The notes under the pieces were generated by a model. It saw only the letters and a program-made list of their open reading frames with translations. It did not search any database and was not told where the DNA came from. A DNA stretch of 64,000 bases. It comes from Roseobacter fucihabitans. GTDB taxonomy: Bacteria > Pseudomonadota > Alphaproteobacteria > Rhodobacterales > Rhodobacteraceae. A program made the position numbers and the translations under genes. The stretch lies in the NCBI RefSeq assembly GCF_014337925.2, contig NZ_CP143423.1:2076501-2140500 (forward strand), read 5' to 3'. Below are positions 1 to 64,000 of this stretch, piece after piece (the first letter of the stretch is position 1; each line of letters opens with the position of its first letter).

Positions 1-2
1 GT

Positions 3-125
3 GTGCCGGGTAAGGTTGTGCGCGCATTGGACAGCGAGGCCATCCAAGGGCTGACCCGAAGTGCGGTAAACTATCAGGAGAACATGCGTCGATTTAAGCG
101 CGACCTACGCGCCATAAAGGTCTGA
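3..125 (+). CDS. gamma-carbonic-anhydrase-like hexapeptide protein, C-terminal end (partial)
   Basis: The window opens inside a gene read in frame 3 and ending at TGA 123-125. The 40 visible residues start VPGKVVRAL and continue through an amphipathic stretch ending RFKRDLRAIKV. This is the layout of the last coil and C-terminal helix of the YrdA/gamma-carbonic anhydrase family, where a GxPGKxVR motif closes the left-handed beta helix. The metal-binding histidines would lie upstream and are not visible, so enzymatic activity cannot be judged. The next gene starts two bases after the stop and its ribosome binding site (AAAGG) lies in this coding sequence, suggesting co-transcription. Confidence 0.6.
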   Translation: MPGKVVRALDSEAIQGLTRSAVNYQENMRRFKRDLRAIKV

Positions 126-126
126 T

Positions 127-1314
127 ATGAAAAATGAAAAAGGTTCGATTATGCGACCAGACGCACTCCCTGAGAGCGCCAGCCGCCCGGTCGCGACCCC
201 GCTGAGCCCCTCCGTCGTCTATGCCTCGGACACCCCCGACATGCTGGATCAGCAATATGAGGGCGCGCTGCACGGCTATACCTATGCCCGCGAAGGGCAC
301 CCGAATGCGGATGTGGTCGCCAAGCGGTTGGACCGGCTGGAGCAGGCACCCCACTCCGGCGTTGTCACCGGGTCCGGCATGGCCGCCGTCAGCGCGGTGC
401 TGTTGGGGCTGACCCGGGCCGGGGATCATGTGATCGGCGGTAATCAACTCTATGGCCGTTCCCTGCGGATGATGACCGAAGACCTGCCGCGGCTGGGGAT
501 TGCCACCTCCATGGTGGACCCCGGTGATATGGACGCCATGCGTGCGGCGATCCGGCCCGAAACCCGCATGATCATGATCGAGGCCGTGTCCAACCCGACC
601 CTGCAGGTGGCGGATGTGACCGGGCTTGCGGCTTTGGCGCGCGAAAAAGGCGTGTTGCTGGTTGTGGATAACACCTTCACCACGCCGCGCGCGTTTCGCC
701 CGTTTGAGCATGGAGCGGATATCGTGATCCATTCGATTACCAAACTGCTGGCCGGACATTCCGATGCGATGCTGGGCTATGTCGCCGCGCGCGACAAGGC
801 GTTGAACGACCAGCTGCGGATTTTCATGATCACGAGCGGTATGAACCCAAGCCCGTTCGATTGCTGGTTGGCTGAGCGCGGCATGCTGTCTTTCGAGCTG
901 CGTTTTGATCGCGCACAGGCCACGGCTATGATCCTGGCCGATCATCTGGCCGGGTTGGCGGGCATAAAACGGGTGATCTATCCGGGGCGGCGCGACCATC
1001 CTGATCATGCGCGCGCGCAAAAGCTGCTGGCGGGGCAGTTCTGCAATATGGTGAGTTTCGAGTTGGACGGTGCACGCGGGGCGGCAAACGCTTTTACCCG
1101 CGCGGCGGACGGGCTGCGCTTTGCCCCGACACTTGGAGATGTGGGCACAACCCTGTCACACCCGGCCTCTTCCTCGCACCGCGGCCTGAGTGCGCAAAAC
1201 CGTGAAGCCCTCGGCATGTCCGAAGGGTTCTTTCGGGTGTCGGTGGGATTGGAAGACCCGGACGCGCTTTGTGCGGTCTTCACGCAGGCGGTTGCGGCAG
1301 CACTGGAAAGCTGA
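127..1314 (+). CDS. Cys/Met metabolism PLP-dependent enzyme (cystathionine gamma-synthase/lyase type)
   Basis: A 395-residue member of the trans-sulfuration family of fold-type I PLP enzymes. The N-terminal region has the PLSPSVVY and YTYAREGHPN signatures, VVDNTFTTP supplies the cofactor-binding aspartate, and HSITKLLAGHSD carries the Schiff-base lysine at about residue 206. The family makes or breaks cystathionine, homocysteine or methionine C-S bonds in the cytosol; sequence alone does not separate MetB, MetZ, MdeA or lyase activities. An in-frame ATG at 151 with its own AAAAAGG is an equally plausible start. It is followed after 14 bases by phoR, with no obvious functional link to phosphate. 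Confidence 0.88.
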   Translation: MKNEKGSIMRPDALPESASRPVATPLSPSVVYASDTPDMLDQQYEGALHGYTYAREGHPNADVVAKRLDRLEQAPHSGVVTGSGMAAVSAVLLGLTRAGDHVIGGNQLYGRSLRMMTEDLPRLGIATSMVDPGDMDAMRAAIRPETRMIMIEAVSNPTLQVADVTGLAALAREKGVLLVVDNTFTTPRAFRPFEHGADIVIHSITKLLAGHSDAMLGYVAARDKALNDQLRIFMITSGMNPSPFDCWLAERGMLSFELRFDRAQATAMILADHLAGLAGIKRVIYPGRRDHPDHARAQKLLAGQFCNMVSFELDGARGAANAFTRAADGLRFAPTLGDVGTTLSHPASSSHRGLSAQNREALGMSEGFFRVSVGLEDPDALCAVFTQAVAAALES

Positions 1315-1328
1315 TCGGGGAGCTGGAA

Positions 1329-2396
1329 ATGAGCAAGGCTCTGGCGGATATCCTGGCGGCCCTGCCGCTGCCGGCGCTGGCCATCGAGGGATCCGAGCGG
1401 ATCATCGCTGCAAACTCTGAGGCGCGGGCCTTGATCGGGCAGGGCATTGAGGGGCGCAACTATGTCACCATGCTGCGACAGCCCGCCTTGCTGGACGCCA
1501 TTGACAACGTGCTGCGCGACAGCCGCCCGCGAACTGCGCAATACCTGGTGAGTGATGATGTGCACGACTGCATCTACGACGTCTCTGTCCGAGCGGTCGC
1601 CACGCAAAGCGTCGTTCTGGTGAGTTTCCAGGACATCACCCATCTGGAAAAGGCGGGCCAGATGCGGCGTGATTTCGTGGCCAACGTCAGCCATGAGCTG
1701 CGCACGCCCCTCACGGCCCTGATGGGGTTCATTGAAACCCTGCGGGGTCCGGCAAAGAATGACAGCGCAGCACGCGACCGGTTTCTGGACATCATGCAGG
1801 GCGAAGCCGGGCGGATGAACCGTCTGGTGGGTGATCTTTTGTCGCTGAGCCGCGTTGAGAGTGACGGGCGGGTGCGCCCGCGCGATACCGTAAATCTGAC
1901 CGATATTCTGAATTCCGTTCTGCGCACGTTGAAACCGCTGGCGACGGATGCGGGTGTCACCTTGGAGGTCGACTTTGAGCAAACACCTGTTGAGGTCACA
2001 GGCGACGCGGATCAGTTGATGCAGGTTTTCACGAACCTGATCGAAAATGCGGTGAAATACGGGGCATCCGGAAAACGTGTGACGCTTCGGATTGAGCGGG
2101 TGGCGCGTGATGCCGCGCTGCGCAGCCCCGGTGTTGTGATCCACGTTGTGGATTATGGACCCGGCATTGACGCGGTTCATATTCCGCGCCTGACCGAACG
2201 GTTCTACCGCGCCGATAACCACCGAAGCCGCGCGCTGGGGGGGACGGGCCTTGGGCTTGCGATCGTGAAACACATCATCAACCGGCACAGGGGGCGACTG
2301 CGGGTGCACAGCACATTGGGGCAGGGGGCGCAATTCAGCGTTGCCCTTCCAAGCGATACCGATGCATCCGCAAGCGAGACCCCGTCTGAGGCTTGA
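1329..2396 (+). CDS. phoR: phosphate regulon sensor histidine kinase PhoR (no visible membrane anchor)
   Basis: A 355-residue histidine kinase that should phosphorylate PhoB when phosphate is scarce. A PAS domain (about residues 5-105) is followed by a HisKA domain with the phospho-acceptor in VSHELRTPL (His122), then an HATPase_c domain with an N box (NLIENAVKYG) and G boxes (DYGPG, GGTGLGLAIV). The ATG at 1329 follows GGGGAGCTGG; longer readings in this frame add residues unlike the family. Most PhoR proteins have one or two N-terminal membrane helices; none is present here, so this kinase probably senses indirectly through the Pst complex and PhoU. It lies directly before pst, with phoB at the other end of the cluster. 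Confidence 0.88.
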   Translation: MSKALADILAALPLPALAIEGSERIIAANSEARALIGQGIEGRNYVTMLRQPALLDAIDNVLRDSRPRTAQYLVSDDVHDCIYDVSVRAVATQSVVLVSFQDITHLEKAGQMRRDFVANVSHELRTPLTALMGFIETLRGPAKNDSAARDRFLDIMQGEAGRMNRLVGDLLSLSRVESDGRVRPRDTVNLTDILNSVLRTLKPLATDAGVTLEVDFEQTPVEVTGDADQLMQVFTNLIENAVKYGASGKRVTLRIERVARDAALRSPGVVIHVVDYGPGIDAVHIPRLTERFYRADNHRSRALGGTGLGLAIVKHIINRHRGRLRVHSTLGQGAQFSVALPSDTDASASETPSEA

Positions 2397-2465
2397 TCGA
2401 AGAAGATCATAAAAAATAGATATAAAGTTCAGACTGTTATAACTATTTTTGCTCTATAGATATCC

Positions 2466-2494
2466 TTGTCATAAAACCGTTACGTTTCTGTCAC
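2466..2494 (+). promoter_or_regulatory. Pho box upstream of pstS (three 7-bp repeats)
   Basis: TTGTCAT (2466-2472), CCGTTAC (2477-2483) and CTGTCAC (2488-2494) are direct repeats with an exact 11-bp period separated by A/T-rich tetranucleotides (AAAA, GTTT). This matches the known PhoB box layout (CTGTCAT repeats every 11 bp). It lies about 85 bp before the pstS start in an A/T-rich 180-bp gap and probably activates pstSCAB-phoU-phoB under phosphate limitation. Confidence 0.72.
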
Positions 2495-2578
2495 AAAAGC
2501 TTTGTTAGAGCTTCGTACCAAGCGCATCAAGGTTGCCAGTGGGGCGACCAGATTCGAAATAAAATGACAGGAGACATC

Positions 2579-3619
2579 ATGTCGTTCGTAAAACTCACCA
2601 CCTCCGCACTGGCCATTGCAGCCGTTTGTGCCTCCACCGCCAGCGCGCGGGATCAGGTGCAGGTTGCAGGCTCATCGACCGTGCTTCCCTATGCCTCCAT
2701 CGTCGCCGAAGCCTTTGGCGAGAACTTTGATTTCCCAACACCAGTTGTTGAATCAGGTGGCTCCTCGGCTGGCCTGAAACGCTTTTGTGAAGGCGTCGGC
2801 GAAAACACACTCGATATCGCAAATGCCTCGCGCAAGATCAAAGACGGTGAAGTTGCTGTCTGCGCCGAAAATGGCGTGACCGACATTATCGAGGTCCGCA
2901 TCGGGTATGACGGGATCGTATTTGCCTCCGATATTGGGGGCAATTCTTTTGAGTTCACGCCCACCGATTGGTACAAGGCGCTCTCTGCACAGGTGGTTGT
3001 GGATGGCGCAATCGTGGAAAACCCCTATACGATGTGGAACGAGGTGAACCCGGATTTCCCCGCGCAGCCCATTCAGGCCTTTGTTCCCGGCACCAAACAC
3101 GGCACACGCGAAGTTTTCGAGGATAAAGTGATCCTTGCGGGCTGTGAGGCGACGGGCGATTTTGACGCGTTCAAGGCGGCAAATGGCGATGACAAGAAGG
3201 CCGCCGAAAAAGCCTGTATCGGGCTGCGCACGGATGGTAAATCGGTCGATATCGACGGCGATTATACCGAAACACTGGCGCGTATCGACAGCAATAAGGA
3301 CGGTATCGGTGTCTTTGGTCTGGCGTTCTATGAGAACAACACCGACAAGCTCCAGGTCGCCAATATGTCCGGTGTCACACCCTCCACTGAAACGATTTCG
3401 ACCGGCGAATACCCGGTATCGCGCCCGCTCTATTTCTATGTGAAAAAGGCACATATCGGCGTGATCCCAGGCCTGAAGGAATTCGCGGAGTTCTTTGTGG
3501 CTGATGAAATCGCGGGACCGGATGGGCCGCTTTCCGAATATGGTCTCGTGGCGGATCCCGAGCTGGCGGAGACGCAGACCATCGTTGCCGAAGAAGCGGT
3601 TCTGGGCGGTAACTCCTGA
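2579..3619 (+). CDS. pstS: phosphate ABC transporter substrate-binding protein PstS
   Basis: A 346-residue periplasmic phosphate-binding protein. A signal peptide (about residues 1-23, ending ASTASA) precedes the mature start RDQVQVAGSSTVLPY, which holds the phosphate-binding GSSTV loop. Further ligand-loop motifs are ESGGSSAG and the GTKHGTREVF stretch. The ATG at 2579 is preceded by ACAGGAGA; an ATG 15 bp upstream would remove this ribosome site. The protein delivers phosphate to PstC/PstA. It is the first gene after the Pho box and is followed by a stem-loop that may keep pstS mRNA in excess over the permease genes. Confidence 0.95.
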   Translation: MSFVKLTTSALAIAAVCASTASARDQVQVAGSSTVLPYASIVAEAFGENFDFPTPVVESGGSSAGLKRFCEGVGENTLDIANASRKIKDGEVAVCAENGVTDIIEVRIGYDGIVFASDIGGNSFEFTPTDWYKALSAQVVVDGAIVENPYTMWNEVNPDFPAQPIQAFVPGTKHGTREVFEDKVILAGCEATGDFDAFKAANGDDKKAAEKACIGLRTDGKSVDIDGDYTETLARIDSNKDGIGVFGLAFYENNTDKLQVANMSGVTPSTETISTGEYPVSRPLYFYVKKAHIGVIPGLKEFAEFFVADEIAGPDGPLSEYGLVADPELAETQTIVAEEAVLGGNS

Positions 3620-3632
3620 GCCTGACCTGACA

Positions 3633-3660
3633 TGCGGGGGCTGTTTTGACGGCCCCCGCA
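3633..3660 (+). terminator. stem-loop between pstS and pstC (attenuator or mRNA stabiliser)
   Basis: A 9-bp perfect G/C-rich stem TGCGGGGGC / GCCCCCGCA encloses a 10-nt loop and is followed by CTAAATTTT. It ends 34 bp before the pstC start. The absence of a clean U-tract argues for partial termination or 3'-end protection of pstS mRNA rather than full termination, a common arrangement for binding-protein genes. Confidence 0.6.
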
Positions 3661-3694
3661 CTAAATTTTGAAACTCTCTTTTCTGGTGGACCGC

Positions 3695-5182
3695 ATGTCA
3701 TTGAGCTTGACCGGATACGTGATCCTGATCGTCCTGGCGCTTACGATTGCGGGCTTTTTTGCCGCGCGCAGCCGGGCGAAGACCTCCGCGGGCGGTGACA
3801 TCCGGCTGCTGCACTCTCTGCCGAATTATTACGGGTATAACGCGGCCATGTTTACGGCGGTCCCGGCTTTTGGCGTCATGGTGATCTGGTTGTTTGCGCA
3901 GCCGATGATGATCGACAATGCCATTTTCAGTGACATCCCCGATGGCATGATCGCAGAAGGCTCCTCTCGCGGTCTGGTGATGAGCGACGTCCGTCGTATT
4001 GCCGAAGGGTTGGATATCGCGGTGGCCCAAGGCGCGCTGAGTGAAGCAGAGGCCGCGTCCCTGCAATCGGATGAAACGGATATCCGCAGCCTTTTGGGCG
4101 AGGTCGGGGTCGCATTGGGGTCCGATGTCGAGGCAGAGGTACTGCTTGCTGCGCAGTCATATCGCGCGCAATCGGTTTCGGGCACCTTCTGGATGGCTAT
4201 CGTCACCATCGCGCTGGCCGTTTTTGGGGGGGCTGCGACAATCTTTGTAGCCCGCGCCGATTTTCGCGCCCGCAACATGGTCGAGCGCGGGGCCTTGGCC
4301 GTGCTGATCCTCGCAGCGTCGCTGGCGATTTTGACGACGATCGGCATTGTCTTTTCGATGTTGTTTGAGAGTATCAATTTCTTTCGCCTGCACCCCTGGA
4401 CCGATTTCTTTTTTGGGACCAGCTGGGCCCCGAATTTTCGCGGCGACAGTGATCTGTCGATCCTGCCACTGCTCTGGGGCACGCTCTACATCTCGATCAT
4501 CGCATTGCTGGTGGCCGTGCCCATCGGGCTCTTTGCCGCCATTTACCTGTCCGAATACGCAGGCCTCAAGGTGCGCGCGGCGGCCAAGCCTCTGCTGGAA
4601 ATCCTCGCGGGCATCCCGACAATTGTTTATGGCCTTTTTGCGCTGCTGACGGTCGGCCCCGCGCTGGTGCGCGTCTTCGGGCGCGGCGAAGAAGGTCTTT
4701 TGGGCGTGGAATGGATGAGCGGGGCGACGGCGGTGCTGACGGCCGGTCTGGTCATGGGCATCATGCTGATCCCCTTTGTCTCCTCACTCAGTGACGATAT
4801 CATCAACGCGGTGCCGCAATCGTTGCGCGACGGCTCCTTTGGCCTTGGGGCGACCCATTCCGAAACCATCCGGCAGGTCGTTTTGCCTGCGGCCTTGCCG
4901 GGGATCGTTGGGGCGATCCTGCTGGCGGCTTCGCGCGCCATCGGCGAGACGATGATCGTGGTGCTGGGCGCAGGGGCCATCGCCAAATTCTCCGCCAATC
5001 CGCTGGAGGCGATGACAACCATCACCACGCGGATCGTCAGCCAATTGACCGGTGACACGGATTTTTCCAGCCCCGAAACGCTGGTGGCTTTTGCGCTCGG
5101 TTTGACGCTCTTTGTCCTGACACTCGGGCTTAATGTGATCGCGCTTTATATTGTGCGCAAATATCGGGAGCAATACGAATGA
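3695..5182 (+). CDS. pstC: phosphate ABC transporter permease PstC
   Basis: A 495-residue inner-membrane permease. It has a long N-terminal module (two membrane helices and a periplasmic segment, about residues 1-190) before the core domain of six predicted helices. The EAA-type loop that docks on PstB appears as the ATHSET region followed by RQVVLPAALPGIVGA, then RAIGETMIVVLGAG. I chose the ATG at 3695, preceded by TGGTGGA, over an upstream TTG at 3668 that has no convincing ribosome site. The 3' end overlaps pstA by 4 bp (ATGA), indicating translational coupling. It forms the phosphate channel with PstA. Confidence 0.93.
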   Translation: MSLSLTGYVILIVLALTIAGFFAARSRAKTSAGGDIRLLHSLPNYYGYNAAMFTAVPAFGVMVIWLFAQPMMIDNAIFSDIPDGMIAEGSSRGLVMSDVRRIAEGLDIAVAQGALSEAEAASLQSDETDIRSLLGEVGVALGSDVEAEVLLAAQSYRAQSVSGTFWMAIVTIALAVFGGAATIFVARADFRARNMVERGALAVLILAASLAILTTIGIVFSMLFESINFFRLHPWTDFFFGTSWAPNFRGDSDLSILPLLWGTLYISIIALLVAVPIGLFAAIYLSEYAGLKVRAAAKPLLEILAGIPTIVYGLFALLTVGPALVRVFGRGEEGLLGVEWMSGATAVLTAGLVMGIMLIPFVSSLSDDIINAVPQSLRDGSFGLGATHSETIRQVVLPAALPGIVGAILLAASRAIGETMIVVLGAGAIAKFSANPLEAMTTITTRIVSQLTGDTDFSSPETLVAFALGLTLFVLTLGLNVIALYIVRKYREQYE

Positions 5183-6540
5183 GCGACGCAACACACCCCT
5201 CGGCTCCCGCCGTCACGCCCGTTCCCGGCAAAGGGTCCTTGTTGATACAGGACGCCCGCACCCAAAAGCGCAACGCCGCAGAGCGCCGCTTCAAGGCTTA
5301 CGGCATCATCGCCATCACCATCGGCATGCTGATGCTGATCACATTGGTCTATAATATTCTGTCGCGGGGCACCGGGGCATTTCAGCAGACATTTGTGACC
5401 ATCGAAGTCACCCTGCCAGAAGCCAAGCTGGACAAGAATGGCAACCGAAATATTGATGACATCAAGAAGGTTTCGACCTTTGGTTATGCACCTTTGCTGC
5501 GCAGCGCCTTTGAGGAGAAGACCGCCGCACTTGGTATACAAACCGGCATGAAATCCAAGGAAATGGCGGGAATTCTCTCGGCCAGCGCCCCTGCGCAATT
5601 GCGGGACTTCGTTATTGCCGATCCTTCGGTTATCGGCACGACCGTTGCGTTTGAATTTCTGGCCTCGGGTCGGGTTGATGGGTATCTCAAAGACCGGGTG
5701 AGCCGGGACAGCATTGCCAATGACAATAACATCAGCGTGGCACAACTCGATCTGGTGGATCAACTGGTCGCGGCCGGCAGTATTGAAAAGCGGTTCAATC
5801 TGGCCTTCATCACCGGCTCGGACAGCTCGGATGCGCGCCCCGAAGCCGCCGGCATGGGCGTGTCGATGCTCGGCTCACTCTTCATGATGCTGGTTGTGCT
5901 GGCGCTGGCGCTGCCCATTGGCGTGGCGGCCTCGATATACCTTGAGGAATTCGCGCCCAAGAATTGGATCACCGATATCATCGAGGTCAATATCTCCAAT
6001 CTGGCGGCGGTGCCCTCGATCGTCTTCGGCATTCTCGGGTTGGCGGTCTTTATCAACTACATGCACCTGCCGACCTCGGCACCGCTTGTGGGCGGGCTGG
6101 TTTTAACCCTGATGACCTTGCCCACTATCATCATCTCGACACGCGCCTCGCTCAAGGCCGTGCCGCCATCGATCCGGGACGCAGCCCTTGGGGTAGGGGC
6201 CTCGAAAATGCAATCGGTGTTCCATCACGTCCTGCCGCTCGCCGCGCCAGGTATCCTGACCGGGACAATCATTGGCCTCGCGCAGGCGCTGGGGGAAACC
6301 GCGCCGCTTTTGTTGATCGGTATGGTTGGTTTCATCGCCTCCAACCCGCCCGACAGTATCGCAAGCGGACTGCTCGATCCAAACTCCGCCATGCCCGCCC
6401 AAATCTACGAATGGGCCAAACGCGCGGACCCGGCCTTTTACGAACGCGCCTGGGGCGGCATTATTATCCTCCTGGTGTTTTTGATCACAATGAACACGAT
6501 TGCCGTCATCTTGCGGCGCCGTTTTGAGCGCCGCTGGTAA
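5179..6540 (+). CDS. pstA: phosphate ABC transporter permease PstA
   Basis: A 453-residue second permease subunit. An N-terminal DUF3333-like region, typical of alphaproteobacterial PstA, holds one membrane helix (about residues 40-60) and a periplasmic domain to about residue 215. Five or six helices of the binding-protein-dependent transport domain follow. The coupling loop reads [26 protein letters not shown] and [12 protein letters not shown] is the conserved later motif. The start overlaps pstC (ATGA). The gene ends 13 bp before pstB, within one operon. Confidence 0.93.
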
Positions 6541-6553
6541 AGAGGACATTGCT

Positions 6554-7351
6554 ATGAACGATATGAGAATACTGGAGAGAGACGTGGACACCAACACGGT
6601 CAAAATCGCAGCCAAGGGCGTTCAGGTCTATTACGGCGACAACCATGCCATCAAGGACGTGAATGTCGACATTCAGGACAAGACGGTCACGGCTTTCATC
6701 GGTCCGTCCGGCTGCGGAAAATCAACTTTTCTGAGGTGTCTCAATAGGATGAACGACACGATTGATGTATGTCGTGTCACTGGAGATATTCGGATCGACG
6801 GCGAGGACATCTATGACAAGAAGGTCGACCCGGTGCAGCTGCGCGCCAAGGTCGGCATGGTTTTTCAAAAACCAAACCCTTTCCCTAAATCGATTTTCGA
6901 CAATGTCGCCTATGGTCCGCGTATTCACGGGCTGGCGCAAAACAAGGCGGATCTGGACAATATCGTCGAGCAGGCCTTGCGCCGGGCGGCGATCTGGAAC
7001 GAGGTCAAGGATCGCCTGAACGCGCCGGGCACGGGGCTTTCAGGGGGCCAACAACAACGGCTCTGCATTGCGCGCGCCGTCGCCACCGAGCCGGAGGTGT
7101 TGTTGATGGATGAACCCTGTTCCGCGCTGGATCCGATCGCCACGGCGCAGGTGGAGGAATTAATTGATGAATTGCGCCAGAACTACTCCGTGGTCATCGT
7201 CACGCATTCCATGCAACAAGCGGCCCGCGTCAGTCAGAAGACAGCGTTTTTCCATCTGGGCAACCTGGTGGAATATGGCGAAACAGGTATGATTTTCACC
7301 AACCCCGAAGATCCGCGCACCGAAAGCTACATTACTGGTCGAATTGGATAA
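6554..7351 (+). CDS. pstB: phosphate ABC transporter ATP-binding protein PstB
   Basis: A 265-residue ABC ATPase energising PstCA. Walker A is GPSGCGKST (residues 50-58), the Q-loop lies in [10 protein letters not shown], the signature is [14 protein letters not shown] and Walker B is LLMDEP followed by CSALDPIA. The conserved switch His is in VIVTHSM. These features and the [10 protein letters not shown] stretch after Walker A are diagnostic of PstB. The ATG at 6554 follows AGAGGACA at good spacing. It sits between pstA and phoU in the pst operon. Confidence 0.96.
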
Positions 7352-7355
7352 TATT

Positions 7356-8066
7356 ATGCAAGATCAACATATTGCGTCGGCTTTTGACCGTGATCTGGAA
7401 GCCATTCAAGCGCAAATCATGAAGATGGGCGGGCTGGTGGAAGCATCAATCCGCGAAGGATCATTGTCGCTGGATACGCGCGATGAGGAATTGGCCGAAA
7501 AGGTTCGCCGCGCGGATCGCGTCATCGATGATCTGGAGGAAATGATCAACGAGGAAGCTGCGCGCGTGATCGCCTTGCGTGCGCCCACGGCGCGGGATTT
7601 GCGCCTCGTTCTGAGCGTGATCAAGATTAGCGCCAACCTGGAACGTATTGGAGATTATGCGAAAAACATGGCCAAGCGTACAGGCGTCCTGTCGCGTATG
7701 GCGCCAGTGGATGACAGCACCAGCGCCTTGCGCCGTATGGCGCGCGAGGTCGAAATGATGCTTAAGGACGCGCTGGACGCCTATATCCAGCGCGATGCGG
7801 AATTGGCCATGGATGTGATCAATCATGACCGCGACGTGGATCAAATGTATAATGCGTTGTTTCGTGAATTCCTGACCTTCATGATGGAGGATCCGCGCAA
7901 TATCACGGCCTGTATGCACTTGCATTTCATCGCAAAAAATATCGAACGCATGGGGGATCACGTCACTTCCATTGCAGAACAGGTGGTCTATTTGGTGACC
8001 GGTGAGCACCCCGACGAAGCCCGCCCCAAGGCCGACAAGACGTCGGTGGTTGCGGAGGACGGGTAG
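7356..8066 (+). CDS. phoU: phosphate signalling complex protein PhoU
   Basis: A 236-residue all-helical protein made of two PhoU repeats. Each carries the metal-binding ExxxD-type segment; the second repeat has HFIAKNIERMGDH and the first SANLERIGDYAKN. PhoU links the Pst transporter to PhoR and keeps the regulon off when phosphate is plentiful. This link matters more here because PhoR has no visible membrane anchor. The ATG at 7356 lies four bases after the pstB stop, and the stop codon abuts the phoB ATG directly, so translation is probably coupled. Confidence 0.95.
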   Translation: MQDQHIASAFDRDLEAIQAQIMKMGGLVEASIREGSLSLDTRDEELAEKVRRADRVIDDLEEMINEEAARVIALRAPTARDLRLVLSVIKISANLERIGDYAKNMAKRTGVLSRMAPVDDSTSALRRMAREVEMMLKDALDAYIQRDAELAMDVINHDRDVDQMYNALFREFLTFMMEDPRNITACMHLHFIAKNIERMGDHVTSIAEQVVYLVTGEHPDEARPKADKTSVVAEDG

Positions 8067-8756
8067 ATGTCAGTTGATCAGCCCCGTGTTCTGATTGTGG
8101 AGGATGAGCCCGCGCAGCGCGAGGTTCTGGCCTATAATCTTGAAGCCGAAGGGTTTGCCGTGAGCCGAGCCGAAAACGGCGAGGAAGCCTTGATGCTGGT
8201 GGATGAAACGGCTCCCGACGTGATCGTTCTGGATTGGATGATGCCCAATCTTTCGGGTATCGAAGTCTGTCGCAGGCTCAAGATCAAATCGGAAACGCGC
8301 AGCATTCCGATCATCATGCTCTCGGCGCGCTCTGAGGAGGTGGACCGGGTCAGAGGGCTTGAAACGGGCGCGGATGATTATGTGATCAAACCCTATTCCG
8401 TGATCGAATTGATGGCGCGGGTGCGTAGTCAACTGCGCCGTGTGCGTCCGGCGGCGACAGGGGAAAGGCTTGAATATGAAGATATTCTGCTGGACGCGGT
8501 GACCCATCGCGTGAGTCGCGACAAGCATGCATTGAAGCTTGGGCCGACCGAGTTTCGTTTATTGTGCACATTTATGGAAAAACCAGGGCGCGTCTTTTCA
8601 CGTGAGCAATTGCTGGACCGTGTCTGGGGGCGTGATATCTATGTGGATACGCGAACTGTTGACGTTCACATAGGTCGTCTGAGAAAGGCACTGACCCAAA
8701 ACGGCGGTTCAGACCCGCTGCGCACGGTGCGCGGTGCAGGCTATGCCTTAGGATAG
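8067..8756 (+). CDS. phoB: phosphate regulon response regulator PhoB
   Basis: A 229-residue OmpR-family regulator. The receiver domain (residues 1-120) has the acidic pocket at EDE, the phospho-acceptor Asp56 in VIVLDWMMP, and the conserved Lys in VIKPYSV. The C-terminal winged helix (about 130-229) has LGPTEFRLL and the recognition region VDVHIGRLRKAL. It should bind the 11-bp-period Pho boxes seen before pstS, phnC and phnG. It closes the phoR-pstSCAB-phoU-phoB cluster; the IS30 remnant begins about 70 bp downstream. Confidence 0.95.
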   Translation: MSVDQPRVLIVEDEPAQREVLAYNLEAEGFAVSRAENGEEALMLVDETAPDVIVLDWMMPNLSGIEVCRRLKIKSETRSIPIIMLSARSEEVDRVRGLETGADDYVIKPYSVIELMARVRSQLRRVRPAATGERLEYEDILLDAVTHRVSRDKHALKLGPTEFRLLCTFMEKPGRVFSREQLLDRVWGRDIYVDTRTVDVHIGRLRKALTQNGGSDPLRTVRGAGYALG

Positions 8757-8828
8757 TATGGTGCGCTGTTGAGTACCGATGTTTTGGATTATAAATTGAC
8801 ATATTTATTTACATAATAACCATTATGA

Positions 8829-9643
8829 TACTTTTTCGCCCATAGGGACGCGTTGAATGCGCAAGACCTGTACGAAGACCGGCGCGCCATCCATCGCAAG
8901 CTGAACCGATTTCCAGAAGTCATGGCCGCTGTGCGCAGCGGTTTTGACGCTGGATGGTCGCCCGAAAAAATCGCTGGCCGGATGCGGTTGGAGCGGCATC
9001 CCATGCGGGTCAGTCATGAGACGATCTACCGATACGCATACTCGAAAGATGGCCGTGCTGAGAAGTTCTATCAGCATCTGCCGCGTCATCGGCGCAACCG
9101 CAGACCTCGCGGCATGCGCAAGCGGTATGGCAATCAGTTCCTTGATGAATTAGCGATTAAGCACCGTCCCGAAACTGTTGGAGATCGCGTTCAATTCGGC
9201 CATTGGGAGTGCGATCTGGTCATGTTCCGCAAGGAATTTGGCAAGGCCGACGTCACCTCTCTGGTCGAACGCGTCAGCCGGTTCGCAGTCGTCCTGAAGA
9301 ACCTAGACCGGCAGTTTAAACCTGTCATGGAAGGCCTGGTCGATGGCCTGTCATCCCTACCAGCGCATGCCCGGCAATCCATCACCTTTGATCGCGGGAC
9401 AGAGTTCAGCGCCTGGCAACATATGAAAGACGGTCTTGGCGCTGGCAGAAAGGCACTGTCGAGAACACCAACAACCGTCTGCGCCGATGCCTCCCCCGCA
9501 AGTCTGATCGGACGGCATTCACAAATCGATATGTGAAGTCGATTTGCGACCGCCTCAACGCGACGCCGCGTAAATGCCTAGGGTATCAAACGCCAGCAGA
9601 AGTGTTTCGCAAAAAACTCATAGAAGGAGCTACAATACCCTGA
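8829..9643 (+). pseudogene. IS30-family transposase remnant (5' truncated, internal deletion and frameshift)
   Basis: The frame opens at 8829 in mid-protein (AHRDALNAQDLYEDRRAIH) with the IS30 N-terminal helix-turn-helix region missing. WSPEKIAGRM, SHETIYRY, the first catalytic Asp in HWECDLV and the second in TFDRGTEF follow. At about 9441 the frame breaks: GLGA is joined to WQKGTVENTNNRLRR, which reads in another frame to the stop at 9641. About a dozen codons before the catalytic Glu motif are gone. No terminal inverted repeats were found. The element is inactive and separates phoB from the phosphonate genes. Confidence 0.85.
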
Positions 9644-9865
9644 TAAACTCGAAACACAGAAATTGCGCTTCGCCGTGAGTTCACAACGGGGCACATTACA
9701 CAATGCTGCTGTAACAACTCCGATCATCAGCAAACGCATTGTTGAGCAACTGAAGCCTTATTTGGATGCTAAATATCTGATGTTGAGCGCGGCAGTTTAT
9801 GTGCGCATGGAAGCTCTGTCACCAAGACCTGCCCCAGCGACGGATCGGCTTAAGGAAGCCAGCAA

Positions 9866-10159
9866 TTAGGTTGGTCCGGGAATTTCGCCTTCCCAATGTT
9901 CGCCCATGGCGACAATGCACGATGTTCCGTTTGTGTAATTCTGTACGATGATCCAGTCGCCGTTCCTTTGGGTGACCCAGATTTCTAACAGGGTTTCAGG
10001 GTCCCGCAGGCCCCTCCCCTGACGCTCTGCACCCAGAGCATTCGTCAGCATATGCGCCATGCGCGTGCTGTCATCACAACTAACATCAGTCATTTGCGCT
10101 TCCGCAAGTGCAGGAATCGAGAAGCAGATAGAAAGAGTTAGCGCATAACGAAGAACCAT
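9866..10159 (-). CDS. small secreted protein of unknown function
   Basis: A 97-residue protein with a signal peptide (residues 1-21, hydrophobic core LTLSICFSIPALA, cleavage near AEA). The mature part has two cysteines (VSCDD and TSCIVAMG), likely a disulfide in the periplasm. The pattern of Cys, an ExRQGxG segment, a WxxxxxNGT-type strand and CxVAxGxxWE resembles small exported proteins often annotated hypothetical in Rhodobacterales. It is transcribed away from phnC; the shared upstream gap holds a Pho box, but no function can be assigned. Confidence 0.65.
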   Translation of the reverse strand: MVLRYALTLSICFSIPALAEAQMTDVSCDDSTRMAHMLTNALGAERQGRGLRDPETLLEIWVTQRNGDWIIVQNYTNGTSCIVAMGEHWEGEIPGPT

Positions 10160-10281
10160 AAGAGAATCCTAATCGCCTGACTTTTAAAATGTAACAGTTT
10201 TATGAAGTAATGTGGATAACTATGGCCCCAAGGCAATATGTCTCAATCATTATAAAAGCTTGCGCCTCTAGCGTTCTGGGA

Positions 10282-10310
10282 GTGTCATGTTTCTTTTACT
10301 TTTATGTAAA
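10282..10310 (+). promoter_or_regulatory. candidate Pho box upstream of phnC
   Basis: GTGTCAT (10282-10288), CTTTTAC (10293-10299) and ATGTAAA (10304-10310) are spaced 11 bp apart and separated by GTTT and TTTT, the same geometry as the pstS site. It lies about 70 bp before the phnC start and probably puts the phosphonate importer under PhoB. The second and third repeats are weaker than at pstS. The site could also serve the divergent small secreted gene. Confidence 0.6.
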
Positions 10311-10380
10311 GAAACTGATTCAAAACCGTCATCAAACTGCAGCCTCCGCCGATTAAGTGCTCACCAAACATGGGGGCGAT

Positions 10381-11196
10381 ATGCTGAAGATTGATAAGCT
10401 GACCAAGCGGTTCGGGGATAAAACGGCTGTAGATGCTGCAAACATCTTGGTGGAAAAACCGTCAATGATTGGGATCATTGGCCGTTCTGGCGCAGGTAAG
10501 TCCACGCTTTTGCGGATGGTCAATTGTCTGAGCGATGCCTCTGAGGGCACGATTACCTTTGAGGATGAAAAGATCACTGGGCTGCGGGGAGCTGCGCGGC
10601 GCAATTGGCAATCGCGATGTGCCATGATTTTCCAGCAGTTCAACCTCGTCCCTCGCATGGATGTCGTATCAAACGTGCTGCACGGCACCCTGAACAAGCG
10701 GTCGACCTTTGCGACAATGTTCAACCTTTACCCGCAGGCCGATATTCATCGGGCCATTGAAATCCTTGACCGGCTCGGTATTGCCGAACAGGCCCCGAAA
10801 CGGGCCGAGGCACTATCAGGCGGCCAGCAACAGCGCGTGGCGATTGCGCGGGCCTTGATGCAGGACCCGAAAATCATCCTTGCCGATGAGCCGATCGCCA
10901 GCCTTGATCCGATGAATGCGCAAGTGGTCATGCAAGCCCTGCGCCGCATTCACGAAGAAGACGGGCGCATGGTCATCGCAAACCTTCACACGCTTGATAC
11001 TGCGCGACGCTATTGTGATCGCGTAATCGGGATGCGCGATGGGCGTATCGTCTTTGATGGCACGCCAGAGCAGCTGACCACCGGGGTCGCACGTGACATC
11101 TACGGGGCTGGCGCAGATTTTTCCGAAGCCGCCACTTCCACCGAAATCGAAACACTGGACAGGTCAGAGGTTCGCGAATTGAAAGCCTACGCCTGA
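10381..11196 (+). CDS. phnC: phosphonate ABC transporter ATP-binding protein PhnC
   Basis: A 271-residue ABC ATPase. Walker A is GRSGAGKST, the Q-loop is in [11 protein letters not shown], the signature is [15 protein letters not shown], Walker B is IILADEP with IASLDPMN, and the switch His is in [23 protein letters not shown] and [17 protein letters not shown] are typical of PhnC. The ATG at 10381 follows a GGGGGCG stretch; an upstream GTG at 10357 is less likely. It heads phnC-D-E1-E2 and powers uptake of phosphonates captured by PhnD. Confidence 0.93.
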
Positions 11197-11291
11197 GCCA
11201 GTTTCAGCCTGCGCATCTGCTGGAGGCCACCTTAATCAACCCGCCCTAAGATAGCCGCAAAGCGGTGGGGCAACAAACCACGGAGACAACG

Positions 11292-12200
11292 ATGAAAAAG
11301 ACCCTCGCACTGGCACTTGCCGCTTCTACAGCTCTTAGCACAGGCGCTTTCGCAGAAGAGATCACTGAATTTCGCATTGGAGTCCTCGGCGGCGAGAACG
11401 CTCAGGACCGAATGAATTCCTTTCAATGCTTGGCTGACTACACGACACAGGCACTTGGCGTTGAAACCAAGGTCTTTGCGCCCGCCGACTATAACGGCGT
11501 GATCCAGGGCTTGCTTGGCGGCACCATCGACATGGCTTGGCTGGGCGCATCGTCTTACGCTGCAATTTATCTGCAGGATACTGAAGTAGTTGAACCGGTT
11601 CTGGTTAAGGTGAACCTTGACGGTTCAATCGGATACCACTCAATCGGTTTCGCTCGCGTCGATAGCGGCATCACGTCTTTGGACGATATGCAGGGCAAGG
11701 TGTTCGGTTTCGGTGATCCCAATTCCACATCGGGCTACCTGATCCCCTCTATCGAAATTCCGCAAGCCACTGGGGCATCAATGGCATCTGGTGACTTTTT
11801 CGGTGAAGTCAAATTCACCGGCGGCCACGAGCAGACCATTGTCGCCGTCTACAACGGCGATATTGACGGCGGTGTCAGCTGGGCAGATGGACAGGGAAAT
11901 TGGGAAGACGGGTACAATTCCGGTGCGCTGCGCCGGGCGGTTGACGCTGGTCTCGTTGACATGAACGACATGGTGGAAATCTGGAAGTCGAATGTGATCC
12001 CTGAAGGCCCCGTGGTTCTGCGCACAGCACTTCCAGAGGGTGTGAAAGCGACGATGATCGATCTGATGGACAACTTGTACGAGAACGACGCCGAGTGTTC
12101 CTACGGCGTCTTTGCGGGCGAGAATCTTGGTGCGCAACCCGTGACCCACGACACCTACCTTTCTGTGATCGAAGCCCGCAGAGCCGTAATTGGAAACTAA
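11292..12200 (+). CDS. phnD: phosphonate ABC transporter substrate-binding protein PhnD
   Basis: A 302-residue periplasmic binding protein. The signal peptide spans residues 1-22 (KKTLALALAAS, cleavage near GAFA). The mature protein carries the PhnD/SsuA-like pattern FRIGVLGGENAQDR, a WLGASSYA segment around the ligand cleft and FGDPNSTSGYLIP, where serines and threonines contact the phosphonate group. The ATG at 11292 follows GGAGACAACG. It feeds the two PhnE permeases; the stem-loop downstream may raise its dosage over them. Confidence 0.94.
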   Translation: MKKTLALALAASTALSTGAFAEEITEFRIGVLGGENAQDRMNSFQCLADYTTQALGVETKVFAPADYNGVIQGLLGGTIDMAWLGASSYAAIYLQDTEVVEPVLVKVNLDGSIGYHSIGFARVDSGITSLDDMQGKVFGFGDPNSTSGYLIPSIEIPQATGASMASGDFFGEVKFTGGHEQTIVAVYNGDIDGGVSWADGQGNWEDGYNSGALRRAVDAGLVDMNDMVEIWKSNVIPEGPVVLRTALPEGVKATMIDLMDNLYENDAECSYGVFAGENLGAQPVTHDTYLSVIEARRAVIGN

Positions 12201-12219
12201 AACATTTTTTATAACGCAT

Positions 12220-12243
12220 CCGGTAGCCCTTTGGGGCTGCCGG
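12220..12243 (+). terminator. stem-loop between phnD and phnE1
   Basis: CCGGTAGCCC and GGGCTGCCGG pair with one mismatch around a TTTG loop, followed by TATTTCTTTG. It lies 23 bp before the first phnE start. Like the hairpin after pstS, it fits partial termination or protection of the binding-protein mRNA. Confidence 0.55.
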
Positions 12244-12266
12244 TATTTCTTTGTCCGGGGGTCAGG

Positions 12267-13142
12267 ATGGCAGATATATCACTCAGTGGCGCGCCACACC
12301 ACGTAGATGGCATTCAAGCCAGCTATATGGCGCAGGTACAGCGCCGCAGGCTCTATGGCGGTCTCACTCTTCTGATTTTCGTCGTTCTGATGGTTTCCGG
12401 GTTCAATGTCGCAGATGACCGCAACGCTGGCGGTTTCTGGGATGGGCTGCATCAGATCGGCGACTACCCCGCCGATGTTCTTTCAGAGGCATGGGAAAAG
12501 CGGGCCGATCTGCCTGCCCTCATCGTTAAGTATTTTCCCGCCTTGGTAGAAACAATAAATATCGCCGCTGTGTCGACCCTCATCGGGGCTATTGGCGGCT
12601 TGTTCCTGTCGTTGCTCGGCACGCGTGGCCTTGCCAAATGGCCACGCATGATACCTCTGTTCCGCCGCATCTCGGATATCATGCGCGCCGTGCCCGAGAT
12701 CGTCATCGCGCTGGTCCTGATCTTTGTGCTGGGCGGTGGGCCCGTTCCCGCGATGATCGCAATTGCCATCCACACGGCTGGTGCTCTGGCCAAGATGTTT
12801 TCCGAAGTGTCTGAGAACACAGATTTGAAACCTGTCGAAGGGCTTGCCTCCGCAGGTGCCACATGGTCGCAGCGGATGCTTCTGGGTGTGCTGCCGCAGG
12901 TCGCGCCAAACTACGTGAGCTACGCATTGCTCCGGTTCGAGATCAACATTCGTGCATCCGCTATACTAGGCTTTGTTGGTGCGGGTGGTCTTGGATATGA
13001 GCTGCGCAATTCCATGGCTTGGGGACCAGGCCGCTTTGACGAAGCGGCCGCGATTTTCATCCTCCTGTTCGGCACGATCGTGTTCTTCGATCAAGTGTCC
13101 AGCCGCTACCGCAATCGTTTGACGGAGGGACAAGGCCAATGA
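12267..13142 (+). CDS. phnE: phosphonate ABC transporter permease PhnE (first copy)
   Basis: A 291-residue inner-membrane permease with a cytoplasmic N-terminus, one helix at about residues 37-55, and a core of five further helices. The docking loop reads EGLASAGATWSQRMLLGVLPQVAPN, and FEINIRASAILGFVGAGGLGYEL is the hallmark of PhnE. The ATG at 12267 has GGGGGTCAGG before it. The stop overlaps the second phnE (ATGA), so the two permeases are made together and probably form a heterodimer. Confidence 0.92.
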   Translation: MADISLSGAPHHVDGIQASYMAQVQRRRLYGGLTLLIFVVLMVSGFNVADDRNAGGFWDGLHQIGDYPADVLSEAWEKRADLPALIVKYFPALVETINIAAVSTLIGAIGGLFLSLLGTRGLAKWPRMIPLFRRISDIMRAVPEIVIALVLIFVLGGGPVPAMIAIAIHTAGALAKMFSEVSENTDLKPVEGLASAGATWSQRMLLGVLPQVAPNYVSYALLRFEINIRASAILGFVGAGGLGYELRNSMAWGPGRFDEAAAIFILLFGTIVFFDQVSSRYRNRLTEGQGQ

Positions 13143-14452
13143 CCACTATTGATCTGGACGCGACCAAGTTTGAGGCCGAAAAGCTCTTTCAGCGCAAGCG
13201 CTTGATTGGTTTTGGCATCCCTGCGGTCATCGCAGTTTATTTCGTCTATATCTTCTTCGCGTTTGACCTGCCGGGTCTTGCCGGACGCGCCAATATGGAA
13301 AACGCCGTGACGCTGGCTTCCGACAGCTGGTCCCACAAGGTGCATGTCACCCGGGACAATCGATCAGGAGAGATCACCTATGCCGTCGAAGGAGAGCGCA
13401 AGGGCCGCTACCCCGAAGATCAAAGACCCGATTGGGTGACCGGCGATGATGCTATCATCATTGATCTGGGGCGTGAGCATATTGTGCGATATCTGCCAGA
13501 CAACCGGACCGAGATCGAAATTCCCGGCTTCCAACTGATCGAGGCGCAGGCCGAGGGGCGCACCGTCACGACCAACCTGCCCGATGATCTGCCCGATTGG
13601 ATTTCCGCCTCGGACCGCCGCGTGGGCATCACCACGCCCGAAGGCCGCATTACCTTGACGGGCGCTCGGACCGAGGTTTTTAATTATTTCCCCGGATGGG
13701 AGCTGTTCTGGTTCACGCTCGACAGCCCCTACTACGGACAGTCCTTGGCCACGATCCTGTTTGGCGACCAGATCGACCCTGCGCGCGGCAACATCACTGG
13801 CGCAGTGTCCGATTGGTGGAACAACGCCATGTGGCGGCACAAGGATGTGGCTTGGGCGATTGGCGAGACGATCCTGATGGCCTTCCTTGGAACAATGGGG
13901 GCAGCGATCATCGCCCTGCCCTTGGGCTTTCTGGCAGCCAAACGGTTCTCGCCGTTCATGCTAGTGCGCGCTGCGACCCGCCGCCTGTTCGATTTTGTGC
14001 GCGGTGTCGATGCGCTGATCTGGACGGTGGTCCTGGCCCGCGCCTTTGGCCCCGGCCCGCTTACTGGCGCATTGGCAATCCTGATCACGGATACCGGCAC
14101 CTTTGGCAAAATCTTCTCGGAGGCTTTGGAAAACGTGGATCAAAAGCAAATCGAGGGCGTCGCCTCGACCGGAGCCAAGCCGCTCCAACGCTACCGCTTT
14201 GGCGTCATACCGCAGATTGTGCCGGTGCTTCTGGCCCAAATCCTTTACTTCCTTGAATCCAACACCCGCTCTGCCACCATCATCGGCGCGATCACGGGCG
14301 GTGGCATCGGCCTTATGCTGACCCAAGCAATCCAGACCCAGAAAGACTGGGAGGAGGTTGCATATTATATTGTCCTGATCATCGCCATGGTGATGTTCAT
14401 GGACTGGTTCTCAGGCTGGCTGCGCGGCAAGCTGATCGGGCGCAAAGACTAA
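13139..14452 (+). CDS. phnE: phosphonate ABC transporter permease PhnE (second copy, long form)
   Basis: A 437-residue permease, longer than the first copy. One helix (about residues 22-42) is followed by a soluble, probably periplasmic, insert of some 170 residues, then a permease core with the loop EGVASTGAKPLQRYRFGVIPQIVP and ESNTRSATIIGAITGGGIG. The long insert is typical of the second PhnE in Rhodobacterales and Rhizobiales two-permease systems. It overlaps phnE1 by 4 bp and the following dehydrogenase by one base (TAATG), so all are translationally coupled. Confidence 0.92.
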   Translation: MTTIDLDATKFEAEKLFQRKRLIGFGIPAVIAVYFVYIFFAFDLPGLAGRANMENAVTLASDSWSHKVHVTRDNRSGEITYAVEGERKGRYPEDQRPDWVTGDDAIIIDLGREHIVRYLPDNRTEIEIPGFQLIEAQAEGRTVTTNLPDDLPDWISASDRRVGITTPEGRITLTGARTEVFNYFPGWELFWFTLDSPYYGQSLATILFGDQIDPARGNITGAVSDWWNNAMWRHKDVAWAIGETILMAFLGTMGAAIIALPLGFLAAKRFSPFMLVRAATRRLFDFVRGVDALIWTVVLARAFGPGPLTGALAILITDTGTFGKIFSEALENVDQKQIEGVASTGAKPLQRYRFGVIPQIVPVLLAQILYFLESNTRSATIIGAITGGGIGLMLTQAIQTQKDWEEVAYYIVLIIAMVMFMDWFSGWLRGKLIGRKD

Positions 14453-15093
14453 TGGCCTGCATCCTGATCACCGGAAGCAACCGGGGGATTGGCGCGGCAC
14501 TGGCTGCACGTACAGGGGATCTCGGGCATGACGTGCTGCGCGCCTCGCGTGCGGGACAGGGTGGCGATGTCATCTTTGATGTCAGCAATCCCCAGCAAGT
14601 CCAGGACGCGATATCAGCGATCAACCATCCGATTGATATTGTGATCAATAATGCAGGTATTATCGGACCGGACAGCCTTACAACCGATATGGATTGGACT
14701 GCAATGGCCTATACATTTGCGGTCAATGTCGCTGGTGCTCTGGCCGTCAGCACGGCCTGTCTGGATCATTTGCGGCGTAGCAGCAGGCCCCGTATCCTGA
14801 CAGTTTCAAGTCAGATGTCATATATGGGTTATGCCAAATCGGATCGTATTGCCTACCGCGCCTCCAAGGCTGCGGTAAATAAGGTCATGCAAGGCCTGGC
14901 GACGGACTTGCACCCTGACGGCATTGCCGTCGTGCTTGTCGATCCCGGTTGGGTGCAAACCGATATGGGTGGGGCAGAGGCGGATCTTACCCCGTGTGAG
15001 GTCGCGGCAGGGATCGTCGCACTGGCGGAAACGCTTAAGTTTGAGCAAACCGGCAAGTTCTTTCGGTGGAATGGCGAGGAGCGCGCGTTTTGA
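14452..15093 (+). CDS. short-chain dehydrogenase/reductase linked to phosphonate uptake genes
   Basis: A 213-residue classical SDR. The nucleotide-binding glycine motif is TGSNRGIG (residues 7-14), NNAG is at about 64-67, the catalytic Ser lies in VSSQMSY and the catalytic pair in YRASK. Acidic or basic residues after strand 2 do not settle NAD versus NADP use. The start codon shares a base with the phnE2 stop and the 3' end overlaps the hexapeptide acyltransferase, so it belongs to the phn operon. A role in oxidising a phosphonate-derived alcohol or aldehyde is plausible but unproven. Confidence 0.85.
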   Translation: MACILITGSNRGIGAALAARTGDLGHDVLRASRAGQGGDVIFDVSNPQQVQDAISAINHPIDIVINNAGIIGPDSLTTDMDWTAMAYTFAVNVAGALAVSTACLDHLRRSSRPRILTVSSQMSYMGYAKSDRIAYRASKAAVNKVMQGLATDLHPDGIAVVLVDPGWVQTDMGGAEADLTPCEVAAGIVALAETLKFEQTGKFFRWNGEERAF

Positions 15094-15719
15094 ATGCTAC
15101 CAGATTGAAACCGGACGTCCCCTTTATTCATCCCGATTGCGAGATCACAGATGCAACGTTCGGACAGTATGTGGAAATCGGACGCGGCAGCCGCTTGGCG
15201 CATTCCCATATGGATGACTATTCATACTGCGACCGATTTGCCGACATTGCCAATGCCTCCGTGGGCAAGTTCTCCAACATTGCAGCGTTCGTACGGATCG
15301 GCGCCACAGACCACCCGATGGAAAAAGCGAGTTTGCATCACTTTCACTATCGCTCAGCCGATTATTTCGAAGATGCAGATCACGATGACGCTTGGTTCGC
15401 CCACAGGCGCAGCCGTCGCACGGTGATTGGTCACGATACATGGCTTGGCCATGGCGCGCAGATCCGGCCCGAAGTGAACATCGGCCCTGGGGCAGTTATC
15501 GCAGGCGGTGCAATTGTCACTAAGGATGTGCCTCCCTACATGATCGTGGCAGGCATCCCCGCTGTCCCGATGCGTCCTCGTTTTGAACCACGGGTTGTTG
15601 AAAGGCTTATGGAACTTGCATGGTGGGATTGGCCGCACGCACGCCTGCGCGACGCGCTTGAGGATTTTCGCAACCTCAGTGCAGAGGAATTTCTGGAGCG
15701 CTACGAGGGCACGATCTGA
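15090..15719 (+). CDS. phosphonate-associated hexapeptide-repeat acyltransferase
   Basis: About 209 residues, in the xenobiotic/chloramphenicol acetyltransferase-like left-handed beta-helix group found in phn operons. Hexapeptide repeats run through IHPDCEITDATFGQYVEIG and again through VIGHDTWLGHGAQIRPEVNIGPGAVIAGGAIV, the second block with the catalytic-type H-x-TWLGHG motif. The start is uncertain: I use the TTG at 15090, preceded by GAGGAG and overlapping the dehydrogenase stop; a GTG at 15066 would add eight residues. The likely role is N- or O-acetylation of an aminophosphonate or carrier, inferred from context. Confidence 0.85.
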   Translation: MNATRLKPDVPFIHPDCEITDATFGQYVEIGRGSRLAHSHMDDYSYCDRFADIANASVGKFSNIAAFVRIGATDHPMEKASLHHFHYRSADYFEDADHDDAWFAHRRSRRTVIGHDTWLGHGAQIRPEVNIGPGAVIAGGAIVTKDVPPYMIVAGIPAVPMRPRFEPRVVERLMELAWWDWPHARLRDALEDFRNLSAEEFLERYEGTI

Positions 15720-15789
15720 CACCAGACGTCACAAAGTTGTAGCGTTGCGCCGTTAGGCAAAGGCAGGCGTATCATAAGGGTCAAAGCAG

Positions 15790-16662
15790 ATGGATAGACG
15801 CGACCGTTCTCAGGTTTCCTATGCCAAGTCCGCACAATCACGCTCGGGCCAAGCAGTGATCAAGCTGATCGAGAATGCAACCGGGCGGCTTCATCTGATC
15901 CAGCGGGCGCGAGACTATGATGCCGAAATTGCGCAGGGCCGCAGTTTCTGGGAAGTCATGGTCAGCCGCTATGGGTTAAGCCTTGATGTGGTTTCGGGAG
16001 CTATCGCGGACATTCCTGCGGAGGGTCCATTGGTTGTCGTAGCAAATCATCCTTTTGGTATCCTTGACGGGTTAATCATGGGATACCTCCTGTCCACGCG
16101 GCGTGGTGATTTCCGCATTCTGGCAAATAGTGTGTTTCAGGATGCGCCGGATCTTAACCGGATTGTTCTGCCCATCAGTTTTAACAACACTAAAGACGCG
16201 TTAAAGCTGAACTTGGAGACCCGCGCGAAGGCTCTGGAATTTCTAAAGGCAGGCGGCGCGATAGGCGTCTTTCCCGGTGGGACCGTATCGACCGCAGCAA
16301 AACCTTTCCAGCAGCCATTTGATCCCGGCTGGCGACGGTTCACGGCGCGCATGATTACCAAATCAAATGCGACCGTGGTTCCGGTCTTCTTTGACGGTCA
16401 GAACTCGCGATTGTTTCAGTTGGCCAGCCATATCCATTATAATCTGCGCGTGGCGCTCTTGCTGAAAGAGTTTCGGCGCAAGACTGACAAACCAGTGGAG
16501 ATCGCAATCGGCGCGCCGATCTCGCCTGCAACGATTGCCACATTCTCTGATGACGCACAGGGGATGATGGACTTTCTCAGAAACGAGACATACGGGCTTT
16601 CACCCCGAAGTATTGCCCATTCGATCTATGGCTTCGAGTTTGAAGAACGGTATAAGGCCTGA
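15790..16662 (+). CDS. lysophospholipid acyltransferase family protein
   Basis: A 290-residue acyltransferase of the PlsC/LPLAT superfamily. The active-site block is VVVANHPFGILDG (H...D spacing as in the OlsA-like and hemolysin-acyltransferase-like subfamily), with the acceptor motif IGVFPGGTVS and a later VVPVFFDG strand. It probably acylates a lysolipid at the inner membrane. The location, 70 bp after the phn import genes, and the known replacement of phospholipids by phosphorus-free lipids in phosphate-starved marine alphaproteobacteria suggest a role in lipid remodelling, but this is inference. Confidence 0.83.
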   Translation: MDRRDRSQVSYAKSAQSRSGQAVIKLIENATGRLHLIQRARDYDAEIAQGRSFWEVMVSRYGLSLDVVSGAIADIPAEGPLVVVANHPFGILDGLIMGYLLSTRRGDFRILANSVFQDAPDLNRIVLPISFNNTKDALKLNLETRAKALEFLKAGGAIGVFPGGTVSTAAKPFQQPFDPGWRRFTARMITKSNATVVPVFFDGQNSRLFQLASHIHYNLRVALLLKEFRRKTDKPVEIAIGAPISPATIATFSDDAQGMMDFLRNETYGLSPRSIAHSIYGFEFEERYKA

Positions 16663-16677
16663 AGGGCCGCGACCCCG

Positions 16678-17938
16678 TCATTTCAAACCATTCTCCGGCT
16701 TCAAGAAACCCACCGTGATCGCCGACGCTGCAACCATCCCTGCGGCAGTGCCCAGCATCAGCGCAAGACCACCTGCCTGATAAGTCAGGCCCGACAGCAA
16801 GGTTCCAGCCAACCGCCCGCCCGCATTGGCCATGTAGTAAAAGCCCACATCCATCGTGACCCGCTCTGCCTTTGTAAAGGTCAGGATCAGGTAGGAATGT
16901 AAGGATGAGTTCACTGCGAAGACCGCCCCGAAGATCAGCAAGCCGATGACAAGCGTGAGGGTGAACCACAGTTGCTGCTCTGTGGCGGTGACAGCCGCGA
17001 TTTCAGCATCACCGGAACTGCGGCGAGGCCCCAGCCATGTGCGGGCAGCGCCAATCAGATCCGCCTCGGACCGCCCCTTCGCCCGCAAGATGCGCGGCGC
17101 GTTAGCCTGAACGAGGCCATAGAGAATGACCCAAACGGCCACGAACGTCCCGATCATGAAGAATGCGGCGCGGTTGCCCTCGGTTGTGCCATCCGACAGA
17201 ACGGCGTAGAAATAGATCAGAATGCCGACAAAAAACCAGAGGTCCCGCGTCCCGAACAAGAACACCCGTGTCGTACTAAGCCAGTTCACGTTAGAAGATT
17301 TTGAAAATACCTCCGAAAATTTCGTGTCCTTGCGTCCCTTGGGCAGCCCCCGGCGGCATGGCAATCAAAACGGCCAGCAGAACCAGCAAAATTGCGGTAA
17401 GGATCGCGGCCATGCCCAAAACCGCCCAGACAAATCCAAGCGTTGCCCCCAAAACCGCGCCTAGCAGAAACCCTGCGCCTTTCACCATGTTCTTGGACCC
17501 TGTCAGAATTGCCACCCAGCGAAAAAGCGCTCCGTCCTGAGATGGTGCCAGCAATTTGACGGCGGATTTCGACGACATCTTGGCAAGGTCCTTGGCCACG
17601 CCGCTTGAACCCTGCACAAGCATGACAAAGGCAACCGATGCGCCAATCGCCCAGCCCGGATCAAGCTGCGCCAAGGCCAGCAGCGCCAGCACTTGCAACG
17701 CTAGTCCTGCATAGAGCGTCGACGTCAGGCCAAACCTTGCGGCAATCCAGCCTGTGCACAAATTGGTGATGACGCCCGCGATTTCATAAAGGACAAAAAG
17801 ATAAGCCAGCTGTATCGGAGAGAAGCCCAGCGTATGAAAGTGCAACAGCACCAGCATGTGCAATGCACCGTCGGACAGCATGAACGCCCAGTAGGCCGCC
17901 GTTACCGCGATAAAGGCCGACAGGCCTTCGGGCCGCAT
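16678..17938 (-). pseudogene. arsJ: organoarsenical efflux MFS permease ArsJ, split by a one-base frameshift
   Basis: The N-terminal half (from ATG at 17938, MRPEGLSAFIAV) and the C-terminal half (FSEVFSKSSNVNW to the stop at 16678) are two frames of one 12-helix MFS protein of about 420 residues. The break lies in a run of five G (minus strand; C5 at 17347-17351). With four G the frame continues as PPGLPKGRKDTKFSE, which fits the family. ArsJ exports 1-arseno-3-phosphoglycerate made by a dedicated GAPDH, and a GAPDH fragment lies immediately upstream. A sequencing error cannot be excluded, but the partner gene is also broken. Confidence 0.85.
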
Positions 17939-17949
17939 AACGCTTTCGG

Positions 17950-18120
17950 TTACAGACTGTCCTCGACCATGCAGGCCACATCCACCAGCCGGTGCGCATA
18001 GCCCATCTCGTTGTCATACCATGCGTAGACCTTCACCTGCGTGCCGTTGATCACCATGGTTGAGAGCGCATCAATGATGCTTGATCTTTTGTCATTGGTG
18101 TAATCAGTGGAAACAACCGG
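17950..18120 (-). pseudogene. C-terminal fragment of ArsJ-associated glyceraldehyde-3-phosphate dehydrogenase
   Basis: Read on the minus strand to TAA 17950-17952, this gives the last 56 residues of a [23 protein letters not shown], then the family-diagnostic [17 protein letters not shown]. Upstream of about 18120 the similarity stops and the frame meets a stop codon, so some 80 percent of the gene is missing. It lies 9 bp before arsJ, in the normal gapdh-arsJ order. The break point is where the acyltransferase fragment on the other strand begins, so one rearrangement truncated both. Confidence 0.85.
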
Positions 18121-18145
18121 GCGTTACCTGCAGTGGCCTTGACCT

Positions 18146-18175
18146 TATCCCCGCTACCGGTATCCCCGCTACCGG
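18146..18175 (+). repeat. perfect 15-bp tandem duplication in the acyltransferase pseudogene
   Basis: TATCCCCGCTACCGG occurs twice in a row (18146-18160 and 18161-18175). It duplicates five codons (IPATG) just before the active-site block without changing the frame, and looks like replication slippage. Confidence 0.9.
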
Positions 18176-18523
18176 TCCGGTACTGATTGTGGCTAATCAT
18201 CCGACAGGCATCGCAGACGGGATCATCCTGCACTGGCTGCTTGCAGCAAAGCGACCCGATACATGTTTTTTCACCAATAGCGACATTTTGCGCATCCTTC
18301 CCCAGATGGAGGATATGATCGCAGCCGTTGAATGGCGCGTTAACCGCCGCAGCCATGCCAAGACGCGCGCGACGATGGCCCACACTAAACAGGCGGTTGA
18401 GGCGGGTTGGCTTGGCGTGATCTTCCCTTCGGCGCGGCCCGCCAAGCGGCGGGGCCTCCAGCTTCACTAACGACGCTGGATGTCATCTCCGGTGACAATT
18501 GCGCGCAAACTCGGTGTACCCAT

Positions 18524-18547
18524 TATAGCGATATAGCGATATAGCGA
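18524..18547 (+). repeat. 8-bp tandem repeat, three copies
   Basis: TATAGCGA is repeated three times without interruption. Because the unit is 8 bp, each gain or loss of a copy shifts the reading frame. The acyltransferase frame before the tract (ending GVPII) and after it (starting at RITARNSALFF) differ, so expansion of this tract explains the frameshift. Confidence 0.9.
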
Positions 18548-18843
18548 TACGGATAACGGCTCGCAATTCGGCGCTGTTTTTTCTGTTCGACGCCATCCAC
18601 CACAGTCTGCGCGACATAACGTTGTTCCACGAGACGCTGAACAAACATCGGCAAAGGTTCCAAGTGAATGTGGGGGCGCCGATTGCGGCAAAAGATCTGC
18701 CCATCAAGCATGAGGAGGCAATCACGATGCTTTACCATGTCGCGCTGGCGCTGGCGGGCACCGGGCGCGAACAAGACAAAGCTGTACCGCTTCTGCCGAA
18801 ATGGCGTACAAAACCTGCAAGAGCATGACGAGCGGTAAGTGGA

Positions 18844-19557
18844 TCAAAGCGTCAGTGTGACGCGATCTCCCGCAAACCACGTGCGACCGTATTCTACAGG
18901 TTGCCCGTTCGCGCATTGATTAACACTGGAAGACCTTAGCAGTGGGTCGCCCTCTGTAACATGCAAAAGCAACGCTTGGGTTGCCGTGGCGCGGACAGCT
19001 GTTATGCGGGTAGAGGTACGCGTATAGTCGTCGATGCCCACAACACTCAAAGCTTGTGTGACGCTACTCGTGTCCTTTAATGCAGCGGTGATCCCCACAA
19101 GGCGCGGCAGTGGAAACAGGCTTTTAAATACGGCAATCGGCTGGCCATCTGCCAATGAAAGCCCGTGATAGACACAAATCGGATCGCCCGCCTCGATCTG
19201 CAACGCCTGAGCCTCGCCAATCGTCGCAGCGCGCTCGTCCAACGCGAGCATGCGCTTTTCGGGTCTGCGGCCTGCGGCGATCAGGTTTTCGTGGAACCGC
19301 ACCCGATTGCCAATCGGATAGTTGGTCGGCGTGGCCGCGACAAAGGCCCCTGCACCGCGACGGGTGCGCACCAGCCCTTCCTCAACCAATACCGAAATCC
19401 CGTGGCGCACCGTGTGGCGGTTCACGCCAAAGCGGTCTGCCAGCGCAGCCTCGGTCGGCAACTTGTCCCCCGGCGCATAACGTCCTTCAGCCAAGTCACT
19501 GCGCAATGCATTGGCGATGGCCTTCCAGATCGGGGTTTTGTCGGAACTGTCACGCAA
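18844..19557 (-). CDS. phnF: GntR-family phosphonate metabolism regulator PhnF
   Basis: A 237-residue HutC-subfamily regulator. The winged helix (about residues 8-75) has LPTEAALADRFGVNRHTVRHGISVLVEEGLV, and the UTRA effector domain fills the rest, ending VEYGRTWFAGDRVTLTL. The frame has a stop just upstream, so the start must be the TTG at 19557, preceded by GAAGAG; no early in-frame ATG exists. It is divergent from phnG and probably controls the C-P lyase operon in response to a phosphonate or pathway ligand. The start lies within a candidate Pho box, so PhoB binding could also affect phnF. Confidence 0.9.
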   Translation of the reverse strand: MRDSSDKTPIWKAIANALRSDLAEGRYAPGDKLPTEAALADRFGVNRHTVRHGISVLVEEGLVRTRRGAGAFVAATPTNYPIGNRVRFHENLIAAGRRPEKRMLALDERAATIGEAQALQIEAGDPICVYHGLSLADGQPIAVFKSLFPLPRLVGITAALKDTSSVTQALSVVGIDDYTRTSTRITAVRATATQALLLHVTEGDPLLRSSSVNQCANGQPVEYGRTWFAGDRVTLTL

Positions 19558-19564
19558 ATTTCAC
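19547..19564 (+). promoter_or_regulatory. candidate Pho box in the phnF-phnG divergent region
   Basis: CTGTCAC (19547-19553) and ATTTCAC (19558-19564) are 11 bp apart with a GCAA spacer, and CTGTCAT (19574-19580) follows. It lies 75-90 bp before phnG and overlaps the phnF start codon, so PhoB bound here could activate phnGHIJKLN and hinder phnF. Confidence 0.5.
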
Positions 19565-19603
19565 AAAACTCTTCTGTCATGAGGACATCAATATGATAAG
19601 ATA

Positions 19604-19619
19604 TGTATAGTTGTATAGG
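19604..19619 (+). promoter_or_regulatory. possible PhnF operator (8-bp direct repeat)
   Basis: TGTATAGT is followed directly by TGTATAGG, 20 bp before the phnG start. The GTATA core resembles sites bound by HutC-type GntR regulators, and the location suits repression of phnG. The assignment to PhnF is inference. Confidence 0.35.
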
Positions 19620-19638
19620 AAAGAGACAAGTTGTCGAG

Positions 19639-20094
19639 ATGAAAGACACTGTGAGCGAAAATAATCCCCGCAAGGCGTGGATGGGTCTGCTGGCTAAAGC
19701 GCCCGAAGGCCGCGTGGCCGCACTGCTGGATGCTGAAATATCGCGCCCTGCTTTTACGTGGCTGCGTGCACCAGAGATTGGCAGCACGATGGTCCGCGCA
19801 CGCGCTGGTGCCACCGGCGCACCCTTCAATCTGGGTGAGATGACTATAACCCGCTGCGCTTTGACGTTGGAAACCGGCGAAGTCGGGCATAGCTATATTC
19901 AAGGGCGTCGCAAAGCAGATGCCGAGGTCGCCGCTCTCGTCGATGCGCTTATGCAGACCGCAATGGCAAGCAGGCTGCGCGAGACGGTCCTTGAGCCTCT
20001 GGAAGCAGGGATGGCCACCATGAAAGCCGCCCGCGCGGCCAAGGCAGCCGCGACAAAGGTTGATTTCTTTACCATGACCCGAGGAGAAGACTGA
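19639..20094 (+). CDS. phnG: C-P lyase core subunit PhnG
   Basis: A 151-residue subunit of the PhnGHIJ core complex. Typical PhnG features are the N-terminal ARKAWMGLLAKA-like helix, the RPPETG-type loop seen here as LRAPEIGSTMVRARAGATGAPFNLGEMT, and TRCAL followed by VGHSYIQGR. The ATG at 19639 is used; upstream in-frame codons lie in the promoter. With PhnI and PhnL it links a phosphonate to the ribose of a nucleoside triphosphate. Its stop overlaps the phnH ATG. Confidence 0.93.
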   Translation: MKDTVSENNPRKAWMGLLAKAPEGRVAALLDAEISRPAFTWLRAPEIGSTMVRARAGATGAPFNLGEMTITRCALTLETGEVGHSYIQGRRKADAEVAALVDALMQTAMASRLRETVLEPLEAGMATMKAARAAKAAATKVDFFTMTRGED

Positions 20095-20693
20095 TGCAGG
20101 CAAACACCCTGTCCGGCGGCTTTGCCAATCCAGCCACCCAGTCAGCCCACGCCTTTCGCAGTGTGATGGAGGCCATGGCGCGCCCGGGCACCATTCAGGA
20201 TATCGAAGGGGCAGCACCCCCTGCCCCGCTGTCGCCCGCGATGGGCGCCGTTCTGCTGACACTCTGCGATACGGAAACACCGGTTTATCTGGCTGGCGAT
20301 ATGGATTGCGAAGCGGCGCGGGCGTGGCTGGCCTTTCACACAGGTGCCCCTTTTGTTGGCCCCGCACATTGTATGTTTGCGGTTGGCAAGTGGGACGCGC
20401 TCGCGCCGCTCGCGCTCTACCCGATCGGCACGTCCGAGTACCCGGACCGCTCGGCCACGCTCATCGTCGAATGTTCCGAACTTGCGGCAGGCGCAAGTTT
20501 GACGGGTCCCGGCATCAAGGATCAGGCAACGCTTTCCTTGCCAGAAGTGGAAGCGTTTCAAGCAAACCGGACGCTGTTCCCGCTGGGGCTGGATTTCATT
20601 TTCACTTGTGGCGAACGCCTCGCCGCTTTGCCCCGCTCAACCGAAGTCTCGCGCTCAAGTAGCGAAGCGATAGCGCAAGTAGGAGCATCCTGA
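20094..20693 (+). CDS. phnH: C-P lyase core subunit PhnH
   Basis: A 199-residue PhnH. Conserved segments include the N-terminal GGFANPATQSAHAFRSVMEAMARPG, the LLTLCDTETPVYL strand and the GPGI turn, ending with a LPRSTEV motif near the C-terminus. PhnH is a structural subunit of the core complex, related to PLP enzymes but without a cofactor. The start overlaps the phnG stop by one base and the end lies 1 bp before phnI. Confidence 0.94.
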   Translation: MQANTLSGGFANPATQSAHAFRSVMEAMARPGTIQDIEGAAPPAPLSPAMGAVLLTLCDTETPVYLAGDMDCEAARAWLAFHTGAPFVGPAHCMFAVGKWDALAPLALYPIGTSEYPDRSATLIVECSELAAGASLTGPGIKDQATLSLPEVEAFQANRTLFPLGLDFIFTCGERLAALPRSTEVSRSSSEAIAQVGAS

Positions 20694-20694
20694 C

Positions 20695-21783
20695 ATGTAT
20701 GTAGCAGTCAAAGGCGGAGAGAGGGCAATCGAGCATGCCCATGCCTGGCTTGCCGAAGAACGCCGCGGTAACACGGATGTCGCGGAGCTCAGCATTGCGC
20801 AAACCCGCGAACAACTAAGTCTTGCCGTCAATCGCGTCATGGCCGAAGGGTCGCTGTATGATCCGGACCTTGCGGCACTTGCAATCAAGCAGGCGCGTGG
20901 CGATCTGATCGAAGCGATCTTCCTCATTCGCGCCTATCGCACCACTCTGCCGCGCTTTGGTGCGTCCGAGCCTGTCGATACCGGCATTATGGCCTGCGAC
21001 AGGCGGATCTCGGCCACGTTCAAGGACTTGCCCGGCGGGCAGGTTCTCGGGCCGACCTTTGACTACACGCACCGTTTGCTTGATTTTAAACTGGCCGCTG
21101 ATGGCGAGGTGCCTAAGGCTCCATCACGTGACGCCGAGACGGGCACTGTCCCGCATGTCACCGAATTCCTGAACCGCGAAGGGCTGATCGAAGAGGCTCC
21201 CCATGACGATACGCCGCCCCCCGACCTGACCCGCGAACCACTGGAAATGCCCGCCGACCGCGCCCTGCGCCTGCAAGCCCTGACCCGCGCGGACGAAGGC
21301 TTTACCCTTGGCCTCGCCTACTCCACGCAGCGCGGCTACGGGCGCAACCATGCCTTTGTGGGCGAGCTGCGGATCGGGTCAGTTCCGGTTGAGATGGAAA
21401 TCCCCGAACTGGGATTTGCCGTTGAGATCGGAGAAGTAATCCTGACCGAATGCGAAACCGTCAACCAATTCACCGGCTCGAAAACCGAGCCGCCGCAGTT
21501 CACCCGCGGCTACGGGCTGGTCTTTGGCCAGACCGAGCGCAAGGCGATCTCTATGGCCTTGGTTGATCGCGCGCTACGTTGGGAAGAATTGGGCGAGGAT
21601 AACGTTGGTGCACCCGCACAGGACGCAGAATTCGTTTTGTATCACGCCGACAACATTCAGGCGACGGGGTTTCTAGAACATATCAAACTGCCCCATTACG
21701 TCGATTTTCAGTCTGAATTGGAACTGGTGCGCAAGCTCCGTCGCGAAGCGGGTGCGCAACAGGTGCAGGAGGCAGCGGAATGA
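20695..21783 (+). CDS. phnI: C-P lyase core subunit PhnI
   Basis: A 362-residue PhnI, the nucleosidase-type subunit that with PhnG, H and L replaces the base of ATP by a methylphosphonate-like substrate. The start MYVAVKGGERAI is nearly invariant in the family. Other markers are EGSLYDPDLAALAIKQARGD, the RIS..FKDLPGGQ stretch, and FTRGYGLVFGQTERKAISMALVDRAL near the C-terminus. The stop overlaps phnJ (ATGA). Confidence 0.96.
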   Translation: MYVAVKGGERAIEHAHAWLAEERRGNTDVAELSIAQTREQLSLAVNRVMAEGSLYDPDLAALAIKQARGDLIEAIFLIRAYRTTLPRFGASEPVDTGIMACDRRISATFKDLPGGQVLGPTFDYTHRLLDFKLAADGEVPKAPSRDAETGTVPHVTEFLNREGLIEEAPHDDTPPPDLTREPLEMPADRALRLQALTRADEGFTLGLAYSTQRGYGRNHAFVGELRIGSVPVEMEIPELGFAVEIGEVILTECETVNQFTGSKTEPPQFTRGYGLVFGQTERKAISMALVDRALRWEELGEDNVGAPAQDAEFVLYHADNIQATGFLEHIKLPHYVDFQSELELVRKLRREAGAQQVQEAAE

Positions 21784-22631
21784 CCGAGTATAACTTCGCC
21801 TACTTAGATGAACAAACCAAGCGCATGATCCGCCGTGCAATCCTTAAGGGTCTCGCCATTCCCGGCTATCAGGTCCCTTTCGCCTCGCGCGAGATGCCAA
21901 TGCCCTATGGCTGGGGAACAGGCGGCGTGCAGGTTTCGGCTGCGGTGCTGACGCCCAAGGACACGTTCAAGGTGATCGACCAAGGGGCCGATGACACCAC
22001 AAACGCGGTTTCAATACGGACTTTCTTTCAACGCACAGCAGGGGTTGCGACGACCACTGCGACAAGTGATGCCACTGTGATCCAGACCCGGCACCGCATC
22101 CCCGAAGAACCGCTGCACGAGGGTCAGATCCTTGTTTATCAGGTGCCAATCCCGGAACCGCTGCGCTTTCTCGAACCCCGCGAAAGCGAGACCCGAAAGA
22201 TGCACAGCCTTGAAGAATATGGCCTGATGCATGTGAAACTTTATGAGGATATCAGCCGCCACGGTCATATCGCGACCTCTTATGCCTATCCGGTCAAGGT
22301 CGAAGGGCGCTATGTGATGGATCCCTCGCCGATCCCTAAATTCGATAATCCCAAACTGAGTGATATGGCCGCAATCCAGCTTTTTGGCGCGGGGCGCGAA
22401 CAACGAATTTACGCGCTGCCGCCCTATACCCAAGTGGTCAGCCTCGACTTTGAGGATCACCCTTTCGAGGCGTCCAAGGCCAATCACCCCTGCGGGATGT
22501 GCGGTGCGACCGACAGCTACCTGGATGAGTTGATCATTGATGACGCAGGTGGGCGGATGTTTGTCTGCTCTGACACCGATTATTGTGAAGCACGCCAGGC
22601 AACGGGCCACAAAGGAAAGGACGCAGCATGA
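21780..22631 (+). CDS. phnJ: C-P lyase radical SAM subunit PhnJ
   Basis: A 283-residue PhnJ, which cleaves the C-P bond of 5-phosphoribosyl-1-phosphonate using a [4Fe-4S] cluster and S-adenosylmethionine. The atypical cysteine set is intact: Cys238 and Cys241 (CGMC), Cys263 (FVCSD) and Cys269 (DYCEAR), matching E. coli Cys241, 244, 266 and 272 with an offset of three. The N-terminal FAYLDEQTKRMIRRAILKG and YGWGTGGVQ segments are also conserved. It overlaps phnI and phnK by 4 bp each. Confidence 0.97.
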   Translation: MTEYNFAYLDEQTKRMIRRAILKGLAIPGYQVPFASREMPMPYGWGTGGVQVSAAVLTPKDTFKVIDQGADDTTNAVSIRTFFQRTAGVATTTATSDATVIQTRHRIPEEPLHEGQILVYQVPIPEPLRFLEPRESETRKMHSLEEYGLMHVKLYEDISRHGHIATSYAYPVKVEGRYVMDPSPIPKFDNPKLSDMAAIQLFGAGREQRIYALPPYTQVVSLDFEDHPFEASKANHPCGMCGATDSYLDELIIDDAGGRMFVCSDTDYCEARQATGHKGKDAA

Positions 22632-23398
22632 CACCTTTGCTATCCGTTCAGGGCATCACCAAGCGATATGGTGCGCATATCGGTTGCGCAGATGTGTCTT
22701 TCGACCTGTATCCCGGTGAGGTTATGGGGATCGTTGGCGAAAGCGGATCAGGCAAATCCACCTTGCTCAATTGCATGGCAGGGCATCTGACCCCCGATGC
22801 GGGACAGGTTGTGTTCGACACCCGTACCGACGGCCCGCGCGACACAATTACCATGTCAGAGCCGGAGCGGCGGATGCTCGGTCGCACCGATTGGGCCTTT
22901 GTCCACCAACACGCCCGTGACGGGCTTCGCATGGGCGTCAGCGCCGGTGGCAATGTGGGCGAGCGGTTGATGGCAGTGGGAGAGCGTCACTACGGCGATA
23001 TCCGCGACAAGGCCACGGACTGGCTGGGCCGAGTCGAGATTGATGCATCACGTGTGGATGATCGACCCACAACCTTCTCGGGCGGGATGCAGCAACGCTT
23101 GCAAATAGCGCGCAACCTCGTGACGGGCCCGCGTCTTGTGTTCATGGATGAACCCACAGGCGGTCTTGATGTGTCGGTGCAAGCGCGACTGCTGGATCTG
23201 CTGCGCGGACTCGTGCGCGACATGGGGTTGTCAGCGATCATCGTCACCCATGACCTGGCTGTTGTTCGCCTGCTGGCGGACCGCCTGATGGTCATGAAAT
23301 CGGGCCGCGTGGTCGAGGCGGGCCTGACAGATCAGGTACTGGACGATCCGCAGCATGCCTATAGCCAGCTTCTTGTCAGTTCAGTTTTACAGGTATGA
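22628..23398 (+). CDS. phnK: C-P lyase ABC-type ATPase PhnK
   Basis: A 256-residue ABC protein with Walker A GESGSGKST, the Q-loop region FVHQHARDGLRMGVSAGGNVGERL (a PhnK signature), the signature FSGGMQQRLQIARNL, Walker B LVFMDEPTGGLD and the switch His in VTHDLAVV. PhnK docks on PhnJ in the core complex and is not part of a membrane transporter. It begins within the phnJ stop (ATGA) and is followed after 3 bp by phnL. Confidence 0.95.
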   Translation: MTPLLSVQGITKRYGAHIGCADVSFDLYPGEVMGIVGESGSGKSTLLNCMAGHLTPDAGQVVFDTRTDGPRDTITMSEPERRMLGRTDWAFVHQHARDGLRMGVSAGGNVGERLMAVGERHYGDIRDKATDWLGRVEIDASRVDDRPTTFSGGMQQRLQIARNLVTGPRLVFMDEPTGGLDVSVQARLLDLLRGLVRDMGLSAIIVTHDLAVVRLLADRLMVMKSGRVVEAGLTDQVLDDPQHAYSQLLVSSVLQV

Positions 23399-23401
23399 GC
23401 C

Positions 23402-24085
23402 ATGATAGACCTTAGCAACGTTTCCAAAACCTTTACCCTGCACAATCAGGGAAGTGCCGTGATAGAAGTGATCAGCAATGTGTCCTTCGCGGTTGCCCCT
23501 GGCGAATGCGTGGCGCTCACTGGGGCCTCTGGTGCGGGTAAATCCACGCTAATGCGGATGATCTATGGCAATTACCTGACGCAGGCAGGTGAAATTCGTA
23601 TTGGCGGTTTGGACATCGTGAGGTCTGAGCCGCGCGATATCATCAAATTGCGCCGTGATGTGCTGGGCTATGTTAGCCAGTTCCTGCGTGTGGTGCCGCG
23701 CGTGCCAACGCTCGATGTGGTTGCAGAGCCTCTGCGGGCTCTAGGCGTCCCGGCAATCGACGCGCAGGACCGCGCATCGGCGCTTCTGACCCAGTTAAAC
23801 ATCCCAGAACGACTGTGGTCATTGTCCCCCACAACCTTCTCGGGTGGTGAGCAACAGCGCGTGAACATTGCCCGTGGCTTTGCCCATACCTACCCTGCGA
23901 TGTTGCTTGATGAACCCACCGCGAGCCTCGACGCTGCGAACCGCGAGGTGGTGCTCTCCTTGATTGAGGACGCCAAAGCGCGCGGCGCGGCCATCATCGG
24001 TATTTTTCATGATGAAGCGGCCCGTACCCGCGTCTGTGATCGTGAAATTGATGTCGGCCACTTTACTCCCGGAATGGCTGCATGA
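23402..24085 (+). CDS. phnL: C-P lyase ABC-type ATPase PhnL
   Basis: A 227-residue ABC protein. Walker A is GASGAGKST, the signature FSGGEQQRVNIARGF, Walker B MLLDEPTASLD, and the switch His is in GIFHDEAARTRVCD. LGYVSQFLRVVPRVPTLDVVAEPL is typical of PhnL. It acts with PhnGHI in forming the ribosyl-phosphonate intermediate. It overlaps phnN by 4 bp. Confidence 0.95.
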   Translation: MIDLSNVSKTFTLHNQGSAVIEVISNVSFAVAPGECVALTGASGAGKSTLMRMIYGNYLTQAGEIRIGGLDIVRSEPRDIIKLRRDVLGYVSQFLRVVPRVPTLDVVAEPLRALGVPAIDAQDRASALLTQLNIPERLWSLSPTTFSGGEQQRVNIARGFAHTYPAMLLDEPTASLDAANREVVLSLIEDAKARGAAIIGIFHDEAARTRVCDREIDVGHFTPGMAA

Positions 24086-24642
24086 CGCTTGCCTCAAAGT
24101 CCGGGGGACGCCTCATCGCGGTTGCCGGCCCATCCGGTGTTGGCAAGGACAGCGTGATGGCGGGCCTAAACGGCGCAATACCCGATTTGCATCTGGTGCG
24201 CCGCGTCATCACACGGACGCCCGACTTGGGCGGCGAGGATTACGATGCGGTGTCAGTGTCACAATTTGAAGCCTTGGTTGAAGATGGGGCTTTTGCTGTG
24301 CATTGGCGCGCGCATGGGCTGTATTACGGCATTCCGATCACCATCAAATACCAACTTGGCAAGGGCACTGATTGCCTTGTCAATTTCTCCCGCAAGGCTC
24401 TGGCCCAAGCGGCCGAGATTTTCCCACGCTTCGTCGTTCTCAACATCACCGCGAAACCGGAAACGCTTGCGCACCGTCTGGCCGCGCGGGGACGTGAGAC
24501 GGAAGAAGAGATCAGCAAACGCCTTGCCCAGGCTGACAAGCCCTTGCCGACTGGGCTTAAGGTGATCCACCTCGCCAACGATGGTCCGCTGTCCCGGACC
24601 ATCGCCCGGGGGGCGGCACTGCTTCAGCCGGTGAGCGTGTAG
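24082..24642 (+). CDS. phnN: ribose 1,5-bisphosphate phosphokinase PhnN
   Basis: A 186-residue kinase of the guanylate-kinase-like fold that makes 5-phosphoribosyl diphosphate from ribose 1,5-bisphosphate, returning the C-P lyase sugar to metabolism. The P-loop is AGPSGVGKDS (residues 15-24), and VRRVITRTPDLGGEDYDAVS resembles the substrate-binding region of the family. The 3' end overlaps the convergent DUF1045 gene by 19 bp, with no room for a terminator between them. Confidence 0.92.
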   Translation: MTLASKSGGRLIAVAGPSGVGKDSVMAGLNGAIPDLHLVRRVITRTPDLGGEDYDAVSVSQFEALVEDGAFAVHWRAHGLYYGIPITIKYQLGKGTDCLVNFSRKALAQAAEIFPRFVVLNITAKPETLAHRLAARGRETEEEISKRLAQADKPLPTGLKVIHLANDGPLSRTIARGAALLQPVSV

Positions 24643-25295
24643 CGATGGATCACCTCGAACCGGCCATCTTCCCGCTCACCGCACAAAGCGATCTGGTCAA
24701 GGGCAAAGGGCGTGGGCAAATCGGGCAGAAACCGGCGTACATTCTCGGTCCAAGTTGGGATCGCAGCGTCGGGCAAACGCCCCGACAAGGTCAAGTGAAA
24801 CCTGAACTCTTCCATCACGTAAGGGTACCCCCACTCAATAAGCAATGCGTCCTGACGTGCACTCAGTCCTGCTGCGCGGCGACGCGCCATCTCCTGCTCC
24901 TCGACTGGTGCGCGGAAACCGTCGAGATCACGAACGCAAGTCTGCGCAACCCGCTGTACGGCCTCTGCTCCGCCCTGCGACGTCAACGCCAGAAACCGAC
25001 CCATCGTCGTCAGCTGCAAACAATCGCAGATCGCGGGGGCAAGCGATGCCGCCATCTCCGAGGTGGCCTGCTCCAGTTCTGCAATTGCGCGCGTTTGGAT
25101 CAAGCGAAACGGCGGCTTCAACGTTCCGTGAAACCCGTATTTACGCGGTGTCATCGTGATGCCACGCAAACCGCTCAAACTTGGCTGACGCGTCTCACAG
25201 CCCTGCACAACATCCCAGCCCAGCCAAGATGCTCCGAAATCGGCCAAGGGCCCATTCGGCGGCACATAGTAAATTGCAAATCGAGAGTATGACAT
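24624..25295 (-). CDS. DUF1045 phosphonate-operon protein, 2H phosphoesterase fold
   Basis: A 223-residue member of the DUF1045 family, which occurs in phosphonate operons. The paired HxT motifs of 2H phosphoesterases are visible as FHGTLKPPF (about residue 60) and FHLTLSGRL (about residue 170). Such enzymes open cyclic phosphates. No phnP is present in the window, so this protein could hydrolyse 5-phosphoribosyl 1,2-cyclic phosphate in its place; that is inference. The start (ATG at 25295 after AAAAGGGGAATTC) is preferred over longer readings. It is convergent with phnN and divergent from phnM. Confidence 0.85.
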   Translation of the reverse strand: MSYSRFAIYYVPPNGPLADFGASWLGWDVVQGCETRQPSLSGLRGITMTPRKYGFHGTLKPPFRLIQTRAIAELEQATSEMAASLAPAICDCLQLTTMGRFLALTSQGGAEAVQRVAQTCVRDLDGFRAPVEEQEMARRRAAGLSARQDALLIEWGYPYVMEEFRFHLTLSGRLPDAAIPTWTENVRRFLPDLPTPFALDQIALCGEREDGRFEVIHRYTLTG

Positions 25296-26487
25296 GAATT
25301 CCCCTTTTCCCACGTCCTCTTTGACAAAGGCTTGTGACAACGATGTGTCAAGCGACCTATGTCTCGCCAATGCGCAGCTTGTGTTGGAAGATCGGGTACT
25401 CACTGGTGCGGTGACAATCGAACAAGGCGTCATTTGTGACATTACTGAAGGGGATCATGTCCCGACCGGTGCCCTGGATTGTGCCGGTGATCTCGTTATT
25501 CCCGGTCTTGTCGAACTGCATACAGATAATGTCGAACGCCATATCGAACCGCGCCCAGAGGTGGACTGGCCACATTTGCCCGCCCTGATCGCGCACGATG
25601 CAGAGCTGGCGTCCACGGGCATCACGACGGTGTTTGACGCCATGCGGGTGGGGTCCATCCATAGCGGCAAGGGACGCTACATCGACTACGCCCGAAAGCT
25701 GGCGGATGAACTCCTGGCGGCCCGCGCGCAGGGGTATTTCAAGATCAGTCATTTCCTGCATCTGCGGGCCGAAATCTGTTCAGAGACGTTGCTTGAGGAA
25801 TTGGCGGCATTCGGAGCATCCGACAGGGTCGGCATCGTCAGCCTGATGGATCACACACCGGGCCAGCGCCAGTTCCGTGACCTGACCGCGCTGAAAACCT
25901 ATGTCGCTAAGAAGCGCGGGATGAACGACGCGGAATTTGGCGAACATGTTGAGACTCTGTTGGGTCTGCAAAAACGCCTTGGGGCAAAGCACGAGGTGGG
26001 TGCCGTGAAAGAAGCCCGCCGCCTGGGTGCAGTTCTGGCCAGCCATGATGATACCACGGCCGATCATGTCGGAACCTCTGCGGGAAACGGCGTGGGTTTT
26101 GCAGAGTTTCCCACAACCGTTGAGGCCGCAGCCGCCTGTCGGATCCACGGCATTGCCGTGATGATGGGCGCACCCAACCTGATCCGCGGCGGATCGCACT
26201 CCGGCAATGTTGCGGCAGAGGATCTCGCAAAAGCCGATCTTCTCGACATTGTCTCGTCAGACTACGTGCCTTCGGCGCTGCTTTTGTCGGCCTTCCGCCT
26301 TGCAGATATCTGGAATGACCTGCCCCGCGCCATTGCTACAGTCACCAGCAACCCCGCAAAGGCCGTGCGGTTGCATGACCGTGGTGCTTTAAAAACAGAT
26401 TTGCGCGGTGACGTTCTGCGCGTGCGCAAAATCGGCGAAACGCCTCTGCTCCGAGGAGTCTGGAGCCAAGGCAACAAAGTTGGCTAA
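25294..26487 (+). CDS. phnM: phosphonate metabolism diphosphatase PhnM
   Basis: A metallo-dependent hydrolase of the amidohydrolase superfamily, up to 397 residues, which removes pyrophosphate from the ribosyl-triphosphate phosphonate intermediate. Motifs are GLVELHTDNVERH (metal site), RPEVDWP, LMDHTPGQRQF, ASHDDTTADHV, RGGSHSGNVAA and SSDYVPSALL. The first ATG shares CATG (25293-25296) with the start of the divergent DUF1045 gene. Family members begin near residue 20 here, so the GTG at 25345 is a serious alternative start and would leave a 49-bp intergenic region. The gene ends 86 bp before an IS end. Confidence 0.93.
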   Translation: MNSPFPTSSLTKACDNDVSSDLCLANAQLVLEDRVLTGAVTIEQGVICDITEGDHVPTGALDCAGDLVIPGLVELHTDNVERHIEPRPEVDWPHLPALIAHDAELASTGITTVFDAMRVGSIHSGKGRYIDYARKLADELLAARAQGYFKISHFLHLRAEICSETLLEELAAFGASDRVGIVSLMDHTPGQRQFRDLTALKTYVAKKRGMNDAEFGEHVETLLGLQKRLGAKHEVGAVKEARRLGAVLASHDDTTADHVGTSAGNGVGFAEFPTTVEAAAACRIHGIAVMMGAPNLIRGGSHSGNVAAEDLAKADLLDIVSSDYVPSALLLSAFRLADIWNDLPRAIATVTSNPAKAVRLHDRGALKTDLRGDVLRVRKIGETPLLRGVWSQGNKVG

Positions 26488-26636
26488 GGTTTTTGGAGGT
26501 TCGGCGGCATAGGTCACAAAGATTTCATGAAACTGTAGCGTAATTGATACGCATCCCCATCATGCATCCACACTGACCTGCGCCCCTTAAACTCCTCCAA
26601 ATTTGTGTAGAGTCTGCCCACCAGCAGGACGGACAA

Positions 26637-26941
26637 ATGAAGGCACGTTTCACGGACGAACAAATCATAGCAATGATCAAAGAACAGGAAGCTGGTGAGA
26701 AGACTGCGGACGTATGTCGGCGGCATGCATTGCCCGGCAGGCGATTGCGAAGCAATCTGCCGGGAGGGGGATCAGCTCAGCAACGTTCTACAAATACAAA
26801 TCGAAGTATGGCGGCATGGAGCCGTCCGACGCGAAGCGACTGGGTGCGCTTGAGGATGAGAACAGCAAGCTGAAGAAGCTGTTGGCTGAACAAATGTTGG
26901 ACAACGCCATGTTGCGAGACATCAATTCAAAAAAACGGTGA
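26637..26941 (+). pseudogene. IS3-family orfA interrupted by a hairpin element
   Basis: The first exon reads MKARFTDEQIIAMIKEQ to VCRRH. After 41 inserted bases the protein resumes as GISSATFYKYKSKYGG and runs to DINSKKR and a stop at 26939. Without the insertion this is a complete 87-residue helix-turn-helix plus leucine-zipper orfA. The insertion shifts the frame, so no full-length protein results unless the element is skipped. The stop overlaps orfB (GTGA). Confidence 0.85.
26728..26768 (+). repeat. hairpin element, type I (41 bp), in IS3 orfA
   Basis: It begins CATTGCCCGGCAG and ends GGGAGGG. The inner stem is GATTGC / GCAATC with a GAA loop; an outer CCCGGCA / TGCCGGG pairs across it, with GGC bulged. 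Removing exactly these bases joins ...CGGCATG to GGATCAGC and restores Arg-His-Gly-Ile-Ser-Ser with no duplication. Confidence 0.85.
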
Positions 26942-27612
26942 CGCCCGCCCTGAAGCGGCAAGCTGTGGTGCATTTGATGGCGGCCCATCAAGTCAGTCAA
27001 CGGCGGGCGTGTGATGTTTTACAAGTTGATCGATCCTCGGTGCGATATCTGTCGCGCCGAGGCGATGATGCTGAGCTAAGAGATGCAATCAAACGCGTTT
27101 CTCGTGAACGACGTCGGTTTGGGTGCCGCCGCATCCACGTGATGATTGCGCGGGAGGGCTTTGAGGTGAACCACAAGAAAGTGCGGCGCATCTATCGTGA
27201 AGAGAGAAGCTTCAGGTGTGTCGCAGGGGTGGCAGGAAGCGCGCGTTGGGAACGAGGAAGCCAATGGCATTGCCCAACGGACCGAACCAGCATTGGTCGT
27301 TGGATTTCGTGTCTGACGCGCTGACAGATGGACGTCGGTTTCGCATTTTGGCAGTTGTCGATGGCTTCAGCCGCGAGAACTTGGTGCTGGTGGCCGACAC
27401 GTCGCTGTCTGGTCAACGGTCGCGCGTGAACTGGATCAGATCATTACTGAACGCGGCATGCCAACGACGATTGTATCGGACAACGGTACCGAGTTCACCA
27501 GCATGGCGATCCTCTCAAATGGGTTCAGGATACCGGCATTGACTGGCACTACATCGCGCCCGGAAGGCCCCGGCAGAACGGTTTCATTGAAAGCTTCAAC
27601 GGCAAGCTGCGC
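26938..27612 (+). pseudogene. IS3-family orfB (DDE integrase), frameshifted and 3' truncated
   Basis: Readable segments are LKRQAVVHLMAAHQVSQRRACDVLQ, RRFGCRRIHVMI, the first catalytic Asp in HWSLDFVSD, the second in VSDNGTEF, and the Glu in [11 protein letters not shown], where the sequence ends at a hairpin element. Three small lesions break the frame: an extra AG after GAAGAG near 27200, one missing base near 27420 and an extra TC near 27514. Unlike the nearby IS3 copy, this orfB shows ordinary decay. Confidence 0.8.
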
Positions 27613-27649
27613 CCCTCTCGTGCATGTAAACATGCACTGCCGGGCAGTG
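27613..27649 (-). repeat. hairpin element, type II (37 bp), at the IS3/IS1595 junction
   Basis: On the minus strand it starts CACTGCCCGGCAGTG and ends GAGAGGG. Its variable stem is GTGCATGT / ACATGCAC with a TT loop. It lies exactly where IS3 orfB stops and IS1595 DNA starts. Confidence 0.85.
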
Positions 27650-28216
27650 GATACCGGTTCAGTTCTCAGTGACATTCAACAGCCCTGGTATGCGCCATGT
27701 CGCGGACGTACTCGCCAGCGGAGTGCCGAACTTCTTGTGTGTGTAGCCTTTGGCCTCAAGGCCGTTGTAGGCGCGGAATTCGTCGCCGCCCTCTGGTGCG
27801 TTTTCCTGCGCGAAACCAACCAGTGTGGCCGCATTGGTGCGCTTAACAGGCTTGGCGACAACTTGGCCACTTTCGTCGCGCATACCAACAACAGCGATCT
27901 TGCCAACCGCGCCACGACCCGCTTTCAACTTCTTATCGGCGTGCTTGTTCTTCTCTTTTCCGCCCACATAGGTTTCGTCCACCTGAACCTGGCCGTCCAT
28001 CTTATCAGAGCCGCCACCCATCCAAGTTTCACGTATGCGCTGCGCAAGGAACCATGCGGTTTTCTGAGTGACACCCAATTCGCGAGCCATCTGAGTGCTA
28101 GGGATGCCTTTGCGGGCGCTGGTGAGCATGAAGATAGCCAGCAACCACTTTTGCAGGGGCAGACGACTTTCGGCCAGAACCGTGCCTGTGCGAACGCTGA
28201 AATGCTTGCGGCAATC
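27650..28216 (-). pseudogene. IS1595-family transposase, central and C-terminal part
   Basis: On the minus strand this continues the transposase begun at 29667: CRKHFSVRTGTVLAESRL, ARELGVTQKTAWFLAQRIRETW, and the ISXO2-like catalytic core VQVDETYVGGKEKNKHA, to YTHKK. A missing G near the 3' end changes the frame (HSAGEYVRDMAHTRAVE reads in another frame), and the last part of the gene, with the IS end, is lost at the hairpin element ending at 27649. The IS3-family copy at 28217-29493 separates the two parts. Confidence 0.82.
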
Positions 28217-28279
28217 TGGACCTGTCGCGGTTTGATGCCGCTCCTTTGATAGCATTTACTGCACCAAAAGAGACGGACT

Positions 28280-28555
28280 ATGGGACTGAAACGAACGGAC
28301 GAATTCCGCCAAGATGCAATGCGTATCGCATTGACCAGTGGGCTGACGCGCAAGCAGGTGGCTGGCGATCTGGGTGTCGGGATGTCGACGCTGAACAAAT
28401 GGATCACCGCGCACCGAGATACAGACGTGGTGTCGAAAGAGGATTTGAGCCTCGCTCAAGAGAATGATCGACTTCGACGGGAGAACCGACTCCTGAAGGA
28501 GAAGAGGGAGATCTTAAAAAGGGCCACCCAGTTCTTCGCGGGCCTAAAGCAATGA
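28280..28555 (+). CDS. IS3-family transposase orfA
   Basis: An intact 91-residue orfA: MGLKRTDEFRQDAMRIALTS, a helix-turn-helix (QVAGDLGVGMSTLNKW) and a C-terminal leucine-zipper region (LAQENDRLRRENRLLKEKREILKRA). TTAAAAAG at about 28514 could be the slippery site used for the OrfAB fusion in this family. The stop overlaps the orfB ATG (ATGA). Confidence 0.88.
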   Translation: MGLKRTDEFRQDAMRIALTSGLTRKQVAGDLGVGMSTLNKWITAHRDTDVVSKEDLSLAQENDRLRRENRLLKEKREILKRATQFFAGLKQ

Positions 28556-28569
28556 GATTTAGGTTTATC

Positions 28570-28605
28570 CACTGCCCGGCAGTGCATTGAAAATGCACGA
28601 GAGGG
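28570..28605 (+). repeat. hairpin element, type II (36 bp), first in orfB
   Basis: It starts CACTGCCCGGCAGTG and ends GAGAGGG, with stem GTGCATT / AATGCAC and a GAA loop. Removal joins Phe-Ile to Glu-Glu-His-Arg. At 36 bp it keeps the frame but brings an in-frame TGA at the stem-loop boundary. Confidence 0.88.
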
Positions 28606-28740
28606 GAAGAACACAGGTGCAGCTTCCCAGCCAACCGGTTGTGCAATGTTGTGGGCGTCAGCACAAGCGGGCTACGCGCATTCCGCAACCGTCCTGCCAG
28701 CCGAAGACGGCGGTCTGACTTGGTCACGCTTGCGCACATC

Positions 28741-28776
28741 CATTGCCCGGCAGTGTATTGAAAATACATGAGAGGG
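28741..28776 (+). repeat. hairpin element, type II (36 bp), second in orfB
   Basis: It starts CATTGCCCGGCAGTG and ends GAGAGGG. The stem GTGTATT / AATACAT (one G-T pair) covaries with that of the first copy. Removal joins His-Ile to Lys-Glu-Arg. It also holds an in-frame TGA. Confidence 0.88.
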
Positions 28777-28934
28777 AAGGAGCGGTCCCGTCTCAGCCCG
28801 GGCAGCTATGGTCGACCGCGCATGACTGAAGAGCTGAAGGAGATCGGTCTGAATGTTGGCCATCGTCGTGTTGGTCGTCTGATGCGTCAGAACGGAATAA
28901 CCGTGGTCAGGACCCGTAAACACAAGGTCACAAC

Positions 28935-28975
28935 CATTGCCCGGCAGGCGATTGCACAGCAATCTGCTGAGAGGG
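28935..28975 (+). repeat. hairpin element, type I (41 bp), third in orfB
   Basis: It starts CATTGCCCGGCAGGC and ends GAGAGGG, with stem GATTGC / GCAATC and an ACA loop. Removal joins Thr-Thr to Asp-Ser-Asp and restores the frame. Confidence 0.88.
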
Positions 28976-29231
28976 GGACAGCGACCATAAGTTCAACATA
29001 GCGCCGAACCTGCTGGATCGGGACTTCACCGCAGATGCGCCAAATCAGAAGTGGGCTGGTGACATCAGCTACGTTTGGACCCGAGAGGGTTGGTTGTACC
29101 TGGCTGTCATCCTCGACCTGCATTCAAGGCGCGTCGTTGGTTGGGCCGTCAGTAATCGCATGAAGCGCGATCTGGCAATTAGGGCGCTGAAGATGGCGAT
29201 TGCATTCCGGTTACCGCCGAAAGACTGCATT

Positions 29232-29272
29232 TATTACCCGACAGGCGATTACAAGGTAATCTGCCGAGAGGG
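29232..29272 (+). repeat. hairpin element, type I (41 bp), fourth in orfB, beside the catalytic Asp
   Basis: It starts TATTACCCGACAGGC and ends GAGAGGG. The stem GATTAC / GTAATC shows a compensatory change relative to the other copies; the loop is AAG. Removal joins Cys-Ile to His-His-Thr-Asp, the second catalytic motif. Confidence 0.85.
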
Positions 29273-29386
29273 CACCACACGGATCGCGGCAGCCAATATT
29301 GTTCTCATGATTATCAGAAGGTCCTGCGCCAGCATGGCTTCAAGGTATCGATGAGCGGCAAAGGAAATTGCTATGATAATGCCGCC

Positions 29387-29427
29387 CCCTCTCGGCAGAT
29401 TGCTTTGCAATCGCCTGCCGGGCAATG
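29387..29427 (-). repeat. hairpin element, type I (41 bp), fifth in orfB, inverted
   Basis: On the minus strand it starts CATTGCCCGGCAGGC and ends GAGAGGG, with stem GATTGC / GCAATC and an AAA loop. To its left orfB stops at NCYDNAA; to its right only the last codons (AFERKVA) remain, so a deletion of about 150 bp ends at this element. Confidence 0.85.
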
Positions 29428-29493
29428 GTACGCTTTTGAACGGAAAGTGGCTTAAACGAGCACCTGGGGCGGCACAAAAGCGCGACAGGTCCA

Positions 29494-29667
29494 GTCCTTG
29501 CAGCGGTAGGCCATTGGTTTGTGGTCTTTACACTCAGTTACGGAAACCGAACCGCAATAACCGCATACCGCCTCACCAGCCCAGCGGCGGTTCTCGAAAA
29601 AGAGGCGGGCCGCTTCCTCATTTGAGAATTTCTGGAAGAATTCAAGTGTGCTAGGTGTATCGGTCAT
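29494..29667 (-). pseudogene. IS1595-family transposase, N-terminal part
   Basis: From ATG 29667 on the minus strand: MTDTPSTLEFFQKFSNEEA, then a zinc-ribbon start CGYCGS and AYRCKD, interrupted by the IS3-family insertion and continued at 28215. The expected IS end lies near 29710 (GAGATTAAACTAGCC upstream of the gene), about 75 bp from the sufS stop, but its inverted repeat cannot be confirmed because the other end is missing. Confidence 0.82.
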
Positions 29668-29784
29668 GGGCCTAATCTCTCTTTTTGAGATTAAACTAGC
29701 CAATTGGCCAATGAAACAGCGTGTACATTATGTGCCCGCGCGCAAATTTCTCCACCACCTCAAGTGGCGCTGCCGACGCCCGCG

Positions 29785-31005
29785 TCAGGCAAAAAGATCA
29801 TGCGCAAGTTCAAGCGCATCCACCAGAACATCCACCTCAGCTTCGGTATTATAGAGCCCGAATGACGCCCGGCAGCTCGCAGTGATCCCCATATGCTCCA
29901 TCAGGGGGCCGACGCAATGCTGCCCTGCCCTAACGGCCACGCCCTTTTTGTCCAGAATGGTGGATATATCATGCGCATGAGCCGCACCGTCCATCGTGAA
30001 ACTAAAGATCGCGGCCTTATCCGGCGTGGTGCCTTGTACCTGCAACCAATTGAGACCACTCAGTTTTTGTACGGTATAATCGCGCAGCCGATCTTCATGG
30101 GCGGCGATGTTATGCATACCCAAGCCCATCATGTAATCGAGCGCCACGCCAAGACCGATGGTCTGCACAATACCCGGCGTGCCCGCCTCGAACATCATCG
30201 GCGGATCGTTATAGGTGACGGTCTCCTTGCTCACCTCTTTGATCATGTCGCCACCGCCGATAAAGGGGCGCATTTCCGCCATCCGCTCGGATTTCACATA
30301 GATCGCGCCTGAGCCTGAGGGGCCGTAGAGTTTATGCCCGGTGATCGCAAAGAAATCACATCCGATATCGGAAACATCCACGGGTTGATGCACCGCGGAT
30401 TGGCTGCCATCCACCAGCACCGGCACCCCGCGCGCATGCGCTTCACGGGTAATGGTTTTCACATCAACACGCGTTCCCAGAACATTGGACAGATGGGAAA
30501 CCGCAACAAGCTTCGTTTTCGGCCCGATGGCGTCAATCACGGCCTGGGGATCCAGATGGCCGGTGCTGTCGACATCGACCCATTTCAACACGACACCCTG
30601 GCGCTCTCGCAGGAAATGCCAGGGTACGATATTTGCGTGATGTTCCATGACGCTGAGAATGATCTCATCGCCCGCCTGCATCCGCGGCATGGCCCAGCCA
30701 TAGGCGACCATGTTGATGCCTTCCGTGGTGCCGGAATTCAGGATGATTTCATCCTCGGAGGCGGCGTTAAGAAATTTGGCGATCACGCCGCGCACGGATT
30801 CGTATTTGTCCGTGGCCAGATTGGACAGAAAATGTAGCCCGCGATGCACGTTGGCGTATTCATTGGCATAGGCGTTGGTGATCGCGTCGATGACTACCTG
30901 CGGCTTTTGCGCCGAAGCCCCATTGTCCAGATAGACCAGCGGCTTGCCGTTGACCTCACGGCTTAGTATCGGAAAGTCACGACGAATTTGATCGACGTCA
31001 TACAT
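29785..31005 (-). CDS. sufS: SufS-type cysteine desulfurase
   Basis: A 406-residue group II cysteine desulfurase. It supplies persulfide sulfur to the SufBCD scaffold. The PLP lysine is in ITGHKLYGPSG, the active-site Cys364 in RAGQHCVGPLM, and VYLDNGASAQKP and SNVLGTR are typical SufS motifs. The start overlaps the end of the preceding Yip1-like gene by 8 bp. It is now the last gene of the operon before the IS nest; the sufT- and sufA-type genes that often follow sufS are not in the window. Confidence 0.95.
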   Translation of the reverse strand: MYDVDQIRRDFPILSREVNGKPLVYLDNGASAQKPQVVIDAITNAYANEYANVHRGLHFLSNLATDKYESVRGVIAKFLNAASEDEIILNSGTTEGINMVAYGWAMPRMQAGDEIILSVMEHHANIVPWHFLRERQGVVLKWVDVDSTGHLDPQAVIDAIGPKTKLVAVSHLSNVLGTRVDVKTITREAHARGVPVLVDGSQSAVHQPVDVSDIGCDFFAITGHKLYGPSGSGAIYVKSERMAEMRPFIGGGDMIKEVSKETVTYNDPPMMFEAGTPGIVQTIGLGVALDYMMGLGMHNIAAHEDRLRDYTVQKLSGLNWLQVQGTTPDKAAIFSFTMDGAAHAHDISTILDKKGVAVRAGQHCVGPLMEHMGITASCRASFGLYNTEAEVDVLVDALELAHDLFA

Positions 31006-31591
31006 TTGCGGGCACTCCCAATGCGTTGAGGCCGATCATCGGACCAAAGAGGGCAATCAAGAAAACAATCGCCAAAAGCGTGACAAGACAGACCACAACC
31101 GCGCGTGTCAGCGAGTTTAAATGCAAGCCGACACTGATGAAGTTCACGAATATCCAAAGCGTCGCCATCAGGATGAAAAGCACCAGAAAGGCAGCAATAA
31201 CCGGCGCGACAAGCACCGTGACCAGGATCGCGACCTGTGCGAGCGCGCGCAGGATCTGGAGCCAGACCAGCAGCGCCAAAAGATCATCCAGTTCGCCGGT
31301 CGCCCCCATGAGGCGCCCTACCCCGAAAAGCAGGTAGACAGAGATCAGGAACACGCCGCCCATAATGGCAAAGAGACGCAGCGGCTGTTCAACGAGGGAC
31401 GCATAGGGCGGCGGCACCGGCGTCATGAAATGCGACAGATAAGACACGATGGTGGAGCAGACAATGACGAGGGCGGCCAGCATCCAGAGAGTATTACGCT
31501 CGATCTGCCAGCCCAAAATCTGGGCGGCGGCCGTTTTCGGGTCTCGCACAGTCAGCAAGGCCAGCTGGGGCCAGTTTACGACTAAACTCAC
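30998..31591 (-). CDS. Yip1-family membrane protein (suf operon, second)
   Basis: A 197-residue integral membrane protein with five hydrophobic segments. A short cytoplasmic start (NWPQLALLTVRDPKTAAAQILGW) precedes helices around residues 35-55, 75-100, 105-125, 130-155 and 165-190. The Yip1-like fold is recognised from the DPK...A and GRLMGATGELDDL patterns. The start is a GTG at 31591 after GAGAGGA, overlapping the stop of the previous gene (GTGA). Function is unknown; linkage to sufD and sufS suggests a role near iron-sulfur assembly or merely co-expression. Confidence 0.75.
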   Translation of the reverse strand: MSLVVNWPQLALLTVRDPKTAAAQILGWQIERNTLWMLAALVIVCSTIVSYLSHFMTPVPPPYASLVEQPLRLFAIMGGVFLISVYLLFGVGRLMGATGELDDLLALLVWLQILRALAQVAILVTVLVAPVIAAFLVLFILMATLWIFVNFISVGLHLNSLTRAVVVCLVTLLAIVFLIALFGPMIGLNALGVPANV

Positions 31592-32073
31592 GCGGGCGTC
31601 CTCTCTGCGGCGATCAAACCACCGATCCAGAACCACATAAAAGCGCCAAACCACGCCATCCCAACCAATTGCAACTCCAGTCCCGGACCGATGAAGCCGG
31701 CCACAAGACCGTTGAGCAGCATCAGTGGAGATGCCGCAAGCAAGGCCCAAAAGAGCGCCAGACGCGCCCCATAATGGCTCCCTTTTCCGCGAAAGAGTTT
31801 CGCCATCAGATGCGATATTGCCGCCAGCGTGTAGAGCATCAAGGGCGCGATAAAAACCCAGGCCATCAAGGAAGCCCCCATCAACATATCCAATTCTGAC
31901 CCCTCAATATGCGCCTGGCGGGCCAAGCGCGGCATCTGTGCGATGAACACGATGAGGCAAGCCGCCATCAGATAGGCCAAAGCGCGATCTTCGCGCGGTC
32001 CCAGCGACAACAACCCGCGCATGACTTTGCTCGGGTTGCGATAGGTTGCCGTTATGTTTCGCGTGACCGCCAT
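31588..32073 (-). CDS. Yip1-family membrane protein (suf operon, first)
   Basis: A 161-residue membrane protein with four hydrophobic segments (about residues 32-50, 63-88, 103-125 and 132-155). It resembles the following gene in size and topology, so the two may be ancient paralogues or partners. GAxLMAWVF and ISHLMAKLFRGKGS are the more conserved-looking stretches. Its ATG overlaps the sufD stop (TGATG) and its stop overlaps the next gene (GTGA), so it is translated as part of the suf operon. Confidence 0.72.
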   Translation of the reverse strand: MAVTRNITATYRNPSKVMRGLLSLGPREDRALAYLMAACLIVFIAQMPRLARQAHIEGSELDMLMGASLMAWVFIAPLMLYTLAAISHLMAKLFRGKGSHYGARLALFWALLAASPLMLLNGLVAGFIGPGLELQLVGMAWFGAFMWFWIGGLIAAERTPA

Positions 32074-33353
32074 CAGCCGCGATGCCGTTCCAGCCAGGCC
32101 GCCAAACGGCCGGTGATTTCTTCACGCAGGTCCTCGTTTTCGATCTCCTCAACCGCTTCGGCGAGAAAGGCCAGCGTCAGCAGATCCGTCGCCGCCGCCG
32201 TCGGCACACCGCGCGAGCGCAGGTAAAACAACGCATCCTCATCAATTGCCCCGGAGGTCGAGCCATGCGAGCACACCACGTCATCGGCATAGATCTCAAG
32301 CTCCGGCTTTGCCAGAAATTGGCTGTCTTCATCCAACAGCAAGGATTGGCTGATCTGATAACCGTCGGTTTTCTGCGCGTCTTTCTTGACCAGAATCTTA
32401 CCCTGGAAAACGCCCGTCGCGCCGTTGCGCAGCACCTTCTTGAACACCTGACGGCTTTCACAACCGACCGCGTCATGCGTAATGAAAACCGTGTCGTCAT
32501 GGTGGAAATCACCGTCTCCGACACAGGCACCCGCGACATGCGCCACTGCGTCATCGCCCGTCAGTTCGATAATGCACTCGTTGCGCGTCAACACGCCATT
32601 CGCGGTCAGCGTGAAGGATTTGAACGTGCTTTCAGTTCCCAGACGTGTGAAGATATGGGTCGCCGCGCGTCGCTCATGATCACGCCCTTGCGCGCGCACA
32701 TGATGGAACGTGGCACCATCGGCAATATCCACTTCCATCGCCTTGTTGAAACGTGCGGCAGCCGGCCCGTTTTCCAGAACCGTCACCTCGGCGCCCGATT
32801 CCACGCGGATAACATGGTGCAGGATCGCATCGCTTGTTTCATCCCGGTGATGGTAGGTCAGGTTGATCGGTTTGGAGGGCGTTCCGGTCACGCGGATCAG
32901 CACCCCATCCGTCGCAAAGGCGGTGTTCAGAGCTGCCAGGGGGCGCTGAACCGGGTCCTGCCCATTCTTCTCCAGGACGCCATATATATCGCGTGCCCAA
33001 TGCAGGTCCGCCGTGGCCTCGACCAACCGCTCGACGCTAACGCCTTCAAGGCTCAAATCATCCGACGCCTCAGCGTCAAAGACACCATCGACAAATACGA
33101 TCTGCAAACGGTCGATTTCGCCGAAAATCGGGGACTCCTGACTATCAAACAGCGCGGCATGCACCGCACCGGCTTGCACCAAGGTCTCGGGTCTTGTGTA
33201 CTTCCAATACTCATCGCGCCGCTCGGGCAGACCCATGGCTTGCACACGGCCTAAGGCGTCTTTGCGCGCGGCCTCGGACCAACCGCCCGTTGGCATGGTA
33301 AGGCCGGCAATCCGCGCTTCAGTCGGTGTCATCTTAAGTGCTGCCTCTGCCAT
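32073..33353 (-). CDS. sufD: Fe-S cluster assembly protein SufD
   Basis: A 426-residue SufB/SufD-family scaffold subunit. The N-terminal helical part holds RRDEYWKYTRP; the beta-helix core follows; the C-terminal region has ILVKKDAQKTDGYQISQSLLLDEDSQ, EIYADDVVCSHGSTSGAIDEDALFYLRSRG and LTLAFLAEAVEEI, all diagnostic. It partners SufB and the SufC ATPase on the cluster scaffold. Its start is adjacent to the sufC stop at 33353. Confidence 0.95.
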   Translation of the reverse strand: MAEAALKMTPTEARIAGLTMPTGGWSEAARKDALGRVQAMGLPERRDEYWKYTRPETLVQAGAVHAALFDSQESPIFGEIDRLQIVFVDGVFDAEASDDLSLEGVSVERLVEATADLHWARDIYGVLEKNGQDPVQRPLAALNTAFATDGVLIRVTGTPSKPINLTYHHRDETSDAILHHVIRVESGAEVTVLENGPAAARFNKAMEVDIADGATFHHVRAQGRDHERRAATHIFTRLGTESTFKSFTLTANGVLTRNECIIELTGDDAVAHVAGACVGDGDFHHDDTVFITHDAVGCESRQVFKKVLRNGATGVFQGKILVKKDAQKTDGYQISQSLLLDEDSQFLAKPELEIYADDVVCSHGSTSGAIDEDALFYLRSRGVPTAAATDLLTLAFLAEAVEEIENEDLREEITGRLAAWLERHRG

Positions 33354-34108
33354 TATGCCACCTCGGCTAGGATATCGGCATAGCCGTTGTTCTCGACTTC
33401 CAGTGCCAGTTCCGGACCACCGGTTTTGATGATGCGACCATCGGACATAATGTGCACGACGTCCGGTTTGATGTGATCCAGCAGGCGTTGGTAATGCGTG
33501 ATCACGAGGAACCCGCGCCCCTCAGAACGCAGAGCGTTCACACCTTCGGCCACCAGCTTCATGGCATCCACGTCGAGCCCGGAATCGGTTTCATCCAGGA
33601 TGCACATTTTCGGCTCCAGCATCGCCATTTGCAGGATTTCATTGCGTTTTTTCTCACCACCGGAAAAGCCGACATTGACCGGGCGTTTCAGCATATCGGC
33701 GTCGATTTTCAATTCCTTGGCCCGCGCGCGCACGACTTTGAGGAATTCAGCGGCCGACATTTCCTCCTGTCCGCGCGCTTTGCGTTGCGCGTTCACGGCG
33801 GTGCGCAGGAAGGTCATATTGCCCACACCGGGGATTTCCACGGGGTATTGAAACGCCAGAAACAGGCCCGCTGCGGCGCGCTCTTCGGGCTCCATATCGA
33901 GCACATCTGCGCCCTCCAGATGCGCGGAGCCGTCGGTGACCTCATAGCCGTCCTTGCCCGAAAGCACATAGGAGAGCGTTGATTTGCCCGAGCCGTTGGG
34001 CCCCATGATCGCGTGGACCTTGCCCGCCTCGATTTCCAGATCGACGCCTTTGAGGATCTGCTTGTCCTCTTCTTCGAGTTTCACGTGCAGGTTCTTGATG
34101 CTCAGCAT
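33353..34108 (-). CDS. sufC: Fe-S cluster assembly ATPase SufC
   Basis: A 251-residue ABC-type ATPase. Walker A is GPNGSGKST, the signature FSGGEKKRNEILQMA (a SufC hallmark), Walker B CILDETDSGLD, and the switch His is in VITHYQRLLDHI. GYEVTDGSAHLEGADVLDMEPEERAAAGLFLAFQYPVEIPG is characteristic. It drives conformational change in SufBCD. It is separated from the YbjQ-like gene by 63 bp. Confidence 0.96.
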   Translation of the reverse strand: MLSIKNLHVKLEEEDKQILKGVDLEIEAGKVHAIMGPNGSGKSTLSYVLSGKDGYEVTDGSAHLEGADVLDMEPEERAAAGLFLAFQYPVEIPGVGNMTFLRTAVNAQRKARGQEEMSAAEFLKVVRARAKELKIDADMLKRPVNVGFSGGEKKRNEILQMAMLEPKMCILDETDSGLDVDAMKLVAEGVNALRSEGRGFLVITHYQRLLDHIKPDVVHIMSDGRIIKTGGPELALEVENNGYADILAEVA

Positions 34109-34171
34109 GTTTTCTTCCCTTTATGTCTATCCGCCAGAGCGGTTTATTTTCAGCGTCTTGCGACGTGTTCT

Positions 34172-34486
34172 TTATGTAATTGTGACGGCGGTGCCGGAGA
34201 CAGAAACCATCAGCATGGAATCCCCGATTACCTCGTAATCCAGATCAATTCCGACCACAGCGTTGGCCCCGAGGGCGGCGGCGCGTTCCTCAATCTCCTG
34301 CATGGCCTCATCGCGGGCATCCTTGAGTTTGCTCTCATAAGCGCCCGAGCGCCCACCGATCACATCCGTCACGGAGGCAAAGAAATCCCGCACGATATTC
34401 GCGCCCATGATCGCCTCGCCCACAACGATGCCTTTATAGGCGGTGATCGTGCGGTTTTGAATCGTGTTGGTGGTGGTTAGGATCAT
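34172..34486 (-). CDS. YbjQ-family (DUF74) protein
   Basis: A 104-residue YbjQ-family protein. The conserved pattern is [34 protein letters not shown], then [11 protein letters not shown] and [17 protein letters not shown]. The family forms small beta-rich pentamers once proposed to bind heavy metals; no biochemical role is firmly known. Its start overlaps the stop of the preceding small gene by 4 bp, so it is part of the suf operon. Confidence 0.88.
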
Positions 34487-34728
34487 CGAACCGTCTCTTT
34501 ATAAACTTTCATGTCACCAAACGATCCAGTCGGATCAACACCGCATTCATAGTCCCCACGGGTAAGATTTGGATCGCCATTTTCGGCTGCTGCCCGTTGC
34601 ACAATCACCCTGCACTGCTCCACTGACCCCACGTCGAGAAACTCTTCATGAACGGTTAGGTCGTTTTTGTCTGGATAATAAAATGCATCGACCTGTGTGC
34701 ATAAAATTCCCAAGACCGCACAAAGCAT
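34483..34728 (-). CDS. small secreted or membrane-anchored protein between sufB and the YbjQ gene
   Basis: An 81-residue protein. A short hydrophobic N-terminus ([15 protein letters not shown]) is probably a signal peptide, though brief and without a positive start. The remainder is acidic with two cysteines (VEQCRVIV and DYECGVDP) that could form a disulfide. The ATG overlaps the sufB stop (TAATG), supporting translation. No family is recognised. Confidence 0.62.
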
Positions 34729-36263
34729 TACCCCACAGACCCTTCGAGCGAAATCGCCACCAACTGCTGCGCTTCCATGGCGAACTCCATCGGCAGCGCC
34801 TGCAGCACGTCTTTGCAGAAGCCGTTCACCACCAGCGCGACGGCCTCTTCTTCGTCCATCCCGCGCGAGCGGCAATAGAAAAGCTGATCGTCATCCACTT
34901 TGGAGGTCGTCGCCTCATGCTCCACCCGCGAGGAATTGTTGCGCACTTCAATATAGGGCACCGTATGCGCACCACAATCGCCGCCGATCAGCAGGCTATC
35001 GCATTGCGTATAGTTGCGCGATTCCTTGGCCTTGGGGTGCATCGAGACCAACCCGCGATAGGTGTTCTGCGCTTTGCCGGCGGAAATCCCCTTGGAGACG
35101 ATGCGCGATTTGGTGCGCTTGCCCAGGTGGATCATCTTGGTGCCGGTATCGGCCTGCTGCATGTTGTTGGTGATGGCGATGGAGTAAAACTCGCCCTGGC
35201 TGTCATCCCCGCGCAAAATGCAGGAGGGGTATTTCCACGTTACCGCGGAGCCGGTTTCCACCTGTGTCCACATCACCTTGGCGCGATCGCCCCGACAATC
35301 CGCGCGTTTGGTCACGAAATTATAAATCCCGCCCTTGCCGTTTTCATCACCGGGATACCAGTTTTGCACGGTGGAATATTTCACCTCCGCGTCTTCCTCG
35401 ATGATGATCTCGACCACGGCCGCGTGCAGTTGCGCGATGTCGCGTTGCGGGGCGGTGCAGCCCTCAAGGTAGGACACATATGAGCCCTTATCCGCGATGA
35501 TCAGCGTGCGTTCGAATTGGCCGGTGTTTTCGGCGTTGATACGGAAATAGGTCGAGAGTTCCATCGGGCAGCGCACGCCCGGCGGCACGTAGACGAAGGA
35601 ACCATCGGAAAACACCGCGGAATTCAGCGTCGCATAATAGTTGTCGCTTACAGGCACAACGGACCCGAGGTATTTCTTAACCAGTTCTGGGTGATCCTTG
35701 ATCGCCTCGGAAATCGAGCAGAAGATCACACCGGCCTTCATCAATTCATCGCGAAAGGTCGTACCCAGCGAGACGGAATCAAACACCGCATCCACCGCTA
35801 CCTTGCGCGGCTCATCGCCAAGTTCCTCGGCCCCCTCGACACCGGCCAGGATCATCTGTTCCTTCAGCGGAATACCGAGTTTCTTGTATGTTTCCAGAAG
35901 CTTGGGGTCGACCTCATCCAGGGATTTCGGCTTGACTTCCATCGATTTGGGACGGGCGTAGTAATATTGGTCCTGAAAATCAATCTCAGGATAATCGACC
36001 ATCGCCCATGTCGGTTCCGTCTTTTGCAGCCAACGATCATAGGCGGCCAGGCGCCATTCCAGCATCCATTCCGGCTCTTCGTTTTTCTCCGAAATCAGGC
36101 GCACGATGTCGGGCGACAACCCTTTGGGGGCGTATTCCATTTCGATGTCGGTCGACCAGCCGTGTTTATATTTGCCGCCAACCTCGCGCACCGCATCCAC
36201 AGTGTCCTGATCGACGCCTTCTTTCACTTGAACATCGTCCAGTGGTTGATCCAGTGCAGTCAT
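34728..36263 (-). CDS. sufB: Fe-S cluster assembly protein SufB
   Basis: A 511-residue scaffold subunit on which the cluster is built with SufC and SufD. Conserved blocks are [12 protein letters not shown], the [27 protein letters not shown] segment, [34 protein letters not shown] and, near the end, [29 protein letters not shown]. The likely start is the ATG at 36263 with GGAGG five bases upstream; an ATG at 36266 is too close to that site. It follows the IscS-type desulfurase by 15 bp. Confidence 0.96.
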
Positions 36264-36278
36264 CATATCCTCCAAGGT

Positions 36279-37481
36279 TCACGCCGCGCGGGCACGAAAT
36301 TTACGTTCTTTGTCAAGCCAGGCTTCGGCGAAGCGCCGGATGTCCTGCTCGGTTGTCTCCAATCCCAGCGACACGCGGATCGCGCTGCTGGCGGTTTCTT
36401 CGTCATAGCCCATCGCCCGCAACACGTTGCTGGCCTTCACCTTGCCGCTGGAGCAGGCCGATCCCGCGCTAATGGCGAAACCAGCAAGGTCCATCTGGAT
36501 CACCTGCGCCTCGCCCTTCCAGCCCGGCGTGGCAAAACAGCTTGTATTCGGCAGGCGATTTGCGCTTTTCCCGACAAAAATAGTCGTCTTGGCGGCGTCT
36601 GCAAGGGTGTTTTCTAGAATCTTTCTAAGTTCGGCGATTTCTTCCCACCGTCCGGCGGCAACATCACGGGCCGCCGCCTCTGCTGCGGCACCAAAACCGG
36701 CAATCCCGATGATGTTTTCCGTGCCGGACCGTCGGCCCATTTCCTGACCACCCCCGCGCAGAATCGCCTGTGGGTCCTCAGAGGTAAAATTGATCAGCGC
36801 CCCCACACCTTTCGGGCCCCCCAACTTGTGCGCCGACAGGATCATGTAGGCGGGCCGTCTGTCCCCATGAGATGTGCGTTTGGTGTCTTTCTCGTATAGC
36901 ACCGGCATCTTACCCGCCATCTGCGTAATATCGCAGACAACGGAATAGGGCAGGACCCCGATAGCCAAGGTATTCAAACGACCGCTCGGAGACACCCGTG
37001 CGCGAGGTGTCAATATGCCCGTCTCGCTGTTTGCAGCCGACATGGCCATCAGGGCAAGCGGTCCGTCGGTGTGATCCCAAAAATCTTCGACCTTATCACA
37101 GAGCCAGTCCATTACCCCGTAGCCGGACCGGTCTTCGTTGCCATCTTGTCCGAAAAATGCGGGCAACTCTTCGTCCGCCCAGACCCGCAGACAATCATGC
37201 TCGGTTGGCAAGGCCGCAAAAACGCCACCATGTTGATCTTTTTGCGCCGCGGCCAAGGCTGCGGCCTCCGTCGCGCTTGCGGTGAAAATTACCTGTGATG
37301 GTGTGCAACCGACCAAGGCGGCCACCTGCGCCCGTGCCTGTTCCAAAAGCCCCTTGGCCGCGCGCCCTTCTGCATGCACGGAGGACGGATTGCCCATCAC
37401 ATCCATCGCGGCGATCATCGCATCACGCGCCTCGGCCCGAAGCGGGGTCGTTGCGTTATGATCGAGATAAACCCGGCTCAT
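36279..37481 (-). CDS. IscS/NifS-type cysteine desulfurase in the suf operon
   Basis: A 400-residue group I cysteine desulfurase. The start VYLDHNATTPL, the NSETGIL segment, the PLP-lysine motif LSAHKLGGPKGVGAL, the RSGTEN motif and the active-site loop SAGSACSSGKV are all present. It lies between iscR and sufB, while a second, SufS-type desulfurase closes the operon, so the operon carries two sulfur donors. This pairing occurs in Rhodobacterales suf operons. The start overlaps iscR by 4 bp. Confidence 0.92.
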   Translation of the reverse strand: MSRVYLDHNATTPLRAEARDAMIAAMDVMGNPSSVHAEGRAAKGLLEQARAQVAALVGCTPSQVIFTASATEAAALAAAQKDQHGGVFAALPTEHDCLRVWADEELPAFFGQDGNEDRSGYGVMDWLCDKVEDFWDHTDGPLALMAMSAANSETGILTPRARVSPSGRLNTLAIGVLPYSVVCDITQMAGKMPVLYEKDTKRTSHGDRRPAYMILSAHKLGGPKGVGALINFTSEDPQAILRGGGQEMGRRSGTENIIGIAGFGAAAEAAARDVAAGRWEEIAELRKILENTLADAAKTTIFVGKSANRLPNTSCFATPGWKGEAQVIQMDLAGFAISAGSACSSGKVKASNVLRAMGYDEETASSAIRVSLGLETTEQDIRRFAEAWLDKERKFRARAA

Positions 37482-37939
37482 TCTTCATCCACAACGTCAA
37501 ACAAGTGCGGCACGGCGGGACAGGGCACAAGTTCGTTGGCGATCACGTCGGACAGGCGCGTCTGGTGCAGGAAGACATAGACATGCGCGCTCAAGCCTTC
37601 CCACAGCCGGTTCGTCAGAGATTGCGCACGGCTGCCCGAGGCACCACCGGAGGCCCCTGCCCCCTTGTGCATGGCGTCCACCGTTTCATCCACCGCCGAC
37701 AGGACATCTACGACGCGGATATCGGAGGCGCGCCGCGCCAGACGATACCCGCCCCCCGGACCGCGCACCGACGCCACCAGTTCCGCCCGGCGCAGTTTCA
37801 CGAAAAGCTGTTCCAGATAGGGCAGCGACACGGATTGACGCGCGGCAATATCCCCCAGCGTGACCAACTGCCCTTCTGGCTGCAAGGCGATGTCGGCCAA
37901 AGCAACCATGGCGTAACGTCCTTTTGTCGAAAGCTTCAC
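37478..37939 (-). CDS. iscR: Rrf2-family regulator IscR (lacking the cysteine triad)
   Basis: A 153-residue Rrf2 regulator. The winged helix has MKLSTKGRYAMVALADIA, SLPYLEQLFVKLRRAELV and RGPGGGYRLAR, typical of IscR. The three cysteines that bind the [2Fe-2S] cluster in E. coli IscR are absent: the region reads KGAGASGGASGSRAQSLTNRLWEGL. The only cysteine is about residue 140 (LVPCPAV). Reduced-cysteine IscR is known from Rhodobacter. It is the first gene of the operon, expected to repress suf when clusters are sufficient. Confidence 0.9.
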   Translation of the reverse strand: MKLSTKGRYAMVALADIALQPEGQLVTLGDIAARQSVSLPYLEQLFVKLRRAELVASVRGPGGGYRLARRASDIRVVDVLSAVDETVDAMHKGAGASGGASGSRAQSLTNRLWEGLSAHVYVFLHQTRLSDVIANELVPCPAVPHLFDVVDEE

Positions 37940-38042
37940 AGTTGGGCTCCTCTCGCTCGTGGCACGCGCGCATTAGATTGACGCGGCGCAATAAAATGCC
38001 TAAGTCCGGGTTTCGCACTTCGACACACGCAGTGCGCTCAAA

Positions 38043-38057
38043 TTAGAACCGTTCTAA
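38043..38057. promoter_or_regulatory. ICE-box-like palindrome (probable Irr site) upstream of the suf operon
   Basis: TTAGAACCGTTCTAA is a perfect 7-bp inverted repeat around one central base. It matches the TTAGAA...TTCTAA core of the Irr-binding ICE box. It lies about 100 bp before iscR and 63 bp before the divergent hydrolase start, and could give iron/heme-dependent control of suf. Confidence 0.65.
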
Positions 38058-38120
38058 GGTGCCTGAGCGAAGCCGTCAAGAATTCGCGTGAGCCCGATAG
38101 ACATTGTTACAGGGACGCTC

Positions 38121-38774
38121 ATGCCCGAGGTCATTTTTCCCGGACCCGAAGGCCGCCTCGAAGGCCGCTACCACCCCCAAAAAGAACGTGACGCCCCGAT
38201 TGCGATCATCCTGCACCCGCATCCACAATTTGGCGGGACGATGAACCAGGTGATCGTGCACAGGATGCATTACGCGTTTTATAACATGGGCTTCACCGTG
38301 CTGCGGTTCAATTTCCGCGGCGTCGGGCGCAGCCAGGGCGAATATGATCAAGGCATTGGGGAATTGTCTGATGCGGCATCCGCGCTGGATTACCTGCAAT
38401 CGATGAACAACAACTCCAAACATTGCTGGGTTGCCGGGTTCTCCTTCGGGGCCTGGATTGGAATGCAACTTTTGATGCGCCGCCCGGAAATCACCGGGTT
38501 CATCTCGGTCGCACCGCCCGCAAATATGTATGATTTCTCCTTCCTCGCGCCCTGCCCGGCCTCGGGTCTGATCATCAACGGGACTGCGGATCGTGTAGCC
38601 CCGCCCAGCGATACGGAATCGTTGGTGAGCAAATTGCATGAGCAAAAGGGCATCACCATTACGCATGAGCAGATTGAGGGTGCGGGGCACTTCTTTGAGG
38701 AGCCGCATGTGGATACGTTGATCGATTCGACGACATCCTACGTCAAGCGGCGTCTGACGGAGACCTCACGCTAG
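38121..38774 (+). CDS. alpha/beta hydrolase (serine hydrolase family)
   Basis: A 217-residue single-domain alpha/beta hydrolase. The N-terminal FPGPEGRLEGRYH leads to the oxyanion-type HPHPQFGGTM block, the nucleophile elbow is AGFSFGAW (catalytic Ser), an Asp follows at GTADRVAPP, and the His is in GAGHFFEEPHVD. This is the compact dienelactone-hydrolase/YqiA-like group widespread in alphaproteobacteria; the substrate is unknown. The ATG at 38121 fits the family better than one 33 bp upstream. It is divergent from iscR. Confidence 0.85.
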   Translation: MPEVIFPGPEGRLEGRYHPQKERDAPIAIILHPHPQFGGTMNQVIVHRMHYAFYNMGFTVLRFNFRGVGRSQGEYDQGIGELSDAASALDYLQSMNNNSKHCWVAGFSFGAWIGMQLLMRRPEITGFISVAPPANMYDFSFLAPCPASGLIINGTADRVAPPSDTESLVSKLHEQKGITITHEQIEGAGHFFEEPHVDTLIDSTTSYVKRRLTETSR

Positions 38775-38777
38775 GCC

Positions 38778-39014
38778 ATGGGGCGGGTTGAGGATATCGC
38801 GGATGAATTGGCGCTCAAAAGCCTCAAGATCATCAAGGCTACGGGCGATGATGCCTGTGTGCGACAGGTTGCGGATGCCATCGGCGGTTCGTCTCAGACC
38901 ATGGAAGAAGCCTATCTGACGGCTGTGCGAGTACGGCGCGCCGAAGAGCGTGCGCATGCCGTTCTCAAAACCTTGATGGATCAAATCGCCCATGAGGCGC
39001 GCAACGATGGATGA
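38778..39014 (+). CDS. small helical protein of unknown function
   Basis: A 78-residue protein predicted to be almost entirely helical (RVEDIADELALKSLKIIKATGD, then MEEAYLTAVRVRRAEERAHAVLKTLMDQI). There is no signal peptide, cysteine cluster or recognised domain. The start lies 3 bp after the hydrolase stop and the 3' end overlaps the HD-domain gene by 8 bp, which supports it as a real gene in a three-gene operon. Confidence 0.65.
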   Translation: MGRVEDIADELALKSLKIIKATGDDACVRQVADAIGGSSQTMEEAYLTAVRVRRAEERAHAVLKTLMDQIAHEARNDG

Positions 39015-39585
39015 CCGTCTGTCGGCACAGATCGCCTTTCTGAGCGAAGCGGATCGGTTGAAATCCATTCTGCGCGCCTCCCGCCTGCATGATGACAGCC
39101 GGTTCGAGAATTCCGCAGAACACTCATGGCATGTGATGCTCTATGCCTTCGTGCTGGCAGAGCATGCAAGCGCAGAGGTGCAGATCGACCGGGTGCTCAA
39201 AATGCTGTTGTTGCATGATCTGGTGGAGATCGACGCGGGTGACAATCCGATCCACGGCGACGTCGATGAACACGCCGTGGCGATTGCAGAGGCCGCCGCC
39301 GCCGAGCGTATATTCGGCTTGTTGCCCCTGGATCAGGCGTCGGATTTCCGCGCGCTGTGGGATGAATTTGAGGCGGCGCAGAGCCCGGATGCGGTGTTTG
39401 CAAAGTCCATCGACCGGGTGCAGACGCCCATCGCCAACCTTGCCAATGGTGGCGGAACATGGCGCGATTATAACGTGAACCTTGCGCAGCTCGAAACGCG
39501 CGTCGGCTCCCCGATCAAGCGCGGCGCGCCGGGGGTCTGGGCCTGGCTACGCCCCCGGCTGGCGGCGTTTTTCGCGCGCGCCTGA
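39007..39585 (+). CDS. HD-domain phosphohydrolase (HDDC2/YfbR-like)
   Basis: A 192-residue HD protein. The metal ligands appear as the early His in ENSAEHSWHV, HD in LLLHDLVEIDAGD, and a later Asp in KSIDRVQ. The order H...HD...D and the EIDAGD extension fit the HDDC2/YfbR group, which dephosphorylates nucleoside 5'-monophosphates. The ATG at 39007 gives an 8-bp overlap with the upstream small gene; a second ATG at 39011 is out of frame. Substrate specificity is not determined by sequence. Confidence 0.88.
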   Translation: MDDRLSAQIAFLSEADRLKSILRASRLHDDSRFENSAEHSWHVMLYAFVLAEHASAEVQIDRVLKMLLLHDLVEIDAGDNPIHGDVDEHAVAIAEAAAAERIFGLLPLDQASDFRALWDEFEAAQSPDAVFAKSIDRVQTPIANLANGGGTWRDYNVNLAQLETRVGSPIKRGAPGVWAWLRPRLAAFFARA

Positions 39586-39633
39586 CGGGGTCTGGTTTAC
39601 CAAATCGTCACTGTTTTGCCCTTACACCCCTCA

Positions 39634-39673
39634 GGGGCCGGCCCAGTTTGTGTTGATAAATGGGCCTGGCCCC
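39634..39673 (+). terminator. strong stem-loop between the HD gene and icd
   Basis: GGGGCCGGCCCA and TGGGCCTGGCCCC form a 12-bp stem with one bulged T around a 15-nt A/T-rich loop. No U-tract follows. It probably marks the end of the upstream operon, either as a Rho-assisted 3' end or an mRNA-stabilising structure. Confidence 0.5.
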
Positions 39674-39743
39674 GCCTGCGTTAGGTCAAAAGGAAATGCA
39701 CTTTTGGGAGGAACCACGCCCAACACGGCACGAATTCTCAACA

Positions 39744-39759
39744 GTATGCAATTGCATAC
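39744..39759. promoter_or_regulatory. 16-bp perfect palindrome upstream of icd
   Basis: GTATGCAATTGCATAC is a perfect palindrome 69 bp before the icd start. It looks like an operator for a dimeric regulator, and the TGCA half-sites recall GntR- or RamB-type sites. The cognate protein is unknown. Confidence 0.5.
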
Positions 39760-39827
39760 CGATTTTTCGAGTATATACTACGATTAACCACCGCAGCCCC
39801 TCTTAACAGTCACAAAGGACGCGCCGC

Positions 39828-41042
39828 ATGACCAAGATCAAGGTCGAAAATCCCGTGGTCGAACTCGATGGCGATGAAATGACCCGCATCATTTGGGATT
39901 TCATCAAAAAGAAACTCATCCTGCCCTATCTTGATATCGACCTGAAATACTATGATCTCGGGATTGAGGCGCGCGACGCGACGGATGACCAAATCACCGT
40001 GGATGCGGCCCATGCGATCAAACAGCATGGCGTTGGCGTAAAATGTGCCACCATCACGCCGGATGAGGCGCGGGTGGAGGAGTTTGGCCTCAAACAGATG
40101 TGGCGTTCGCCCAATGGCACGATCCGCAATATTCTGGGCGGTGTGATTTTCCGCCAGCCGATCATCTGCCGCAACGTGCCGCGCCTCGTGCCCGGCTGGA
40201 CCAAACCGATTGTGGTGGGGCGGCATGCTTACGGCGATCAATATAAAGCCACAGATTTCAAATTTCCCGGTGCGGGCAAGATCACATTGAAGTTCGAAGG
40301 CGCAGACGGGACCGTGATCGAACGCGAGGTGTTTGACGCGCCCGACAGCGGTGTGGTCATGGCGATGTATAATCTTGATAAATCTATCATCGATTTCGCG
40401 CGCGCCTCGCTGAATTACGGGTTAAACATGGGCTGGCCGGTGTATCTCTCCACGAAAAATACCATTCTAAAACAATATGACGGGCGGTTTCTGGAGCTGT
40501 TCCAGCAGATTTACGACACTGAATTTGCAGATAGATTCAAGGAGGCGGGTATCTGGTACGAACACCGCCTGATCGACGATATGGTGGCCTCTGCCATGAA
40601 ATGGTCCGGTGGCTATGTCTGGGCGTGCAAGAATTACGATGGGGATGTGCAGTCCGACACTGTTGCGCAGGGGTTTGGCTCTCTCGGCCTCATGGCCTCC
40701 GTTCTGATGACCCCGGACGGGCAGGTCGTGGAATCAGAGGCCGCGCATGGCACGGTAACGCGCCACTACCGCCAGCATCAAAAGGGGGAGCAGACCTCCA
40801 CCAATTCCATCGCCTCGATCTACGCCTGGACGGGCGGATTAAAGCACCGCGCAAAACTCGATGACAATACGCCGCTCGCGCATTTTGCCGAAACGCTGGA
40901 GAAAACTGTGGTCGATACCGTGGAAAGCGGCTTCATGACCAAGGATCTCGCGCTTCTGGTTGGCCCGGATCAACGCTGGCTGACCACTATGGGCTTTCTT
41001 GAGAAGATCGACGAGAACCTCAACAAGGCGCTGGCGGGGTAG
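39828..41042 (+). CDS. icd: NADP-dependent isocitrate dehydrogenase
   Basis: A 404-residue type II (eukaryote-like) homodimeric NADP-IDH of the TCA cycle, converting isocitrate to 2-oxoglutarate. [14 protein letters not shown] begins the protein; the substrate region includes [19 protein letters not shown] and [12 protein letters not shown]; the metal Asp lies in [15 protein letters not shown], followed by [22 protein letters not shown] and the NADP region [17 protein letters not shown]. The start ATG follows CACAAAGGACGCGCCGC. It is monocistronic. Confidence 0.96.
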
Positions 41043-41086
41043 CCCTCAAGGCCCTGCCGCAGCGGGCGGCCGGGCGAGCCAAACAC

Positions 41087-41293
41087 TCAATGGCCCCGGT
41101 TATGGATGCGCCCATATAGGCGCGTGATGATCCGGCTTGCGGTTTTCTCGAACAGGCATGGGATGAAGGCATGCACCAGCGCCGCCCCCGCCGCGCCAAA
41201 GAGCAGGGCCGCGAAACGCATCGCGAACCACATGTGTTGAAGAAAAGTCTCATCGACAGTCGCCGGGTGGGACAGAAAAATACGTTGGATCAT
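41087..41293 (-). CDS. DUF6356-like small membrane protein
   Basis: A 68-residue protein starting MIQRIFLSHPATVDETFLQH, a pattern of the DUF6356 family common in Rhodobacterales, with one membrane helix at about residues 22-46 (MRFAALLFGAAGAALVHAF). The ATG at 41293 has an excellent AAGGAG at 8-bp spacing. Larger readings of the frame run into the lrp gene on the opposite strand and are not credible. Function unknown; it is convergent with icd. Confidence 0.75.
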   Translation of the reverse strand: MIQRIFLSHPATVDETFLQHMWFAMRFAALLFGAAGAALVHAFIPCLFEKTASRIITRLYGRIHNRGH

Positions 41294-41405
41294 GCGAGGT
41301 CTCCTTTGTGTTTCGTCGTTTATAATCATGCATATTTGAAAATTTTTCCCAATAATTGCGCTAATTCGATTTACGGTGTGAGAATATCCCGACATAACCG
41401 TATTT

Positions 41406-41864
41406 ATGGTGACAATTGATGATATCGACCGACGAATCCTGGCGCTCCTGCAACAGGATGCCAGCCAATCGCTTGACGCGCTCGGAGCTGCGGTCCACCT
41501 CAGCCGCAACGCTTGTTGGCGCCGTATCAAGGCGCTTGAAACCGCAGGCGTCATTTCGGCGCGTGTGACCCTGCTGGATCCCGACAAGCTCGGGCTTGGG
41601 CTAATGGTCTTCATGATGATCCGCACCAATGCCCATGCCCCCGACTGGCTGGAAACCTTCAAAAAGGCCACACAAACCATGCCTGAAATCCTCGGGGTCT
41701 ACCGTATGACGGGTGATCTGGATTATCTTATCCGCGCGCGGGTTGCCGATATGGCCGATTATGATCGCCTCTATCAGGCTCTGATCCGCCGCGTCCCGCT
41801 TTCGGATGTATCGGCCAGTTTCGTCATGGAACAGATCAAAGACACCCACGTCCTGCCCCTCTGA
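41406..41864 (+). CDS. Lrp/AsnC-family transcriptional regulator
   Basis: A 152-residue regulator. The N-terminal helix-turn-helix is IDDIDRRILALLQQDASQSLDALGAAVHLSRNACWRRIKALE, followed by the RAM/ligand-binding domain with the beta-alpha-beta-beta-alpha-beta pattern (LGVYRMTGDLDYLIRARVADMADYDRL). It starts 112 bp from the divergent DUF6356 gene and is 30 bp before an SMR transporter that it may regulate. The effector, usually an amino acid, cannot be told from sequence. Confidence 0.92.
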   Translation: MVTIDDIDRRILALLQQDASQSLDALGAAVHLSRNACWRRIKALETAGVISARVTLLDPDKLGLGLMVFMMIRTNAHAPDWLETFKKATQTMPEILGVYRMTGDLDYLIRARVADMADYDRLYQALIRRVPLSDVSASFVMEQIKDTHVLPL

Positions 41865-41894
41865 ACAAACCCTCTGAACAAAAAAGGTCCGCTC

Positions 41895-42230
41895 ATGCCG
41901 CCGCATTACATCTACCTCATTGTGGCCATCATCGCCGAAACAATTGGCACGACCGCGCTGCAAGCCAGTCAGCAATTCAGCCGCCTGTGGCCCTCTGTGT
42001 TGGTGGTGATCGCTTATGGCGTTTCGTTTTATCTGCTGGCATTGGCGTTGAAATTCATGCCTGTCGGGATCGTCTATGCGATCTGGTCCGGCCTCGGCAT
42101 CGTGATGATTTCGATCATCGGTTTCGTGATTTTTGGCCAGCACCTCGACATGCCGGCTGTGCTGGGGTTGAGCCTGATCATTGCCGGTATTCTGATCATT
42201 CACCTGTTTTCCCAAAGCACCAGCCATTAG
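41895..42230 (+). CDS. small multidrug resistance (SMR) family transporter
   Basis: A 111-residue four-helix SMR protein. The essential membrane Glu is in IIAETIGTTALQAS, helix 2 is VLVVIAYGVSFYLLALAL, and the GIVYAIWSGLGIV motif of helix 3 and the IIAGILII of helix 4 are clear. It works as a dual-topology dimer exchanging protons for cationic compounds; guanidinium or polyamine export is also possible in this family. It is probably co-transcribed with the Lrp gene. Confidence 0.93.
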   Translation: MPPHYIYLIVAIIAETIGTTALQASQQFSRLWPSVLVVIAYGVSFYLLALALKFMPVGIVYAIWSGLGIVMISIIGFVIFGQHLDMPAVLGLSLIIAGILIIHLFSQSTSH

Positions 42231-42338
42231 GCGTTAGCCGTCTTTGCAGATTTCCCCTAGCAATCTGGCAGGAGGCGCGGTATGCGCCCCCAAACAAACG
42301 CGCTCCCGGCGCGACATTCCCCAATAAAGGCTCTCGTC

Positions 42339-44156
42339 ATGGACCTGCGAAACATCGCAATCATCGCTCACGTTGACCACGGTAAAACCACGCTTGTGGA
42401 TGAATTGCTCAAACAATCGGGCACCTACCGCGAAAATCAAGCCACCGCCGAACGCGCCATGGATAGTAATGATCTGGAGCGCGAGCGCGGTATTACCATC
42501 CTCGCCAAAGCCACTTCGGTGGAGTGGAAAGGCACCCGCATCAATATCGTGGACACGCCCGGTCACGCCGATTTCGGCGGGGAAGTCGAGCGCATTCTAT
42601 CGATGGTCGACGGTGTTGTGTTACTGGTGGATGCCGCCGAAGGGCCGATGCCGCAAACCAAATTCGTAACCTCCAAGGCGCTGGCGCTGGGGTTGCGTCC
42701 GATTGTGGTGTTGAACAAGGTCGATAAGCCCGATGCGGAACCCGACCGTGCGCTCGATGAATGTTTCGATCTGTTCGCCAACCTCGGGGCGGATGACAAC
42801 CAGCTTGATTTCCCCGCAATGTATGCTTCGGGGCGTAACGGCTGGGCCGATATTGAATTGGACGGACCGCGCAAAGATCTCTCCGCGTTGTTCGATCTGG
42901 TGGTCGAACATGTGCCAAGTCCTGCGCAGGTTGCGCGCCGCGAAGAACCGTTTCAAATGCTGGCCACGACCCTCGGCGCGGATCCCTTCATCGGGCGCAT
43001 CCTGACTGGTCGGGTCGAAGCCGGAACACTGAAAGCGGGCGAAACCGTCAAGGCTCTGACGCGTGATGGCGGGTTGATCGAGAATTTTCGCGTGACAAAA
43101 ATCCTCGCCTTCCGTGGGCTGAACCAGCAACCGATTGATCTGGCCGAAGCAGGCGATATCGTGAGCCTTGCTGGCATGTCCAAAGCAACCGTGGCCGATA
43201 GTATCGTCGCGCCGCAAGTCACCACCGCCCTGCCCGCACAACCAATTGATCCACCCACCATCACGGTGACATTTGGTATCAATGACAGCCCGCTTGCCGG
43301 ACGTGACGGCAAGAAAGTTCAGAGCCGCGTGATCCGCGAACGCCTGATGAAAGAGGCCGAATCCAACGTTGCAATCAAGATCAGCGACACGCCTGGTGGT
43401 GAGGCCTTTGAGGTCGCGGGACGCGGCGAATTGCAGATGGGCGTTTTGATCGAAAACATGCGCCGCGAGGGATTCGAGCTGAGTATTTCGCGCCCGCAGG
43501 TGTTGTTTCGCGACATTGACGGCGTGCGTCATGAGCCCATTGAGGAGGCCACGATTGACGTGGATGATGAATATTCCGGCGCTGTGATCGAAAAAATAAC
43601 TGGCGTGCGGCGCGGTGAACTGGTCGAGATGAAACCCGCCGGTGCGGGCAAAACACGTATCGTGGCGCATGTGCCCTCGCGCGGTTTGATCGGCTATCAC
43701 GGCGAATTCCTGACCGATACGCGCGGCACGGGCGTCTTGAACCGGGTGTTTCATGCCTGGGCGCCGCATAAGGGCGCGATCCCGGGACGGCGTGCGGGCG
43801 TTTTGATTTCCATGGAAAACGGGACATCGGTCGCCTATGCGCTGTGGAACCTCGAAGAGCGCGGCCGGATGATGATTGGCGCGCAGACCGACATTTACAC
43901 CGGTATGATCATCGGCGAGCACAGCCGTGAAAACGATCTTGAGGTGAACCCGCTGAAGGGCAAAAAACTGACCAATGTGCGCGCCTCCGGCACCGATGAA
44001 GCGGTGCGGTTGACAACGCCAATCACGCTGAGCCTTGAAGAGGCCATCGCCTATATTGACGATGATGAGTTGGTCGAAGTGACCCCAAATGCGATCCGCT
44101 TGCGCAAGCGTTATCTTGATCCGCATGAGCGCAAACGCATGGCGCGCGCGGGCTGA
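42339..44156 (+). CDS. typA: translational GTPase TypA/BipA
   Basis: A 605-residue ribosome-associated GTPase of the EF-G superfamily. G1 is [10 protein letters not shown]2 region RERGITI, G3 [15 protein letters not shown]4 NKVDKPDA. Domain 2 (beta barrel), the EF-G-like domains III and V, and the BipA-specific C-terminal domain ([28 protein letters not shown]) follow. The ATG at 42339 fits the family N-terminus [13 protein letters not shown]; an ATG 57 bp upstream adds an unrelated extension. A rho-independent terminator follows. Confidence 0.96.
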
Positions 44157-44175
44157 GCCACGCGCCGAAGACCGT

Positions 44176-44209
44176 AAAAAGGGCCGCTCGATTGGAGCGG
44201 CCTTTTTTA
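44176..44209 (+). terminator. rho-independent terminator after typA (probably bidirectional)
   Basis: GGCCGCTC (44182-44189) pairs with GAGCGGCC (44195-44202), flanked by AAAAA on the left and TTTTTT on the right. The symmetric A and T tracts allow it to serve typA and the convergent DUF1330 gene. Confidence 0.9.
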
Positions 44210-44494
44210 TTCGCTGATCTCTATGATCATCAATTCGCGTTCACTGGCGTCGCGTGCGTGGCTTAATGCTCGCTGATAAACTTCGGAATTGTAACATTTT
44301 TCTGCGGTTTCGACATCCGGAAAACGCGCAACAACATTGCGCGGGCGGGCTTGTCCTTCGAGTTGGACAAACCGACCGCCTCTCGCAATAAATACGCCAC
44401 CGTGATCGGCAATCGCCTGTGTCGCGAGGGCTGCGTATTTGCCATAGGCCTCCTCATCGGTGACCGTCACATGTGCAATCCATAGAGCACCCAT
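44207..44494 (-). CDS. DUF1330 family protein
   Basis: A 95-residue DUF1330 protein of the dimeric alpha/beta barrel (ferredoxin-like) type. The family pattern GALWIAHVTVTDEEAYGKYAALA, then GGVFIARGG and VVARFPDVETAEKCYNSEVYQ is complete. The fold is related to small monooxygenases, but no cofactor site is visible. Its end overlaps the terminator after typA; alaS lies immediately upstream (4-bp gap) and may share its transcript. Confidence 0.88.
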   Translation of the reverse strand: MGALWIAHVTVTDEEAYGKYAALATQAIADHGGVFIARGGRFVQLEGQARPRNVVARFPDVETAEKCYNSEVYQRALSHARDASERELMIIEISE

Positions 44495-44498
44495 CGTT

Positions 44499-47159
44499 TT
44501 ATCCTTTTACCACTGCTTCGGCAGCCGCGATTGCAGCCGCTGCATTTTGCGCGTCTTTTGCGCCGCCCTGCGCCATATCGGGGCGTCCACCACCGCCTTT
44601 GCCGCCAAGTTCCGCCACTGCGGCCTTGACGATATCAACGGCAGAAAGCTTCGCGATGAGGTCTTTGGTCACGCCCGCCGCCACCGCCACTTTGCCGTCG
44701 GCTTCTGCGATCAGCAATACCGCCCCGCTGCCAAGTTTGTCTTTGAATTGATCCACGAGCGCGGGGAGGTCTTTGCCCGTGATACCGGATACGACCTGCG
44801 CCATGAAGGCCACGCCGCCGACGTCACGGGTTTCCGGCACTGCCGCGCCACCGCCGCCCGACATGGCCAGTTCCCGGCGCAATTGCGCCACCTCATTGGA
44901 CAAAGCGCGCCGCTCTTCCATCAAAGCGCGTACCCGCTCGGGCACATCACTGGACGGTGCCTTGAGATCAAGCGCGACCTGCGCCAAACGATCATCCTGC
45001 CCGCGCAGATATGAGAGGGCCGCAGCGCCGGTTAGGGCTTCGATCCGACGCACCCCGGCACTGCTTGCGCTGTCCCCAAGCATAACGAACGCCCCGATGT
45101 CCCCGGTCCGGCGCACATGCGTACCGCCGCAGAGCTCCAGCGAATAGGTCGCCTCATCCGCGCCCTTGCCGGACCCTGCCTTTTGACCCATTGAAACGAC
45201 ACGTACCTCATCGCCATATTTTTCGCCAAAAAGCGCTTGCGCGCCGAGCGCACGGGCATCATCGGGCGTCATGATGCGAGTCTCAACCGCCGCGTTTTGG
45301 CGAATATAGGCGTTCACATCCATTTCCACCCCGATCAGCTCCTCCCGGCTCAACGCCTGGGTATGACTGAAATCAAAGCGCAAACGGTCATCCGCGTTCA
45401 ATGATCCGCGCTGCGCCACGTGATCGCCCAGGGCCTCGCGCAAGGCTTCGTGCAACAAATGCGTGGCCGAATGGTTTGCCCGGATCGCCGCGCGGCGGGA
45501 ATGGTCGACTTCCAGTACAGCCGCCTCGCCGACTTTTAGGGTGCCTTGCGTGATTTGGGCGATGTGAACGAAAACGCCAGCGGTTTTGCGCGTATCGGTG
45601 ATGTCGGCGACACCGCTGGCTGTGCGCAACGTGCCACGATCCCCGATCTGACCCCCGCTTTCGGCGTAAAACGGCGTCTGGTTCAGCGCGATCTGCACGC
45701 TATCACCGGTTTTAACCGAGCCAACCGCGGCCCCATCCTGCACCAACGCTACGATCTGACCCTCAGCCATTTCCGTGTCATAGCCCAGAAAATCCGTCGC
45801 GCCGTGCTGATCCGCGACATCGAACCAGATTGTCGCATCCGCCGCTTCCCCCGATCCAGACCACGCCGCGCGCGCCTTGGCTTTCTGCTCGGCCATCGCG
45901 GCATCAAACCCTTCGGTGTCCACAGCGCGGCCTTTTTCACGCAGCGCATCCTGGGTCAGATCAAGCGGAAATCCAAAAGTGTCATAAAGCTTGAAGGCTG
46001 TTTTTCCCGGCAAGGTCGCGCCGTCATCCAAATGCACAAGCTCTTCGTCGAGAAGTTTTAGCCCGCGCTCCAATGTCTGGCGGAACCGGGTTTCCTCTTG
46101 CAACAGCGTCTGTTCAATCATGCTCTGGGCCTGACCGAGTTCGGGATAGGCCGCGCCCATCTGGCGCACCAAAGCAGGCACAAGCCGGTGCATCAGAGGA
46201 TCTTTTGCCCCCAGAAGATGCGCATGACGCATGGCGCGGCGCATGATCCGGCGCAAGACATAGCCGCGCCCATCATTGGACGGCATCACCCCATCCGCCA
46301 TCAGGAAGGACGTCGAGCGCAGATGATCTGCAATGACCCTGTGGTGCGTGATGACCTTATCATCGGTCCCGGTAGAGGAGGCATCTGCGGAGGCCTCCAC
46401 CAAAGCCCGCATCAGGTCAGTTTCAAAGACGTTATTGGTGCCCTGAAGCAGGGATGAAATCCGTTCCAGGCCCATGCCCGTGTCAATGGATTGCATGGGC
46501 AGCGGTTTGGTTGAGCCGTCCTCGAATTGTTCATCCTGCATGAAAACGAGATTCCAGATTTCGATGAACCGGTCCCCATCCTCTTCCGGCGAGCCGGGAG
46601 GACCACCCCAGATGTGATCGCCATGATCGAAAAACACCTCGGTGCACGGCCCACAGGGACCGGTCGGCCCCATCCGCCAGAAATTATCATCCGTGGCGAT
46701 CCGGATGATGCGGTCATCGGGCAGGCCTGCAACTTTTTTCCAGATCGCGGCGGCCTCTTCATCGGTGTGATAGACCGTGACCAACAGCTTTTCCTTGGGA
46801 ATGCCCAACTCCTTGGTCAGCACTTCCCAGGCAAAGGGAATGGCTTGCTCCTTGAAATAATCGCCAAAGCTGAAGTTCCCAAGCATCTCGAAGAAAGTCA
46901 AATGGCGCGCGGTCATGCCGACATTGTCCAGATCATTGTGCTTGCCACCGGCGCGCACGCATTTCTGTGCGGTGGTGGCGCGTTGATAATCTCGTGTCTC
47001 AATGCCGGTAAACAGGTTCTTGAACTGCACCATGCCGGAATTGGCGAACATCAATGTTGGATCATTGCGCGGGACCAGCGGGCTTGAAGACACGACCGCA
47101 TGGCCCTGCTTGTCGAAATAGGACAGGAAGGTGGAGCGGATATCGTTCAGCGTTTGCAT
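44499..47159 (-). CDS. alaS: alanyl-tRNA synthetase
   Basis: An 886-residue class II synthetase. The aminoacylation domain has [33 protein letters not shown] and [19 protein letters not shown]. The editing domain has the zinc-site motifs NHSATHLLH and the later [13 protein letters not shown]. The C-terminal oligomerisation domain ends [15 protein letters not shown]. Length and motif order are those of bacterial AlaRS. It precedes DUF1330 on the same strand. Confidence 0.97.
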
Positions 47160-47249
47160 GATGCGGGGCCTTTGAGCAGGAATTTCACGTCTTGCTCAAA
47201 TAGCCGCCCCGATGGCCGCTGTCCACGGGGCAAGCGGGGTGTGGCAACG

Positions 47250-47280
47250 AAAACAGGGCGCGCCGCTTTGGCACGCCCTG
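47250..47280 (-). terminator. rho-independent terminator after recA
   Basis: Read on the minus strand, CAGGGCGTGCC and GGCGCGCCCTG pair (one mismatch) around a short AAAGC-type loop, followed by TTTTCG. It lies 25 bp after the recA stop. Confidence 0.8.
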
Positions 47281-47304
47281 CATTTTGGTTTATGCTTGGA
47301 AGGG

Positions 47305-48384
47305 TCAGGCCTCCAGCACGCCGTCATCGTCTTTGCGCTCGGCTTTTGGCATGTCGAAATCCAGACCATGTGCGGCGCGGATCTTATCTTCGATCTCCAG
47401 CGCCATCTGGACGTTTTCACGCAGGAAACCTTTGGCGTTCTCACGCCCTTGCCCGATGCGTTCATCGCCATAGCTGAACCAGGAGCCCGATTTATCCACG
47501 ACCCCGGCGGCCACGCCCAGATCAAGCAATTCGCCCATCTTGGAGATGCCTTCGCCATACATGATGTCAAATTCCACCTGCTTGAAGGGGGCCGCGACCT
47601 TGTTTTTCACAACCTTGACGCGGGTGTGGTTGCCGACGATTTCATCGCGGTCCTTGAGCGCGCCGATGCGGCGGATGTCCAGACGCACGGAAGAATAGAA
47701 TTTGAGCGCATTACCACCTGTCGTCGTTTCAGGCGAGCCGAACATGACGCCGATTTTCATACGGATCTGGTTGATGAAGATGACCATGCAGTTGCTGCGG
47801 CTGATCGAACCGGTCAGTTTGCGCATGGCCTGGCTCATCAGGCGGGCCTGCACGCCGACAGAACTGTCACCCATGTCACCTTCAAGCTCGGATTTCGGCG
47901 TCAGGGCCGCAACCGAATCGACCACGACCATGTTCACCGCGCCCGAGCGCACCAGCGTGTCGGTGATTTCCAACGCCTGCTCGCCCGTGTCGGGTTGGCT
48001 GATCAGCAATTCGTCGATGTCCACGCCGAGCTTTTTGGCATAGCTGGGATCAAGCGCGTGTTCCGCATCCACAAACGCACATACGCCGCCGGCTTTCTGC
48101 TGTTCGGCAACACAATGCAGTGTCAGCGTGGTTTTGCCGGAGCTTTCGGGTCCGTAAATCTCAACGATGCGCCCCATTGGCAGACCGCCGATCCCAAGCG
48201 CGATATCAAGACCCAGCGATCCGGTGGAGCTTGATTTAATATCCTGAACCGCACCAGCGGTACCGAGCTTCATGATCGAACCCTTGCCGAACTGCCGTTC
48301 AATCTGCGCCAGGGCGGAATCAAGCGCCTTCTGCTTGTCTGCTGTTTTTTTGCTGTTCATGCTCAATAAATCTGCCGTTGCCAT
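47305..48384 (-). CDS. recA: recombinase RecA
   Basis: A 359-residue RecA. Walker A is GPESSGKTT, Walker B lies in [12 protein letters not shown], followed by the L1/L2 DNA-binding loops ([19 protein letters not shown] and [29 protein letters not shown]). [13 protein letters not shown] is the usual alphaproteobacterial N-terminus; the ATG at 48384 has AAAGGAAACGCA before it. It performs strand exchange and triggers LexA self-cleavage. An SOS box lies 67-81 bp upstream of the start. Confidence 0.97.
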
Positions 48385-48450
48385 TGCGTTTCCTTTTAGT
48401 GTCATACTTCGCCAAAATCAGCAATGACGCCGCTATAGCGAAAACAGGAT

Positions 48451-48465
48451 GTTCTCATTCCGTTC
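48451..48465 (+). promoter_or_regulatory. SOS box (LexA site) upstream of recA
   Basis: GTTCTCATTCCGTTC is a perfect GTTC-N7-GTTC, the LexA-binding motif of alphaproteobacteria. It lies between recA and the kinase gene; the remaining gap (48466-48739) shows no further gene. Confidence 0.85.
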
Positions 48466-48739
48466 CTTATGAGATCAAAAAGAGAACATTTCAATCAAAA
48501 TTTCACTAAATGATCATCAACCGAATCTGGTTAAAGAGCGGTTTAAATTGACTGGAATTTGCCCGCAATTTGGTGCGGATGGTAAAAGGATCATAAAAAA
48601 CAAATTGTTATGATGCGTATATGATGTAAAAATCACCCCAACCCACGGTGCAATGTGTGCTCATGGCAGTCCCAAATTCCATGCCTGCGCGAGAGATATG
48701 GAGGTTTGGTCTGAGGTGTCGCAATCTTGCAGGCCGCAC

Positions 48740-51064
48740 TTAATGCAATTGACGGTGAACCGTATCGGTCAGATCGCTCAGCGAGAAGGGTTTGGGCAGA
48801 AACACCGAATTGGGAATCTTGATCTGGGCTTCGCCGAAACTGTCCTCGGCATATCCCGAAACAAACACGACCCTCACGCCCGGGCGCTCCTTGAGCGCCT
48901 CGCGCACCCAACTTGGCCCGTCCATACCCGGCATTACGACATCGGTGACAAAAACGTCGATATTCAGCGACGCATCCTCCAATGTCTTTAACGCCGCCTC
49001 CGCCGAATCCGCCTCCAAAACCGTATACCCCCGCAGACGTAGCGCGCGGCTGGCAAAGGCGCGCACAGGTGCCTCGTCTTCCACCAGCAAAATGACACCA
49101 TCCCCATGCTTGGCGGCTGGTTTTACCTCGATCGGTTTGGGTGCGGCCACGGGCAGGTCGACCTCTTCGAGAACCGGGAAATAGAGTGTGAACGTCGTCC
49201 CGACCTCCAACTTGCTATCGACAAAAATGTAACCGCCCGTTTGTTTGATAATACCATAAGCCGTGGACAGGCCCAGCCCCGTGCCTTCACCGGTCCGCTT
49301 TGTGGTGAAAAACGGTTCGAAAACCTTTTGCAGCTTATCCGGCGCAATCCCGACGCCGTCATCTGAGACCTGAACCGTGACGTAGCGCCCGACCGGCACG
49401 CTCACGCGGTCCCGTTCCAGCGGCGCGTTCAGATCGGTACATTCGGTTACGATGCGAATCTCCCCGCCTTGCCGCATCGCATCGCGTGCATTGACCACCA
49501 GGTTCATCAACACCTGTTCCAACTGACGCTTATCCGCGCGGATTGGTGGCAAAACCGGATCATGGCTCAGCGTTAGGGTGATTTTTTCGCCCACCAGCCG
49601 GTTCAAAAGATGGGTCAGATCGGACAGTGTATCGCGCATATCCAGCGTTTCCGGGCGCAGGGTCTGTTTGCGCGAAAATGCCAACAATTGCCCCACAAGG
49701 GCGGCGGCACGATTGGCGTTCTGATTGATCTGCACCAGATCGCTGAAATCGGGATCGCCCTGATCATGGCGCAGCAGCAGCAGGTCACAATGGCCCGAAA
49801 TCGCCGTGAGCAGGTTGTTGAAATCATGCGCCACCCCGCCGGCCAATTGCCCGATGGCCTGCATTTTCTGGCTTTGGACGAATTGCGCCTCGAGTGACTT
49901 CAATTCGGTCGCATCATTGAGGACGGCAATAAGCGCAGGCTTTCCCTCTTCGGTGACGCGGTTGAGCGTGACCTGAACGAACACCTCCTTATCGGTGCGT
50001 TTGAGGCGCAGGAATTCCGATTGCTGCGTAGCGCGCCCGGCCAGTGTTTCGGCGAGCCACCCGGTGATGGAACGCCCAAGCCCTTCCATCAGATCTGACA
50101 GATGCACTTTGTTCTTGAGCGAAATACCGATCAAACTGGCGGCCAGACGGTTGTAAGCTTGAATATCGCCCTCGGGGCTGACCTTGAGGAGCGGTACCGG
50201 TAAGTCCTGAAAAACGTTCCAACCATCGCTGGCAAGTGTTTCGGCTCCTGGCGGCAACAGGTAGATCGCACGCCGACCCGCTCCGGCTTCCACTTCGCTG
50301 ACCAAGGCGCGCGTCGGCCCCTCGACCCCCGTGATATCACAGACGGTTCCCGGCACGATGGGCAGGTATTTGAACAAGCGGTCAAGCGATTTGATCCGCC
50401 CCCCGGCGAGTTTTCGCGCCTCTTCGTTCATATAAAGAACCGCGTTCGTGCGCCCTACCAGCAGCATCGGGAGCATCGGCCCATCCGCAGTTTGTTGCGC
50501 ATTTGGCACATCTTCCAGGCGCCATAGATACTGCCCGGTACCAGCGGGGTGCACCGACAGGCGGATATGCCCGCGCCGTGTCACCAGGTCTTCACGCGCG
50601 CAACCTTCCGTGTCGGCGCGAACCTGAAGGCGAAACATGATCCCGCTTGGGTTGGCGAGGGTGTTTTTCAGCGTCCCGCTTACAGTAGCCCCCAGATCGG
50701 CCTCAAAACGTTTACGCGCGGACAGGTTTGCAGAGAGAATTTCGCCCTCTTCATCTGCCAGAAAACTCGGGGCGGCGTCGTTATCGATGAAATCCGAAAT
50801 CGTCGCCAGCGTATCGGTGCGGCGCGCGGAAAATCGATGGGAAAGCCACATCAACAGCCCACTAAGCCCAATCAGGGCAATGCAAGCCGAAAATAACGCC
50901 TGCCGCAAGAGCGGGTGGGGCGCGGCGAGCGCCAATATTCCCAGCAGCACGGCAGTTAGAACAAGCGTTCCCAACCGTTTTTGAGCGTGCAGCGCGATGC
51001 GCGTCAGCTTGGACGGTGTCAAGGCGCTTCCCGGCAAAATCATACTCCTATTACTTCGAATCAT
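48740..51064 (-). CDS. cckA: hybrid histidine kinase/response regulator CckA
   Basis: A 774-residue membrane-bound hybrid kinase. Two helices (about residues 33-50 and 54-74) precede PAS-like domains (about 90-200 and 270-390). The HisKA motif is GGVAHDFNNLL; the HATPase_c domain has NLVVNARDAM, DDGVGIAP and GEGTGLGLSTAYGI; the C-terminal receiver has the Asp in VFVTDVVMPGMDG. This order, and the FNNLLTAISG motif, identify CckA, which phosphorylates ChpT and thereby CtrA. In roseobacters this pathway controls motility and gene transfer agents. An ATG at 51043 is an alternative start. Confidence 0.92.
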   Translation of the reverse strand: MIRSNRSMILPGSALTPSKLTRIALHAQKRLGTLVLTAVLLGILALAAPHPLLRQALFSACIALIGLSGLLMWLSHRFSARRTDTLATISDFIDNDAAPSFLADEEGEILSANLSARKRFEADLGATVSGTLKNTLANPSGIMFRLQVRADTEGCAREDLVTRRGHIRLSVHPAGTGQYLWRLEDVPNAQQTADGPMLPMLLVGRTNAVLYMNEEARKLAGGRIKSLDRLFKYLPIVPGTVCDITGVEGPTRALVSEVEAGAGRRAIYLLPPGAETLASDGWNVFQDLPVPLLKVSPEGDIQAYNRLAASLIGISLKNKVHLSDLMEGLGRSITGWLAETLAGRATQQSEFLRLKRTDKEVFVQVTLNRVTEEGKPALIAVLNDATELKSLEAQFVQSQKMQAIGQLAGGVAHDFNNLLTAISGHCDLLLLRHDQGDPDFSDLVQINQNANRAAALVGQLLAFSRKQTLRPETLDMRDTLSDLTHLLNRLVGEKITLTLSHDPVLPPIRADKRQLEQVLMNLVVNARDAMRQGGEIRIVTECTDLNAPLERDRVSVPVGRYVTVQVSDDGVGIAPDKLQKVFEPFFTTKRTGEGTGLGLSTAYGIIKQTGGYIFVDSKLEVGTTFTLYFPVLEEVDLPVAAPKPIEVKPAAKHGDGVILLVEDEAPVRAFASRALRLRGYTVLEADSAEAALKTLEDASLNIDVFVTDVVMPGMDGPSWVREALKERPGVRVVFVSGYAEDSFGEAQIKIPNSVFLPKPFSLSDLTDTVHRQLH

Positions 51065-51137
51065 TGAGGCATTAACACGTGGCAGAAGTTAAGCTTGGCT
51101 TAACCACGATAGATGAACGCCTTAAGGTTGAGTATGG

Positions 51138-52301
51138 TCAGTCCTTCACGCGCGTCAAGTGTGCAGAAAAAAAACCGTCACCTGTGTCTGATACGCTGAA
51201 GCGGCGTTCGAATGTACAATGCCAGTCGGGGTTCCGTTCCACAAATGTTGCGACGCGGTCTTCGTTTTCAACCCGCAGGACGGAACAGGTAGCATAGATC
51301 AGCCAGCCGTTCGGGTGCACGCTTTGCACGGCGTCATCCAGAATATTGTCCTGAATCTGCGTTAGCTCATCAAGCCGTTCAGGATAAAGGGCCCATTTGG
51401 CGTGGGGTGCGCGCCGCCAGGAACCGCTGCCCGAACAGGGCGCATCACAGAGCACCAGATCGAAAGGATCAAGCGCGCCAAGGGTTTCACGCGTAACCTG
51501 CGCAACAGGTGTCCCGGCGCGCAGGGCGCGCGCGGGCAGGTCACGCATGCGCCCAGGATCAATGTCATGCGCGCTCACATCACGCCCCTGTGCGGCCATC
51601 GCCAGCGCCTTGCCGCCCCCACCAGCACAGAAATCAAGGCACCGCTCAGCCGCAGGCAAATCCGCGATGATCGCCTGAGAGGCGGCATCCTGAAGCTCGA
51701 CCAGACCTTCGAGATAGACAGGGCTGTTGCGCAATCGCCGCGCGCCAAGCGTCACGCTCAGCGCGGTTTCTGCCAGCGGGTTGATCTCAGTCTCTACCCC
51801 TTCGGCTTGCAGCGCGCTCATGGCACCGAGGCGGGTGGTCTTGGCCAGGTTCACCCGCAGGCTGACGGGCGCGCGTTGCGCCAGCGCCAGCGCCGTGGCC
51901 TCGGCCTCGCTCCCCAAACTGCGCTGGAATTCCGCAAGAATCCAGTCGGGCAGGTTCCAGCGCTCACCCGTTTCGCCGGAGAAGTCGGGGCTTCGCCTCT
52001 CCTCCTCGCTCATAGCCGCTGGCGCATGGCCCTCGCCGGTAAAGAACAGCGCCGGGTCTTCGCCCTGCTGGCGCAGCAATCCGATCATCAAGGCGCGCCC
52101 GTCAGTGCCACCGCCCAACACGGCCACGGACCGCCTGTTGCGCAGCACGTCAAACACATGATCGCGCACGGCGGCGCGGTCCTTGGAGCCGGCATAACGG
52201 CTGGCACGCGCCCAGCGGGTCAGGGCCTGCTCGGCTGGTGTACCCGCACCGATCACGTCCAAAATCTCGATGGCGGCCGCCACCCGCGCGCCGGGCGTCA
52301 C
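51138..52301 (-). CDS. RsmB/NOP-family rRNA cytosine-C5 methyltransferase
   Basis: A 387-residue SAM-dependent RNA methyltransferase. The SAM site is LDFCAGGGGKALAMAA, the active-site cysteines are in LCDAPCSGSGSWRR and YATCSVLRVEN, and an N-terminal NusB-like helical part begins ARVAAAIEILDVIGAGTPAEQALTRW. The family makes 5-methylcytosine in 16S rRNA. The start is a GTG at 52301; an in-frame stop lies 24 bp upstream. It is 38 bp downstream of guaB on the same strand. Confidence 0.88.
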   Translation of the reverse strand: MTPGARVAAAIEILDVIGAGTPAEQALTRWARASRYAGSKDRAAVRDHVFDVLRNRRSVAVLGGGTDGRALMIGLLRQQGEDPALFFTGEGHAPAAMSEEERRSPDFSGETGERWNLPDWILAEFQRSLGSEAEATALALAQRAPVSLRVNLAKTTRLGAMSALQAEGVETEINPLAETALSVTLGARRLRNSPVYLEGLVELQDAASQAIIADLPAAERCLDFCAGGGGKALAMAAQGRDVSAHDIDPGRMRDLPARALRAGTPVAQVTRETLGALDPFDLVLCDAPCSGSGSWRRAPHAKWALYPERLDELTQIQDNILDDAVQSVHPNGWLIYATCSVLRVENEDRVATFVERNPDWHCTFERRFSVSDTGDGFFSAHLTRVKD

Positions 52302-52338
52302 CGCGACACCCCACGCGACGGATTAAACCAGATGCGCA

Positions 52339-53856
<1,518 letters not shown>

Positions 53857-53934
53857 TTAAATCCCCGGGTAACGGCCCATTGCCAAAAGCCCGCGCGGCG
53901 TGGATGTTGCCCCCAGCAGCCAAAGGAGACACAG

Positions 53935-54933
53935 ATGAGCACACATGGCTATGACGCAGGCAGGCTTGATCTGCCGTTTGTGGGTATTTCCACCTTTGGC
54001 AAGCGGCCCTTTGTCGCGGATTGGCACACCATCGACGCCGATGTCGCGGTGCTCGGCGCGCCCTTTGACGCTGGCACGCAGTTTCGCGCGGGCGCGCGTT
54101 TCGGGCCGCGCGGGGTGCGTGAGGCATCGACCCTGTTCAGCTTTGGCCACGCGGGTGCCTATGATCACGAGGATGATGCGACCTATCTGCCCGCCGAGGT
54201 GCGCATCGTGGATATGGGTGATGCGGATATCATCCATACGGATACCGCGCAAAGCCACGCCAATATCGAAACCGGTGTGCGTGCGGCACTGGCCGCCGGT
54301 GCGTTGCCCGTGGTGATCGGCGGGGATCATTCGATCAATATTCCTTGTATTCGCGCCTATGGCGGTCCGGAATATACCGGCCAATCATTTCATATCCTGC
54401 AAATCGACGCGCATCTGGATTTCGTCGATGAACGCCACGGGGTGCGCCATGGTCATGGCAATCCGATGCGCCGTGCTGCCGAGATGGAATACGTCAGCGG
54501 GCTCACACAGGTCGGCATCCGCAACGTCAGCTCCACCGCGCGCGAGGGCTACGCGGCAGCCCGCGCCATGGGCTCTAACATCATCTCCGTCCGGCAAGCG
54601 CGAAACATGGGCACGCGCGGCGTGGCCAATACCCTGCCCGAGGGCGCGCCGGTCTATATCACGCTGGACATCGACGCCTTCTGCCCCTCCATCGCGCCCG
54701 GCACCGGCACGCCCAGCCATGGCGGCTTCCTCTATTACGAGGTGCTGGAATTGCTGCAAGCGGTCGCCCAACACCATCCCATCATCGGCATTGATCTGGT
54801 CGAGGTTTCCCCCGATCACGACCCCGCAGGCGTGACCTCCATTCTGGCCGCGCAAATCCTGCTGAACCTCTTGGGCTTCATCTTTCACGCCCGCAGGTCC
54901 AACCCGGCTTTGGCGGGCGTGGCTTCACGTTGA
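53935..54933 (+). CDS. speB: agmatinase/ureohydrolase family protein
   Basis: A 332-residue arginase-superfamily enzyme. The binuclear Mn ligands are in VVIGGDHSINIP, QIDAHLDFVDE and ITLDIDAFCPSIAPG, and VRIVDMGDAD and GIDLVEVSPDHDP complete the pattern. The ATG follows AAAGGAGACACAG. Agmatinase (agmatine to putrescine plus urea) is the usual annotation; guanidinobutyrase or guanidinopropionase activity cannot be excluded. It stands alone between guaB (divergent) and the ASKHA protein. Confidence 0.87.
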   Translation: MSTHGYDAGRLDLPFVGISTFGKRPFVADWHTIDADVAVLGAPFDAGTQFRAGARFGPRGVREASTLFSFGHAGAYDHEDDATYLPAEVRIVDMGDADIIHTDTAQSHANIETGVRAALAAGALPVVIGGDHSINIPCIRAYGGPEYTGQSFHILQIDAHLDFVDERHGVRHGHGNPMRRAAEMEYVSGLTQVGIRNVSSTAREGYAAARAMGSNIISVRQARNMGTRGVANTLPEGAPVYITLDIDAFCPSIAPGTGTPSHGGFLYYEVLELLQAVAQHHPIIGIDLVEVSPDHDPAGVTSILAAQILLNLLGFIFHARRSNPALAGVASR

Positions 54934-55062
54934 TTTCATAATCAATATGATAATTTCAGACAGGCAATGCCGCGCCAGACGCATTATGTGACGCTGGACG
55001 GCCTGCGCCCCGGTGCCTGGGCGGTATGGTGCAGGCAAAACAATCGCAGGTAATCGATCGCA

Positions 55063-57105
55063 ATGACAAATGACCCTCTCGTGGTGTTCACCCCCTCCGG
55101 CAAACGCGGACGTTTCGCCGTTGGCACACCGATCCTGACTGCCGCACGCCAGCTCGGTGTCGATCTTGATTCGGTTTGCGGCGGGCGCGGGATTTGTTCC
55201 AAATGCCAGATCACGCCGAGCTACGGTGAATTCTCCAAACACGGCGTGACCGTACAGGGCGGTGCCCTCTCGGAGTGGAACTCCGTCGAGCAACGCTACC
55301 AGGACAAGCGCGGCCTCAAAGAGGGGCGCCGTCTGGGCTGTCAGGCCGCCGTGCAGGGCGATGTGGTGATCGACGTTCCCCCCGAAAGCCAGGTGCATAA
55401 ACAAGTGGTGCGCAAACGCGCCGAGGCGCGAGACATCGTGCTCGACCCCTCCACGCGGCTCTATTACGTCGAGGTCGCAGAGCCGGACATGCACGACCCC
55501 TCGGGCGATCTGGAACGGCTGCGCGACGCGTTGAAAGACCAGTGGGAGATCGAGAACGTCACTGCCGATCTGCATATCCTGCAAACCATGCAGCCCATCC
55601 TGCGCAAGGGGGCGTGGAAAGTCACCGTAGCGGTGCATCTTGGCGACGGTGAAAACCGCCCCCGCATTATGAATATCTGGCCGGGGTATTACGAGGGTAC
55701 GGTCTACGGGCTCGCGGTTGACCTTGGCTCCACGACCATCGCGGCCCACTTGTGCGATTTGCAAACAGGCGAGGTTCTCGCCTCTTCGGGCGTCATGAAT
55801 CCTCAGATCCGCTTTGGTGAGGATTTGATGAGCCGGGTGTCCTATTCCATGATGAACGCAAAAGGGGCCGATGAAATGACCCGCGCCGTGCGCGAGGGCA
55901 TGTGCGGGCTGTTTACGCAGATCGCCGTGGAGGCCGGGATCGACAAGGAATTGATCGTGGATGCGGTTTTTGTCTGCAACCCGGTGATGCATCACCTCCT
56001 GCTCGGCATCGACCCGTTCGAGCTGGGACAGGCACCCTTCGCGTTGGCCACGAATAACGCGCTGCGCCTGCGCGCTGATGATCTGGCGCTCAACATTCAC
56101 CCCTCCGCGCGCATCTATATGCTGCCTTGTATCGCCGGTCATGTCGGCGCGGATGCTGCCGCCGTGGCGCTCTCGGAGGCCCCGGATAAATCCGATGATC
56201 TGGTGCTGGTGGTGGATGTCGGGACCAATGCGGAAATCCTGCTCGGCAACCGCGACAAGGTGCTGGCCTGTTCCTCGCCCACCGGTCCCGCCTTTGAGGG
56301 CGCACAGATCAGCTCGGGCCAGCGCGCCGCGCCCGGTGCCATTGAGCGTGTGGAAATCGACCCGGTGAGCAAGGCCCCACGCTTCAAGGTCATCGGCTCG
56401 GACCTGTGGTCGGATGAGGAGGGCTTTGACGAGGTGATCGCGACCTCCGGCGTCACGGGTATCTGTGGGTCGGGTATCATCGAAATGGTCGCCGAAATGC
56501 GCATGCATGGCATTGTCGACGCACCCGGTCTGATCGGATCGCCCGAACAAACCGGCTCGGACCGCTGTTTTCTAGACGGGCGCACCTATTCTTACCGCGT
56601 CTATGACGGCGCCGCAGCAGGCGGCCCGCTGATCACCATCACCAACCGCGATATCCGCGAAATCCAGATGGCCAAAGCCGCCCTTTATTCCGGCGCGCGT
56701 CTGTTGATGGATAAATTCGGCGTCGACAAGGTCGACCGCGTGGTGCTGGCCGGGGCCTTTGGCGCGCATATCTCGACCAAACATGCGATGGTTTTGGGCA
56801 TGATCCCCGATGCGCCGCTGGACCGGGTCACATCGGCGGGCAACGCCGCCGGGACCGGGGCCCGCATCGCCCTGCTCAACACCGCCGCGCGCGGTGAAAT
56901 CGAGGCTACTGTGCGCGCCATCCACAAGATCGAGACCGCCATTGAGCCGCGCTTTCAGGAGCATTTCGTCAATGCCTCCGCGATCCCCAATGCGGTCGAA
57001 CCCTTCCCGATCCTCAATTCCATCGTGACCCTGCCCACCGCGACCTTCAACACCGGCGGCGGGGATGCCCCGGCGGGCGGGCGTAGGCGACGGCGGCGCG
57101 CGTGA
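55063..57105 (+). CDS. ferredoxin-ASKHA fusion protein (DUF4445, RACo-like corrinoid activator family)
   Basis: A 680-residue protein. The N-terminal [2Fe-2S] ferredoxin domain (about residues 5-105) has CGGRGICSKC and a later Cys in RRLGCQAAV. A linker follows, then an ASKHA ATPase fold beginning YGLAVDLGSTTIAAHL, with VVDVGTNAEILLGN, SPTGPAFEG and VVLAGAFGAHIS. This is the architecture of reductive activators of corrinoid proteins. Relatives accompany methyltransferases for methylamines or glycine betaine, but no corrinoid partner is seen nearby. The C-terminus ends in a run of six basic residues. Confidence 0.87.
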   Translation: MTNDPLVVFTPSGKRGRFAVGTPILTAARQLGVDLDSVCGGRGICSKCQITPSYGEFSKHGVTVQGGALSEWNSVEQRYQDKRGLKEGRRLGCQAAVQGDVVIDVPPESQVHKQVVRKRAEARDIVLDPSTRLYYVEVAEPDMHDPSGDLERLRDALKDQWEIENVTADLHILQTMQPILRKGAWKVTVAVHLGDGENRPRIMNIWPGYYEGTVYGLAVDLGSTTIAAHLCDLQTGEVLASSGVMNPQIRFGEDLMSRVSYSMMNAKGADEMTRAVREGMCGLFTQIAVEAGIDKELIVDAVFVCNPVMHHLLLGIDPFELGQAPFALATNNALRLRADDLALNIHPSARIYMLPCIAGHVGADAAAVALSEAPDKSDDLVLVVDVGTNAEILLGNRDKVLACSSPTGPAFEGAQISSGQRAAPGAIERVEIDPVSKAPRFKVIGSDLWSDEEGFDEVIATSGVTGICGSGIIEMVAEMRMHGIVDAPGLIGSPEQTGSDRCFLDGRTYSYRVYDGAAAGGPLITITNRDIREIQMAKAALYSGARLLMDKFGVDKVDRVVLAGAFGAHISTKHAMVLGMIPDAPLDRVTSAGNAAGTGARIALLNTAARGEIEATVRAIHKIETAIEPRFQEHFVNASAIPNAVEPFPILNSIVTLPTATFNTGGGDAPAGGRRRRRRA

Positions 57106-57196
57106 TCTCGCCTCGGGATTTATCGCGCGCACCACCCTTCTAAAACCTTGAAAGGCATCCCATCCCCTGCGATAAACCACATATTGTGATGGAGAG

Positions 57197-58345
57197 ATGA
57201 TGCGCCACAGTTACTATGACTTCTTTGCGGGCGGTGGCATGGCGGGCATCGGTCTGGGTGATGCCTGGACCTGCCTGTTTGCCAATGAAAATGATCCGCA
57301 GAAGGCCGAGAGCTACCGCGCCAATCATCACGGTGGGCGCGAATTGCTGCTGCGCGATGTGGCCGCTGTGACGCGCGATGATCTGCCGGGATCGCCCGAC
57401 CTCGTCTGGGCCTCCTTCCCCTGTCAGGACCTGTCGTTGGCGGGCAATGGCGCGGGGCTTGCAGGCAAGCGCAGTGGCATGTTCAAACCCTTCTGGCAGC
57501 TCATGCGCGCCCTGCACGCCGACGGTCGGGGGCCGAAAATCATCGCCCTCGAAAACGTCTACGGTGCCATTACCAGCAACGGCGGGCGCGATTTCGCGAC
57601 ACTGGCCGCCGCCTTCTCCGGGCTCGGTTATCGGTTCGGTGCCATGGTCGTGGATGCGGTGCATTTCCTGCCCCAATCGCGGCCTAGGTTTTTCATGATC
57701 GGGATTCGCGGCGATCTTGCGGTCCCACCGGGACTGACGGGCGACGGCCCCTGCGCGCTCTGGCACCCGCCCGCATTAGTTGAAGGGTGCAACTTGTTGT
57801 CACGCACGGCTGCATCGCGCTGGCGCTGGTGGAACCTGCCCACGCCCCCCGCGCGCAACACCACCCTCGCCAGCCTGATTGAGAATAAACCCACCGGGGT
57901 GGCGTGGCACAGCAAGGCGGAAACCAGATACCTGCTCGACATGATGAGCGATCACAACCGCAAGAAGGTCGATGCGGCGTCGCAAGCAGGCGAACGCGTG
58001 ATCGGCACCATCTATCGGCGCACCCGTACGGGGCCGGATGGCATCAGACGCCAGCGCGCCGAAGTGCGTTTTGATCAGATCGCTGGCTGTTTGCGCACCC
58101 CTGCGGGCGGATCAAGCCGCCAGACCATCATGGTGGTGAGCGGCAAGACCATACGCTCGCGTCTGCTCTCCACACGCGAGGCCGCCCTGTTGATGGGCCT
58201 GCCCGAAAGCTATGTGCTGCCCGAACGCTATAACGCGGCCTATAAGCTCGCGGGCGACGGTGTCGCCGTACCCGTCGTGCGCCATCTGTCGCAGACGCTT
58301 TTTGAACCGGTGCTGCATCGCAATCGCCTGGCTTTGGTCGCCTGA
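57197..58345 (+). CDS. DNA (cytosine-5-)-methyltransferase
   Basis: A 382-residue m5C methyltransferase. Motif I is FFAGGGMAGIGL (residues 9-20), motif IV the catalytic SFPCQDLS (Cys76), motif VI ENV (119-121), motif VIII QSRPRFFMIG, motif IX region TREAALLMGLPESY, and motif X GDGVAVPVVRHL. All are in canonical order, so the enzyme looks active. A second ATG at 57200 gives better spacing to GGAG and may be the true start. It is followed after 18 bp by a GIY-YIG nuclease gene, which suggests a type II restriction-modification pair. Confidence 0.93.
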   Translation: MMRHSYYDFFAGGGMAGIGLGDAWTCLFANENDPQKAESYRANHHGGRELLLRDVAAVTRDDLPGSPDLVWASFPCQDLSLAGNGAGLAGKRSGMFKPFWQLMRALHADGRGPKIIALENVYGAITSNGGRDFATLAAAFSGLGYRFGAMVVDAVHFLPQSRPRFFMIGIRGDLAVPPGLTGDGPCALWHPPALVEGCNLLSRTAASRWRWWNLPTPPARNTTLASLIENKPTGVAWHSKAETRYLLDMMSDHNRKKVDAASQAGERVIGTIYRRTRTGPDGIRRQRAEVRFDQIAGCLRTPAGGSSRQTIMVVSGKTIRSRLLSTREAALLMGLPESYVLPERYNAAYKLAGDGVAVPVVRHLSQTLFEPVLHRNRLALVA

Positions 58346-58363
58346 CCCCGGCAAGGATCCTCC

Positions 58364-59083
58364 ATGATCGCGCGAAACCCCGACAACACCAATTTCCCGC
58401 CCTTTGAGACTGAAGATTTGCGCGCCAATCTGGCGGGTTTTCTGGCGTTGAAATTTGACGATGCCGTGACCGGTAAACCGCGTGCGGTTGGTGGTTTCAA
58501 GTGGGGCGTCTATGCGTTTTTCGACTATGACGGCGAGCCGATCTATGTCGGGCAGACCAAGGAGAAACTCAGCACCCGTATCCGACGTCACTTGACGAAC
58601 CAGCGCACCGATGCGGTGGCAATGTCCGTGCTGGACCCCTTTGAGGTCTATGAGATTGAGGTCTGGCCGCTGGCGCAATTCCAAAACACCGGTGCGGGGG
58701 ATACGGCGGCCAAGGCGCATCTGGATGCGCTTGAGGACCTTATCTATCAACAAGCGATTGTGCAGAGCACCTTCAAGGCTGTGTTGAACGAAAAGGACCC
58801 GCCAACTGCAACGATGGTTGTCGATAAACCGCCCTCGCTGCGCCACTGTCTGGTCTCCGAACCCGTGCATCGGATCAGATCGCATCCGGATTTTCGCATC
58901 GCACGGCGGGCCTTGATCCTGTCGCGTCTGGCGCAGGTCATCTCGGAGCGCAAGGTGCAGGGGGGCCTGCGCCGTGTCCTGCTGACACAATCCAAACGGC
59001 TGCAATGGCTGGCGGAGCGACGCTATCAGGCGCTCGGTGGCGCGCATTCTCTGGCCGCAACAGATGAGGAACAAAACGACTGA
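58364..59083 (+). CDS. GIY-YIG nuclease, probable Eco29kI-like restriction endonuclease
   Basis: A 239-residue protein with a GIY-YIG fold: GVYAFF (from residue 48), PIYVGQT (about 59-65) and the catalytic Arg region LSTRIRRHL (70-77), with a candidate metal-binding Glu in DALEDLIYQQ (about residue 124). It has no UvrC or homing-endonuclease extensions. Eco29kI-group type II restriction enzymes are single-domain GIY-YIG proteins of about this size, encoded beside m5C methyltransferases; the arrangement here is the same. The recognition site is not known. Confidence 0.8.
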   Translation: MIARNPDNTNFPPFETEDLRANLAGFLALKFDDAVTGKPRAVGGFKWGVYAFFDYDGEPIYVGQTKEKLSTRIRRHLTNQRTDAVAMSVLDPFEVYEIEVWPLAQFQNTGAGDTAAKAHLDALEDLIYQQAIVQSTFKAVLNEKDPPTATMVVDKPPSLRHCLVSEPVHRIRSHPDFRIARRALILSRLAQVISERKVQGGLRRVLLTQSKRLQWLAERRYQALGGAHSLAATDEEQND

Positions 59084-59402
59084 CGCGCAGACCGTGCCGC
59101 GCTGGATCAGTTTCGTTTTGCGCACCGCAGCCGGCACGCAGACCCTGCCCCTGTTCACATGTTTGAATTCCCCCCAGATCACTCAACGGCCACAAATTCC
59201 GTCGTTAATTTCTCGCCAAACCGGTTTCATCGGTACGGGCGGCGGCGAAGGCAAGCCCAAGGCACGCATCCAGAACCCGCGGCATTCAGGATATCTGGAT
59301 CATCTGCATCCATCATGCTGCCCGGGTCGAGCAGATGCCACGACGCAAAATCACCATAGCGCCTTGCGCAGTCCTTACGAAAACACTATGAGCAACGGCG
59401 AC
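59084..59402. other. intergenic region without a recognisable gene
   Basis: The 319 bp between the GIY-YIG nuclease stop and tRNA-Gly contain no frame with family-like sequence, no hairpin terminator of note and no copy of the tRNA 3' end. The tRNA promoter is presumably in the last 60 bp, which are A/T-richer (GAAAACACTATGAGC). Confidence 0.6.
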
Positions 59403-59476
59403 GCGGGTGTAGCTCAATGGTAGAGCTTTTGCTTCCCAAGCAAGTGACGAGGGTTCGATTCCCTTCACCCGCTCCA
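59403..59476 (+). tRNA. tRNA-Gly (anticodon CCC)
   Basis: The acceptor arm GCGGGTG (59403-59409) pairs with CACCCGC (59466-59472), the discriminator is T and CCA is encoded (59474-59476). The D arm has AGCTCAATGGTAGAGCT; the anticodon stem-loop is TTGC-TTCCCAA-GCAA with anticodon CCC at loop positions 34-36; the T arm is GAGGGTTCGATTCCCTT. It reads GGG codons. Confidence 0.96.
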
Positions 59477-59794
59477 ATCCCGCGATGCCTGCACTTAATC
59501 GTTGATCGACAGCACATGTTGGATGCTGCGAAACAGAGGCCTTATTTCCATTGGATTGATCGGCAATGGTGCCCATAGCCCACGCCAAATCACTGTCGCG
59601 CCAGAACTCAATCGCGGACCTAAATAGCATTAAACCTTGAATGCAGCGCCAAATGCGCGTCATCGCGATCACCATCGCAGTATAATACCGCCAGTTTCAT
59701 TCCATTAATCCCCATCAAACAGGTTCACATACAAGTCTCGCGCCCGACCAGAAAAAACAATCTGCGACGAAACAACCTGTGCCAAGGCAGTGGT
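59477..59794. other. intergenic region without a recognisable gene
   Basis: The 318 bp between tRNA-Gly and the convergent CoA ligase hold no convincing coding sequence. A minus-strand frame here extends through the tRNA and is an artefact. No transposase fragment or repeat of the tRNA end was found. Confidence 0.55.
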
Positions 59795-61414
59795 CTAATT
59801 CAAAAGGATGTTTCTGAATTTATCACGCAGATCCCGCTTCAAAACCTTGCCCGTGGCATTGCGCGGCAGAGCATCCGTAAAAACGACCGTATCAGGAACC
59901 TGCCACCGGGCAATCTTACCCTCGAAAATGCTTAGAACGTCGCCGATATCGGGGTCTTCGCCTTCTGCCTTGACTGCCACCAGCACGGGGCGTTCGTCCC
60001 ATTTTTCATGGCGCGCGCCAATCACGGCGGCATCCGCCAGCAACGGATGGGCGATGGCGATATTTTCCAGCTCCACCGAACTGATCCACTCGCCGCCCGA
60101 TTTGATGATGTCCTTGGAGCGATCCTTGATGCTCAGGAACCCGTCTGAATCCAGCGTCGCCACATCGCCGGTATTGAACCACCCGTTCTGCAACGTCTCC
60201 TCCGGCGTCGCGCGGAAATAAGCGTTCAGAATGAAATGGCCGCGCACCACCAATTCGCCCTGCGTCTTGCCATCATGCGGCAGGCGCGCGCCCTGATCAT
60301 CCACGATTGCCAGTTCCACACCCCAAGGCGGGCGGCCCTGATTTTCGCGCAATCGGTGCAGCGCGTCGAGTTCAAGGTCGAGATGTTTGGCCAGCGGTTG
60401 ATTGACCGAACCGATCGGCGACATTTCCGTCATGCCCCAGGCGTGGATCGTTTCCACACCGTAGCGGTCTCGGAAGGCTTCGATCATCGAGGGTGGACAG
60501 GCCGAGCCGCCCACAACGGTCTTCTGCAGGCTTTCGAGCTTGCTGCCTGCCTTTTCCGCCTCCCCCAGAAGGCCCAGCCAGATGGTCGGTACACCCAGTG
60601 CGGTGTTCACACGGTGCCGGTCGATCAGCCCAACAAGCGAAGGCCCATCCAGCCCCGGCCCCGGCAGAACCATACGCGCGCCCACCATCGCGCAGGCGTA
60701 GGGCGAACCCCAGGCGTTGACGTGGAACATCGGCACCACGGGCAGGACGACGTCCATGGCCGAAAATCCGATGCTATCGGCAAGATTGCTGGCGAAACTG
60801 TGCAACACGGTGGAGCGGTGCGAAAACAGAACGCCCTTGGGATTGCCGGTGGTGCCGGACGTGTAACACAGGCTGGAGGCCGTCAATTCATCGAATTGCG
60901 GCCAGGCGTATTCGGGATCGCCCTGCGCCAGCAGATCATCATAGGCGATGATGCCGGGCAAGGCCTCTGCCGCCTCCCCGACCTCTGGCTCCATCAGGAC
61001 AATATGCTTGAGCGTGGTCAGCTTGTCGCGAATGGCCGCCACCAGCGGGACAAAAGTCGCATCGATGAACAACACCTCATCCTCGGCATGGTTGATGATA
61101 TAAATCAGTTGCTGGGCGAACAGACGCGGATTGATCGTGTGACAGACGAAGCCGCCGCCCGAAACGCCGAAATAGATTTCCAGATGACGGCGGTTGTTCC
61201 AGGCGATGGTGGCGCAACGTGCCTGGCGACCCAGCCCAAGACGGTCAAGCACGCTGGCGAGCGCGCGCGCGTTACGGCCGACCGTGCCCCAGCTTATGTG
61301 CTCCTCGCCGCCGTGGGTATTGACGGAGATCACATCCGTTTGAGCGTGAAACCGTTGTGCATGCTCGATCAGCGAGGAAATCAACAATGGCGCTGTCATC
61401 ATCTGGCCGAGCAT
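59795..61414 (-). CDS. dmdB: acyl-CoA ligase, DmdB-like (3-methylmercaptopropionate-CoA ligase candidate)
   Basis: A 539-residue AMP-forming ligase. Core motifs are SSLCYTSGTTGNPKGV (P-loop), VPMFHVNAWG, HAWGMTEMSP, WFNTGDVATLDSDGF, DRSKDIIKSGGEWIS and the C-terminal Lys in LPRNATGKVLKRDL. The start MLGQMMTAPLLISSL and the IAWNNRRHLEIYFGVSGGGFVCHTINPRL segment are very close to what I recall of roseobacter DmdB, which activates methylmercaptopropionate from DMSP. Short- to medium-chain fatty-acid activation is also likely in this group. The ATG at 61414 follows AAGGGAGA. Convergent with tRNA-Gly. Confidence 0.85.
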   Translation of the reverse strand: MLGQMMTAPLLISSLIEHAQRFHAQTDVISVNTHGGEEHISWGTVGRNARALASVLDRLGLGRQARCATIAWNNRRHLEIYFGVSGGGFVCHTINPRLFAQQLIYIINHAEDEVLFIDATFVPLVAAIRDKLTTLKHIVLMEPEVGEAAEALPGIIAYDDLLAQGDPEYAWPQFDELTASSLCYTSGTTGNPKGVLFSHRSTVLHSFASNLADSIGFSAMDVVLPVVPMFHVNAWGSPYACAMVGARMVLPGPGLDGPSLVGLIDRHRVNTALGVPTIWLGLLGEAEKAGSKLESLQKTVVGGSACPPSMIEAFRDRYGVETIHAWGMTEMSPIGSVNQPLAKHLDLELDALHRLRENQGRPPWGVELAIVDDQGARLPHDGKTQGELVVRGHFILNAYFRATPEETLQNGWFNTGDVATLDSDGFLSIKDRSKDIIKSGGEWISSVELENIAIAHPLLADAAVIGARHEKWDERPVLVAVKAEGEDPDIGDVLSIFEGKIARWQVPDTVVFTDALPRNATGKVLKRDLRDKFRNILLN

Positions 61415-61520
61415 GTGGAATCTCCCTTGCGTGCTTGCGCGGTGCATGTTGCCACCGTGCATCGCTGGACCCTTTCTGGCAAGTCTTGGCAAATCAAGCC
61501 ACAGGGCTTAGGGCAAACAT

Positions 61521-62003
61521 ATGTCACTTCTCTATCACACACCGCTATCACCGCGCATCCAACAAGACCTTGGGATCACGCCGCCCGCCCCGCTGGCGAT
61601 GGCGGATCAGGTCCGGTTTTCCGAATTGGATGTGCTGAACCACGTGAACAACGCCGTCTACATGCATTGGTTTGAACGGCTGCGTATCAGATATACGCAG
61701 GACTGGGGAATTTCGCGCTTTAGGGGCACGGGGAAGGACCCGCGCATCGTGATCCGGTCGGGAGAGATCCACTATCGCCAGGAAATGCTTATGGATGAGG
61801 ACTACGTGGTCACTTGCGGATGCACAGCGTTTCGGAACACGTCTTTTTCGCTGTCCCAGGCGCTGTGGTCCGGCGGGACGCTGCGTGCGACATTCGAGTG
61901 CGTGCTTGTCATGCTGAATGCGGATGGGTCGGGGAGATACCCAATCCCGGCAGAGGTGCGCGAGCGCTTCGTTCAAATCGACAGTGCGGAGCATCAGCCG
62001 TGA
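61521..62003 (+). CDS. 4-hydroxybenzoyl-CoA-type (YbgC-like) acyl-CoA thioesterase
   Basis: A 160-residue hot-dog-fold thioesterase. The catalytic region is VRFSELDVLNHVNNAVYMHWFERLRI, where the Asp and the following NHVNN motif match the 4HBT family. It should hydrolyse an acyl-CoA thioester. It is divergent from the DmdB-like ligase with 106 bp between them, so the two could act on related CoA esters; that is inference. Confidence 0.87.
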   Translation: MSLLYHTPLSPRIQQDLGITPPAPLAMADQVRFSELDVLNHVNNAVYMHWFERLRIRYTQDWGISRFRGTGKDPRIVIRSGEIHYRQEMLMDEDYVVTCGCTAFRNTSFSLSQALWSGGTLRATFECVLVMLNADGSGRYPIPAEVRERFVQIDSAEHQP

Positions 62004-62004
62004 A

Positions 62005-62081
62005 GGTGGCCTGAAAGCCCACCTTACGCGATAAACGCAACCGAACCGTCTAGGTGCCGTAGGGTGGGCTTTGAGGCCACC
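62005..62081. terminator. long inverted repeat between convergent genes
   Basis: Arms of 24 bp, beginning GGTGGCCTGAAAGCCCACC and ending GGTGGGCTTTGAGGCCACC, are complementary except for two positions and are 29 bp apart. There are no T-tracts. It lies just after the thioesterase stop and 4 bp before the pgi stop, so it likely separates the two convergent transcripts; GTAGGGTGGGCTTT-type palindromes also occur as dispersed repeats in many bacteria. Confidence 0.65.
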
Positions 62082-62085
62082 CGGA

Positions 62086-63681
62086 TCACCCTTCCTGCTT
62101 TTGATGTTGATGCAGAAAGCCTACCAGCGCTGCGGTTGAACCATCCTTTTCCGACGCGTCCGCATGGCCTTCAATGATTGGCTGTAGGGAGGTCGCAAGT
62201 TCTTTGCCCAACTCGACACCCCATTGATCAAACGAATTGATGCCCAGAATGACGCCCTCGACAAACACGCGATGCTCATAGAGCGCCACGATTTGGCCCA
62301 GCACAAAGGGATCGAGCCTTGGATAGGCAAGCGTCGTGGACGGGCGATCACCGGTAAACACCCTATGGCGCGCCTGGCGTTCCAACTCATCCCCGCTTAA
62401 CCCGGCCGCCTCCATCTTGGCGCGCGCCTCCTCAAGCGACCGCCCGCGCATCAGCGCTTCGGATTGCGCGAGGCAATTGGCGATCAACAGCTGGTGGTGA
62501 TGGGCTAGATCCGGCTCATGCCCTTCCGCAGCAATCATGAACTCGCAAGGCACAATCCGCGTCCCCTGATGGATCAGCTGGTAAAACGCATGCTGCCCAT
62601 TGGTTCCCGCCGCGCCCCATACAATCGGCCCGCTCGACACATCCACCGGCGTACCATCCATTTGCACAGCCTTACCGTTGCTTTCCATTTCCAGCTGCTG
62701 GAAATAATCCGGCAACCGCGCCAAGCGTTGGTCATAAGGCAACACAGCCCGGCTGGCATATCCGCAGACCTGCGCATGCCAGATCCCGACCAGCGCCAGC
62801 ATCACCGGCAGGTTTCCAACGCCCTGTGCCGTCTGGAAATGGCGGTCCATCTCCTGCCCGCCCCGCAGAAACGCATCAAAACGATCCGGTCCGATGGCAA
62901 TCATCAGGGACAATCCAATCGGCCCCCAGAGCGAATAGCGCCCGCCGACCCAATCCTCAAACCCAAATACGCGCTCGGGCGGGATGCCGAAATCGCGGGT
63001 CTTTTCCTCAGATGTGCTCAGCGCGGCAAACTGCGCGCTTGCATCACCCCCCTGCGCTTGCATCCAGGCCTTGGCGGTGCGCGCATTGGTCATGGTCTCG
63101 ATTGTCGTGAAGGTCTTGGAAGCCACAATCACCAAGGTGGTTTTCGCCTCCAGCCCGCGCAGCACATCCGCGATATGCGCCCCATCCACATTGGACACGA
63201 AATGGCACCGTGGCCCGTCATGATAAGGCGACAACGCCTGCACCGCCATGGCCGGCCCCAGATCGGATCCGCCAATCCCGATGTTCACCACATCCGTGAT
63301 ATCGCTGTTGCGGATATGGTTGGCGTAAATGCGCATCCGTTCCAGCGTCGCATGGATCCCCGGCATGACATCGAACCCATCCACATACACCGGCCCCCCA
63401 TCAAGGTTGCGCAGAGCGGTATGCAGAACGGCACGGCCTTCGGTGTCATTGATCGCTTCGCCCCCAAACATCGCGGCGCATTTTGCAGGCGCATCCGCCG
63501 CCTCGACCAAGGCGAGCAGCGCGTCACGGGTTTCCGCATCCAGGTTCGTCTTGGAATAATCAAACAGCATATCACCGGTCTGCGCGCTGAACTCTGAGGC
63601 CCGGTTGGGGGTGTCAAACAATGACAGGATGGAACGGCCCTGGTTCTTTTCTTTCAGGGCCGCAAGCGCTGCCCACTGCAC
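62086..63681 (-). CDS. pgi: glucose-6-phosphate isomerase
   Basis: A 531-residue phosphoglucose isomerase. Signatures are [32 protein letters not shown], the [15 protein letters not shown] block, [22 protein letters not shown] with the catalytic residues, and [12 protein letters not shown] near the end. The best start is the GTG at 63681, immediately after the pgl stop; an upstream TTG at 63696 lies within pgl. The pgl-pgi order suits entry into Entner-Doudoroff and pentose-phosphate metabolism. Confidence 0.95.
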
Positions 63682-63683
63682 AC

Positions 63684-64000
63684 TCAGGCTGCCCAATGCA
63701 CGACCCCCCCTTTGATCACGGCCCCAATTGGAGCGTCCTGCGGCGGCAATGTCATCGCGCGCTCCAGGGCTGCGCGTTTGTCATCACCAAAAATCACCAG
63801 ATGTTTGTCCATCGCCCCCGCCAGCGCGGGCGCGCTCAGCGAGATGCGATCCTCTGGCTGGTCTGGCGGGCTCACCGCGCAAATCAACGGCGCATCACGC
63901 CCCATCGCCTCCGCCAATCCCGGCGCACCCGGAAACAGCGAGGCCGTATGCATATCCGCACCCATGCCCAGCAACAAAACCGAAATCGGCACCTCTCCGG
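63684..64000 (-). CDS. pgl: 6-phosphogluconolactonase, C-terminal part (cut by window end)
   Basis: The visible 105 residues are the C-terminal part of a 6-phosphogluconolactonase (DevB/SOL type). [18 protein letters not shown] is the family signature, and [11 protein letters not shown] and [17 protein letters not shown] follow. The reading frame remains open to the window end. The enzyme opens 6-phosphogluconolactone in the cytosol. It ends 3 bp before the pgi start, so the two are co-transcribed. Confidence 0.93.

Follow-up and report, generated by a model that had tools for sequence, protein, structure and literature searches.

Comparison of occupied with empty sites supports the view that a family of short hairpins, 34-45 bp in length and lodged mostly in insertion sequence (IS) DNA, is a non-autonomous mobile element. 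Seven of its members lie in the window, i.e., the whole 64,000-nucleotide stretch of Roseobacter fucihabitans DNA that was analysed. On balance, we lean towards the explanation that these hairpins are moved by an enzyme supplied in trans, with ISs as their vehicles. How the smallest bacterial repeats move is an old open question, and it has stayed open because clean comparisons of the states before and after insertion are rare. Here, empty sites can be counted in dozens, the target has a motif, the ends are fixed and the stem covaries freely, all in culturable marine bacteria, so that the mover can be searched for and the movement tested. The strong bias towards ISs would also make it possible to measure how one mobile element lives on, and disables, others.

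The hairpin family and its copies in the window

Each hairpin opens with 12 conserved nt, CRYTGCCCGGCA (mostly CAY), and closes with a conserved 7-nt 3′ end, GAGAGGG; the stem-loop between them is variable, and the length of this region governs that of the hairpin. A previous reading of this DNA, made from the sequence alone (the sequence-only reading), had placed seven copies in the window, all in or at the broken ends of IS transposase genes. Both statements were confirmed (Table 1): e1 and e3-e6 (5 of the 7 copies) lie in the sense orientation inside IS3-type transposase genes, and e2 and e7 at break-offs. The shared ends that it described hold as a general pattern, from which e1 (GGGAGGG instead of GAGAGGG at the 3′ end) and e6 (5′ end TATTACCCGACAG) deviate. 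Its two size classes, 36-37 and 41 bp, are valid for the window, but more classes were found beyond it. The right flank of e2 is an IS3 gene and its left flank the end of an IS1595-type element.

Table 1. Positions of the hairpins and of the surrounding IS features in the window.
Feature	Position	Strand	Remarks
e1 hairpin, 41 bp	26728..26768	+	sense, in orfA of truncated IS3-type element
e2 hairpin, 37 bp	27613..27649	-	antisense, at broken-off transposase gene
e3 hairpin, 36 bp	28570..28605	+	sense, orfB of IS3; empty homologs
e4 hairpin, 36 bp	28741..28776	+	sense, orfB of IS3; empty homologs
e5 hairpin, 41 bp	28935..28975	+	sense, orfB of IS3; empty homologs
e6 hairpin, 41 bp	29232..29272	+	sense, orfB of IS3, 5′ end diverged; empty homologs
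e7 hairpin, 41 bp	29387..29427	-	antisense, deletion junction near orfB 3′ end
IS3-type element with e3-e7	28217..29493	+	ends TGGACCTGTCGCG...CGCGACAGGTCCA
orfA of the e3-e7-bearing IS3 element	28280..28555	+	HTH_Tnp_1
Second IS3-type element, truncated	26574..27612	+	HTH_21 region; ends approximate
IS1595-type transposase gene, C-terminal part	27650..28216	-	split by IS3 element
IS1595-type transposase gene, N-terminal part	29494..29703	-	zinc ribbon; same split gene

Further copies in the window were sought with a bare 13-mer and the exact pattern only; the 13-mer with three mismatches allowed gave 74 matches for 60.6 expected and is uninformative alone. The only Rfam match in the window over the gathering score was a tRNA at another place than the hairpins, and the best match near them was weak (18.4 bits, with a cut-off of 38).

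The exact pattern occurs 87 times in the own genome, and the reversed pattern used as a control does not occur. Since the exact pattern catches only 5 of the 7 window copies, 87 is a lower bound. It was also present in 89 of 295 genomes of the bacterial family, across which the reversed pattern matched twice. A genome-wide search, as the sequence-only reading had proposed, revealed a many-copy family, whose abundance is far above chance. The scan for element-bearing stretches yielded at least 119 of them. The set of 128 distinct sites analysed below corresponds to 156 sites minus viral contigs, weak stems and 40 dropped loci, the last being a list compiled by hand from record titles. Phage records gave no match to the element. 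In the viral contigs (59 stretches), 22 distinct sites passed the first filter, and in 14 of these at least 60% of the variable region was paired, so some are probably real elements; viral contigs were excluded from the site counts, and included in the early logos and the open-frame table. Text searches of the open-licence PMC literature, the letters of the element among the queries, found no description of the family among the papers listed.

Empty sites, target motif and stem pairing

A homologous empty site, with an ungapped alignment at the join, was found for 65 of the 128 distinct sites (40 under a stricter count); the remaining 63 had no empty homolog within the compared set. From these alignments, the target logo is a loose YCATC^G, with insertion after YCATC and usually before G. 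No duplicated target bases were seen between filled and empty versions, and an extra or altered base stood beside the hairpin in the filled version of at least three sites. Relative to the interrupted gene, 36 hairpins were sense and 29 antisense (p 0.46; clear cases, 13 and 15), the insertion phase was variable, and the hairpin length was divisible by 3 in 20 of 128 sites. By this comparison, the unit inserts singly, in both orientations, mostly seamlessly and without target duplication.

The sequence-only reading had looked to empty orthologous sites as a sign of mobility. In the window they were found directly for e1 (site window 26727) and e3-e6, and for e2 by way of a sister locus in the own genome (L225), where the hairpin is flanked left and right by the IS3 gene and for which empty homologs exist; for e7 an empty homologous site was looked for and not found. 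Among the fetched loci of the own genome, 13 of 50 sites had empty homologs, none of them ≥90% identical, so that they give no sign of recent jumping in this genome. Mobility is supported as read from comparison.

The stem is free in sequence but kept in pairing. In 64 distinct versions with a 22-nt variable region, 96.2% of 576 cells pair in a structure that was written from these same sequences, and both sides have changed in 8 of the 9 pairs. The covariation score was 0.576, versus 0.156 ± 0.015 in shuffles, and structures slid along the same versions were only 31.8-56.9% paired. Among 188 distinct variable regions, the paired share of the bases was 77%, compared with 39% after shuffling.

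Insertion sequences as home and proposed carrier

The hairpins had been described as confined to transposase genes. This nearly holds in the own genome, where 46 of 50 sites lie within repeated or shared DNA, but in other genomes it reduces to a strong bias: 49 of 67 sites, versus 9 of 232 controls (a first, unmasked run gave 50/67 versus 3/199), and with distance this dropped until, at 1.5-3 kb, it was 0 of 86. The 67 sites are the 71 genome-contig sites with a stem minus four loci dropped by taxon (L061, L083, L094 and L099). The loci compared were preselected for holding a hairpin; the test shows recurrent entry into the same sequence families, and Pfam names them. Flank segments, of which 133 out of 141 were compared, matched 22 Pfam families: 13 transposase families, 5 generic HTH families and 4 others with one member each.

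Part of the local abundance is hitchhiking, since the IS3 that carries e3-e7 has multiplied in the genome. Five copies of the whole element, the one in the window included, were found, and an inner 256-bp segment occurs at 100% identity in 8 places (7 whole and 1 part, again with the window's); the copies elsewhere have different flanks. In 4 of 7 pairs of different genomes or diverged copies, the same site held a hairpin with a similar or identical stem, which is expected if ISs carry the hairpins along. Moreover, rve transposases were more frequent in element-rich genomes (all those with ≥4 exact matches, n = 28; median 7) than in element-free ones (median 3, p 2e-5), the latter being 29 genomes of similar size that were hand-picked from the 206 lacking any match. 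Inside the element-rich genomes, hairpin and rve counts did not correlate (Spearman 0.15, p 0.44). The vehicle idea alone does not account for why so few of the genome's 50 sites lie outside ISs.

How the hairpins may move, and their relation to known systems

In the explanation to which we lean, an enzyme supplied in trans would recognise both the ends and the hairpin in single-stranded form, with cuts that may fall after YCATC and after GAGAGGG and a joining step free of repair synthesis, as in HUH enzymes (IS200/IS605-, IS91- or Helitron-like); the stem would be required as structure alone. A hairpin that lands in an IS would then be copied with it and moved between species. In that case most genomes, this one included, would hold IS-imported rather than locally jumped hairpins. 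A single-strand (HUH-type) enzyme acting in trans is our best guess for the mover. Y1 HUH genes were found in 7 of the 28 element-rich genomes and in none of the 29 element-free ones, a difference confounded by IS load; among the element-rich genomes 21 lack a Y1 match and 19 a Y2 match, and the Y2 association is likewise confounded by IS load. No obligatory enzyme was found among Y1, Y2 and RVT_1. At the Y1 loci of 6 of the 7 Y1-positive genomes, clear hairpin-like 5′ ends (the 5′ end alone was compared, with up to 2 substitutions) came only from hairpins inserted in or near them, and the ends of the IS91 copies examined were unrelated to those of the hairpin. In a search for an autonomous parent, 30 further own-genome stretches with a bare 5′ end, drawn from the first 100 of 192 such matches, showed no longer form with a gene inside; these contained complete or decayed hairpins, or chance matches. 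A bolder formulation, which we offer tentatively and regard as rather doubtful, is that these ~40-nt hairpins are a new class of hyperparasite that specifically enters the cell's mobile elements, with an enzyme that reads only ends and stem shape, and that is ferried from species to species by ISs of many families, which it inactivates or rearranges on the way.

Several other explanations have to be weighed. ISs might be actively targeted, e.g., through transposition intermediates or sequences that they share, so that the bias would stem from the mobility mechanism and not from transport. The bias in the own and in other genomes agrees with this, as do the multiple insertions (e3-e6) within one IS3 gene and the different stems at the same nucleotide in homologous genes of two genomes (e4 and L043; e3 and L100). 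However, the loose YCATC^G is the sole shared target feature found, several unrelated IS families have been entered, and transport of hairpins between genomes by ISs could also produce the bias; we consider targeting possible, if unlikely. Spread by an RNA intermediate, in which a hairpin RNA is copied to DNA and then inserted, was reportedly once suggested for the cyanobacterial SDR elements. Compensatory stem changes and small size suit RNA and a single DNA strand equally, but RVT_1 genes do not track the hairpins (10 of 28 element-rich versus 11 of 29 element-free genomes), and the mostly seamless insertion at a short 5′ target motif argues against it, which makes this route improbable. Site-specific recombination between folded hairpins, integron-like or otherwise, would fit the location of e2 and e7 at junctions and the chimeric junctions at which a shared left flank continues into hairpins that differ in stem and in right flank (L228 and L276). 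Yet an attC R-box was found in 0 of 128 sites, and several chimeras lie between nearly identical hairpins and could be products of ordinary recombination; we hold this to be quite improbable.

Two further readings carry little weight. The empty homologous sites, with hairpins in either orientation, show insertions; the hairpins are neither built-in IS parts nor introns, nor are they inserted in frame. The first suspicion was that genes tolerate them as tiny introns cut out of the transcript or as bypass elements over which the ribosome passes: e3-e6 all lie in the sense orientation within a single orfB, which shows no other stops until e7 once they are omitted. It was dropped as very improbable in view of the 36:29 orientation, i.e., antisense about as frequent as sense, the hairpin lengths, the variable phase and the gene end missing at e7; with e7 in its place, the transposase of that IS3 is defective anyway. 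A plain open-frame test over 113 sites was too noisy for use. The sequence-only reading had itself named what would overturn it, namely a genome-wide search in which the hairpins turn out to belong permanently to these IS families instead of being insertions. In this rival reading they would be constant components of particular IS families and would have been duplicated on the spot. That e3-e7 are common to near-identical copies of one IS3 agrees with this, but the 65 sites with homologs empty at the same nucleotide refute it, and the same hairpin family occurs in several unrelated IS types; we regard it as practically untenable.

The nearest kinds are the cyanobacterial SDR elements and the REP sequences. 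Elhai et al. are said to have described in 2008 the SDR elements of Nostoc and its relatives as tiny hairpins with compensatory changes, often inside mobile elements. By that description, the tiny hairpin unit, the compensatory stem changes and the signs of mobility are alike, whereas the Rhodobacterales hairpins differ in their 34-45 bp, conserved ends, YCATC^G target and location mostly in IS genes. Miniature elements derived from IS200/IS605 have hairpin ends, a short 5′ target motif and no target duplication. The present elements share these traits but consist of a single hairpin, and none of the Y1 elements examined had a 5′ end like theirs. In integron attC sites conserved ends also surround a variable hairpin; the R-box, scored as the exact motif GTTRRRY or RYYYAAC, is absent from all 128 sites. 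Unlike classical MITEs of DDE transposons the hairpins make no target site duplication, and unlike CRISPR repeats they have irregular spacing and differing stems. Rickettsia palindromic elements are, in an excerpt of PMC2229807, palindromic selfish DNA of 105-146 bp within genes, fused in frame. The hairpins are likewise palindromic DNA inside genes, but are 34-45 bp long and insert in any frame and either orientation.

REP and REPIN sequences, as presented in an excerpt of Bertels and Rainey 2011 (PMC3116915), are short palindromic non-autonomous elements moved by RAYT (Y1) enzymes. The hairpins resemble them in being short, palindromic and non-autonomous, and a Y1 mover is plausible. They differ in that the GTAG tag, the one REP tag scored, was found in 0 of 128 sites in the first 16 nt, or as its complement in the last 16; and REPs are extragenic, whereas most hairpins lie in transposase genes or elsewhere in IS DNA. 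As for the cognate RAYT (Y1) of REPs, a Y1 gene was found in 7 of the element-rich genomes and not in the other 21, nor in any of the element-free ones. REPINs are inverted doublets, whereas the hairpins insert as single units, and none of the 84 chromosomal exact matches had a start-to-start distance below 150 bp. One close inverted pair of hairpins was observed in another genome (L052), among the matches listed.

Structure and number of the hairpin elements

All seven positions at which the sequence-only reading placed related sequences in the window were confirmed (e1 to e7). The common ends assigned to them, CAYTGCCCGGCAG and GAGAGGG, hold in general, with small departures in e1, whose 3′ end is GGGAGGG, and in e6, whose 5′ end reads TATTACCCGACAG. 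The bare 13-mer, with 3 mismatches allowed, is common by chance, since 74 were found against 60.6 expected. When both ends were required at the right distance, 87 matches were obtained in the 4.85-Mb genome and 0 with the reversed pattern; because the pattern recovers just 5 of the 7 window copies, 87 is a lower bound.

Hairpin elements and neighboring features of the window
Feature	Position	Empty homologous site or remark
ABC transporter, guanylate-kinase-like, DUF1045 and amidohydrolase genes	23402-26487	one side of the insertion sequence cluster; presumably part of a phosphonate operon
e1	26728	
e2	27613	
IS3-type element	28217-29493	carries e3-e7, splits an IS1595-type gene
e3	28570-28605	TTTATC|GAAGAA
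e4	28741-28776	CACATC|AAGGAG
e5	28935	AAGGTCACAAC|GGACAGC
e6	29232	TGCAT(C/T)|CACCAC
e7	29387	
Aminotransferase class V gene	29785-31005	other side of the insertion sequence cluster

The two ends enclose a variable region of 15-26 nt. Among 128 distinct element sites (viral contigs and weak stems left out), the 5′ start is CAY in 92, CGY in 28 and other in 8. In 188 distinct variable regions 77% of the bases are paired, compared with 39% after shuffling. Of 65 distinct 22-nt regions, we omitted one whose loop differs; the other 64 form a nine-pair stem in 96.2% of 576 cells, with two-sided changes in 8 of the 9 pairs and a covariation score of 0.576 versus 0.156 (sd 0.015) in shuffles. Slid structures gave 31.8-56.9% pairing, a control biased in favor of the nine-pair structure, which was derived from the same sequences. 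These comparisons indicate that the stem is conserved as a structure, and that its letters drift or get replaced.

Empty sites and target

For 65 of the 128 sites an element-free homolog (another locus, <98% identical, gap-free within 7-8 nt of the join) could be aligned across the join; a stricter method gave 40. Removing exactly the unit from 5′ CRY to GAGAGGG regained the homologous sequence, and no target duplication was seen in the alignments of filled and empty sites. An extra or changed base was present beside the element in at least 3 sites. The nearest empty sites of the 65 define a loose target consensus, YCATC^G, whose bases C (-4), A (-3), T (-2), C (-1) and G (+1) occur in 45, 41, 42, 41 and 40 of them, respectively. 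Neither orientation relative to the gene prevails: 36 elements are sense and 29 antisense (13 and 15, respectively, in the 28 clearest cases). Just 20 of the 128 elements have a length divisible by three. Such orientations and lengths do not fit an intron or bypass element, nor an insert that adds an in-frame peptide.

Seven pairs of homologous sites that both hold an element, and whose left and right flanks are similar yet diverged, were also compared. The stem was alike or identical in four (e.g., loci L124/L127 and L059/L102, from different genera), as expected if the insertion sequence (IS) carried its element along, wholly different in two (the e4 site versus L043, and L041 versus L093) and partly different in one (L089 versus L097). 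At the e3 site, the L088 stem is alike and the L100 stem different. Hairpins with unrelated stems are found at the same nucleotide of homologous genes from different genomes in e4/L043, e3/L100 and L041/L093; either the target was reused, or the stem was exchanged in place.

Residence in insertion sequences

A joint scan of 133 flank segments matched 22 Pfam families: 13 of transposases (including rve, HTH_21, DDE_Tnp_1, TnpB_IS66, Transposase_mut and DDE_3), 5 generic HTH, and 4 further families (Peptidase_S58, SnoaL_4, Amidase_2 and Cro), each with a single member. Since the largest family counts 12 members, many segments match no Pfam family, partly due to reading frames picked by length. 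In single scans, 2 of 10 segments matched, one a transposase DDE domain and the other an HTH-like domain; of 20 harder segments, 3 matched transposase families, 1 matched HTH domains only and 16 matched nothing. With elements masked, 49 of 67 sites in other genomes had flanks with similar DNA at another locus, versus 9 of 232 control segments; the similarity fell with distance (49/122 at 300-700 bp, 15/109 at 700-1500 and 0/86 at 1500-3000). In the window's own genome, 46 of the 50 sites are in DNA that other genomes share or that recurs among the fetched loci; two of the remaining four were judged transposases by eye.

A 256-bp inner segment of the IS3-type element occurs at 11 places of this genome. 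Eight of these are 100% identical, 7 being whole (or 1 partial) copies with the window's own counted in; the other 3 are at 76-82%. Five copies, the window's included, cover the whole element at ≥99.4%, the others being cut short, and in four of these five identical ends have different flanks. At the e7 position the end of orfB, found in related copies, is missing. It follows that this IS3 multiplied carrying its hairpins; it was presumably moved by the transposase of another copy, since orfB lost its end yet the element spread to several sites. Within the aligned stretches, no IS3 copy had gained an element. Among the fetched own loci, 13 of the 50 sites have an empty homolog; none of these is ≥90% identical, so that the alignments give no sign of recent jumping in this genome.

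Element e2 is the junction of an IS3 gene and an IS1595 end, and in its copy L225 the IS3 gene lies on both sides. Likewise, the own-genome loci L228 (position 1705, -) and L276 (2246, +) have a common left flank and differ in stem and right flank; the junction falls inside the element or at its edge. Elements thus mark rearrangements, through ordinary recombination or an enzyme of their own.

Candidate mover, proposed vehicles and relatives

We compared 28 element-rich genomes (≥4 exact pattern matches) with 29 element-free genomes of similar size. Y1 (HUH) genes were found in 7/28 versus 0/29 (p 0.0045), Y2 (IS91) genes in 9/28 versus 5/29 (p 0.23; 7/28 versus 1/29, p 0.025, under 1e-50, a cut chosen afterwards) and reverse transcriptases in 10/28 versus 11/29. 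These associations are confounded, because element-rich genomes hold more rve transposases (median 7 versus 3, p 2e-5). In their seamless joint, short 5′ target motif, hairpin near the 3′ end and free stem sequence, the hairpin elements resemble cases of HUH-type single-strand mobility, which by this analogy is the mechanism that we favor, at somewhat under an even chance; no matching ends were found in the Y1 or IS91 elements examined. At L271, L309, L310 and L312 of the own genome, in several copies, the element lies within a Y1 (IS200-type) transposase gene, so that even the class proposed as mover is itself hit.

The multiplication of IS3, the shared flanks, the pairs with like stems, the rve counts and the repeated own sites lead us to infer that insertion sequences would be the vehicles of the elements. 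The main rival is that the elements actively target insertion sequences. Within the 28 element-rich genomes, element and rve counts were not correlated (Spearman 0.15, p 0.44), which is not predicted if insertion sequences are the vehicles.

At least one exact match was present in 89 of 295 family genomes drawn from 294 genera, a few possibly by chance, given 2 hits for the reversed pattern. The window's genome had the most matches, and the sole other genome of its genus in this draw had none. Matches were found in 74 plasmid records, the genera named among the matches listed being all Rhodobacterales, and in none of the phage records searched. Beneath the 60 plasmid matches listed there was no annotated feature in 58 (the gene table excludes pseudogenes), a hypothetical protein in 1 and an unannotated record in 1. 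A few copies lie outside Rhodobacterales, e.g., on a contig of the gammaproteobacterium Vreelandella neptunia (L050), where the surrounding DNA resembles roseobacter IS loci.

The nearest known kinds are the SDR elements of Nostoc and REP/REPIN sequences. Unlike the latter, as described in PMC3116915, the hairpin elements have no GTAG tag (0/128), are single units and lie inside IS genes; unlike attC sites, they have no R-box (0/128). None of the names Rhodobacter, Roseobacter, Ruegeria and Dinoroseobacter appears in the main text of PMC3733652, a paper about tagged palindromic repeats. We file the family, of which no description was found in the literature searched, with the very small mobile hairpin repeats. 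In Puniceibacterium sediminis (L052), two oppositely oriented elements lie ∼16 bp apart, in a REPIN-like arrangement.
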